A stretch of 42,314 bases of DNA. It comes from Planctomycetaceae bacterium (GTDB taxonomy: Bacteria; Planctomycetota; Planctomycetia; Planctomycetales; Planctomycetaceae). Each line of letters starts with the position of its first letter. Within the stretch, counting starts at the first letter, position 1. Under the pieces are notes generated by a model. The model was not told the origin of the DNA, searched no databases, and was given only the letters and a program-made list of their open reading frames with translations. The stretch covers positions 1-42,314 of the forward strand of contig JAKFVC010000158.1 of assembly GCA_021732415.1 (NCBI GenBank), written 5' to 3'. Of the stretch, positions 1-42,314 are shown in pieces. The position numbers and the translations under genes were made by a program.

Positions 1-1993
1 CGATAACGGTGGCAAACAGGCCGGTACCGTTGAAGGTACTGTCCAAATTGCCGTCCGAGGTGAATCGCGCCACGAGCACGTCCTGGTCACCACCAAACTG
101 GAAGTTGCCGGTCCCGACAACCACAATGTTGGTTCCCTGAAGCGTGATGGCCGTGGGAACTTCATTGGTATCGTTGAAACCGGCAAAATCGGCGACCGCC
201 AGGCCACGGACCGCGAAGTTTGTGTCGAGTAGTCCGACCGAAGTCAGCTTCAACACGCCGAACTGTTGACCACCGGCACCATCACTCACTTGACCCGTGG
301 CCAGAATGCTGCCGTCAGCCAGGACAGTCAGATCGTTGAAACCTGACAGGAACAGGGCCGAGGCAACTTGCCCGCCCACTCCAAACTTGGGATCTAGCGT
401 GCCATCGGGTTTATATTTGGCAATGACCCCTAACGTGACTCCAAATCCCTGGGCAACCGTGGTGCCAGCGACGAGTGTCGATCCGTCAGGAAGCTGCACG
501 ACGGCCTGAGCCTGGTCGTGAGAGACCCCGTTCCAGAACGAAAAATCGGTCAAGACCCGGCCTTGATTTCCGAGTGTCGTGTCAATCGATCCGGACGTCT
601 GGTAGCGCGACAGTGCGAAGTTGTGCGTGAAGAAGTTCGCACCACCGCTGAAGCCCGCGAGCACGTAATTCCCGTTGGTATCGATTGCCATCGCATTGGC
701 TTGCGACTGGGGATTGGCGAAGAAGTCGGTCTGGACTCGGCCACCGTTACCCGAAGCCTGATCGAGGGTGTTGTCGAGTATCCCCGTGGCGACCGCGTAC
801 CGGGCCAGGGCGAACGATTGCTGCGGTGCGATGCCCGCTGTTCCAAACGAGAAACCCGCCGCGATCACGTTGGTACCTTGCAGACGGATTTCCCGGATCT
901 GATCGTTGCTGGGCTCATTGAGCGTGCCGAAGTCGGTTCTCACCAGTCCATTGGTTCCGAAACCACCCAGCAGTGATCCGCCGTTGTTCAAGCGAGCCAG
1001 GGCGAAATCATTCGATCCATTCGACGGATTGATCGTCGTTCCGGCGACGATGATGTTGTTCCCCGCTTCGACCACCACGCTGAAGGCCTGATCATTCAGG
1101 ATATTTCCGAAGTCGATGGTCTTCTTGCCGTCGGTGTCGAACGTCGTGTCGAGCGTGCCGTTGTTCGTCAGACGGATCAGCAGGAAGTCCTGGTCGCCAT
1201 TCACGTCCGAGGTGCCGGCGATGAGGATCTTGTTGTTATTGTCGATGACGACATCGTTCGCGGATTCATTCGCGGCGATAGTGCTGGCAAACCGGCCGGT
1301 GTTGTTGAAGGTCGTGTCCAGGTTGCCGTCCGCGGTGAATCGCGCCACGAGCAGTTCCTGGTCACCACCACCACCTGAGAAGTTGCCGGTCCCCGCAACC
1401 ACAATGCTGGTCCCCTGAAGCACGATGGACGTGGGAACTTCATTGATTACGGCGGATCCAGCGAAATCGGCGACCGCCAGGCCACGGACCGCAAAGTTTG
1501 TGTCAATCTCTCCCGCCGACGTCAGTTTCACGACGCCGAACTGTTGACCACCGGCACCATCACTCACTTGACCGGTCGCCAGAATGCTGCCGTCGGCGGT
1601 CAAGACTAGATCATTGATCCCGCCGATAAAGACTGGTGTGCCGATTGTTCCACCCGCACCAAACGCGGCATCGAGTGAACCATCCACGTTGTAACGAGCA
1701 ATGACACCCTGCCCGATGAAATTGTTTGAAGTCCCCCCCACCACCATCTTGCCGTCGCTTTGAATAACGATCGCCTGGGCCTCATCGGCGGCAATGTCCG
1801 AAACCGACGTTACATCAGTCACCACCCGTCCCAAATTCCCGAAATCGGCATCGAGCACGCCTGCCGACAACATGGAACGATCCTCAAGTAGCTCAATATG
1901 CGTCTGAGACGACTTCCTGATCTTCCGACGTTGACTGTGCTGATGACGTGTTTGGCGGTTGGAACCGAAGAACGGAAGCCAGTCGATAAGCAT
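1..1993 (-). CDS. Large delta-60-repeat secreted protein, 5' portion only
   Basis: The gene starts at the ATG at 1993 (AAAGAG lies about 10 nt upstream) and stays open to the window edge, so only about 664 N-terminal residues are seen. A basic N-terminus (RQTRHQHSQRRKIRKS) leads into IELLEDRSMLSAG, the LEDR/LEPR-type motif found at the start of many very large planctomycete surface proteins. After it come repeated units of the form LARYxxDGxLDxxFGxxG with AGxxxxxxxxDF spacers, which match delta-60 repeats thought to form beta-propellers. I infer an exported, probably surface or extracellular protein of unknown ligand. The DNA at about 11-510 is a near copy of about 1286-1790, giving an internal duplication with a period of about 425 codons. 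No catalytic motif is visible. Confidence 0.85.
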   Translation of the reverse strand, partial: MLIDWLPFFGSNRQTRHQHSQRRKIRKSSQTHIELLEDRSMLSAGVLDADFGNLGRVVTDVTSVSDIAADEAQAIVIQSDGKMVVGGTSNNFIGQGVIARYNVDGSLDAAFGAGGTIGTPVFIGGINDLVLTADGSILATGQVSDGAGGQQFGVVKLTSAGEIDTNFAVRGLAVADFAGSAVINEVPTSIVLQGTSIVVAGTGNFSGGGGDQELLVARFTADGNLDTTFNNTGRFASTIAANESANDVVIDNNNKILIAGTSDVNGDQDFLLIRLTNNGTLDTTFDTDGKKTIDFGNILNDQAFSVVVEAGNNIIVAGTTINPSNGSNDFALARLNNGGSLLGGFGTNGLVRTDFGTLNEPSNDQIREIRLQGTNVIAAGFSFGTAGIAPQQSFALARYAVATGILDNTLDQASGNGGRVQTDFFANPQSQANAMAIDTNGNYVLAGFSGGANFFTHNFALSRYQTSGSIDTTLGNQGRVLTDFSFWNGVSHDQAQAVVQLPDGSTLVAGTTVAQGFGVTLGVIAKYKPDGTLDPKFGVGGQVASALFLSGFNDLTVLADGSILATGQVSDGAGGQQFGVLKLTSVGLLDTNFAVRGLAVADFAGFNDTNEVPTAITLQGTNIVVVGTGNFQFGGDQDVLVARFTSDGNLDSTFNGTGLFATVI

Positions 1994-3113
1994 ATTTGTC
2001 ACTCTTTGAAAATTGTTGAAGGGGAAAGATTTGTTCTGCTTAGGTAAATAGCGTGGGAGATGCGAACTGATTAGAACCGAAATGGTTGGACGCCAACAGC
2101 AATCTCGATCCCTGCTCTTCCTACCTCCCGGATGATCCTGATTCAGGACACCAATTCCGAAAAATTTCGCTCAGGTTACTCTGTTTCTCGACATTCGCGC
2201 CGGTCTTTCGACGTCAGCCGTTATTGGGTTAGGCGACGACCAACATAAATGGACAACCATAAATAGAGAAACGATTAAAAATGAGTTAAGTCCACGGCGA
2301 CGAAACCCACGGCCATTGGGAGTGGCACGCAACGAATGAAGTAATCAACGAAGGGCGACAACATCAGCGACGTCCTTAAAGGTGCAAATATGCAATATGA
2401 ACAAACTGTAGCCGCGTCAGCACACGGTTTTCAACAGCGTACCTATCTTCCTACCGATCGCCACTGATTCGGACAACAAAACTTGTTCCATGATTGTCAA
2501 GCTAAATAGCAACACACGACCACTGTTCACGACATAATGCATGTACACATGCTAACACTTTGTCGCCTGTAGATTTACATGTTGGGGTATCTGGGAAGGG
2601 CTTGTCAATGCCGCGAATTGCAAGACAGAACAGTATTTGGCCGATGATCCGGAATCACCAGTGAAAGCACCTCAATCGCTGTCTGTATACGCCCGAGTAA
2701 TGACAAACTGTCGTTGCCTCTCGCGTAAAATGAGTCGGAAGAGGAATCGCGAGGCCAAAGGACAAACTGCAAACACCACGGAAGGCTAGAGCTCATCCGT
2801 ATCGTACTGTGATCCAGATTCGCGGTTTGTCGTTTTTATACATGTGCTCCGTTGTGGCCAGGCGGGGAACGCCAGCCGGAATATGTCGAAAGTCCATGTC
2901 CCCTTCGGGACGGAAACTCGTGTCACCGAAAATGGAGGATGGGATTCTCACGAAGAACGCCTGTCCTTTAGAATGTCCTTAGCCGTTTAACCTGCGGATT
3001 AGGCAAATGAAGACAAGGCCTGAATCCGTGGTGGTTGATCTCAAATATATTCCGATACCGTGCCCTTCGTGATATATTCCGTGCAGTATGTTGCGCGGAC
3101 GTTATCGCTTGAG
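1994..3113. other. Intergenic stretch with no recognised gene
   Basis: About 1.1 kb between the delta-60 protein (leftward) and the zinc-finger membrane protein (rightward). It is more AT-rich than its surroundings. Short ORFs on the minus strand near 2605-2796 and 2968-3153 have no recognisable domain, no good ribosome binding site and unlikely composition. Promoters for both divergent genes must lie here, but I could not assign boxes with confidence. Confidence 0.5.
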
Positions 3114-3125
3114 GTGTGATCACAC
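3114..3125. promoter_or_regulatory. Perfect 12-bp palindrome just before a start codon
   Basis: GTGTGATCACAC is perfectly self-complementary and ends 4 nt before the ATG at 3130, covering the likely ribosome-binding region. Its position fits an operator or RNA hairpin controlling the downstream gene, but no regulator can be named. A 12-bp palindrome can occur by chance. Confidence 0.25.
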
Positions 3126-3129
3126 GACC

Positions 3130-3549
3130 ATGAAGTGTTACTATCATAGACATTCGGATGCGATCGGTTCCTGCAAGTCGTGCTCAAAAGGACTCTGCGC
3201 GTTGTGTGCGGTTGACGTCGGTAATGGACTCGCTTGTAAAGATGTGTGTGAAGACCAGGTGTGTCGGATCAATGCCATGATTGCCAGCAATCTGCGCATT
3301 TCGTCCGTATCCGCACAAATGATAAAAGGGCAATCGCTGACGTTGATCGCGTGCGGTACTTTCCTGGCGCTGACGGGGATTACGTTTATAGTCCTCGGAC
3401 TCAATCTACGTGCTAATACTCCGAAGATCGGTATTGCCAGCATCGGAGTGTTCGTATTCGCGCTGGGCGCTTGGCAATTCGCAACCGCCCGGCGTCTCCA
3501 AAGAGCGCAACGCGAAGAAGAACGCGATGCCGAAGGGCATGGTGCCTGA
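3130..3549 (+). CDS. B-box-like zinc-finger membrane protein
   Basis: The 139-residue protein begins MKCYYHRHSDAIGSC. I chose the ATG at 3130 over the upstream ATG at 3088 because the zinc-binding segment starts there. Residues 1-45 hold closely spaced Cys and His (CYYHRH, CKSCSKGLCALC, CKDVCEDQVC), matching the B-box-type zinc finger found at the N-terminus of small bacterial membrane proteins. Two hydrophobic segments follow (around ITFIVLGLNL and IGVFVFALGAWQF), then a charged tail RRLQRAQREEERDAE. I infer an inner-membrane protein with a cytosolic metal-binding head. The function is unknown, and it does not look operonic with its neighbours. Confidence 0.7.
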   Translation: MKCYYHRHSDAIGSCKSCSKGLCALCAVDVGNGLACKDVCEDQVCRINAMIASNLRISSVSAQMIKGQSLTLIACGTFLALTGITFIVLGLNLRANTPKIGIASIGVFVFALGAWQFATARRLQRAQREEERDAEGHGA

Positions 3550-3593
3550 CAAGCGGTGCTACACAAGTTGTGCCGGTTTGAGCATAATTGCCA

Positions 3594-3752
3594 GTGCCCG
3601 GTCATGATCGCGGCTTTCCGTTCGATCCGTGGATCTACATTGCTCTCGCCAGACTCGAGTACTGGCTGCGCGGCGAGAGCTCTCAGATTCTGATCGAAGA
3701 CGGCCGAATTCGTGGTGGTCATCAAAGTTACAGTAATGGTCCGTTTAAATAG
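3594..3752 (+). CDS. Possible short ORF or gene remnant abutting the next gene
   Basis: An open frame runs from a GTG at 3594 (or TTG at 3588) to a TAG at 3750-3752 and would encode 52 residues beginning VPGHDRGFPFDPWIYIALAR. Its composition (aromatics, DPW, LEYWLRGE) looks more protein-like than chance, and its stop overlaps by one base the alternative GTG start of the next gene, suggesting translational coupling. There is no clear ribosome binding site and no in-frame ATG. It could be a real small protein or the C-terminal scrap of a lost gene. I do not recognise the family. Confidence 0.25.
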   Translation: MPGHDRGFPFDPWIYIALARLEYWLRGESSQILIEDGRIRGGHQSYSNGPFK

Positions 3753-3760
3753 TGAGTATT

Positions 3761-4213
3761 ATGACACTTACACAAGATGAAGCCGTCCTGGTGACGGATA
3801 CGTTTGTCGCATCGGATCCGGTATCCGGGTTGCGCCAACGTGCCCGCAGCCTGATCGCCGGCCGTCGCTGGTCAACACAGAGCATCTCTTATGGCGATCA
3901 ACAAGAGCCTATCATCGACGAGTACGGCGACGACTCGTTGCTGGAAGACGGTAGCTCACCTGCAGGAGAGCCGCGGTGGAGCTTCTGTTTCGTCTTGGGC
4001 TTGGACCACATCAAAGCGAAGCCCGGCGAATGGTTTGCTGACGTCGAAGCCATTCTGGATTTCTTGCAAACGCTATTCGTGGAAGAGAAATGCGAGTCGA
4101 GAATTGAGGTACGGTATCAGTCAAAACCGTGGCTGAGTGAGCACATCGTGACTGTCGATGAGCAGACGACCGATCGGATGTCGGTGCGGCGAATGATTGA
4201 GCTTGTTGTGTAA
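3761..4213 (+). CDS. Hypothetical protein, acidic and soluble
   Basis: This 150-residue protein (MTLTQDEAVLVTDTF at its start) can begin at ATG 3761 or at the in-frame GTG 3752. It has no signal peptide, membrane segment or known motif. The central part (EPRWSFCFVLGLDHI, then FADVEAILDFLQTLF) suggests an alpha/beta fold. Small acidic single-domain proteins in accessory regions are sometimes immunity proteins, and a short ORF abuts this gene directly upstream, but there is no direct support for that role. A nested palindrome follows the stop. Confidence 0.55.
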   Translation: MTLTQDEAVLVTDTFVASDPVSGLRQRARSLIAGRRWSTQSISYGDQQEPIIDEYGDDSLLEDGSSPAGEPRWSFCFVLGLDHIKAKPGEWFADVEAILDFLQTLFVEEKCESRIEVRYQSKPWLSEHIVTVDEQTTDRMSVRRMIELVV

Positions 4214-4255
4214 CGTCAGTGCGATCTAAGTGAAAGAGTATAATAAAATGATTAG

Positions 4256-4416
4256 GTGAGCCGGGCGGCGTAAGCCCCCGGATTCTTCGTGATACTTCTA
4301 AAACACAGAGGCACAGAGAACACAGAGGAATTGTCCGATCTCTGTGTTCTCTGTGCCTCTGTGTTTCCAAATCTGTATCAAAAAAGGAATCCGGGGGCTT
4401 ACGCCGCCCGGCTCAC
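4256..4416. repeat. Nested palindrome, families A (outer) and B (inner)
   Basis: The outer arms 4256-4284 and 4388-4416 are a perfect 29-bp inverted repeat (core GGCGGCGTAAGCCCCCGG). Nested inside are perfect 26-bp arms 4301-4326 and 4341-4366 built from repeated CACAGAG units. The element lies between two convergent genes, so the RNA could act as a bidirectional terminator. The same outer and inner pair recurs at 20671-20844. Confidence 0.9.
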
Positions 4417-4442
4417 TTGCATAGTTAATTCTTCGCTCTTAC

Positions 4443-5030
4443 TTAGCCTGCCTCAAACGGGATGCCATCGTCCGCTGCCGGTCGGCCATTTTTATGCCAG
4501 ATTGTTTCTTGAAACTCGTGGTGCCCCCGCCGGGTGACTCCGCGTTCGATGGCGACCAGGATCATCCACCAGTCGCGGGCAGCCAGGGCCTTCACGGGGA
4601 TCCAGAGACCCGGCAGGGCTTTGCTTTTGATGACGCCATGCGCGTCCGGGTGTGCGGTTTCGAAGTGGCTACCGTTGTGGCGGTTCCAGTGGAGGATTGG
4701 ACATTCCGCGGTTTCCACCGCGACATATTCGACAACGCCGAAACGCTCGAAAATGGCCCGCCGCGATTCGTACTCCGGCAGTTCATCTGAGTCGAAGACA
4801 TCGAGGATGAAATTCGGCGGGCCTTCGAAACCGTGTTCGACCGGCTCGCATTGTTTCAGTCTGCCGTGATTCACCATCGCGATCAGGCCAGGGACAACTC
4901 GTGTCTGGTCGTCGAGTACGACTGGAACATGCAGGCACACGTAGATGCCGGGCGTATAGAGACGATAGCGGTTGATGCACAGGGCCAGGTCCGTCAGGAG
5001 CACCGATTTCTGCGTGGTGAGTTCGGGCAT
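4443..5030 (-). CDS. Uma2-family (DUF820) restriction-endonuclease-like protein, divergent
   Basis: This 195-residue protein starts at ATG 5030 after a good AAGAGG site 8 nt upstream. The layout fits Uma2/DUF820, a PD-(D/E)xK nuclease fold: an N-terminal segment, a VVPGLI strand, then PPNFILDVFDSDE, YESRRAIFERFGVVEYVAVE and a C-terminal strand region. Uma2 proteins are abundant in planctomycetes and cyanobacteria and their role is mostly unknown. Several positions that are normally acidic or lysine in the family look replaced here (PG for PD, LDV for the usual EV, and SRR where a Lys is common), so nuclease activity is doubtful. It stands alone with no partner gene visible. Confidence 0.7.
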   Translation of the reverse strand: MPELTTQKSVLLTDLALCINRYRLYTPGIYVCLHVPVVLDDQTRVVPGLIAMVNHGRLKQCEPVEHGFEGPPNFILDVFDSDELPEYESRRAIFERFGVVEYVAVETAECPILHWNRHNGSHFETAHPDAHGVIKSKALPGLWIPVKALAARDWWMILVAIERGVTRRGHHEFQETIWHKNGRPAADDGIPFEAG

Positions 5031-5404
5031 GGTGGGTACCTCTTAGATTACGGTCCAGGGAGTGATCGACCTGCGAGTCCGTGACGTCTGTCGCGATTAT
5101 GGAGTCTCGCCCTCCCGAATAATGGCTTTTCAAACGCGCTCTGAGTTCCGACGCGTGTCTCCGCACAAATTGAAGTGCGCGATCGTAGCTGCGTGCAGTA
5201 ACCTCATGATTCTGCTGTAGGATGATCCCAGAGGCAACCCGGAAATTACTGGTGCTTCCAATCGTCGACGACACATCGCTCATTGAGACGTGAATCTCGG
5301 ACAGCACTAGTATAGTATTCCAGATTGTCATCTCATTCGAAGAGAGATTACTGGGTCATTGAGAGATATTTGCCGATACAATGCAGCCGGTTTAGTGGTG
5401 ATGT
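5031..5404. other. Intergenic stretch, no convincing gene
   Basis: This is the divergent promoter region for the Uma2-like gene and the zinc-ribbon/ACP-like gene. A minus-strand open frame starts at 5331 and runs into the Uma2 gene in another frame. Its first 90 codons are plausible protein, but it has no recognised domain and overlaps a better gene, so I do not call it. Confidence 0.4.
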
Positions 5405-5719
5405 ATGTCGACAATTTCGTCGCGGACACCCGAAGGGGATTCGCAGCGTTGTCCAGTCTGTGGCGGCGCTGTGCGTATTGACCCTTCCCAGCCACTGGGT
5501 GATGCGCCCTGCCCGGCGTGCGGCACGCTGCTGTGGTATATCGTCGGCGATCAGCGAGTTCGTTTATTTGACCCCCAGGATGTGAGATTGATTGATCTGA
5601 TTGCCAATCGGCTGGGAATCAGCCCGGAATCGGTGCGGGCTGGCCGCCTGGATGAGTTCGGATTGGACTCGCTGGATGTGGTGGAATTGGTGATGTCACT
5701 GGAAGAAGATGCCGGGTAG
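5405..5719 (+). CDS. Zinc ribbon fused to a short acyl-carrier-like domain
   Basis: Residues 6-44 form a four-cysteine zinc ribbon (CPVC at 16-19, CPAC at 36-39) ending in TLLW. After a short linker, residues 58-104 match the first half of an acyl carrier protein: helix I (LIDLIANRLGI), then EFGLDSLDVVELVM with Ser89 in the DSL position where phosphopantetheine is attached in true ACPs. The protein stops at LEEDAG, where a normal ACP would continue into helices III and IV, so the carrier domain is truncated; other frames downstream do not restore it. The same ribbon occurs in the protein at 7051-7377. The role is unknown; it may be a protein-protein tether or a decayed carrier. Confidence 0.7.
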   Translation: MSTISSRTPEGDSQRCPVCGGAVRIDPSQPLGDAPCPACGTLLWYIVGDQRVRLFDPQDVRLIDLIANRLGISPESVRAGRLDEFGLDSLDVVELVMSLEEDAG

Positions 5720-5791
5720 ACTAAGTTATCCCGAGAGTCGTGCGTATGACCTTTGAAGTTCCATTCAGCGCTGTAGATCTACCAGTTCTTT

Positions 5792-6427
5792 ATGACGACT
5801 CCCGAACATACGATGGTCGGAATTCACTCGGCGTTTGCGCTGGGGTTGCATCGTCGTTATGGCTGGCAAAGCGTGGCGCTGGCTGGGATTGCCAGTAATG
5901 TCCCGGACTGGGATGGCATCCCCATGTTCGTCGATATGGCCCGCTTTGAGTCGATCCATCGTGTGTGGGGGCACAATTTCGTATCGATCCTGCTCACGTC
6001 GCTATTGCTCGCGGCGACTCAAGTTCGCTGGGACTGGCTCGGCAGAATCGGCGGCTGGTTTGCGGGGCGGTTTTCGATTCCGAAGCAGGACTCGCCCGAC
6101 TGCCAGACCGGGACCGATTCGGGCTGTGGTTTGCTGTTGTTTTTCGGGATCGCATTCGCTGCTCAGACCCTGCATTTGCCTTGTGACATGGTGGTCTCGG
6201 GAGGGAGCGGTCTGAATGACTGGTCGGTCGAGCCCTGGTGGCCTTTTTCGCACGCGGCGTACGTCTATCCGATGATTCCGTGGGGCGATCCTGGTCCAAC
6301 GCTGATTCTGATGGCCGGGGCCGTCATTGCGGCCAAATGGCCCCCTCAGACAGCGAATATTTCCCGTTTAAGCATTGGGACGCTGCTGGTATACTTACTG
6401 GTGCGTCGTTTTGCTAACTCAACATAG
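5792..6427 (+). CDS. YdjM/DUF457-type membrane-bound metal-dependent hydrolase
   Basis: This 211-residue membrane protein has the layout of the LexA-binding membrane hydrolase (YdjM/DUF457) family: MVGIHSAFALGLHRRYG near the start (His12, His20), VPDWDG (Asp39, Asp41), HRVWGHN (His56, His61) and QTLHLPCD (His128, Asp132), between hydrophobic helices. The conserved His/Asp set suggests a bound metal in the membrane plane; the substrate is unknown for the family. The start could also be the in-frame ATG at 5813, which would begin at the conserved MVGIHS. It is followed by a compact three-part palindrome at 6454-6507. Confidence 0.75.
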   Translation: MTTPEHTMVGIHSAFALGLHRRYGWQSVALAGIASNVPDWDGIPMFVDMARFESIHRVWGHNFVSILLTSLLLAATQVRWDWLGRIGGWFAGRFSIPKQDSPDCQTGTDSGCGLLLFFGIAFAAQTLHLPCDMVVSGGSGLNDWSVEPWWPFSHAAYVYPMIPWGDPGPTLILMAGAVIAAKWPPQTANISRLSIGTLLVYLLVRRFANST

Positions 6428-6453
6428 AGCGGCTTAAAAGGCGGGCATCGGCA

Positions 6454-6507
6454 CCGTGGCAGACGCTGCTAGCGTCTGCATTCCGACGCTGGCAGCGTCG
6501 GCCACGG
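6454..6507. repeat. Cloverleaf-like palindrome
   Basis: The outer arms CCGTGGC (6454-6460) and GCCACGG (6501-6507) enclose two separate hairpins, one around 6459-6479 (GCAGACGCTGCTAGCGTCTGC minus end bases) and one at 6484-6501 (CCGACGCT, AGCGTCGG). The result is a three-way-junction shape right after a stop codon. A transcription terminator or a mobile palindrome remnant are both possible. Confidence 0.75.
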
Positions 6508-6558
6508 GGCGCTGACCTTAAGTTATACCGCCATCGTGATCCAGATTAGGGAGAACGG

Positions 6559-7026
6559 ATGATGCGCAAGGTGATGATCGTCGCGTTCGTGTTGCTGGCG
6601 TCTCAAGGGATTGCAGCGCCGCCCCTTCAGGAATCGGTCGTACCTGTATTGGGCCCCAAGGTGTATCGCGATGGTGACGTCGTAGAGATTCTCGACGTTA
6701 CGGCGACATCCCCGCACTTCGAACAAGGCGACTCGGTGACAGTGAAGGGGCGGGCTCGACTGCAGAGCCAGGAATCAGCGAAGCTGTGTTTGTTGCTCAC
6801 GCAGACGAAAGGCGATGGGCGGGAAGAAACGGATCGATTGCAAACAGTCACGATTTCCAAAGGGCAGCAAGAGTTCGAACTAAAAATCACGATTAAGCAT
6901 CAGGGTATGCTGCACCTCACTTACTATCATTCCGGTACGGGCAAGCCGTTCGGTGGCACCTATTTTGGAACTGCGAAACAGATGAAAGAGATTTCCAAAA
7001 TGGATTTGAGTTACTATTTGAATTGA
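6559..7026 (+). CDS. Small secreted protein of unknown function
   Basis: An AGGGAG site sits 8 nt before ATGATG, and the N-terminus (MRKVMIVAFVLLASQGIAAPP) is a clear signal peptide, so the 155-residue product is exported. The mature part looks all-beta (GDVVEILDVTATS, FEQGDSVTVKGRARL, LQTVTISKGQQEFELKI), resembling a small Ig-like or C2-like sandwich, and ends in a Lys-rich segment. I do not recognise the family. It precedes the zinc-ribbon/HTH gene by only 24 nt, so the two may share a transcript. Confidence 0.65.
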   Translation: MMRKVMIVAFVLLASQGIAAPPLQESVVPVLGPKVYRDGDVVEILDVTATSPHFEQGDSVTVKGRARLQSQESAKLCLLLTQTKGDGREETDRLQTVTISKGQQEFELKITIKHQGMLHLTYYHSGTGKPFGGTYFGTAKQMKEISKMDLSYYLN

Positions 7027-7050
7027 TCTGTTTACTAGATCGGCTCTGCC

Positions 7051-7377
7051 ATGCAACCCGCGTCACGAACCCCGGAAGGCGAACCGTGTCGTTGTCCCGT
7101 TTGTGGAAAAAGTGCGTCAATTGAGCCTTCGGATCCTCCGGGCGATGCGCCGTGTCCAAGCTGTGGCCACCTGCTGTGGGTCGATGAAATGGGTGACATT
7201 GAACCCGTCTATACTGCAGGAGAGGCGGCGAAAATCTGTCGAGTCAGCATGCAAACCATCGTCCGTTCTTTCGACAGTGGTGACCTGGCCGGATTCCTGG
7301 CACCGCAGTCGAGGCGGCGACGTATCCCGCGGCACAGCCTGCTGGATTTCATGGACCGCCATGACATTCCACATTGA
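7051..7377 (+). CDS. Zinc ribbon fused to a MerR/excisionase-type helix-turn-helix
   Basis: Residues 5-43 are a four-cysteine zinc ribbon (CPVC at 15-18, CPSC at 35-38) with about 27 of 39 positions identical to the ribbon of the protein at 5405-5719. Residues 53-108 match the helix-turn-helix DNA-binding domain common in small planctomycete regulators: VYTAGEAAKICRVSMQTI, then FDSGDLAGF and RRRRIPRHSLLDFMDRH. It is probably a DNA-binding regulator whose ribbon may bring it to a partner shared with the carrier-like protein. The targets are not visible from the sequence. Confidence 0.75.
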   Translation: MQPASRTPEGEPCRCPVCGKSASIEPSDPPGDAPCPSCGHLLWVDEMGDIEPVYTAGEAAKICRVSMQTIVRSFDSGDLAGFLAPQSRRRRIPRHSLLDFMDRHDIPH

Positions 7378-7525
7378 GAACGCTCGCGACAGTTTTCGCT
7401 TCGAACTCTCCCAATTAGTCGGATGACTTTGTGGCTTTGAGATTGTTAATGATGGACTAAGCTAGCTGCGGTCTGATGTTCCTAAAATAAAGTACTGTAC
7501 TCAAGACTGACATCGGAGATGCGAC

Positions 7526-8035
7526 ATGGACATGAATCTCGAGGCCAACGTTGCCAAGTTCGTCAAATCGATCTGGAATCGCAACGTCCGCGAAAGCGTC
7601 GCGTGTTTCATCCTGATCGCCTGGATTGGTTTTGACTTGTACTTTACCGCGGCACCGGATCTCATGACCTGCGGCAAGTTGCTGATGTTGTTCGGTATCG
7701 GGGTGGTTCTCGCGGTCCTCTGGGGCAAGTTGCATATTCCCCAAGCCGAATTGAGGCTCGCACCGCCTGTTGATCATGGCGACCGGTGGAGGCACCACAT
7801 GACGCAGCAGTCGCGGTTTTTGCGATTTGCCTGGTTGTGGTATGTCCTGCCGCTGTTCGTTCCGGGGACACTCATTGCCCTGAGCCGGGTGGGGGAAGTT
7901 CCCGCGGCCCGACTGCTGGGTGTCGGTGGTGTCGCGCTCTTGATTGGTGCGGCGGTGGTCTGGCTGAATATCATAGTGGCCCAAGGCATCGAGAGAGATC
8001 GTGATCTCTGGCTTGATGAGCGGCGCGCGGCCTGA
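7526..8035 (+). CDS. Integral membrane protein, unknown
   Basis: This 169-residue protein has four hydrophobic segments: around ACFILIAWIGFDLYF, LLMLFGIGVVLAVLWG, FAWLWYVLPLFVPGTLIAL and LLGVGGVALLIGAAVVWLNI. The spacing suggests two hairpins joined by a polar loop (PPVDHGDRWRHHMTQQSR). A GGAG element lies just upstream of ATG 7526. There is no catalytic motif. The longest frame of the following HEAT gene overlaps its 3' end, but I place that gene's start later. Confidence 0.65.
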   Translation: MDMNLEANVAKFVKSIWNRNVRESVACFILIAWIGFDLYFTAAPDLMTCGKLLMLFGIGVVLAVLWGKLHIPQAELRLAPPVDHGDRWRHHMTQQSRFLRFAWLWYVLPLFVPGTLIALSRVGEVPAARLLGVGGVALLIGAAVVWLNIIVAQGIERDRDLWLDERRAA

Positions 8036-8126
8036 CTCTGTTAAGTGTCGAGTCGTCGAGGAGATTACTTCCAAGATCAGAGGTCGCACAACTCTGGTGT
8101 CATGCCGCATTGCGGTGGGGTATGGG

Positions 8127-10163
8127 ATGATCTGGCCACGCATGCTGATAGTTCTGTGGTTGCTGTCTCCGGCTCTCGGCTGGTGCGCGGAGCCTGACGC
8201 CCAAAGTGTTCAGAAACTCATTGCGAAACTCAAACATCCGGACGCGGTGGTTCGCGGGATGAGCGTTCGAGAGCTGGCGAAAATCGGCCCTGAAGCGCGT
8301 GCCGCAATTCCGGCGTTGATTGAGGCGTTGACTGATCGCGAGTGGTTCGATGATCGAGAGGAGCGGATCTCTACCGTGGCCGGCCAGGCGTTGTACCACA
8401 TCGGCCTCGAAGCAATTCCCGCACTCACCGCGGCGATCGCCAGTGAAGAATCGCTGGCCTCCAGTGAGGCGCTCGATTGTCTCGCCAGATTTGGTCCGCG
8501 GGCGAGATTGTCTTTAGACGCGATTGCAAAAGCGCTGGCTGTGCCCGATCGATATTATCATTTCGATGCGGCCAAGGCGCTGAGTGAAATCGATCCGCAA
8601 GGTTTGGTCGCGGTTCCTATCTTGGAGCGGTTTGCCAGCACCAGGGGCCGCAAAGGGGATGATCTTGGTCACGGTGGTGTGATCGTGTTTTTGTGGCGTT
8701 ACCCCAATCATCCTCGGACATTGCCTCTGTTGTTCGCGGGTTTGAAGAGTCCGGATGCCAGGATACGCGGTAGTGCGGCGGAGGCTCTTAAACGCATTCC
8801 CGGGCATTCTGACCAGATCGTCCCTGCGCTGCTGCCGCTCCTGAACGATCGTGGAAAGAGGGCCTTCTTCCCGCAGTGGTCGTACTGTGCAAACACTCCG
8901 CTGCATTATGAATCTGTCAGATATACTGCGACCACCGCACTGGCCGCACACAAAGCTTCGGGCGACAAGGTCGTGCCCGAATTGCTGAAGGAATTGCGTA
9001 TTCCCGATCCGGATGGGTTTGACGATTCGGAAGGCAAAGCTGCTCTCTGGCGCATTCCCGAGTTCTCGCCGACTCCGCCGGGTACTGCGGCACGTGTTCT
9101 GCGCTTTTATGAAGAGACGGTCGCCAAGCGTCTGGTGCCTGATAAGTTCGAGAAATTTCCTGAATACGCTTTTGATCACGAGCTAATTGCCATCTCGTGT
9201 CTGGCCCGGATGCCGCTGCAGACTGCTGAGTTCACCGCGAAATTCAAGACATGGCTGAAGTCTGCTGATCAATATCAACGCTTTGCTGGGGCAACCGTGC
9301 TGGCCTCGATCGATCCCGATCGTCATCCGGAAGCGGTGGAACAAGTGCTGGCGGTGATTGAGTCGGCCAGCGACCATTTAGACTATTTGGAAGAGGATGA
9401 ATTTACCGATGTGGATTTGATGCCGCTGGTTGCTGTCCGATCGCTGCTATCGAATCCTCGACTGCTCGAGCGATTTCTTCCACTTCTGGATGAATGGTCC
9501 CGCAAACGGTTAATTGCTTGGGACGATCCCTTAGTGCTGCAGAACTTGCAGCGTCTGCGTCCGAAGGCGGCGTTTCTGGCTGAATCGCTCTTGGACAGGT
9601 TGGATTCGGAAAAATGCGTTGCGGTCATTCGGACGCTGGGACCGGATATTGTTCCGTTTCTGATCGCGAATGCTCGCGAGGGACTTCGACGGTCTCAAGC
9701 GAAGCCTGAAGGGGACTATTGGACATCCGCGCCCGCTCTCGAGCTCTTGCCGAATTGGCCAACCCCCGCAGTCACCGCGTGGAAGGTGCTGCTGGACTAT
9801 TCGAACTCGCCCAATCCCCATTATCGCGCGGTGGCGTATGAGGTTTTAGGCAAGATCAGGGTCTTGCATGGAAAGGCTCTGCCTGAACTGCTGAAGGGAC
9901 TGCGGGACCCGCGTTGCATTGTGCGAGTTGCCGCGGCCCACGGGCTGGGATTGATTTCCGGCCGGGATTCTGTGGTCTGCCCGGCGCTGATTGGCGTGCT
10001 TTCGGATGACTTCGCCGACGTGCGGGTCGCGGCACTGGAATCTCTGGTGAAATTGGGAGTCGACGAACCCGGTGTGCGCGATGCTATCCAGAAGCTCACA
10101 CAAGATCCGCATCCGTATGTGCGTTTGGTGGCCTTGGAAGTGTTGTCGCCTAAGAAGCCGTGA
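8127..10163 (+). CDS. Secreted HEAT-repeat protein
   Basis: I chose ATG 8127 because it gives a proper signal peptide (IWPRMLIVLWLLSPALGWCAEP); the frame is open back to 8001, but that part is polar and overlaps the previous gene. The mature protein of about 650 residues is a string of HEAT/PBS-lyase-like helical repeats, most clearly at the start (LIAKLKHPDAVVRGMSVREL, LIEALTDREWFD) and the end (LLKGLRDPRCIVRVAAAHGL, LIGVLSDDFADVRVAALESL). Such solenoids are protein-binding scaffolds and are very common as exported proteins in planctomycetes. No enzyme domain is present. It is followed 73 nt later by the CRTAC1-like gene, possibly in one transcript. Confidence 0.85.
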   Translation: MIWPRMLIVLWLLSPALGWCAEPDAQSVQKLIAKLKHPDAVVRGMSVRELAKIGPEARAAIPALIEALTDREWFDDREERISTVAGQALYHIGLEAIPALTAAIASEESLASSEALDCLARFGPRARLSLDAIAKALAVPDRYYHFDAAKALSEIDPQGLVAVPILERFASTRGRKGDDLGHGGVIVFLWRYPNHPRTLPLLFAGLKSPDARIRGSAAEALKRIPGHSDQIVPALLPLLNDRGKRAFFPQWSYCANTPLHYESVRYTATTALAAHKASGDKVVPELLKELRIPDPDGFDDSEGKAALWRIPEFSPTPPGTAARVLRFYEETVAKRLVPDKFEKFPEYAFDHELIAISCLARMPLQTAEFTAKFKTWLKSADQYQRFAGATVLASIDPDRHPEAVEQVLAVIESASDHLDYLEEDEFTDVDLMPLVAVRSLLSNPRLLERFLPLLDEWSRKRLIAWDDPLVLQNLQRLRPKAAFLAESLLDRLDSEKCVAVIRTLGPDIVPFLIANAREGLRRSQAKPEGDYWTSAPALELLPNWPTPAVTAWKVLLDYSNSPNPHYRAVAYEVLGKIRVLHGKALPELLKGLRDPRCIVRVAAAHGLGLISGRDSVVCPALIGVLSDDFADVRVAALESLVKLGVDEPGVRDAIQKLTQDPHPYVRLVALEVLSPKKP

Positions 10164-10236
10164 CGGGTCGGGGCGATTCGTCTATGATTTAGATTCTCGA
10201 CTTTGTCCGATTTTCTTGTGATGAGCAGATCTTGTA

Positions 10237-12537
10237 ATGGAAACGCAGACCCCTGCGCCTAATCCGGATGCCGGTGCCACGCGGTTGCTGGTGGGCCTGA
10301 TGCTGATTGCCGTGGTCGCGCTGGGCGGCGTGGTCTGGTTGTCGCGCGGATCATGGGGTGCGGCGAGGCCAGACCCCGCGTTGCCCGGTGCGGCGAAGAT
10401 TCCGAAACTCGCCTATCGACCGCGCGAGCCGATTGATACCGCCGGATTTCTGCTGGTCGGCGCGCTGCTGCCCAAGTGGGAGCCTAAGGCCAGTCTGGCC
10501 ACCATCAGCGAAGCGTTTCAGCGCGTCGGTTACCGCAACATTGAACGGCTCGATGCTGATCTGGCTGATCCGAATATCGATGATCAGAAGCGGGCCTCGC
10601 TGTTGATGAATAAAGCGGCAATGCTAAATTATGAGGGCGATCCCAAGCAAGCCTATCAGGTTTTGGAGCAGGGGCGAGCGTTGGTGCAGAAGACGGAACT
10701 GTTCGCTCAGCGCGGCTTGTTCACCTTCATTTATTATCAGGGCGTGACGGGACTGCGCCGGGGTGAGAATGAAAACTGCATCCTCTGCCGTGGCGAAAGT
10801 TCGTGCATCATTCCCATATCGCCCTCCGCCCGGCATACCAATCCCGAGGGCTCGCGGATCGCCATCCGGCACTTTACGGAGTATCTCGAGCAGTTCCCCG
10901 ACGATCTGGAAGTCCGCTGGTTGCTCAACGTGGCCCACATGACGCTGGGTGAGCATCCTCAAAAAGTGGATCCCCGCTTTCTGGTTTCGCTGGAGCATTT
11001 TCAGAAGTCGGAGCACGGGATCGGGAAGTTTCGGGACATCGGTGATAAGGTCGGGGTGAATAACATCGATCAGGCGGGGGGAGCCATCATGGACGATTTT
11101 GATAATGATGGCCTGCTGGACATCATCACGACGACCTACGATCCGACTGCTCCGATGACGTTTAAAAAGAATGACGGCAAGGGACACTTCAAGAATGTCG
11201 CCAGTTCCGCCGGATTGAGTGAAATGCTCGGCGGGCTGAACTGCATGCAGACGGATTACAACAACGATGGCTATCTGGATATTTTCGTAGTCCGCGGAGC
11301 CTGGTTGTCGGCTCCCATGCGACCGTCGCTTTTGAAAAATAATCAGAACGGGACATTTACGGATGTTACCGAAGCGGCCAATCTGCTGTATCCGGCCAAT
11401 GCCATCACGGCGTCGTGGGCGGACTATGACAATGATGGCTGGCTGGATCTGTTCGTCTGCGGCGAACGGCAGCCCAGCCGCCTGCATCGCAACCTGGGGA
11501 ACGGCACTTTCCAAGAAGTGGCTCGTGTGGCCGGCATCGATCCGGACACGCCGTGGGCCAAGGGTGCCGCCTGGATCGACTACGACAATGACGGTGATCC
11601 CGATCTGTTCGTCAATCATCTGTCGACGGAAGTCGGAGCCCAGTTGTATCGCAATCACGGTGACGGAACATTTGACGAAATCACCCAGTCGATGGGGATC
11701 GACGGTCCGTTGCTGGGTTTCTCGTGCTGGGCCTGGGACTACGACAACGACGGCTGGCTGGACATCTTCGCCACCTGTTATGACCGAGATTCGGGAGAAG
11801 TCGTGAAGGGACTGCAGGGACAACCCCACAGGCTGAATTCCAACCGGCTGTACCGCAATCAACAAGGCGAGGGTTTTCAGGATGTGACAAAAGAGGTCGG
11901 TCTCGACATGGTCTTCGAGACGATGGGGAGCAATTTCGGCGACTTCGATAACGACGGTTTTCTCGACATGTATCTGGGCACCGGCCAACCGAGCCTGGCG
12001 ACACTCGTTCCCAATCGCATGTTGAGAAACCTCGGGGGAAAACGCTTCGCCGAGATCACGGCCTCATCCGGCACCGGCAATCTGCAAAAGGGGCATGCTG
12101 TCGCGTGCGGAGACTGGGACCGGGATGGGAATGTCGACATCTTCATTGAAATGGGGGGCGCCATCCCGGGAGACAAGTACCACAACATCCTCTTCCAGAA
12201 CCCGGGCCACGACAACAACTGGCTGACGGTGAAACTGATCGGCCAGAAGTCCAATCGGGCGGCCATTGGGGCCCGCATTAAGGTTGTCACAGACGGACCC
12301 AATCCGCGGACGTTCTACCGCCACGTTTCCTCAGGCAGCAGCTTCGGGGGCAATTCGCTGCAGCAGACGATCGGCTTGGGGAAAACGGATCGGATCTCCC
12401 AGCTGGAAATCCACTGGCCCACGAGCAAGACCACTCAGACCTTTAAGGATCTTGCGACGAATCAGGCGATTGAAATCGTGGAAAACTCTGAGGAATATCG
12501 CAAACTGGATTGGAAGCCGATTCCCGTTCCGAAATGA
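10237..12537 (+). CDS. CRTAC1-like protein with FG-GAP/VCBS repeats and ASPIC/UnbV domain
   Basis: This 766-residue protein has a single N-terminal membrane helix at about residues 15-36 (LLVGLMLIAVVALGGVVWL), which anchors it facing outward. A TPR-like helical region follows with the segment ENCILCRGESSCIIPI, a Cys-rich stretch I recall from planctomycete members of this family. From about residue 280 there are six to eight FG-GAP/VCBS blades with calcium-binding loops (DYDNDGWLDLFV, DFDNDGFLDMYL, DWDRDGNVDIFI). The C-terminus is an ASPIC/UnbV domain (AAIGARIKV, GSSFGGNSLQQTIGLG, LEIHWP). The fold is a propeller for binding a protein or glycan outside the cell; the ligand is unknown. Confidence 0.9.
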   Translation: METQTPAPNPDAGATRLLVGLMLIAVVALGGVVWLSRGSWGAARPDPALPGAAKIPKLAYRPREPIDTAGFLLVGALLPKWEPKASLATISEAFQRVGYRNIERLDADLADPNIDDQKRASLLMNKAAMLNYEGDPKQAYQVLEQGRALVQKTELFAQRGLFTFIYYQGVTGLRRGENENCILCRGESSCIIPISPSARHTNPEGSRIAIRHFTEYLEQFPDDLEVRWLLNVAHMTLGEHPQKVDPRFLVSLEHFQKSEHGIGKFRDIGDKVGVNNIDQAGGAIMDDFDNDGLLDIITTTYDPTAPMTFKKNDGKGHFKNVASSAGLSEMLGGLNCMQTDYNNDGYLDIFVVRGAWLSAPMRPSLLKNNQNGTFTDVTEAANLLYPANAITASWADYDNDGWLDLFVCGERQPSRLHRNLGNGTFQEVARVAGIDPDTPWAKGAAWIDYDNDGDPDLFVNHLSTEVGAQLYRNHGDGTFDEITQSMGIDGPLLGFSCWAWDYDNDGWLDIFATCYDRDSGEVVKGLQGQPHRLNSNRLYRNQQGEGFQDVTKEVGLDMVFETMGSNFGDFDNDGFLDMYLGTGQPSLATLVPNRMLRNLGGKRFAEITASSGTGNLQKGHAVACGDWDRDGNVDIFIEMGGAIPGDKYHNILFQNPGHDNNWLTVKLIGQKSNRAAIGARIKVVTDGPNPRTFYRHVSSGSSFGGNSLQQTIGLGKTDRISQLEIHWPTSKTTQTFKDLATNQAIEIVENSEEYRKLDWKPIPVPK

Positions 12538-12548
12538 GTCTGGTCGAT

Positions 12549-12813
12549 GGGAGGGCGAGGGACCCAGAGGGTACCCCGCCGAGCCTAAAACGAGCTTTGG
12601 CTCGGTGTCCAAGAAACCTCTTTTAGAGTAGAACGGGCCGAGTTTTGATTCGCGCCGTATTGGTGATTTCAAGAAGAATAATCTCACGCAAAGGCGCCAA
12701 GGCGCAAAGAACGAAGAGGTGCATTCTTGGCGCCTTTGCGTGAGACCTTGTTCCTCTTTCATCACACTTTGCGATAGGCAAATAAGAACGCTCGGAGGGA
12801 GCCTCGCCCTCTC
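12549..12813. repeat. Decayed family D palindrome with a family C palindrome inside
   Basis: The outer arms are GGGAGGGCGAGG (12549-12560) and CCTCGCCCTCTC (12802-12813, one mismatch), the ends of the D family seen intact at 16951-17091 and 35089-35216. Inside is a perfect 19-bp family C hairpin, 12682-12700 with 12727-12745 (TCTCACGCAAAGGCGCCAA). The most economical reading is that a C element landed inside a D element. The whole gap between the two genes is made of this material. Confidence 0.75.
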
Positions 12814-12873
12814 ATCTGGCAGCGAGAGTGCTGCACGGTTGCATCCGGCGTTAAGTTTGGCAACCATATTGCG

Positions 12874-14181
12874 ATGAAACACCTCATCTCTAAGCTGCTC
12901 GCGTTTTCTTTCCTTTCCGCCCTCTTGTTCGGAGGTACCGCGTCCGCGGTATTGGCCGCTGATCAGGCTGCTGCGCCGACTCTGGAACTGCCGGCGACCG
13001 ATGATGGTTTGCCGGGGGCGGGGCCGATTCGGCGGTATGATTGGTTTAAGGGGCTGTGGAATCAGAAGCGTGCCGGCTGGGCCAAGCGCGTCGAGCAGGA
13101 TCAGAAGTCGCTCGTCTTTCTGGGAGATTCGATTACCCAGGGCTGGGGTGATGATTTTGGCGGGAGTTTCCCCGGCGTGAAGGTCGCCAATCGCGGCATC
13201 AGCGGAGATACGACTCGGGGGATGCTGATCCGATTGAAGGCTGATGTTCTGGCTTTGAATCCCACCGGCATTGTCCTACTGATGGGGACGAATGATCTCG
13301 AAGAGCAGGCTGAGCCCGAGACCATTGCCGGGAACCTGAAGCTGATCATTGCCGAGCTCAAGAAGAGCAATCCGCAGTTGCCGATCATTCTCTGCCAGGT
13401 CTTCCCCAGTTCGGAAACGAAGAAGCGGCCGGCGGATAAGATTAAGAAGATCAACGAACTGTATGCCGCCGCGGTCAAGGGGGACAAACAGGTCACGCTG
13501 ATCGAAACATGGAAGCAGTTCGCCAATGAGCAGGGGGACGCGAAGGCTGCGGAATTCCCCGATTTGCTGCATCCCAATAAGGAAGGCTATGCGAAGTGGG
13601 CCGCTGCACTGCGTCCTGTACTGGCGACTTTGGACTATCTGGAGACTGACGACGACAAGTTCCAACCGGAAGCTGGCTTTGTCAGTTTGTTCAATGGGAA
13701 GGATCTCACCGGCTGGGGATTTCGCGACCAGAAGAGTCTATCGGCCCTGGAGAACTTTGACGGCAAGGTGGTCAGCAGCGACGGTCGCTATGTGGCCAAG
13801 CATGGCCGGTTGATTGTCACGACTCCGGCCGAGGGGCGTAAGATCGCTCAACTGTGGACGACGCGCGAGTTCCCGAAGAACTTTGTGCTCAAGCTGGAAT
13901 TCCGGGCGACGCCCAATGCCGACAGCGGCGTCTTCATTCGCAAACCGCAACTGCAATGTCGCGACTATCCGGTCGCGGGGCCGTATAAGAATCTCAAAGA
14001 GTATAAGGCCCAGGACTGGAACGAGATGGTCGTGACGGTGAAGGACAACGTCGCCTACTGCACTTGCAACGGCGAAGTCCTGGAGGCGATGTTGAAGCTG
14101 CCCGAGACGGGGCCGATTGGACTCGAAGGGGACTGCGGGCAGATGGAATATCGCCGGATTCGGTTGATGGAAATGCCTTAA
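12874..14181 (+). CDS. Secreted GDSL/SGNH hydrolase fused to a DUF1080 domain
   Basis: A signal peptide (residues 1-29, ending ASAVLAA) is followed by an SGNH hydrolase domain (about 75-255) with all blocks present: FLGDSITQGW (Ser86), NRGISGDTT (Gly108), MGTNDLE (Asn140) and FPDLLHPNKEG (Asp230, His233). Residues 268-435 are a DUF1080 (3-keto-disaccharide hydrolase, concanavalin-like) domain beginning SLFNGKDLTGW and ending GPIGLEGDCGQMEYRRIRL. I infer an exported enzyme that removes ester groups from a carbohydrate, with the second domain binding or cleaving the sugar. Both halves are intact, so the fusion looks functional. The neighbours do not define a clear polysaccharide locus. Confidence 0.9.
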   Translation: MKHLISKLLAFSFLSALLFGGTASAVLAADQAAAPTLELPATDDGLPGAGPIRRYDWFKGLWNQKRAGWAKRVEQDQKSLVFLGDSITQGWGDDFGGSFPGVKVANRGISGDTTRGMLIRLKADVLALNPTGIVLLMGTNDLEEQAEPETIAGNLKLIIAELKKSNPQLPIILCQVFPSSETKKRPADKIKKINELYAAAVKGDKQVTLIETWKQFANEQGDAKAAEFPDLLHPNKEGYAKWAAALRPVLATLDYLETDDDKFQPEAGFVSLFNGKDLTGWGFRDQKSLSALENFDGKVVSSDGRYVAKHGRLIVTTPAEGRKIAQLWTTREFPKNFVLKLEFRATPNADSGVFIRKPQLQCRDYPVAGPYKNLKEYKAQDWNEMVVTVKDNVAYCTCNGEVLEAMLKLPETGPIGLEGDCGQMEYRRIRLMEMP

Positions 14182-14240
14182 ATCGCCGACAAAACCACAA
14201 ATCATTTGGACCGTAAATTAAGATTGTCTCTTGCTAGGAT

Positions 14241-14320
14241 TTATTCGTGTCATTGGTGTAAGTCGTGGTCCTTCTGCTCAGGAGATTCTTAACCACGAAT
14301 CACACCAATGACACGAATAA
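14241..14320. repeat. Imperfect inverted repeat, family H
   Basis: Arms 14241-14269 and 14291-14320 pair over about 26 of 29 positions (core ATTCGTGTCATTGGTGT). The arms are themselves made of short related words (CACGAAT, CACCAAT). It lies between two genes on the same strand. Confidence 0.75.
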
Positions 14321-14383
14321 GAACTAAGGATGTACTTTTTGCGGGATAATTGTTGATCAAGTTTCTTCTTGTGGTGCCGGATC

Positions 14384-15187
14384 ATGACCGCTGCTGATGA
14401 ACCACCGCATGCCGTGGCTGATGAGTTGTTCGAGGCGGAACTCGATGCGCGTGGATTTGACTACGAGGTCATTGAGGACGGCGTCTACGAGATTGTTGTC
14501 GGCGAGATTACGCTGACTGTCAGTCTCGAAAATATGCGTCGCGATTATGCCCGCGATAATGACGCTAGTGTGGTCTCGCGCTTCGCGGAACAACTGGATG
14601 CCGCTCTGGCAGGCGAGACTCCGGATTGGGAGTCGGTGCAACCTTTCATCCGGTACTCGCTGGAACCGTCCAATTACGAGACGGGCTTTGATGATGTTCT
14701 GCATGAGCCGGTCACCGACACGTTGCTCAAAGTTTATGTCTTCACCCCGCCCGATGGTTCCAGCATCGCCTGGATTGTCGACTCGATGCTCACCGATTGG
14801 GGGGTGACGCGCGATGACGTGATCGACCAGGCGAATCAGAACATGGATCAACTCGTCGCCGACACGAAGTTGGAAATCGATGAGATTGACGGGGTGAAAC
14901 TTGGCATGCTGGCGACGGATGAGACACCGTTCAAGGCGTCGCTGATCATGTCGCCGGCGTTTCGTGAATTGGTTTCGCCGACGTTGGGCTGGCCTGTGTT
15001 TGTGGTCGCGCCGACTCGTGACTTTGTCTACGTGTTGTCGTGCGATGACCAGGATTTTCTAGGCCGCCTGGGACAAGTTGTGCTGGACGAATACAACGAG
15101 TCTGGACATCCCGTTACGGCCGAAGTCCTGGAGGTCTCGGGCGAAGGGATAGAGGCGATCGGGACGTTTGCGCCGCGGGAGTCTTGA
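14384..15187 (+). CDS. DUF1444 (YtpQ)-like protein
   Basis: I chose ATG 14384 over the upstream TTG 14369. The 267-residue soluble protein has the layout of DUF1444/UPF0354 proteins: a paired alpha/beta region (residues 1-90), then LLKVYVFTPPDGSSIAWIVD, then WGVTRDDVIDQANQNMDQLV, and a late segment ASLIMSPAFRELV followed by FVVAPTRDFVYVLSCDDQDF. Members are of unknown function. It has no signal peptide or membrane helix. It sits alone, with palindromic repeats on both sides. Confidence 0.6.
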   Translation: MTAADEPPHAVADELFEAELDARGFDYEVIEDGVYEIVVGEITLTVSLENMRRDYARDNDASVVSRFAEQLDAALAGETPDWESVQPFIRYSLEPSNYETGFDDVLHEPVTDTLLKVYVFTPPDGSSIAWIVDSMLTDWGVTRDDVIDQANQNMDQLVADTKLEIDEIDGVKLGMLATDETPFKASLIMSPAFRELVSPTLGWPVFVVAPTRDFVYVLSCDDQDFLGRLGQVVLDEYNESGHPVTAEVLEVSGEGIEAIGTFAPRES

Positions 15188-15197
15188 TCCCCCATGG

Positions 15198-15575
15198 GAT
15201 AGGCATCCTGCCTGTCTATCGCGCAGCGACAAAACGATGGATCAAAAGTCTTTGGTTTTGAAGTTGCGCTAAATGCGTTCGCCCATCATTGAAGAATTCG
15301 GAATATCTCACGCAAAGGCGCCAAGACGCAAAGTTCCAACGCCCAACGGTAAAAAACATCCTCTTCTTTTCTTTGCGCCTTCGCGCCTTTGCGTGAGATT
15401 ATTCTTCGTTGGCCGACGCGCAAACCAATTTCATATGGAGCGATCAAGAATCAGGTAATGGATTCTCGATCAGAGCGCAACTTCAAAAGTCTGTGGCGAT
15501 CAACCTGGCGATCGTGGGATGAATGGGCTGCGGGTTTGTCGCTTGAGGTGACAAAAGACTGGCAGGATGCCTATC
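15198..15575. repeat. Four-level nested palindrome between two genes
   Basis: Four arm pairs nest in order around one centre: 15198-15212 with 15561-15575 (GATAGGCATCCTGCC), 15225-15233 with 15535-15543 (AGCGACAAA), 15256-15270 with 15474-15488 (TTTTGAAGTTGCGCT), and a family C hairpin 15305-15333 with 15371-15399 (two mismatches). It fills almost all of the 440-nt gap between the DUF1444-like gene and the oxidoreductase. Confidence 0.8.
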
Positions 15576-15627
15576 CTACGGCGAAGAATCCGCGGTCGCC
15601 GTTTACTTCAGCCTCAGGAGTTTACCG

Positions 15628-16935
<1,308 letters not shown>

Positions 16936-16950
16936 CGTACCGCGCGGGTT

Positions 16951-17091
16951 GGGAGGGCGAGGGACCCAGAGGGTACCCCGCCGAGCCTAAAGCGACCGCA
17001 GGTCGGCGTCCGCCGGAGGCATGACAACAGCCTCCGGCGGACTCCGAGCTAAAGCTCGCCAGAGCGGGCTCGGCGGGAGCCTCGCCCTCCC
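16951..17091. repeat. Family D palindrome, intact copy
   Basis: Three nested pairs: GGGAGGGCGAGG (16951-16962) with 17080-17091, CCCGCCGAGCC (16977-16987) with 17067-17077, and GTCCGCCGGAGGC (17008-17020) with 17030-17042. It follows the oxidoreductase stop codon directly. The rest of the gap to 17545 (about 450 nt) shows no further gene or repeat that I can recognise. Confidence 0.85.
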
Positions 17092-17544
17092 AGCCCGCTC
17101 TGGCGAGCGTCCCCACATCAGACGAGATTTTGAAACCCAGAGCGGGCCGAGTACTTTCGGCCGCTCTGGGTTTCTCTTTAGCCGCGGATGCCATCCCAAT
17201 CACACTGACAATGCTACCTCGTGCGGCATATAGACATACGTTTCGTCTTGCCAGTCAGTTGGCGGTCGGTCATAGTTGAATTGACGACGGTCACGCTGAG
17301 TTTGCCGTCATATTGGGCAATTTGAGGGGGATGCTGGGGCGGAAGCCACCTTGTGTCGCTTTTGGGTCGCCGATAGAATCCGCCGCGCTTTCCGAAACCG
17401 GGGCTCGGCCTGTCGGCTGTTTCTCGTTTCGCGAGAATGCGTTAGGTATTTCACCCACAGCGTCCTGCCAGGGTGGAACCTGATAACTTCTCACAACTTC
17501 CCGCCCTCATTTCCATGCCTGCCGTGTAAGAGACGATCTCCCTG

Positions 17545-20500
17545 ATGGATCTTCATCTTGACGCCGTGTTTGCCAATCCTGACGCTGATCCAGCGACGGG
17601 TGAGTCGCACCGTGCGCCTACTGACCTTCCCGTTGAGACTCCCACGGAGCATCGCTCGGGGGTTGCCCGCGCACTGCGAGCGGTCACTCATCTGGCGGCA
17701 AATTTCCCGCTGTCAATCCTGTTGCTGACGGCCGTCGTCTGCGGTCTGTGCAGCGTCTACGCCACCAATCATTTAGGCTTCAAGACGAAGCGTGCCGACC
17801 TGATCAATCCGACCGCCGCCTATCATCAGCGGTGGATGGCCTTCACCAAAGACTTCGGCGATATGGCCGATATGGTGGTCGTGGTCGAAGGTCAGGACCG
17901 CGCGACAATCCAGAAGACGCTGGATGATCTCGGGTCGCAACTCGAACGTGAACCTGAGAATTTCTCGGAAGTCCTCTATAAAGTCGATACGACGCACCTC
18001 CAGCACAAGGGGCTGCAGTACCTGGCGCCGGTGCAATTGGAGATGTTGCTGACGCGGCTGGAAGAGTTCGGGCCCGTCCTGCGAGGCCGTTGGAATCTGC
18101 TCAATCTGAACCGCATCTACCAGGGTTTGCGGTACCAGTTGCAGCAATCGGAAAAGATGCCGAATGCTGAGCAAGTCGCCGCAATTCAGATGCAACTGGC
18201 GCAGACGTTTTCGAGCAGCCTGCTGGAATTCGTGAGCGGTGAGAAGTCGTATCATTCACCGTGGGAAGGCCTGTTTCAGCTCGACGCCAAACAGGCGAAA
18301 ACGGGGCCGCAGATCACCTACAACCTGAATCAGCGTGGGACGCTGGGGTTCCTGCTGGTCAAGCCGACCACCGAAGACGCCGGGTTCGAAGGGGCCAAAC
18401 GGTCCATTGAGCGGATCCGGGAGATCTTGAAGGATGCGGAAGAAACGCATCCCAAGGTCAAGCTGGGAGTCACGGGCATCCCCGTTTTGGAATACGACGA
18501 AATGCGATCGTCTCAGTCCGCGATGGTCTGGGAATCGATCATTTCATACGCCGGTGTCGGGATCCTGCTGGTGCTCGGCTTCCGTGGTATTCGCTTTCCG
18601 ATCATGGCCATGTTGATGCTGGCCGTGGCGACTTCCTGGTCGTTCGGTTTCACGACGGCCACCGTTGGGCACTTGAATATTCTGTCGGTCTCGTTCGTCG
18701 CGATTGTCGTCGGACTGGGGATCGATTACGCGATTCTCTTCTTATCGAAGTACATGGAATTGCGCCAGTCAGGCCGGACCCTGCCCGATGCCTTGCTGGA
18801 GACCTCCGGCACCGTCGGCCCGGGTATTCTCACCGCGGCCGCGACGACCTCGCTGGCGTTCTTCTGTGCCGTCTTCACCGACTTCCTGGGAGTCGCGGAG
18901 CTCGGGTTGATTGCAGGTGGCGGAATCCTGCTGTGTGCGGTGGCCGCGTTCACGTTCCTCCCGGCGTTGATTGCCTTCATCGATCAGTTCTTCAAGCCTT
19001 CTCCGATCCCCTCGCCGTTCAATGGAAAGACATTGCGCGAGATGACGTCGCAGCATCCTGCTGTGGTGTCGGTCGTGGCGCTGGCGCTGGTGGTGTTGCT
19101 GGCGGGATACGGTTTGCGAGTCAAATACGACTACAACCTGATGAATATGCAGGCGGAAGGTCTCGAGTCGGTCAAGATTCAGAAACGCATCGTTCAAGAG
19201 TCTGACAACTGCCTGCTGTTTGCCGTGTCGCTGGCCGATTCGCCTCAGGCGGCGCTGGAGTTGAAACGCAAGTTTGAAGCGTTGCCGCAAGTGCAGCGGG
19301 TCGAGGAAGTCGCGTCGGTGATGCCCAAGTACGCGGCGGCCGAGACCGAGTTGCTCGTGCAGGGTGTGGAAGTTTTGCTCGCCAATCTTCCGGAAGGCAT
19401 GCCGCCGCGTAACGTGGCGACTCCCGGTGCGTTGAATGGGACACTCGCCCAATTCATCGATCAGTTGCAGACGTCGAAACTGGTGGAAGCCCCCGAACTG
19501 TCCGACAAGCTGGTGCTGATCGAAGAACGCCTGGCCGCCATGCCCATCATGCAGCAAGTCGCGTTGTTGACCGAGTTCCAGGAACGGATGACGGGCGACT
19601 TGTTGATGCGGCTCAAAGGCCTGAAGTCGGTCGCGGATTCCGAATCTGTTGGTGTGAAGGATCTTCCTTCGGCACTGGTCTCACGTTTTGTCAGTAAGCA
19701 GGGCAAGTGGCTGTTGCAGATCTATCCCAAGGAAGAGATCTGGGACATCGAGCCCCTTAAAAAATTCATCGATGAAGTGCGGTCGGTTGATCCTGATGTC
19801 ACCGGCATTCCGCTGCAGAATTACGAAGCCTCACGCCAGATTCGCAGCAGTTACGAGACGGTCGCGATGTATGCGTTGCTGGCCAGTTACCTCGTGTTGT
19901 TGATCGACTTCCTGAACTTGCGAAATACGTTGCTGGGATTGATCGCTCCGCTGGGTGGGGTGCTCGCATTGGCGGGTGGCCTGGTCTGGCTGGGGCGGCC
20001 GATTGACTATCAGGTCCTGGCGCTGGCTTATGTCTTGATGACGTTGACGCTGGTGGCGTTCCTGGATACTTCGGGCTTCTTCAATATTCTGTTGTCGTTG
20101 ATGCCGCCGCTGGCTGGTGCGTTGATGACGCTCGGGACGTTGGGAGTTTTGCATGTGGACCTGAACCCGGCGAACCTGATCATCCTGCCGTTGATCCTGG
20201 GAATCGGCGTCGACAATGGCGTGCATGTGATGCATGACTTCCGGCTGCAGAAGCTGGGGGAATACCGGACGACTCCCAGTTTAATCAACGCGTTGTTCCT
20301 GACATCGATGTCGAACATGGCCGGTTTCGCCAGCATGATCCTGGCCGCTCATCGCGGGTTGCGAAGCATCGGCATGGTGCTGACGATTGGTGTCGGCAGT
20401 TGCCTGTTTGTTTCTGCCGTGTTGCTGCCGGCGTTGTTGACCCTGTGGTCGCGGCTCAGCCTGCATCTGCAGCAGAATGCTCAACCGAACCCGGTGGGGC

Positions 20501-20598
20501 AGGGCTCTGCGGTGGAGAAGCCGGGTGAAGCGGACGACATGAGCGGCCCGCACGTACCGCCGGAATTGTCGATCTACTATCCGCACGACGCGGCGTAG
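17545..20598 (+). CDS. Two-module RND/MMPL-family exporter, HpnN-like
   Basis: This 1017-residue membrane protein has the duplicated RND plan: TM1 (about 50-70), a large outer loop, a five-helix block containing VVGLGIDYAILFLSKYM, a second outer loop, and a second helix block containing GIGVDNGVHVMHDFR. The Asp residues in these two matching motifs are the likely proton-relay sites. The first loop (KTKRADLINPTAAYHQRW) resembles hopanoid and lipid exporters of the HpnN/MMPL type. I infer proton-driven export of a lipid or other hydrophobic compound. No hopanoid biosynthesis gene is visible nearby, so the HpnN assignment remains tentative. The N-terminal 45 residues are polar and cytosolic. Confidence 0.85.
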   Translation: MDLHLDAVFANPDADPATGESHRAPTDLPVETPTEHRSGVARALRAVTHLAANFPLSILLLTAVVCGLCSVYATNHLGFKTKRADLINPTAAYHQRWMAFTKDFGDMADMVVVVEGQDRATIQKTLDDLGSQLEREPENFSEVLYKVDTTHLQHKGLQYLAPVQLEMLLTRLEEFGPVLRGRWNLLNLNRIYQGLRYQLQQSEKMPNAEQVAAIQMQLAQTFSSSLLEFVSGEKSYHSPWEGLFQLDAKQAKTGPQITYNLNQRGTLGFLLVKPTTEDAGFEGAKRSIERIREILKDAEETHPKVKLGVTGIPVLEYDEMRSSQSAMVWESIISYAGVGILLVLGFRGIRFPIMAMLMLAVATSWSFGFTTATVGHLNILSVSFVAIVVGLGIDYAILFLSKYMELRQSGRTLPDALLETSGTVGPGILTAAATTSLAFFCAVFTDFLGVAELGLIAGGGILLCAVAAFTFLPALIAFIDQFFKPSPIPSPFNGKTLREMTSQHPAVVSVVALALVVLLAGYGLRVKYDYNLMNMQAEGLESVKIQKRIVQESDNCLLFAVSLADSPQAALELKRKFEALPQVQRVEEVASVMPKYAAAETELLVQGVEVLLANLPEGMPPRNVATPGALNGTLAQFIDQLQTSKLVEAPELSDKLVLIEERLAAMPIMQQVALLTEFQERMTGDLLMRLKGLKSVADSESVGVKDLPSALVSRFVSKQGKWLLQIYPKEEIWDIEPLKKFIDEVRSVDPDVTGIPLQNYEASRQIRSSYETVAMYALLASYLVLLIDFLNLRNTLLGLIAPLGGVLALAGGLVWLGRPIDYQVLALAYVLMTLTLVAFLDTSGFFNILLSLMPPLAGALMTLGTLGVLHVDLNPANLIILPLILGIGVDNGVHVMHDFRLQKLGEYRTTPSLINALFLTSMSNMAGFASMILAAHRGLRSIGMVLTIGVGSCLFVSAVLLPALLTLWSRLSLHLQQNAQPNPVGQGSAVEKPGEADDMSGPHVPPELSIYYPHDAA

Positions 20599-20611
20599 CC
20601 ACCGTCTGTAG

Positions 20612-20630
20612 CCCGACTCTCTGAGTCGGG
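20612..20630. repeat. Short perfect hairpin after the exporter gene
   Basis: CCCGACTC (20612-20619) and GAGTCGGG (20623-20630) form an 8-bp stem with a 3-nt loop 14 nt past the exporter stop. No T-run follows, so it is not a standard intrinsic terminator. Confidence 0.5.
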
Positions 20631-20670
20631 TCGAGTGCTTCCAATCAGCAGCGCTGCACCGTTAAACTTG

Positions 20671-20844
20671 GCGAGCCGGGCGGCGTAAGCCCCCGGATTT
20701 TTTTCGATCAGATTGGGAGACACAGAGGCACAGAGATCACAGAGATCACAGAGATCACAGAGAAATACCGCAACTCTGTGATCTCTGTGCCTCTGTGTTT
20801 TAGAAATGGCCCAAGAATCCGGGGGCTTACGCCGCCCGGCTCGC
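20671..20844. repeat. Nested palindrome, families A (outer) and B (inner)
   Basis: The outer arms 20671-20699 and 20816-20844 are a perfect 29-bp inverted repeat, the same family as 4256-4416. The inner arms 20720-20744 and 20774-20798 are a perfect 25-bp pair. The left inner arm is followed by two more copies of the 9-mer ATCACAGAG (to 20762) that are absent on the right, so one arm has expanded in tandem. Confidence 0.9.
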
Positions 20845-20873
20845 CCGGAATAAATCAATGGTGGCTTCAGAAC

Positions 20874-22058
20874 ATGCTTCCAAACTTGCCCGCTTACGAC
20901 TTCTTCGCTCCGTCCAGAATCGTGTTTGGCTGGGGGCGTCGGAGCGAACTTGGCCAACACATCCGCGGTCTCGGTCGACGGGTCTTCTTGATCTCGGGAT
21001 CGCGCACGCTGTCCCAGAACGGGACGCTCGATACGCTGTGCGAATCGCTCACTGTGGTGGGAATTGAGACGGTGCAATGTGGATCGATCTCACATGAGCC
21101 GGAAGTTCCCGATGTCGACCAGCTTGTCGCCAAGCTGCGTGCCTTGCAGGCTGGTGACGGTGACATCGTGCTGGGAATCGGCGGTGGATCGGCGATTGAC
21201 TTAGCCAAGGCCACGGCAGCCATCGTCACCAACCATCATGGCGATACAGTCCGGGATTTCCTGGAAGGGGTCGGTAAGGGGCTCAAGATTGAGAAACCGC
21301 CGTTGCCGCTCGTGGTGATGCCCACGACCAGCGGTACCGGTTCCGAGGCCACCAAGAACGCGGTGATTTCCTCGTACGATCCGCCGTTTAAGAAGAGTCT
21401 TCGTTCCGACCTCATGGTGCCGAGACTGGTGCTCATCGATCCTGAGCTGTCGGTCACAGTGCCTCCGCATGTCACGGCAGCGACGGGTTTGGATGCGATC
21501 ACGCAATTGATTGAAAGTGATATCTCGTGCCGGGCCAAACCGATCCCGCAAGCTTTGGCGTTACGCGGGCTGGAGGGTGTCGTACCGGCTTTGCGAAAAG
21601 CATTTCACTGCCCCGACGACCGACCCGCGCGTGAGTTGCTGGCTCAGTCGGCGTTGCTGTCCGGTATGGCACTTGCGAATTCGGGATTGGGGGTGGCGCA
21701 CGGGATTGCGGCGGCTTTGGGCGTGCATTGTCGAATCACGCATGGCCTGGCTTGTGCGATGCTCTTGCCGACTGCGATTCGGATCAATTCCGAGGTTCAA
21801 CAAGGCGAACTGGCCCGCGTGATGACCGCCTTAACGGGCCGCAATTGGGCGAGTCCCCGGGCGGCGATTGAAGCGGGGCTGGATCTGTTATCGCAATTGC
21901 TCGAGGAATTGAAGATCCCTCGTCATCTGGCCGAGTTGGGCGTTAAGACGGACCAATTCCCGGCGATTGTTCGCAGTTCGCACGGGAACAGCCTGGATGG
22001 GAATCCGCGGCAGGTTTCGGATGGCGAGTTGCTGGAGATCTTGCATTCGCTGTATTAG
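20874..22058 (+). CDS. Iron-containing alcohol dehydrogenase family protein
   Basis: I start at ATG 20874 (MLPNLPAYDFFAPSRIVFG), where family similarity begins; the frame upstream is only repeat DNA. The 394-residue protein has the group III dehydrogenase blocks: GGGSAID (103-109), TTSGTGSEAT (151-160), TGLDAITQLIE (Asp207), VAHGIAAALG (His276) and CRITHGLACAM (His290). The second metal-ligand position (His200 in E. coli FucO) is Gln211 here; I recall that variant in other family members, so the metal site may differ without loss of function. It should reduce an aldehyde or oxidise an alcohol with NAD(P). The substrate is unknown. Confidence 0.88.
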   Translation: MLPNLPAYDFFAPSRIVFGWGRRSELGQHIRGLGRRVFLISGSRTLSQNGTLDTLCESLTVVGIETVQCGSISHEPEVPDVDQLVAKLRALQAGDGDIVLGIGGGSAIDLAKATAAIVTNHHGDTVRDFLEGVGKGLKIEKPPLPLVVMPTTSGTGSEATKNAVISSYDPPFKKSLRSDLMVPRLVLIDPELSVTVPPHVTAATGLDAITQLIESDISCRAKPIPQALALRGLEGVVPALRKAFHCPDDRPARELLAQSALLSGMALANSGLGVAHGIAAALGVHCRITHGLACAMLLPTAIRINSEVQQGELARVMTALTGRNWASPRAAIEAGLDLLSQLLEELKIPRHLAELGVKTDQFPAIVRSSHGNSLDGNPRQVSDGELLEILHSLY

Positions 22059-22122
22059 AGGGCATCTTCTTTCATTTGGTGCCTACCGATAGGTAACTGT
22101 CGGTGGTTTAGTAAGAAGAATT

Positions 22123-22196
22123 ATCTCACGCAAAGGCGCCAAGGCGCAAAGAATTCATTTCTTCGTTCTTTGCGCCTTGGCGCCTTTGCGTGAGAT
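22123..22196. repeat. Family C palindrome
   Basis: Arms 22123-22153 and 22166-22196 form a perfect 31-bp inverted repeat (core CTCACGCAAAGGCGCCAAGG) with a 12-nt loop. It is the best-preserved copy of the family also found at 12682 and 15305. The remainder of the 327-nt gap shows nothing else. Confidence 0.9.
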
Positions 22197-22385
22197 CTTG
22201 TATTTCGCATTCTTTGATTGCACTGGAATCTACGACCGTTTTGCGTGGATATCTGAAAGGTTTGATTTCATCTTGTAGGCTCTCGAAATTCGCCGACAAC
22301 CTTTCGGCTTACGGCGTGCCGCTTGCATCTCAATTGCGTATAATCCCCGATCGAAATGATCTTCATTGGATCCTGCGGATACGAC

Positions 22386-24047
22386 ATGCGAATTGCTTTA
22401 GCTCAACTCAATCCCATTGTGGGTGACTTGGAAGGAAACCGGCAACTGGTCCTCGCGGCGGCTCGCAAGGCCCATGAGGCTCAGGCGCAACTGTTGGTCA
22501 CTTCCGAATTGGTGATCAGCGGTTATCCGCCGAAGGACTTGCTCTTGCGCGAGGGTTTCGCGAAGGCCTGTGATCGAGCTGTCGAATCGCTTGCCCGAGA
22601 CCTGCCGCACGGATTGGCCACGCTGGTAGGGCACCCCACGACGCACGATGTGCCCGCGGGACGTGTGGCGAATGCCGCGAGCCTGCTGCTCAACGGGGAG
22701 CGAGTCCAGACGATCCGCAAATGTCTGCTGCCGAATTACGACGTGTTCGATGAGCGTCGCTATTTTCTCCCGGCCGAATTTGCGGCGCCACTGGAATTCT
22801 TGGGGCGTCGCTGGGGCGTTCACATCTGCGAGGATGCCTGGCACGGAGAGGCCGGCACGTCCTATCATCTGGCACCCGAGAATCGTCGCGATCCGATTGC
22901 CGAACTGGCCGCGGCGGGGGTCGATTGCTTCATTAATCTGTCGGCCAGCCCGTTTGAAATCGACAAGCCGAACCGCCGTGAAGAAATTGTCCGGCGACAT
23001 GTGGCGAGTCACAAGCGTCCGTTCGTGTTTGTGAATCAGGTGGGCGGCAATGACGACCTGGTTTTCGACGGCAATAGCCTGGTCGTGAACGCGGCCGGAC
23101 AGACCGTGCGGCGGTTGCAATCGTTTGACAGCGACCTGGCGATTGTGGATCTCGATGACTTGCCGGTGCCCGCGCCGCGAGCGGAACGGACTCGTCCAGC
23201 GGACTTGCTTGACGCGCTGATTCTGGGGCTGAAGGATTACGCTCTCAAGAGTGGATTCCGCGATTGTGTGCTGGGGTTGTCGGGGGGGATCGACAGTGCT
23301 TTGGCCTGTTATATTGCAGCCCAGGCGTTCGGTCCCGGGCGAGTGCATGGTCTCGCCATGCCCAGCCGATATAGCAGCCAGCACAGTGTGGACGATGCGA
23401 TCGCCCTGGCCCGGAATCTGGGGGTCGACTGCCAGATTGTGGGCATTGATGATATCCATTCGGCCTACGAAGCCCAGGCGGTGCTGGCCGAGGACCTGCT
23501 GAGCCAACCGGCGGGTTTGGCCGATCAAAATCTGCAGGCTCGGATTCGAGGTGCCAGTGTCATGATCCGCAGCAATCGGCATGGCTGGCTGGCTTTGGCG
23601 ACGGGGAATAAAAGCGAATTGGCCGTGGGCTACTGCACTCTCTACGGCGATATGGCCGGCGGCTTCGCCGTGCTGTGTGACGTCTTCAAGAAGGACGTCT
23701 ATGCCATGTCGCACTACATCAACGAGGTGCGCGAAGGCCGGGAAGTCATTCCGGCCGGATCGTTGTCCAAGCCGCCCAGTGCGGAGCTCGCGCCCAATCA
23801 AGTCGATCAGGACACGCTGCCGCCGTACCCGGTGCTCGACGCCATCCTGGAAGGGTTGATCGAACAGGAGCTGTCGATCGCGACGTTGTCCCGGCAATTC
23901 TCGGAAGAGGTCGTCCGGTGGGTCGCCACGCGTCTCGATCGGAACGAGTTCAAACGCCGCCAAATGCCGCCGGGGATCAAGTTGTCTCAACGAGCCTTCG
24001 GCAGCGGCCGGCGGATGCCGATGGCGGCGCGGTTTGCCTGGGAATAA
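22386..24047 (+). CDS. nadE: Glutamine-dependent NAD+ synthase
   Basis: ATG 22386 starts the conserved [18 protein letters not shown]. The N-terminal amidase (nitrilase-type) domain carries the Glu-Lys-Cys triad: Glu41 ([11 protein letters not shown]), Lys112 ([13 protein letters not shown]) and Cys148 (HICEDAW). The C-terminal synthetase domain has the ATP-pyrophosphatase P-loop [12 protein letters not shown] (299-305 for SGGIDSA), then [18 protein letters not shown] and a late [12 protein letters not shown]. It converts nicotinic acid adenine dinucleotide to NAD+ using ammonia freed from glutamine. The length of 553 residues is normal. The gene stands alone, as it often does. Confidence 0.97.
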
Positions 24048-24138
24048 ATTGCCCGTGGCATCTCGCCCGCGGTTTCGATAATGTGGGATCACACCCGGCG
24101 CTGGTCCGGAATGGGTCTCATTTCTGCAGGAGTTCCTC

Positions 24139-24867
24139 ATGCGCTACGTTGGAATTGCCTTGGGTCTGTGTGTGCTGCTGAATAGTCTTCCGGCTGCTGC
24201 GGCCGAACCCGGCAAACAGCAGGCCGAATCGGCTGAGATCAAGATCCAGATGCACTACCTCGTGCATCTTCCCAAGGCCTACGGAGCCGACAAAGCCAAG
24301 AAATGGCCGGTGCTTGTCTTCCTGCATGGATCTGGCGAACGGGGCAGCGATCTCAATCTGGTGAAGGTGCATGGACCTCCCAAGCTGGTCGAATCAGACC
24401 CCGAGTTCCCGTTCATTGTCGTGTCGCCACAATGCCCGGAAAAACAGCGCTGGACGCCATTCTTGTTGTCGGGCATGCTGGACAATTTCATTGCGAAATA
24501 CTCGGTCGATCAGGATCGCATCTGTCTGACCGGCCTGAGTATGGGGGGCTTCGGGACGTGGGATTGGGCGATCGCCGAGCCGAATCGCTTTGCGGCGCTG
24601 GTCCCCATTTGTGGTAAGGGCGAACCGGGCGCGGCCGACAAAATCAAACACATTCCAGCCTGGGTTTTTCACGGGGCTCGTGACACGGGGGTTCCGTTGA
24701 GCGGTTCGTTGGATATGGTGGTGGCGCTGGAAAAAGCCGGGGCCAAGCCGAAGTTCACCGTTTATCCTGACGCGGGGCATGATTCCTGGACTGAGACTTA
24801 CAACAATCCGGCGCTCTACAAATGGTTGCTGGAGCAGAAGCGAACTCCGGCGGAACCGAAGAAATAA
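24139..24867 (+). CDS. Secreted alpha/beta-hydrolase (esterase/phospholipase-like)
   Basis: A clean AGGAG lies 6 nt before ATG 24139, and the N-terminus (MRYVGIALGLCVLLNSLPAAAA) is a signal peptide. The 242-residue protein has the alpha/beta-hydrolase set: VLVFLHGSGERG (oxyanion region), CLTGLSMGGFGTW (nucleophile Ser134), HGARDTGVP (Asp182) and PDAGHDSW (His214). This matches the predicted-peptidase/phospholipase group related to feruloyl esterases. It likely cleaves an ester outside the cytoplasm. The substrate cannot be read from the sequence. It follows nadE by about 90 nt, but a functional link is not evident. Confidence 0.88.
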   Translation: MRYVGIALGLCVLLNSLPAAAAEPGKQQAESAEIKIQMHYLVHLPKAYGADKAKKWPVLVFLHGSGERGSDLNLVKVHGPPKLVESDPEFPFIVVSPQCPEKQRWTPFLLSGMLDNFIAKYSVDQDRICLTGLSMGGFGTWDWAIAEPNRFAALVPICGKGEPGAADKIKHIPAWVFHGARDTGVPLSGSLDMVVALEKAGAKPKFTVYPDAGHDSWTETYNNPALYKWLLEQKRTPAEPKK

Positions 24868-24963
24868 TTGGTGGGATTCGTTTGGCGGTGTGGTGTTTGT
24901 GTGACGTAATGTCGATGGCATGATGTCACGACACGCAACAGCGGAAGAAACGAAGAGTTTTGA

Positions 24964-25086
24964 GCCACAGAATGACACAGAAGAAACACAGAAGTTAGAG
25001 AAAATCTTGCTTGCCAGTTCTGTGTTTCTTCTGTGTCATTCTGTGGCAAAAAGAAGAATCCGGAGGCTTACGCCGCCCGGTTCGCC
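24964..25086. repeat. Family B-like palindrome with one family A arm
   Basis: Arms 24964-24993 and 25018-25047 are a perfect 30-bp inverted repeat made of CACAGAA/GACACAG words. At 25057-25086 there is a single right-hand A arm (GGAGGCTTACGCCGCCCGG) with no left partner, so this looks like a half-lost version of the nested arrangement at 4256 and 20671. Confidence 0.85.
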
Positions 25087-25133
25087 TAGTCGTTCAATAA
25101 TGCAAATTCACTGAGATTTCCGGGGCGTCGCGG

Positions 25134-25163
25134 GACGGACGGGCCTGGAGACCCGTCCCACGA
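25134..25163. repeat. Single family E arm before asnB
   Basis: This stretch (core GACGGGCCTGGAGACCCGTC) matches the right arm of the E palindrome at 37884-37912 and continues identically into CGATAC on its 3' side. It contains its own short hairpin (GACGGG/CCCGTC) and ends 24 nt before the asnB start. Confidence 0.8.
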
Positions 25164-25187
25164 TACTCAACGAGACCAAGAGCAATT

Positions 25188-27134
25188 ATGTGCGGCATCG
25201 CGGGAGTGGCCTGGACCTCTGATTCGGCTCCCTTCGATCAGGCCGTGTTGCGTCGGATGATCGATGCGATTGCGCATCGCGGTCCCGATGATGCCGGCAC
25301 TTACGAGTCTCCCGGTGGTCCGGGACCGGGAGGCTGCCTGGGGCATCGCCGGCTGTCGATTATCGACCTGGGAGGCGGACATCAGCCTCTGTCGAATGAA
25401 GACGGGACGATCTGGATCGCGTTCAATGGTGAGATCTACAACTACCAGGAACTACAGGCGTCGCTGATCAAACGCGGTCATACGTTCCGGACCTCCAGCG
25501 ATACCGAGACCATCGTTCATCTCTACGAGCAATACGGCCCGGACTGTGTCGGACAGTTGCGGGGCATGTTTGCGTTTGCCATCTGGGATCAGAAGCAGCG
25601 GACGTTATTCCTAGCTCGTGATCGACTGGGGAAGAAGCCGCTTGTTTACCGGCAGGAAGCCCAGCGGCTGATGTTTGCCAGTGAATTGAAGGCGTTGCTG
25701 CAGGTTCCCGGAGTTCCGCGTGAGCTCGATCGGCAAGCCGTGGATGACTACTTGACCTACCAGTATGTGCCGCACCCCAAGTCGATCTTGAAAGGGTTCA
25801 AAAAACTTCCGCCCGCTCACTGGGCTCTGTATCAAGACGGCAAGCTACGGGTCGAACGGTATTGGCAGCCGGCCTACAGCCCTCCCCCGGCTGTGAAAGA
25901 ATTTTCGTCCATTGAGGATGCTCGCCGACAGTTGCGGGAGATACTTACTACGGCGGTTAAACTGCGGATGCGCAGTGATGTCCCGCTGGGGGCGTTTTTA
26001 TCGGGGGGAGTTGACTCGACGATTATCGCTGGCTTGATGCAAAGCCTGTCGTCCCGGCCGGTGAAGACGTTTTCAATCGGCTTCCCCGTGGCGGCGTTCG
26101 ACGAGCGAGATTACGCGCGCGAAGCGGCGAAACACATTGGGACCGAACATCACGAACAGGTCGTCGAGCCGTCCGCTCTGGAAATCTTGCCGAAGCTGAT
26201 CTGGCATTACGACGAACCGTTCGCTGACAGTTCGGCCATCCCGACGATGTATCTGTCGGAGATGACTCGCCGCGAGGTCACCGTGTCGTTGTCCGGTGAT
26301 GGCGGGGACGAACTGTTCGGGGGCTATCAGCGTTATCAGGCGGTCAAACTGGGGCAATGGGCCGATCGGCTGCCTCAATTTCTGCGGAACTGGATGGGTT
26401 CGTCCGTCTGGCAGAATCTGCCGGCGTCGGTGCGTCAGAATTCAAAACGCCGGCGGCTCAAGCGGTTGTTGTCGGCGATTGCGCTGGAGCCGCGCCGGCG
26501 GTACCTCAAATGGGTCAGTATCTTCGACGACGAACGGCGAGCCGACCTGTATACCCCCGAATTCCGGTCGAGTCTGAACGGTCATGATCCGGCGGAGTTT
26601 CTCTTCCAGGCCTACGAGGAATGTCCCGATCGCGATTTCGTCACCCGGACGACGTGTGCCGATGTCCTCACGTATTTGCCGTGTGACATTTTGACGAAGG
26701 TCGACATCGCCAGCATGGCCTTCGCATTGGAGGCTCGTTCGCCGTTTCTGGATCATGAAGTCGTCGACTTCGCGGCTCGGTTGCCCATCGAATGGAAGAT
26801 TCACGGCCGACACGGTAAACAGATTCTCATCGACACATTCGCAGATCTCCTGCCGAAACGGATTCAGTCACGCAAGAAAATGGGCTTCGGCGTGCCGCTC
26901 GATCACTGGTTTCGCGACGAGTTAAGACCGCTGGTCGAAGATGTGTTGCTGGCCCCGAGTAGTCTGGACCGGGGATTCTTTCAGCCGGCACAAGTGCGGC
27001 GACTGGTGGACGAGCATGTCCGCGGGTTGTGGGATCACAGCTATCGCCTGTGGAGTCTGCTGGTATTCGAGCTGTGGCAACGCACTTTTCTAGACGGAAC
27101 GGTTCCCACCTCCCGTCAAGATATTCTTCACTAG
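25188..27134 (+). CDS. asnB: Asparagine synthase (glutamine-hydrolysing)
   Basis: The protein begins MCGIAGVAW, giving the N-terminal catalytic Cys2 of class II glutamine amidotransferases, with AHRGPDD and FNGEIYNYQEL following. The C-terminal synthetase domain has GAFLSGGVDSTII (272-278), SLSGDGGDELFGGYQRY and TYLPCDILTKVDIASMA. At 648 residues it belongs to the longer bacterial class, some members of which amidate cell-wall or exopolysaccharide precursors rather than making free asparagine. It converts aspartate, glutamine and ATP to asparagine and glutamate. No exosortase or polysaccharide gene is adjacent, so a housekeeping role is a fair default. Confidence 0.95.
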   Translation: MCGIAGVAWTSDSAPFDQAVLRRMIDAIAHRGPDDAGTYESPGGPGPGGCLGHRRLSIIDLGGGHQPLSNEDGTIWIAFNGEIYNYQELQASLIKRGHTFRTSSDTETIVHLYEQYGPDCVGQLRGMFAFAIWDQKQRTLFLARDRLGKKPLVYRQEAQRLMFASELKALLQVPGVPRELDRQAVDDYLTYQYVPHPKSILKGFKKLPPAHWALYQDGKLRVERYWQPAYSPPPAVKEFSSIEDARRQLREILTTAVKLRMRSDVPLGAFLSGGVDSTIIAGLMQSLSSRPVKTFSIGFPVAAFDERDYAREAAKHIGTEHHEQVVEPSALEILPKLIWHYDEPFADSSAIPTMYLSEMTRREVTVSLSGDGGDELFGGYQRYQAVKLGQWADRLPQFLRNWMGSSVWQNLPASVRQNSKRRRLKRLLSAIALEPRRRYLKWVSIFDDERRADLYTPEFRSSLNGHDPAEFLFQAYEECPDRDFVTRTTCADVLTYLPCDILTKVDIASMAFALEARSPFLDHEVVDFAARLPIEWKIHGRHGKQILIDTFADLLPKRIQSRKKMGFGVPLDHWFRDELRPLVEDVLLAPSSLDRGFFQPAQVRRLVDEHVRGLWDHSYRLWSLLVFELWQRTFLDGTVPTSRQDILH

Positions 27135-27187
27135 GCCATGTCAGACGAGTGCATTTAACCCAGTTTGCCGGCTGCGGAGCGACCGCG

Positions 27188-27270
27188 AATACTAGCCCGA
27201 AGCGCGAGCGAGTGAATTTCCCGACGATGACAATGTGGGAATGCACTCGCTTGCGCTTCGGGCTAGTATT
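27188..27270. repeat. Inverted repeat, family I
   Basis: Arms 27188-27214 and 27244-27270 pair over 26 of 27 positions (core ACTAGCCCGAAGCGCGAGCG). It follows asnB. The remaining 290 nt up to the DUF1559 gene is AT-richer and should contain that gene's promoter, but I see no clear boxes. Confidence 0.85.
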
Positions 27271-27557
27271 CATCAAACACGGATTAGCCATATCTGGCTG
27301 AATTCATTGATCTTACGGATAGACTGCAGGGCGATTGTTAAGTGCCTCTGCATCGTCTTTTGGCCGCGAAGACTTCAAGTCTAATTCTTTCGTTTGCCCC
27401 GTCATTTTTCTGATTATGCGGGAATATGTAGAGATTGCGGGGAATTAACCGCATTCACTACCGTCTAATGGGTCGTCTCTTTAACATCTATCATGTATAG
27501 TTATGCAGATTCGATTGTGTATTGGGTGTTCTGTCTTTTTAGGAAAGAGGTTGTTTC

Positions 27558-28508
27558 GTGCGCGCTCGACGTCAAGGTTTTACGCTCATTGAATTGTTGG
27601 TGGTTATTGCGATTATCGCCGTATTGATTGCTCTGTTGTTGCCCGCCGTCCAACAGGCGCGCGAAGCGGCTCGCCGGTCGCAATGTAAGAATAATATGAA
27701 GCAGCTCGGGTTGGCGCTGCACAACTATCACGACACGGCTCTGACTTTCCCGATGGCGTCCATCAATGTCATCAACTCGTCGGGAGCCGCTGACTACAAC
27801 GGGCACACTTTCAACTCGTTCATCTTCCCGTATGTGGACCAGGCGAATGCCTACAACTCGCTGAATTTCTCTGCGCCTTCGGCGTCGGCCCCCAATAACG
27901 CGATCTACGCCGGGCGAACCTGGGCGTTCCAAGCCTGTCCGAGCAATCCGTTTGCCTCGACCCTCGGCAGCTACGACGGCTTCGGAAACACCCAGGGTGC
28001 CTCGTACATGGTGTGTGCGGGTCCCATGTCCTATGGCGACTATTCGACCACCGACTGTGGCGTGGCGGGTATGCCCGCTTATTGCGCGCGAAGCGCCGCG
28101 GGATCGAACGTCACCGCAAGGTCAGGAATCTTTTCGATGGGTAACGCGGCCTGGTACTACGCCAGCCGGATCCGCGACGTCACCGACGGTACCAGCAATA
28201 CGATTGCCCTGGGGGAAGTCCGCCCTGAAGGCAACAGCTATTTTGGCATGTTCGCGATTCAAGCCTATGGGTTTGCCACCGCCTACAAGATTAACAGCAC
28301 CTTGCGGCAGCCTCCGACCGCCACGGTCCCCCAATATGGCTATCCGACCGGGTTGCAATACAACGCCGGTATGGGCAGTGCCCACGTCGGCGGAGCACAC
28401 GCCTGTCTGGCCGATGGCAGCGTGCGTTTCATCAGCGACAACGTCGACTTCGCCACCCTCAACTACCTCAGTCACAAGTCTGACGGTAAGACGATTGGCG
28501 AATTTTAG
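27558..28508 (+). CDS. DUF1559 protein with prepilin-type N-terminus
   Basis: A strong AGGAAAGAGG site stands 7 nt before the GTG start at 27558. Residues 1-40 are a type IV pilin-like leader, cut before Phe in [20 protein letters not shown], so a prepilin peptidase should process it. The next block ([20 protein letters not shown]) and the late [17 protein letters not shown] (the H-X9-DG signature) define the DUF1559 family, which is hugely expanded in planctomycetes. These are thought to be pseudopilins or major surface fibre subunits. The lipoprotein gene 87 nt downstream is the usual partner in these genomes. Confidence 0.95.
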
Positions 28509-28540
28509 TACCGAAATCACTCGCAGATCATAATCACATT

Positions 28541-28572
28541 CAGCCCCCGTGGAGCTTTCGCCCCGGGGGCTG
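28541..28572. terminator. Terminator-like hairpin between DUF1559 and lipoprotein genes
   Basis: CAGCCCCCG (28541-28549) pairs with CGGGGGCTG (28564-28572) across a 14-nt loop, followed by CGTTTATTG. It lies inside a likely two-gene operon, so it may end most transcripts after the DUF1559 gene, giving much more of that product than of the lipoprotein. The T-run is weak. Confidence 0.55.
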
Positions 28573-28595
28573 CGTTTATTGAAGGAATTGCACAA

Positions 28596-29051
28596 ATGAA
28601 ACTCTGGACGACATCCATTTGTCTGACGTTGGTCGCATTGAGTCTCGTCGGCTGCGCAGAATCGGGCGGCATTTCAGGCTCGGTTCCCGTGACCGGAACG
28701 GTCCAATTCGATGGAGCACCGCTGGAAGAGGGGACCGTGGGGTTTGCCCCCAAGGATCCTGCGATCGGTCAGCCCGCGACGGGGCTGATTAAGAACGGAA
28801 AATTCACGATGATGACGAGCGCATCGTCGCCGGGCGTCATCGCCGGTGAATATCTGGTGCGCATCACCAGCCTGGATCTGGGCACCGCGCAAGCACTGCC
28901 GCCGGGCGTCCCGCCGAATCCGAATGCTCCCCCGCCCGAAGTGCTCAGCCTGATTCCCAAGAAATATGGCGATATCAAGACGTCTGGCCTGACCGCGAGC
29001 GTGAAGCCTGGTATGGAGCCGTTGAACTTCGAATTAGATGCGAAGGAATAG
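28596..29051 (+). CDS. Transthyretin-like lipoprotein paired with DUF1559
   Basis: GAAGGA precedes ATG 28596 at good spacing. The N-terminus MKLWTTSICLTLVALSLVGC is a lipoprotein signal with the lipobox LVGC. The mature part (VPVTGTVQFDGAPLEEGTVGF, then ATGLIKNGKFTMM and GVIAGEYLVRIT) is the carboxypeptidase-regulatory/transthyretin-like beta sandwich found in planctomycete proteins encoded next to DUF1559 genes. The length of 151 residues is typical. I infer an outer-surface or periplasmic lipoprotein that may support the pilin-like fibre. The actual role is unknown. Confidence 0.88.
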   Translation: MKLWTTSICLTLVALSLVGCAESGGISGSVPVTGTVQFDGAPLEEGTVGFAPKDPAIGQPATGLIKNGKFTMMTSASSPGVIAGEYLVRITSLDLGTAQALPPGVPPNPNAPPPEVLSLIPKKYGDIKTSGLTASVKPGMEPLNFELDAKE

Positions 29052-29060
29052 AGATGTTGT

Positions 29061-29161
29061 ATGAGAGTTTGAGTGTGTGAGAGTAACGGAGTGACAGTGC
29101 CGTCAAAACGAGGTCGTAAGCTCTCGTTACCCTCTATCACTCATACTCTCATACTCTCATA
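29061..29161. repeat. Inverted repeat, family F
   Basis: Arms near 29061-29089 and 29125-29161 pair imperfectly. Both are made of tandem words such as TGAGAGT on the left and ACTCTCAT on the right, the right arm having one extra copy. It lies between convergent genes. Related words appear at 39790 and 40050. Confidence 0.7.
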
Positions 29162-29209
29162 CCGCGTAAACATTCGACGAATACTCGCGAATTCCCGGCC
29201 GCAACGAGC

Positions 29210-30229
29210 CTACTTGTTGCCAAACAGTCCGAGCCAGTTCTTCCCCTTCTGGGGATCGGTTGCGGGTGTTTCAGGAGCTCCGCCGGAACGTTGCTTCGTC
29301 ATGCCGATGCGGCGGGTCTCCGTTTCGAGATGATGTTCCATCTGGCTGACTCGCATCTGCTCACGCGAGATCTGGGCGCGCTCAATCCATAATTGAATCT
29401 GCGTCTGCCGGATCTCTTTGCGAATCGACGCTTCCCAGTTTTCCATCGCCTGTTTCTGGTCAGCCGTGAGGACTCCCAAGTCCGGCGGCGGTGACGGCAA
29501 CTGGTTCGCCGCATCGATGGCGATCAAGTAATCCTTGAGCCGGGCAATGTACTCCTCACGCTCCCGCAGGCCTTCACGCAGTTCTTGCGTCGAGCCGTTT
29601 TCCACGTCGACGTGTGGCGGGGGATCGGGCAGTTGCAGGGAATCCGTGGAGGGAGCAATGTCCGTGTCCGCGGAACCTTCTGGGGAATGCTTCTCTTCGA
29701 CCGCGGCGTTCGCATCGTAGCCATGCTTGGCAAGAATGTCGGCGACCGATTTCGGGCGCTCTTCTTCCGGCGGACGACTGCTGCGGGCGGGCTCAAATCG
29801 AAGCTGCGAGACCATCCCCTGGATGCCATCCAGGCGTTCTTCCAGTGCTCCAAAATAGCCGCGGCCTCGCAGGTCCTGCCAGTCGGTGAGCATCTGGCGC
29901 AAATCATCGGTGAGGGCGGGGTCCTCGAACGGCGTCGCTGGAAGTGCTTTGGCCGATTCCAATGGGCCACCCTGACGCCGGACTCGATCGAGTTGCTCGG
30001 CGGCGAGCTCTAACCTCTCAGTGAGAACCTCCAGCAACTCGTTCTTTTCATGAACGAGCTCCTCGAGTTCCTCTATCCGTGGATCGGGGGCCAAAGTAGT
30101 TTGATCCGTTTCCAAACTGCGTTCGAGATCTTTTTTCTCTGCCGGTTCCGGAGGCGGTTTTGGTGTGCGATCCGGACTGGATTTTCGAGACGGTTGAGAT
30201 TTTGGACTGAGCACGTTTCGGGATTTCAA
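29210..30229 (-). CDS. Coiled-coil protein, unknown
   Basis: The frame encodes 339 residues from a TTG at 30229 (a GTG at 30217 is the alternative; there is no early ATG). A Lys/Pro-rich N-terminus (residues 1-50) leads to a strong heptad segment (IEELEELVHEKNELLEVLTE, then RLELAAEQLDRVRRQ). Later parts are charged and helical (EEYIARLKDYLIAI, QTQIQLWIERAQISREQMRV), and the end reads WLGLFGNK. There is no signal peptide or membrane helix, so it should be cytoplasmic. It resembles structural or scaffold proteins but matches no family I know. Codon use looks normal for the window. Confidence 0.7.
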   Translation of the reverse strand: MKSRNVLSPKSQPSRKSSPDRTPKPPPEPAEKKDLERSLETDQTTLAPDPRIEELEELVHEKNELLEVLTERLELAAEQLDRVRRQGGPLESAKALPATPFEDPALTDDLRQMLTDWQDLRGRGYFGALEERLDGIQGMVSQLRFEPARSSRPPEEERPKSVADILAKHGYDANAAVEEKHSPEGSADTDIAPSTDSLQLPDPPPHVDVENGSTQELREGLREREEYIARLKDYLIAIDAANQLPSPPPDLGVLTADQKQAMENWEASIRKEIRQTQIQLWIERAQISREQMRVSQMEHHLETETRRIGMTKQRSGGAPETPATDPQKGKNWLGLFGNK

Positions 30230-30633
30230 CCTGATCTCGCGGTCGAATGCCAGGCAGCGACGATGAGGTCACTGATGACAACAACCTTATTCACAAACGA
30301 TTTCTGTCTGCACAGACAGGCGTCGAAAACTTTTCTGGTATCGTCACACGTTGTGAAATCAGGACTGTGGCCTGACGTCACACAACGTGTTGCAACTCTG
30401 ATTCATAGCTTAGAAAACGTATGAGTCAAATGCGACGACCTGTCGAGTTTCGCAAAGTATTGATGTGTCGAGGTTTACGAAACGCCACCAGTTTCAGATT
30501 TGCGGTGCATTTTCGAGCAAAAACCGCGATCGGCAACAGGCGTTATTGATCAGTTTATATAACATAATCAACACATCAAATTGCGAGCATGGGATTGCGC
30601 GACAAAATGAGATGTACAGATTGTGAACGAAAT
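30230..30633. other. Intergenic stretch with a small inverted repeat
   Basis: No gene is convincing here. It is AT-richer than its surroundings and probably carries the promoter of the coiled-coil gene. ACACGTTGTG (30346-30355) and CACAACGTGT (30381-30390) form a 10-bp inverted pair that could be an operator, and CTGTCTGCACAGACAG (30304-30319) is a near-palindrome. Confidence 0.4.
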
Positions 30634-30951
30634 TCACTTGCTTTGGAACGCCTGTTCCGTCGGTGAAGGCGGCTGCAAGGCTTGCCAGCGATCCACCGTC
30701 ATTGCCAGCGCGCCGGTGATCAGGATCGCGCACATCTCGCCAATAATGAGCTGCATGCCATTCTGGTCCAGCCATTTGGAAATGGGAGCGGCTGGATCGC
30801 CGAACAGAATGGCGATCAGTGCGAAAATCGTCACCACGAACAACAGCACCAGGCCGGCGGCGATGCGGAAGAAGAGATTCACACCAAATGGTGGGCGCAG
30901 CGGCGTTCCGGGTAGCATTTCCGCATCAGGAGGTGCGGGCTCGGAGTTCAC
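30634..30951 (-). CDS. Small two-helix membrane protein
   Basis: Translation starts at GTG 30951 with GGAA upstream. The 105-residue product has a Pro-rich N-terminus, then two hydrophobic helices (IAAGLVLLFVVTIFALIAIL and MQLIIGEMCAILITGALAM) and a polar tail. There is no recognised family. It lies downstream of queD on the same strand, 133 nt away with a palindrome in between, so co-transcription is uncertain. Confidence 0.6.
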   Translation of the reverse strand: MNSEPAPPDAEMLPGTPLRPPFGVNLFFRIAAGLVLLFVVTIFALIAILFGDPAAPISKWLDQNGMQLIIGEMCAILITGALAMTVDRWQALQPPSPTEQAFQSK

Positions 30952-31002
30952 GCGAATTTCCTTCTAATTGTCTCTGACCAGCCTGATGTTCAATATGACT
31001 CT

Positions 31003-31038
31003 GCTCCCCTTGCCCTGGTACCCCGGGGAGAGGGGAGC
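31003..31038. repeat. Short palindrome, family L
   Basis: GCTCCCCT (31003-31010) pairs with AGGGGAGC (31031-31038), with further pairing inside around TACCCCGGGG. A related copy begins at 42274 and runs off the window. It sits between queD and the small membrane protein gene. Confidence 0.7.
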
Positions 31039-31084
31039 GAAGTCGTTCTTATTTTTTCTAGCAAATTGCTCAGCGCAGGCTGCA

Positions 31085-31486
31085 TCAGTCACGATACGTC
31101 GCGAAGGACTTCGGCGTTTCCCAGAGGCAGACTTCAACGACGGGGAAACCTCGCGTTTTGGTCTCTTCGAAAATCAAACGGGCGATATTCTCCGCGGTCG
31201 GATTGTGCGGAATCAGGAACAGCGGCTCGAGATGTTCCTTCAAAACCGACACCATCGGGTCGGCTTCGTTGAGAATCATGCGGTGATCGAGTTCGTTGTC
31301 GACCCACGTCCTGATGGAGTGCTTGATGTCGCTGAAATCGACCAGCATGCCCCGCGAGTCGAGTTCCTGCGCTTCGAGCGTGATCAAGACGCGACCATTG
31401 TGCCCGTGGAGATGCCGGCATTTTCCAGCATAATTGAGCAACCGATGCCCGTAACAGAAATCAATTTCCTGGGTAACGCGAAACAT
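31085..31486 (-). CDS. queD: 6-carboxytetrahydropterin synthase (QueD-like)
   Basis: This 133-residue protein has the tunnelling-fold enzyme layout. The zinc ligands are the His in FCYGHRL and the two in HLHGH; the catalytic Cys sits just before them (GKCRHLHGHNG), which points to QueD rather than to an unrelated pterin enzyme. ELDHRMIL and NPTAENIA are the conserved later motifs, followed by the substrate-binding Glu in VCLWET. It converts dihydroneopterin triphosphate to carboxytetrahydropterin, step two of queuosine precursor synthesis. No queC, queE or queF is in the window, and I see no preQ1 riboswitch upstream. Confidence 0.92.
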   Translation of the reverse strand: MFRVTQEIDFCYGHRLLNYAGKCRHLHGHNGRVLITLEAQELDSRGMLVDFSDIKHSIRTWVDNELDHRMILNEADPMVSVLKEHLEPLFLIPHNPTAENIARLIFEETKTRGFPVVEVCLWETPKSFATYRD

Positions 31487-31575
31487 AATGACCTCGGGCA
31501 GAGCGAAGGAACGTCAGATTTGGGATTCTAGGGGGCTAGTCAGCCCGCGGCAACCGGCCTGGTCGGAATGCCTGA

Positions 31576-31661
31576 TCCCATAAGTCCCATTGGTCCCATA
31601 AGTCCCATTCGTCCCATGAAAACGATGGGACTTATGGGACGGATAGGACTTATGGGACTTA
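31576..31661. repeat. Palindrome with tandem-word arms, family G
   Basis: The left arm 31576-31617 is built of TCCCATAAG/TCCCATTGG-type words, and the right arm 31625-31661 of the complementary GGGACTTAT words, with a 7-nt loop. It lies between divergent genes (queD leftward, FG-GAP protein rightward), where a terminator role makes little sense. Confidence 0.85.
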
Positions 31662-31831
31662 TGAAAGCATTCGGCGACTGTCAGATTGACTTCGCTAGTC
31701 GGGTCCGAGCCCGTGACGGCGACCGCTGGCATCTGTTAAACTGTGCCGTCAGCGCAATTTAGTGGGCAGTCTAGATCGGTCAGCGGACGACTCATCGACG
31801 CTCAGGCAACATAGACAATTGGAACTCGAGC

Positions 31832-34222
31832 ATGCAGCGAAAGACTCCATCTCCCCGACGGCGGCTTGTGTTAGGCACGCTCATTTGTACGAGCGTCGTC
31901 GCAGCCCTGAGCTGGGCGTTGTTGGGAGGCAAACCCTCCCAGGCGGCTGAGCCCACGACGGAACTCGCCGAGTACTTTGGTTTCAAGCCCTTGGAGATCT
32001 TCAAGCTGCAGGCCCGGTCCAGCAATATGCTGACCGGCGACCTGAATCACGATGGATTGAACGATCTGGCGGTCATCGATAACAGCAACAGTCGGATCGA
32101 TATGCTGTTGCAGCGGAAGAAGATTCCCGACCAGAAAGATCGCTCGACCACGACCGACGTCAACAGTTTCAAGAATGATTGGCGGTTCGAGCACAAGAAG
32201 TTCTCGGTTGATAAGGCTCTGGCGGCGTTGTCATTAGGTGACTTCAACGGCGACGGTCGGACCGATATGGCCTACATTGGTATCCCGGATCGCCTCGTGA
32301 TCCGCCTGCAGCCCGAAGCGGGCGAATGGAAGACGGGCCCCACCTTCCGTCTGCCTGATTTGCAACTGGCTCAGTGGATGATGGCATCCGGCGACCTCAA
32401 CGGCGACGGGAAGTTCGATGTGGCGATCCTCGGCAAGAATGACACGTTCATTCTGTATCAGAAGGATGGAGAACTGCAGCGTCCCGAACGCTTGATGAAT
32501 ACCTCGGACAAGCTAGGGCTCGTGCATATCGGCGACGTCGACGGCGACGGACGGGGCGACCTCTGCTATCTGGCGAATGACGACAGCGGCCGCGCTTTGT
32601 GTGCCCGCTTTCAGACGGCCAACGGCAAGCTGGGCCCTGAACTGCGTTTCGATCTGGATAAGCCCCGTTCGACAACATTGAAGGACATCGACGGCCAGGC
32701 CGGACTGGAAATTCTCTCCATTCATGGGCAGACCGGTCGCGTGCGAGTCTCGCAGATTCGGCGGCCTGAAGCCAAGGCCGGGGAATTGGCGGGGCAACTG
32801 GTCCAGTACGGTTTCGGCCAACAAGCCGGCAGCCGCGAACGTGATCTGGCTGTGGGAGACATCAATGGCGACAAGCTCATCGATATCGTGGTGACCGATC
32901 CGGAAGCGTCTCAAGTCCTGCTCTTCCAGCAGAGCAAGGGACTGGGGCTTGATCAAGGGACATCGTACCCCTGTCTCACCGGTGCGACCGAAGTGCGGAT
33001 CGGCGATGTTCTCAATGATAAAGTGACCGACGTTCTCTTCTTGAGTCCCAAGGAAAAATCAATGGGCATCAGCCGGATGGAAGCCGGCCGGTTGACGTTC
33101 CCGCAAGCGATTCCAATTGAAAAGGAACCGGTCGTTTTCGCACTGGCTGACCAGAATGGCGACCAGTCTCCGGAACTGATCTATATCGCTCGCGATCGCG
33201 TTTCGACCAAGACCACTTACGTTCTGAAAAGCCTGCAGGCCGTGGCCAAAGAGGGACAGATCGAATGGAAGCCGTTCGGTGCTGCGGCGGGGATGCCACT
33301 CAGCTTGAAGGGTGATCCCGAGCAGATTGTCCCCTACGACGCCAACGCGGACGGCAAGCTGGACTTCCTGATTTTCCAGGGTTCAGAGAAGCCGGCCATC
33401 CTGTTGAAATCCGACGACAAGGGAGCCCTGACCGAGGTCTCCGGTGAAGGGGGCTTCGGGCTGGGGAACGTCTCCGCGTCGAACGTCTTCTTCGGACAAC
33501 TCGCCGATGTCGGCGGGAAGGACGAGCCAGCCTTGCTGGTCGCTCACAACAATTTCGTGCGACACGTACGACTCAACGAGCAGAACCAGTGGCGGGTTGT
33601 GGATCAATTCAGCGCTCTCGAATCGGCTGCGAAAATCGTGGGTGCAGCAACGTTGAATCTGGATGGTCAACCGGGCAACGAGATCGTCCTGATCGACCAG
33701 GGTGTCAAACGCTTGCGAGTGCTCCGCAAAGAAGAGAATTCCTTCCGCCCGTGGCGCGAAGTCGATATCGGGCCGTTTCCGTATCGCGGCAGCTATGTGG
33801 CCGATCTCAATGAGGATGGCCTGCAGGACCTGTTGCTGTTTGGTGGCGGCAAGTTCGGCGTGCTGTATGCCAATCAGACCGACCCCAAGTTGAACGAACT
33901 CGCCACGTTTGAAACCAATATTGAAGATTCATTCCTCGCCGATGTGGTGGCGGGAGATCTCAATCATGACGGACGTACCGACCTCGCCCTGATGGAGACC
34001 GAGTCGCATCATGTGGAGATTCTGGATTACTCGAAGGAGCTGGGTTTGCGGCACGCGTTGACCTTCAAGCTCTTCGAATCGAAGGGCGTGTCGGAACGCG
34101 AACAATCGCAAACCGAACCACGAGAATCGTTGATCATCGATGTGACCGGGGATGGCCTGGATGATCTGGTACTGCTGTCTCATGATCGCGTATTGGTCTA
34201 TCCCCAGGATGATGGCAAGTAG
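31832..34222 (+). CDS. Secreted FG-GAP/VCBS repeat protein
   Basis: The N-terminus (PSPRRRLVLGTLICTSVVAA, ending SQAAEP) is a signal peptide with paired Arg. The 796-residue product is a chain of FG-GAP/VCBS-type repeats with calcium-binding loops (DLNHDGLNDLAVID, DFNGDGRTDMAYI, DVDGDGRGDLCYL, DLNHDGRTDLALME, DVTGDGLDDLVLL), enough for one or two beta-propellers. Unlike the protein at 10237 it has no TPR region or ASPIC domain. I infer an exported binding or scaffold protein with unknown ligand. The histidine kinase gene begins at or just past its stop, so the two are probably co-transcribed. Confidence 0.88.
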   Translation: MQRKTPSPRRRLVLGTLICTSVVAALSWALLGGKPSQAAEPTTELAEYFGFKPLEIFKLQARSSNMLTGDLNHDGLNDLAVIDNSNSRIDMLLQRKKIPDQKDRSTTTDVNSFKNDWRFEHKKFSVDKALAALSLGDFNGDGRTDMAYIGIPDRLVIRLQPEAGEWKTGPTFRLPDLQLAQWMMASGDLNGDGKFDVAILGKNDTFILYQKDGELQRPERLMNTSDKLGLVHIGDVDGDGRGDLCYLANDDSGRALCARFQTANGKLGPELRFDLDKPRSTTLKDIDGQAGLEILSIHGQTGRVRVSQIRRPEAKAGELAGQLVQYGFGQQAGSRERDLAVGDINGDKLIDIVVTDPEASQVLLFQQSKGLGLDQGTSYPCLTGATEVRIGDVLNDKVTDVLFLSPKEKSMGISRMEAGRLTFPQAIPIEKEPVVFALADQNGDQSPELIYIARDRVSTKTTYVLKSLQAVAKEGQIEWKPFGAAAGMPLSLKGDPEQIVPYDANADGKLDFLIFQGSEKPAILLKSDDKGALTEVSGEGGFGLGNVSASNVFFGQLADVGGKDEPALLVAHNNFVRHVRLNEQNQWRVVDQFSALESAAKIVGAATLNLDGQPGNEIVLIDQGVKRLRVLRKEENSFRPWREVDIGPFPYRGSYVADLNEDGLQDLLLFGGGKFGVLYANQTDPKLNELATFETNIEDSFLADVVAGDLNHDGRTDLALMETESHHVEILDYSKELGLRHALTFKLFESKGVSEREQSQTEPRESLIIDVTGDGLDDLVLLSHDRVLVYPQDDGK

Positions 34223-34274
34223 GATAATTAGAGGAATAGCCCCGCCGATCCGGAAGAAAGTACGTTGTAATTCG

Positions 34275-35081
34275 ATGACTGTTGGACGACCCGAGCCGCT
34301 ACGTCTGCAGTTGGCCGCGATGCTTGATCGCTGGCTGGCTCCGACGTCGATCACACCCCAGCAAAAAGACGAGTTTCTGGCCGAGCTCGAACGCGTGTTG
34401 GAAACCAGCAAGCTCGAAGCGCTGGGAGAATTTGCCGCGGGTGCCGGTCACGAAATCAACAATCCGGTGGCGACGATCGCCGGGCGAGCTCAACTGCTGC
34501 TGAGTGGCGAAACGGATCCGGAACGGCGGCATGCCCTCGAGATCATCGGCGGACAGGCACTCCGCATTCGCGACATGATTGGCGATGTGATGCTCTTCGC
34601 CCGCCCGCCAGAACCGCGGATCGAGCGTGTGGAGCTATGGACCGTTGTGAACCGCGCGGTGGAATCTCAGGCCGAGCTGCGAGTCAAACAGGCCTCGCAA
34701 ATCAACGTCGATATTCCACCAGAACTCACGGTCTCGGGTGATCGCACGCAGTTGCTGGTCCTCTTCAGTAGCCTCGTCCGCAACAGTCTGGAAGCGAGTG
34801 ATCGTCCCGGGATTGAGATCACACTGGACGCTCGCCAGGACGAACGCGACGGCCGGCCGTGGACGGTCATCACGCAGACTGACGACGGGCCAGGTATCCC
34901 GGCCGATGTTCGCGAGCATCTGTTCGACCCGTTTTATTCCGGTCGCCCAGCAGGCCGCGGCTTGGGATTTGGATTATCCAAGAGCTGGAGAATCGCCCAA
35001 ATGCACGGCGGCGAAATCCGCGTCGTGCCAACCGAGGGACGCGGAGCCACCATCGAAGTCTGGTGGCCAGAGAGTCGTTGA
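34275..35081 (+). CDS. Soluble sensor-less histidine kinase
   Basis: The frame is open from 34152 inside the preceding gene; I place the start at ATG 34275, with ATG 34212 (overlapping the upstream stop) as the alternative. The 268-residue protein has a HisKA dimerisation helix with the phospho-acceptor His59 (FAAGAGHEINNPVATIAGRA) and a complete HATPase_c domain: N box around LVRNSLEAS (Asn170), G1 DDGPGIP (203-209) and G2 GRGLGFGLS (227-235). There is no transmembrane helix, PAS or GAF domain, so it senses through a partner or a cytosolic signal. No response regulator is next to it. Coupling to an exported propeller gene is unusual. Confidence 0.88.
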   Translation: MTVGRPEPLRLQLAAMLDRWLAPTSITPQQKDEFLAELERVLETSKLEALGEFAAGAGHEINNPVATIAGRAQLLLSGETDPERRHALEIIGGQALRIRDMIGDVMLFARPPEPRIERVELWTVVNRAVESQAELRVKQASQINVDIPPELTVSGDRTQLLVLFSSLVRNSLEASDRPGIEITLDARQDERDGRPWTVITQTDDGPGIPADVREHLFDPFYSGRPAGRGLGFGLSKSWRIAQMHGGEIRVVPTEGRGATIEVWWPESR

Positions 35082-35088
35082 TCGAGAT

Positions 35089-35216
35089 GGGAGGGCGAGG
35101 CTCCCGCCGAGCCTAAAGCGACCGTCAGGTCGGAGTCCGCCGGAGGCCGTGTTTGATGCCTCCGGCGGTCGTCGAGCTAAAGCTCGTATTAGGCTCGGCG
35201 GGAGCCTCGCCCTCCC
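35089..35216. repeat. Family D palindrome, perfect copy
   Basis: Arms 35089-35114 and 35191-35216 are a perfect 26-bp inverted repeat, and CCGCCGGAGGC (35137-35147) with 35158-35168 nests inside. It separates convergent genes and could serve both as terminator. Compare 16951-17091. Confidence 0.9.
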
Positions 35217-35233
35217 AATCCGTCTGACTTGAA

Positions 35234-36544
35234 CTATGCCCCTGCGACCACAATCGCGGTCGCCTGGCCGGCCTTCGTGACGCTCGTCTTGAGGAAGACT
35301 TTGTTCGAAATCTTCAACGGCTCACCATGCACGACGTTCAACTGGCACTTCGGGTCGGGAGTCTCATAGTTCAGCGTCGGGGGGACCACACCGTGATCTA
35401 CCGCGAGTAACGAGCCGACCAGTTCCAACGTTCCGCAGCTCGCTCCGGGATTGCCCCAGTAGCTCTTGAGTGCGGTGACGGGAACCTTCGAACCCAGGTC
35501 GCCGAAGACATCATGAATTGCCAGAGCTTCTTCGACGTCGTCTTTGGGATCACCTTCCGCATGGGCGTTGATGTGCCCAATATCCGCGGGCTGCAAACCG
35601 GCGTCGCGCAACGCGTTTTGCATCGCCAGTTTCAAAGCGACACGCAAATTGCCAATGCCCTGACTCTTTGTGACGCATGCCGATCCGGCTCCCAAAATGC
35701 GTCCGAAGATCTTGGCGTTGCGTGCCTTCGCATGCTCGAGATCTTCGAGGATGATGGTCGCGGCACCTTCCGACACGACTTGCCCGGTCCGATTCAAGTC
35801 AAACGGGCGAATGGCCTTCGCCGGGTCACCACCAATCGCGGGAGCCAATTCATTCCACATCACAGCGTGCATGCTTTGAATCGCGTGCAGCGTCGTCCCT
35901 GTCGTGCCGCAGATCATCACATCAGCGCTATCGCGCTCCAGAATGCGGATCGCTTCGGAGATCGCCAGACCACCGGACGCTTCGGCCATGGTCAACGAAT
36001 TGCTCGGGCCACGAGCATCCGCAGAGATACCGATGTGACAGGCAGGCATGTTGGGCAGGAACAGGAGCAACCAAAGCGGTTCCATGTTCTTGAGGCCAAT
36101 CTCGCCCCATTTCTCATGGTGAAACTCGAACGCGCCTTCTTCACAGCACGACAGAGCACCCCGAGCCAGCACTTCCGGAGGGCTGAGCATCAGATTGGCG
36201 CCGAAGTCGATTCCCAGGCGTTCCGGAGCGACGGCCGTTTGTCCTTCACCGAGACCGGCGTTTTCCAGAGCCACCATGGCGCTCGCGACACCCATCTGGA
36301 TTTCGCGGCACATCGCCTTGATGCTTTTCTTCGGACGGACCAGTTCGCGGGCTTTCTTGTCGTTGAAGCCGCGGGCCTGACCGCCGATATGATCGGGCAA
36401 GGCCGAATCATTGATCAGATCGACCTTGGTGATTCCGCTGCGTCCGGCTGACAGATTTCCCCAGAACTCATCGATGCCGATCCCCAGCGGACTGACGACA
36501 CCGACCCCAGTAATTGCAATTTGGCGTTTAGACGTGCCCAGCAT
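35234..36544 (-). CDS. Ketosynthase-like protein with degenerate active site
   Basis: The 436-residue protein starts at ATG 36544 (LGTSKRQIAITGVGVVSPLG) and has the thiolase fold of KAS I/II throughout. The catalytic positions are altered: where FabF has Cys163 this has Glu188 (LTMAEASGG), His303 corresponds to His328 (INAHAEGD), Lys335 to Lys360, and His340 to Asn365 (LKSYWGNPGAS). The spacings 188-328-360-365 equal FabF's 163-303-335-340 exactly, so the alignment is firm. Without Cys and the second His it should not condense acyl chains. It could be a chain-length-factor-like partner, a decarboxylase, or an acyl-ACP binding protein. acpP and fabF lie upstream on the same strand, about 1.4 kb from this gene. 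Confidence 0.9.
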   Translation of the reverse strand: MLGTSKRQIAITGVGVVSPLGIGIDEFWGNLSAGRSGITKVDLINDSALPDHIGGQARGFNDKKARELVRPKKSIKAMCREIQMGVASAMVALENAGLGEGQTAVAPERLGIDFGANLMLSPPEVLARGALSCCEEGAFEFHHEKWGEIGLKNMEPLWLLLFLPNMPACHIGISADARGPSNSLTMAEASGGLAISEAIRILERDSADVMICGTTGTTLHAIQSMHAVMWNELAPAIGGDPAKAIRPFDLNRTGQVVSEGAATIILEDLEHAKARNAKIFGRILGAGSACVTKSQGIGNLRVALKLAMQNALRDAGLQPADIGHINAHAEGDPKDDVEEALAIHDVFGDLGSKVPVTALKSYWGNPGASCGTLELVGSLLAVDHGVVPPTLNYETPDPKCQLNVVHGEPLKISNKVFLKTSVTKAGQATAIVVAGA

Positions 36545-36876
36545 ACTCTTCACTCTTCTATCTACACCGCCCGTTTGCCTAGCGTCCCCGAAAGGCATTC
36601 GAGCTGTCGTTCGACTTGCAAGTTTTCCGCAGGGAAGGATAGCTTCCGTGCCAGAATCCGTATAGCCTGATGTCTGGCAGGCTGAACCGATCGGGCGGAC
36701 TTTTTAGTCCACTCTTTCGAGACTTGCGGTTGGTACCAAACCACCATTCTACACAAAACTCAGGTATTTTCGGCCTATTAGGCTCGCCGCGATAGGATTG
36801 TTCTCGCTTCGAGGCGGATCACATTGGCAAACAGGGCTTGGGTGTTTATTACAAACAATTATGCTGCATGGGTTTA
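36545..36876. other. Leader region of the ketosynthase-like gene
   Basis: No gene is supported. This stretch should contain the promoter of the leftward ketosynthase-like gene, since a terminator closes the gene before it. A short hairpin GGACTTTTTAGTCC lies near 36695-36710. I could not assign promoter boxes. Confidence 0.4.
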
Positions 36877-36906
36877 AAGAGAAAACCCCAAGCCGATTGC
36901 CTGGGG
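36877..36906 (-). terminator. Intrinsic terminator of the glycine-zipper lipoprotein gene
   Basis: Read on the minus strand, CCCCAGGC pairs with GCTTGGGG (one G-T pair, 5-nt loop; 36886-36906) and is followed by TTTTCTCTTT. It lies about 55 nt past the lipoprotein stop, so it separates that gene from the ketosynthase-like gene. Confidence 0.8.
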
Positions 36907-36961
36907 GATCTTTTGCAAATCGCTGGCTAAAAACTGGTTGCAGAGATGCGCGACATTCAAT

Positions 36962-37432
36962 TCAGCGAGTCTTGTTGTGCCGCTGCATCGCCATGATCAC
37001 CGTTTCGCTGACGCCATCTTTTTTCAGGCCAATGATTCCGGTGGGAGACGTGTCAAACGCACCTCCACGATCTTGCATCGTGCTGATAATCAAAGCTTCT
37101 GACATCTGCGCGTGGGACATTTCGATCACGTCGAAATTGGTCATGGCTCGGGCACTGGCCTCACGCTGTTCTTCCATATGAGCGACATTGCGAGCAGTCG
37201 ACTCCTGCTCGTCTTTGACGTCGTCTTTATGTCCGAGAACGGATCCGGTGACGCCACCGATGGCCGCCCCGATCAACGCGCCCTCTTTTCCCTTGCCGAT
37301 TTGATGTCCAATAATGGCCCCAACACCTGCCCCGGCGCCTGTTCCGACCAGGGCACCCGTCCGCGTCTTGTTGGCACAACCGACGTTGAGCGACAGGCAA
37401 ACCAAGAGCGCAATGGAAAGAGTGGGCTTCAT
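36962..37432 (-). CDS. Glycine-zipper lipoprotein
   Basis: Starting at ATG 37432 (four codons inside the longest frame) gives MKPTLSIALLVCLSLNVGC, a lipoprotein signal with lipobox NVGC. Residues 25-65 are a glycine-zipper double helix (GALVGTGAGAGVGAIIGHQI, then EGALIGAAIGGVTGSVLGH), as in outer-membrane OmpA-like and YMGG proteins. A charged helix follows, and the C-terminal part (MSEALIISTMQDRGGAFDTS, GIIGLKKDGVSETVIMAM) looks like a small SHOCT-like or repeat motif. I infer insertion in or association with the outer membrane. The length of 156 residues is usual for such proteins. Confidence 0.8.
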   Translation of the reverse strand: MKPTLSIALLVCLSLNVGCANKTRTGALVGTGAGAGVGAIIGHQIGKGKEGALIGAAIGGVTGSVLGHKDDVKDEQESTARNVAHMEEQREASARAMTNFDVIEMSHAQMSEALIISTMQDRGGAFDTSPTGIIGLKKDGVSETVIMAMQRHNKTR

Positions 37433-37578
37433 CCTGAATTCCAATCAATATAGGCAGGTTGGGCAGTCTCGGTCGCGGCGAATGCCCGGCGCGGCAGTCG
37501 GATTATTCCGACGTGCGCGAATTTGCCGCATCTTCTTTATATTCGGCTGAGAGGAGCCAAGACTTGATGGGTTCCGCA

Positions 37579-37912
37579 GTGGGACGGGTCTCCAGGCCCG
37601 TCCGTCCAGCAGCGAGTTCGCGAATTGCTGGCAATCTTACGGATCCGTTTGGCGGATGGGTTTGGAGTATCGTCATTAGCCCCGGTAGGGGCGACCGCAT
37701 AAAGCCTGGGGCGGAAGCCCCAGGTGGCGTTGCTCAATAGAAATTGAAGCCCCGGAGGGGCGGCCCCTGTGCATTGCTTAAGGGGTCGCCCCTCCGGGGC
37801 TAAGGTGTTTCTCATTACCGACTCCCGGGGCTTCCGCCCCAGGCTTTATGCGGTCGCCCCTCCCGGGGCTAAAAGAAACGCACCGGACGGACGGGCCTGG
37901 AGACCCGTCCCA
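37579..37912. repeat. Three-level nested palindrome, families E and J
   Basis: The outer E arms 37579-37607 and 37884-37912 are a perfect 29-bp inverted repeat (core GACGGGTCTCCAGGCCCGTC). Inside them J arms 37678-37721 and 37827-37870 pair over about 43 of 44 positions (AGCCCCGGTAGGGGCGACCG at the left end), and inside those a third pair lies at 37748-37766 with 37782-37801. This fills most of the gap between fabF and the lipoprotein gene and would be a very stable hairpin in RNA. Confidence 0.9.
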
Positions 37913-37941
37913 CGATACCGCCGCGTAATCGACTGGTAACG

Positions 37942-39177
37942 TTAGATCTTCCCGATAATCAAGCACGCATTATGCCCGCCGAAGCCGAAGCTGTTGGACA
38001 GCACGCGTTCCAGACGGACAGATCGAGCCTGATGCGGGATGTAATCCAGGTCGCAATCTTCATCGGGGTTGTCGAGATTGATCGTTGGCGGGGCGACTTG
38101 ATTCAGCAACGCCATGACCGAGATCACGAATTCGACGCCGCCTGAAGCACCCAACAGGTGGCCCAATTGGCTCTTCGTGCTGGAGACCATGATTGACTTG
38201 GCGGTCTCGCGGAACACGGTCTTGATGGCGGCCGTTTCGGCTTTATCACCCAACGGAGTACTCGTCCCGTGGGCATTGATATAGTCGATCTGGCTGCTAT
38301 TCAGCTTCGCATCTCGCAAGGCACCGGCCATCGCGTATGCGGCCCCGGCACCATTGGGATCCGGTTGCGTAATGTGACTTCCATCGGCCGACATGCCATA
38401 ACCCAGGACTTCGGCCAGGATGTTCGCACCGCGCCGTCGGGCATACTCGTATTCTTCGAGCACCACGATTCCGGCACCTTCCGCCAGGACAAAACCATCG
38501 CGATCACGGTCAAACGGCCGACTGGCGGTTTGTGGATCGTCGTTCCGTGTGGACAGGGCGGACATCCGAGCAAACCCGGACAAACCCATCGGCGTAATCG
38601 CAGCCTCACTGCCGCCGGTGATCATCACGTCGGCCATGTCGTGCTGGATCAGCTTGTAGGCATCACCGATGGCATTGGATGCCGAGGCACACGCCGTGGC
38701 GACAGCACTATTGGGACCTCGAAGTCCAAACCGGACCGAGATATTGCCGCTGGCCGCGTTGACCATCAGCTTGGGAATCATGAACGGCGAGACGCGATTC
38801 GGGCCGCGATCGAACAGATTCGAATGCTGTTCTTCGATCTCGTTCAGGCCACCGATACCGCTGCCGATCAGTACGCCGTGGCGCCATTGGTCCCCCGCAG
38901 CGAAGTCGATTCCGGCTTGTTTGACTGCTTTGTGCGCTCCATAGAGAGCAAATTGCACGAAGCGATCCTGTCGTCGTAGATCACGTTCCGGGATGAACTC
39001 AGTCGGGTCAAAGTCCTTGATTTCTCCGCCAAATCTGACTTTGAAATCGGACACGTCAAACCGTTCTAACGGTCCGACGCCACTCTTGCCCGCGCAGAGT
39101 TTCTCCCAGAACTCGTCGATATCCAATCCCAGGGCGGTGACGACCGACATCCCTGTGACGACCACGCGCCTTGTCAT
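37942..39177 (-). CDS. fabF: Beta-ketoacyl-ACP synthase II
   Basis: This 411-residue protein matches E. coli FabF in length and numbering: Cys163 (TACASASNAIGDAY), His303 (NAHGTSTPLGD), Lys335 and His340 (STKSQLGHLLGASGG) are all present. It elongates fatty acyl-ACP by decarboxylative condensation with malonyl-ACP. It starts 3 nt after the acpP stop, with GGAAG before the ATG, so acpP and fabF form a tight operon as in many bacteria. Confidence 0.97.
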   Translation of the reverse strand: MTRRVVVTGMSVVTALGLDIDEFWEKLCAGKSGVGPLERFDVSDFKVRFGGEIKDFDPTEFIPERDLRRQDRFVQFALYGAHKAVKQAGIDFAAGDQWRHGVLIGSGIGGLNEIEEQHSNLFDRGPNRVSPFMIPKLMVNAASGNISVRFGLRGPNSAVATACASASNAIGDAYKLIQHDMADVMITGGSEAAITPMGLSGFARMSALSTRNDDPQTASRPFDRDRDGFVLAEGAGIVVLEEYEYARRRGANILAEVLGYGMSADGSHITQPDPNGAGAAYAMAGALRDAKLNSSQIDYINAHGTSTPLGDKAETAAIKTVFRETAKSIMVSSTKSQLGHLLGASGGVEFVISVMALLNQVAPPTINLDNPDEDCDLDYIPHQARSVRLERVLSNSFGFGGHNACLIIGKI

Positions 39178-39180
39178 CGA

Positions 39181-39411
39181 TTACTTCCGCTCTTCGATGT
39201 AGGTGACTGCATCTCCGACCGTCTTGATCTTCTCGTAGTCTTCGTCCGGGATGCTGATCTCGAACTCTTCTTCGATGTCCATGATGAGTTCGACAATGTC
39301 GAGTGAATCTGCCTTGAGATCTTCCACGAACCGGCTGGAACGATTGATCTCTTCCTTGGGCACCTTCAGGTGATCGACAACGAGCCCGATTACTTTTTCT
39401 TCGACCGACAC
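39181..39411 (-). CDS. acpP: Acyl carrier protein
   Basis: I use the GTG at 39411 because AAGGAGAG stands 6 nt before it and [17 protein letters not shown] is where ACP homology starts; the longer frame from 39459 adds a non-ACP basic tail. The 76-residue protein has the full four-helix layout, with [17 protein letters not shown] carrying the phosphopantetheine Ser, and the C-terminal [19 protein letters not shown]. It carries growing acyl chains in fatty acid synthesis and is acidic as expected. It contrasts with the truncated carrier-like domain at 5405-5719. Confidence 0.97.
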
Positions 39412-39650
39412 GCGACTCTCCTTCCGCTTGGCTGGATCCGCTTTGCAGGGGTTTCTCAAGAGCGACGAACAGATTGTCTGAAACTCGCCCGCTTCGTGAT
39501 TTGGAAACCATTAGACCGTATGCGAAGCACGAGGACAACACCCTGAGACGGTCTCGGGCAACTTCCTGCGAACATGCTGTTTGGTTGATTAATGGTTGGG
39601 GTTGGCCCGTCTGTGATTTTTCAGTCAAAAACAGACCAAACCGCGCACAG

Positions 39651-39679
39651 TATATATCGCTTTTGTCACACGCTGTAAA
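39651..39679 (-). promoter_or_regulatory. Candidate sigma70-type promoter for acpP-fabF
   Basis: On the minus strand TTTACA (39679-39674) and TATATA (39656-39651) are separated by exactly 17 nt. The transcript would start near 39644 and carry a leader of about 230 nt before acpP. Planctomycete promoters often differ from the E. coli consensus, so this is a suggestion. Confidence 0.4.
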
Positions 39680-39789
39680 CGCCAAACGGGGCGGTTGAAT
39701 CGACTTCCGGAGAATCCCGCCGGACGGCATAAGTCCAGCGAGGTTTGAGAGGCTGACCGTGTGGTTCAGTTTTGGACGGTTCGATCGGT

Positions 39790-40091
39790 ATGAGAGTGAC
39801 AGAGTGTGAGAGTAACGGGGTACGAGGCCGGTAACTCTTTATTGGAATGGCGGAAGTGAGCATTCATCTCATCCCATCTTCGTATTTCTTCGCGTCCTTT
39901 GTGACCTTCTGTTCCAATCTCATTCTTTGAACAGAAGGTCACGAAGGACACGAAGAATTGGGAAGGCCAGTCAAGCGGAAATTGCTTTTACTTCATTTCG
40001 CTAAGTTGCTACACCTGCCGAAGTTTGGCTGATGACGATTCTGTCTCCCACACCCTCACACCCTCACACCCTCATACTCTCACACCCTCGT
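39790..40091. repeat. Nested repeats, families F (outer) and M (inner)
   Basis: A perfect-looking but two-mismatch hairpin lies at 39888-39914 with 39929-39955 (GTCACGAAGGACACGAAG on the right). On either side are purine-rich TGAGAGTGACAGAGTGTGAG words (39790-39820) and pyrimidine-rich tandem copies of CACACCCT (40048-40091), which could pair loosely around the inner hairpin. The rest of the 713-nt gap (39412-40124) is the acpP leader and promoter. Confidence 0.65.
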
Positions 40092-40124
40092 TGTCAGGAC
40101 TCACATACTGTCCGGCTTTCAAAC

Positions 40125-41855
40125 TCAATCTTTCAACCCCTTGTGGCTGATTTGCTTGTAATAGTCCGCGAATTTGAATTTCGGGCTGTTATCGCCGTCG
40201 TGGCACTTGTAACACCCCGTTTCCTTCTGGACCATCGCCTCGTCCAAGTGGACCCTTTGCCGGGCTTTGATCAACAGCGGATCATTCCCTCGGCGAGTCT
40301 TCTTGAAAATCTCTTCCTGCTTCACGTGGTCGCTACCGGGGCCGTGGCAGTTTTCGCACTGTTGCCCCTTCAAATGGGGCGTCTTCGCGAGCGAGACGAA
40401 GCCCGTTTCGAACGGAATCACTTCTTTGGGATCCCAGCCGGTGACGTGGCAGGTCAGGCATTCCATGTCATGGTTTCGCTCGACCCACTTGCCCTCGTAG
40501 TCCGGACGGCCCTTGATCAGGCTCTCGTAGGCCTGGGCGTGCTTGGTCGTCTTCCATTTGGCGAAGGCCTTCTTGTGGCAGGTGCCGCACTTCTCGGCAC
40601 CGACGAATTCAAAGCCACTCTCATGAGCCACCCGCTTTTCGTTTTCGGCGAGGTTTTCATCGATCAACCGGTCCTGGAACTCCTTCATCAACAGTTCCAT
40701 CCGCGGCAGATTCTTGAAGCGGAAGCGATCGAGATTGATCAGCTCATACTTAAGTTTTTGCTTGGGATCGTCGGGATAATAGCCAATGACGGCGACATGT
40801 TTGCCTTTACCGCCGACCTGCACCAGCATGGTTTTTCCGAGGTATTCCGTCGTTTCCAGTGGCTCTTCGGGTCCGCCAGCGGTGATGATGACGTCAAACC
40901 CAGGAATCTTTTTCGCGAGGGCTTTCGTCTCCTCCACTTTGCAATAGCTGAGCAGCACCGTGATATCCGGGGCCTTTTCCTTCATTTGCGCCAGAGCCGC
41001 TTCGGTCGCCGCGATCGGTTCGCTGACCGTAATGGGCTGATTGGGGTCAGCAATGCCACGCGGAATGACTTGATCTCGATAGAAATTACCCAGAACCGAC
41101 GTGACGCCAACTTTCACACCGTTCATGTCGACAATCTTGTACGGCAGTGGAGTTCCCAGCGTCACATCACCAAAGAAGACGACATTTGCACTGACGAATC
41201 CCAATCCCTTTTCCGGCTGATGCAAGGCGAGAAGCTGTTCGGCACCCAACCGCAGCTCGGCGGGACCCAGGCCCAGTGCCTCGTAGTGCATGATGTTGAA
41301 GCCTTCGACGATCTTCTCGAACTTCAAATAATCCTGGCGCCGGCTTCGTTTGAGCGTCCCGCCCAGATCAAAAGCAGCGACCGGCCACTTCTTGGCTTTC
41401 AACTGGTTGAACAAGTCACCACGACGAGCGAACCCACCCGATTGCATGGCAGAACACCCGCACGGTTCGAGATATCCGTTTTGCTCACCGGACAGGACGA
41501 GAGCGAGTTTCGGCTGGGCCCAGCCCTTGAGCATCGGCTCGGGAGCCCGCAGTTCCCCGGCTTCTTTTTCTTTGGTGGCCGGCTTCGTCACTTCCGCGGC
41601 AGCTAAGGCAATTTCTTCATCCACTGCAGAGCCTATGACAGCCGACTCAAACTGCGCGGCAGCGTCGATCAAAGCGGGCGATTCGGCCTGCGATGTCGTA
41701 TTAACGGGCTCAGCTAGCGTGCTGGAGGCGGGGGTCGTCGCCTCAACCTTGAGGGGCACTTCGTCGGTCTGAGCCAAGCAGCCCGCCAACACCAGGGTCG
41801 CGACCAGAAACCCAGTCAGGCCCAGATCTTTCAGTGATTCGGTTGAACGCTTCAT
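40125..41855 (-). CDS. Lipoprotein: phosphoesterase-like domain fused to tetraheme cytochrome c
   Basis: Starting at ATG 41855 gives a lipoprotein signal ending LVLAGC (Cys26), then a low-complexity linker. Residues of about 125-390 resemble the 5'-nucleotidase/metallophosphatase fold (LVLSGEQNGYLEPCGCS, FDLGGTL, LGPAELRLG, ITAGGPEEP), but the usual Asp/His metal ligands at these places look replaced. The C-terminal 160 residues contain four CxxCH heme sites (CGTCH, CLTCH, CENCH, CYKCH) in a cytochrome c554-like arrangement. I infer an electron-transfer lipoprotein on the periplasmic or outer side. The upstream domain may bind a ligand, or use its own CGC motif rather than hydrolyse phosphate. 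The partner redox proteins are not in the window. Confidence 0.85.
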   Translation of the reverse strand: MKRSTESLKDLGLTGFLVATLVLAGCLAQTDEVPLKVEATTPASSTLAEPVNTTSQAESPALIDAAAQFESAVIGSAVDEEIALAAAEVTKPATKEKEAGELRAPEPMLKGWAQPKLALVLSGEQNGYLEPCGCSAMQSGGFARRGDLFNQLKAKKWPVAAFDLGGTLKRSRRQDYLKFEKIVEGFNIMHYEALGLGPAELRLGAEQLLALHQPEKGLGFVSANVVFFGDVTLGTPLPYKIVDMNGVKVGVTSVLGNFYRDQVIPRGIADPNQPITVSEPIAATEAALAQMKEKAPDITVLLSYCKVEETKALAKKIPGFDVIITAGGPEEPLETTEYLGKTMLVQVGGKGKHVAVIGYYPDDPKQKLKYELINLDRFRFKNLPRMELLMKEFQDRLIDENLAENEKRVAHESGFEFVGAEKCGTCHKKAFAKWKTTKHAQAYESLIKGRPDYEGKWVERNHDMECLTCHVTGWDPKEVIPFETGFVSLAKTPHLKGQQCENCHGPGSDHVKQEEIFKKTRRGNDPLLIKARQRVHLDEAMVQKETGCYKCHDGDNSPKFKFADYYKQISHKGLKD

Positions 41856-42273
41856 TACGGCTCCGTCCTCAAATCTCAGCAGCAAAACAAATCCGCGATC
41901 CCGATCATCTCACGCCGCCACGGGCCATTCGCAACGAGAAGTATTCAATACTTACTCAGCCGCAAGGTTTGCTCGCTAATAGAAATCGCCCGATATTTCT
42001 GAGGCCGGCGAAACTTCGCCTCATCGGAAACTCACCCCAGACAACCACGACGGTCAATTAACAGGGTAGTTTCGCGAGAGATGGCAATTTTGAAAAGACT
42101 GGATTTTGCCCCGAGCCGGTCAATTCACAGGAGGGAAGCACCTCCTGACCCGTTCTCGCAGATTTTGCAAAGCAGAAGGCACGAAGGACATCAAGCGATG
42201 TGCTCCGTGCCTCACGTTGCGTGGAATTTCGCTGGAAGGGCCGAACGTGTGACGCGGAACTGATTTTGATCCC
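41856..42273. other. Intergenic stretch with one weak hairpin
   Basis: No gene is supported. It should hold the promoter of the cytochrome gene. An imperfect hairpin lies at 42177-42212 (AGGCACGAAGGACATC with a partner ending CCGTGCCT). Confidence 0.5.
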
Positions 42274-42314
42274 GCTCCCCTCGCCCTGGTACTCCGGGGA
42301 GAGGGGCTGGGGGT
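42274..42314. repeat. Family L palindrome cut by the window edge
   Basis: GCTCCCCTCGCCCTGGTACT and the following CCGGGGAGAGGGG match the element at 31003-31038. The last bases continue as CTGGGGGT at the edge, so its full length is unknown. Confidence 0.65.

Follow-up and report, generated by a model that had tools for sequence, protein, structure and literature searches.

A cysteine-less, chain-length factor-like ketosynthase of Planctomycetota and its likely pairing with a cysteine-bearing ketosynthase

Planctomycetota encode a family of ketosynthase-like proteins in which the catalytic cysteine has been replaced, nearly always by Asp or Glu. We studied one of them in a 42,314-nucleotide stretch of a Planctomycetaceae bacterium (the window), and propose, with a probability of roughly 0.6, that it is a non-catalytic subunit resembling a chain-length factor (CLF), here named KSbeta, which arose within the phylum by duplication of a ketosynthase and likely forms a heterodimer with a cysteine-bearing ketosynthase, the likeliest being FabF.

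Results

The query is a full-length ketosynthase-like protein without the catalytic triad

The features of the window that are relevant to this study are as follows.

35234..36544, minus strand: KSbeta (subfamily A), cysteine-less ketosynthase-like protein, 436 aa plus stop
35450..35452, minus strand: Asn365 codon, position of FabF His340
35465..35467, minus strand: Lys360 codon, position of FabF Lys335
35561..35563, minus strand: His328 codon, position of FabF His303
35981..35983, minus strand: Glu188 codon, position of FabF Cys163
36071..36073, minus strand: Trp158 codon, position of FabF residue 133
36962..37444, minus strand: glycine-zipper protein, between fabF and KSbeta
37942..39177, minus strand: fabF, proposed catalytic partner, with Cys163/His303/Lys335/His340
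39181..39459, minus strand: acyl carrier protein (ACP) gene

The open reading frame runs from an ATG at 36544 to a stop codon ending at 35234, while frame 1 of the plus strand is interrupted by stops over 35234-36544; the gene is thus on the minus strand, a point on which the earlier note was silent. That note had claimed that E188, H328, K360 and N365 are spaced as in FabF, and this is correct: the spacings are 140, 32 and 5 residues, the window's own FabF reproduces them exactly (C163/H303/K335/H340), and a MAFFT alignment of homologues places E188 opposite Cys163 and N365 opposite His340. Counted from RGP, the nucleophile position falls on the eighth residue whether one takes the FabF of the window, the query (Glu) or two Streptomyces CLFs (Gln); the register is therefore free of gaps, and the four query positions are not due to chance because they are conserved across the clade.

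The query has both Pfam ketoacyl-synthase domains (3.8e-30 for the N domain, 2e-20 for the C domain), and scores 265 bits against the FabF equivalog TIGR03150 (NCBIfam), below the cut-off of 493.75, versus 629.8 for the neighbouring FabF. An AlphaFold2 model of the monomer is predicted with a mean pLDDT of 94.7, and the 50 matches listed of the 1213 returned by Foldseek for this model are FabF-type condensing enzymes (TMq 0.85-0.88). Although fold and overall length are common to the query and FabF (KAS II), the query is missing the Cys, one His and the GFGG loop, with E188/H328/N365 standing in place of the Cys-His-His triad. The gating loop, whose replacement by T423-K424-A425-G426 had been overlooked in the earlier note, carries Phe400 in FabF (PMC7138838). 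The query shares with CLFs a ketosynthase fold without catalytic Cys, but has Glu where CLFs have Gln. KSQ decarboxylases have Gln together with both His, a pattern from which the query departs at two positions (Glu and Asn).

Loss of the cysteine and of the gating loop defines a single clade

A first search covered 59 genomes (own, genus, family and class), from which a large share of the best matches were fetched and aligned. The resulting ketosynthase set comprises 198 distinct rows, 176 of which entered the tree. Left out were other ketosynthase types (L006, L007, L065 and L066), 21 near-identical or repeated loci, L037, the 20-kb re-fetches L108-L127 and frames longer than 480 aa, while four Streptomyces rows were swapped for the annotated proteins. 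In the tree, the 102 rows with Trp158 and without Cys form one side of one branch, with an SH-aLRT of 100; the cysteine-less label was assigned from residues 158 and 188, and both columns were retained in the tree.

Among these 102 relatives, residue 188 is Glu in 69, Asp in 30, and Asn, Ser and Gly in one each. Trp158 is invariant (102/102), residue 328 is His in 79, residue 360 is Lys in 96, and residue 365 is Asn in 72, His in 18, Ser in 9, Gln in 2 and Thr in 1. A GFGG loop is found in none of the 102 (SFGG in 5, TFGG in 2), versus 26/29 FabF, 32/36 KSalpha (the cysteine-bearing ketosynthase encoded next to many family members) and 5/5 cysteine-bearing sisters. In subfamily A, to which the query belongs, Cys is absent from position 188 in 54/54 rows and residue 365 is Asn (49) or Ser (5), never His, so close relatives offer no case of the Cys188/His365 pair that would have spoken against the earlier note. 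As His365 is retained in 11/16 rows of subfamily B, loss of the second His is not family-defining. What defines the family is loss of the Cys, with Asp or Glu in 99/102, and loss of GFGG in 102/102; of the signature put forward earlier, Glu together with loss of the second His, the acidic replacement therefore stands while the second His is variable.

The gene is under strong purifying selection, with a dN/dS of 0.05-0.07 within the genus, which bears out the earlier statement that it does not look like decay and shows no sign of pseudogenisation. Apparent Cys-to-Ala changes or gaps in some KSalpha rows were alignment slips, the segments showing Cys one column off. Separately, one KSbeta adjoining a KSalpha paralogue (L245, 2220-3665) has Ala at 188 instead of Asp or Glu.

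Five sister rows retain both the Cys and the GFGG loop, with a PLWLLKHLPNM form of the family motif, and KSalpha adjoins four of the five. They look like the state preceding Cys loss. Trp158 is also present in all five, and its invariance, sisters included, fits a tunnel-shaping role older than the loss of catalysis.

Spread of the family in the phylum

A profile of 49 members was run against 294 sampled genomes of the phylum at a threshold of E 1e-125. This showed that 64/294 pass: the own genome, 32 of the own family, 19 of the own class and 12 of other classes. The 20 non-matching genomes listed are all outside the class (210 further genomes do not match). Among aligned rows, all those scoring at least 483.3 bits are cysteine-less, and since the best Cys row scores 482.2 bits, part of the 12 matches in other classes are cysteine-bearing: these matches (L160-L171) have Cys in 4, Glu or Asp in 7 and Asn in 1. 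The best match in G013, a 79% complete genome, reaches only E 3.8e-55, and in G001 and G008 the best matches belong to the B type, at 42-43% identity. In six single-contig genomes (G004, G007, G010, G016, G021 and G035), the matches listed include one KSalpha, one FabF, one subfamily A and one subfamily B protein each.

Exact peptide patterns, a weak negative, found no family member outside the phylum among 31 loci, the 12 cysteine-less ones all being titled as planctomycete. Cys stands at the match in 18 of the remaining 19 loci, and one match (L066) spans a Cys-ketosynthase and a ketosynthase-like frame with Ala. In L066 (7056-11632), as in L065 (3815-8007), two Cys-ketosynthases flank a ketosynthase-like protein that has Ala where the nucleophile would be, alongside FabZ- and FabG-like frames.

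KSbeta and KSalpha are neighbours in the wider family

In 26/32 deeper relatives, a cysteine-bearing KSalpha gene lies downstream of KSbeta on the same strand, and many of the open frames abut. The usual order is FabZ, FabG (in part), ACP, FabZ, KSbeta, KSalpha and an alpha/beta hydrolase, to which three stretches add a GH3-family gene. One such region (L121, 7673-15236; also L084, L089 and L095; three planctomycete genomes) reads FabG, FabZ-like, KSbeta, KSalpha, alpha/beta hydrolase and GH3-family protein. By analogy, this layout is that of a KS/CLF pair, which a 2025 review describes as an obligate heterodimer with an "inactive" ketosynthase (PMC12664062).

In lineages with two KSbeta, eight of the ten KSalpha stretches fetched show FabZ-(FabG)-ACP-FabZ-KSalpha with no KSbeta in the slot (FabG being labelled in five of the eight), and the remaining two have KSalpha without FabZ or ACP. 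Three families, the query's among them, have this KSbeta-free slot, with the KSbeta genes located elsewhere. This is also the arrangement in the query's own genome, where KSalpha is on contig C9 with FabZ, FabG and ACP, a second KSalpha paralogue is on C12, and the subfamily B gene, with Asp at 188, is on C24, where no KSalpha or fabF is labelled in a 20-kb stretch around it.

Part of subfamily A is linked to fabF

Between fabF and the query lie 1.4 kb and a single gene, that of the glycine-zipper protein, flanked by gaps of ~0.4-0.5 kb. A homologue of the glycine-zipper gene lies upstream of KSbeta in 6/54 subfamily A rows, query included. A terminator-like hairpin between fabF and KSbeta (36906-36886) is at chance level for that region (4 found versus 4.5 expected). 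Inverted repeats are found downstream of KSbeta (35088-35217, 60-nt arms, 85%) and downstream of fabF (37579-37913, two repeats, one with 54-nt arms, 93%, the other with 29-nt arms, 100%).

Within the flank examined, 18/54 subfamily A rows have an upstream fabF on the same strand, mostly ~1.4 kb off, and the fabF-linked rows come to 20/54 with the window and G057 (row L083, 5.6 kb). No subfamily B row has fabF upstream (0/16). The order FabD, FabG, ACP, FabF, another protein and KSbeta is found in L039, L041 and L060 (outside the query's family) and in L225, a further genome (G049) that is not among the 54 rows; NusA is next after KSbeta in L041, L060 and L225. The protein between FabF and KSbeta in other families is, in L060, 440 aa long with no Pfam match. 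Of eight 20-kb stretches around subfamily A genes, three contain fabF and five do not (L111, L112, L116, L117 and L120), and no fabF is present in three 14-kb stretches (L177-L179). NusA still adjoins KSbeta in two of the five fabF-less stretches, as if fabF had moved away. Three subfamily A rows adjoin a KSalpha paralogue rather than fabF.

FabF is the likelier partner of subfamily A

We compared protein distances across 25 genomes, reduced to 23 (without G040 and G045) and then 22 (without G005, whose KSalpha is a paralogue). In the 22 genomes, which belong to the query's taxonomic family, the partial r is 0.46 for subfamily A against FabF (p 0.008) and 0.43 for subfamily B against KSalpha (p 0.001), these permutation p-values ignoring shared ancestry, versus 0.11 (p 0.185) for A against KSalpha. 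Leaving out G032 as well, A-FabF falls to 0.28 (p 0.028) and FabF-B rises to 0.50 (p 0.004); leaving out G032 and G010, A-FabF is 0.26 (p 0.042). With the non-orthologous KSalpha included (23 genomes), B-KSalpha is 0.12 (p 0.164). The covariation thus lends modest support to pairing. Several observations count against FabF as the partner: the subfamily A stretches in which it is missing, the gene and gaps that separate it from KSbeta in the window, the three rows beside a KSalpha paralogue, and a FabF sequence around position 133 that looks the same whether or not a lineage has subfamily A.

The main competing explanation, which we regard as unlikely, is that subfamily A is an alternative non-catalytic partner not of FabF but of the KSalpha on C9, so that A and B would yield two chain types from one KSalpha. 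It would account for the gene order across the family (26/32 deeper rows), for the three subfamily A rows beside a KSalpha paralogue, and for a C9 cassette without KSbeta in a genome with a second KSalpha paralogue on C12. However, A covaries with FabF over KSalpha, even if less so when G032 is left out, fabF is near 20/54 subfamily A rows, and subfamily B is free for the KSalpha slot. We therefore consider FabF likelier than KSalpha as the partner, by about two to one. The earlier suggestion of a non-condensing protein paired with FabF remains the best-supported reading, although the pairing itself is deduced from the order of the genes, their descent and their covarying rates.

A probable origin separate from antibiotic-pathway CLFs

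In the tree, Streptomyces KSalpha and CLF cluster with FabF, apart from planctomycete KSalpha and KSbeta. AU tests were run on 47 rows, a partly random draw, with groups named after the first tree; they rejected planctomycete and Streptomyces KSalpha as a single clade (p-AU 0.0016). As CLFs and the cysteine-less clade as a single clade were not rejected (p-AU 0.174), in a sample of only two Streptomyces pairs whose CLFs are on long branches, an origin separate from the CLFs of antibiotic pathways is likely rather than certain.

Two CLFs from Streptomyces plasmids (L128 and L130) resemble the query in having a ketosynthase fold, no Cys and a retained Lys. Their genes adjoin a Cys-ketosynthase and ACP, an arrangement found in the wider family (26/32), whereas the query is 1.4 kb and one gene away from fabF. 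They differ in that Gln rather than Glu or Asp replaces the Cys, which counts against the CLF analogy, and in that Asp and Arg replace the two His; they also lack the PLWLLKYLPNM motif. An apparent counterpart of Trp158 in these CLFs was an alignment artefact, their Trp being at -26 from the nucleophile versus -30 in the query.

The residues themselves are not new, since they have been in print since Rattray 2009 (PMC2649909). Table 2 of that paper gives, in FabB numbering, Glu163/His298/Lys328/Asn333 for Rhodopirellula baltica NP_866153 (RB 4527), which is the query pattern, and Asp163/His298/Ile328/His333 for NP_865682 (RB 3714), which by its printed residues is nearer to the second KSbeta type. 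Both are presented there as deviant FabF paralogues, and the excerpts of the paper contain no proposal of pairing with a Cys-ketosynthase. Published accounts describe other non-catalytic ketosynthase-like partners of a Cys-ketosynthase in FAS-like clusters, namely the cyclization factor AmcG of AmcF-AmcG (PMC10698177) and the aryl polyene protein ApeC/ORF16 (PMC8358021 and PMC3691225). ApeC is about half the size and AmcG is without some CLF secondary structures, whereas the query is full length, and ORF16 homologues retain Gln, unlike the query. Within Planctomycetota, the adjacent anammox genes kuste3605/3606 (PMC4790861 and PMC2649909) are listed as a catalytic and a non-canonical ketosynthase of a cluster that also has ACP and FabZ, but the non-canonical FabF is described as having Val, Phe or Ser at 163, not Asp or Glu. 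Planctomycetes are also listed among the phyla with matches to type II PKS KS-CLF (PMC10132072). Our search of the open-licence PMC literature found no description of the family, of its pairing with KSalpha or with FabF, or of its probable separate origin.

Discussion

How might a heterodimer of this kind work? The cysteine-bearing subunit would load the acyl chain and condense it with malonyl-ACP, and KSbeta would be the other half of the dimer, closing or shaping the acyl tunnel at the interface via Trp158. This residue lies 30 positions before the nucleophile, as does FabF residue 133, which we take to extend over the dimer interface and into the acyl pocket of the partner. Glu188 would make thioester acylation impossible, and the dead site may be held by Glu188 and Lys360, possibly paired. 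With FabF, encoded upstream, as the likeliest partner, the ordinary condensing enzyme of fatty acid synthesis would be partly heterodimeric. We put forward more tentatively, and rather doubt, the stronger proposal that the housekeeping elongating enzyme of Planctomycetia is a FabF-KSbeta heterodimer, with a separately evolved acidic CLF that was first a partner of KSalpha and was then duplicated into core fatty acid synthesis.

Two explanations dispense with a condensing dimer altogether. A stand-alone enzyme using Glu188 for other chemistry, e.g., a KSQ-like malonyl-ACP decarboxylase or an acyl-ACP hydrolase, would fit the purifying selection and the widespread retention of His328 and Lys360, but the second His is Asn in the query, the first is lost in 23/102 rows although 99 of them keep the acid overall, the gating loop is missing, and a carboxylate beside malonyl would presumably be unfavourable, all of which makes it improbable. 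More improbable still is an acyl-ACP-binding protein that serves the fatty acid synthase as a sensor or scaffold, which would suit the linkage to fabF and acp in part of the subfamily, yet leaves the KSbeta-KSalpha pairing of the wider family unexplained. Finally, a protein that has lost its Cys, a His and its gating loop might be taken for a decaying fabF paralogue, but the dN/dS rules out a pseudogene and the gene is intact and conserved across genera.

If KSbeta is indeed a CLF-like subunit paired with a cysteine-bearing ketosynthase, KS/CLF heterodimers would have arisen more than once, and one of them would have been recruited into the primary metabolism of a bacterial class, with the Cys-bearing sisters beside KSalpha representing an intermediate step. 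It would also provide a function for the cysteine-less "FabF" genes of planctomycetes, which the 2009 paper recorded but did not explain, and would indicate a second cassette of the FAS type, FabZ-FabG-ACP-FabZ-KSbeta-KSalpha plus an alpha/beta hydrolase, joined in some lineages by a GH3 enzyme.
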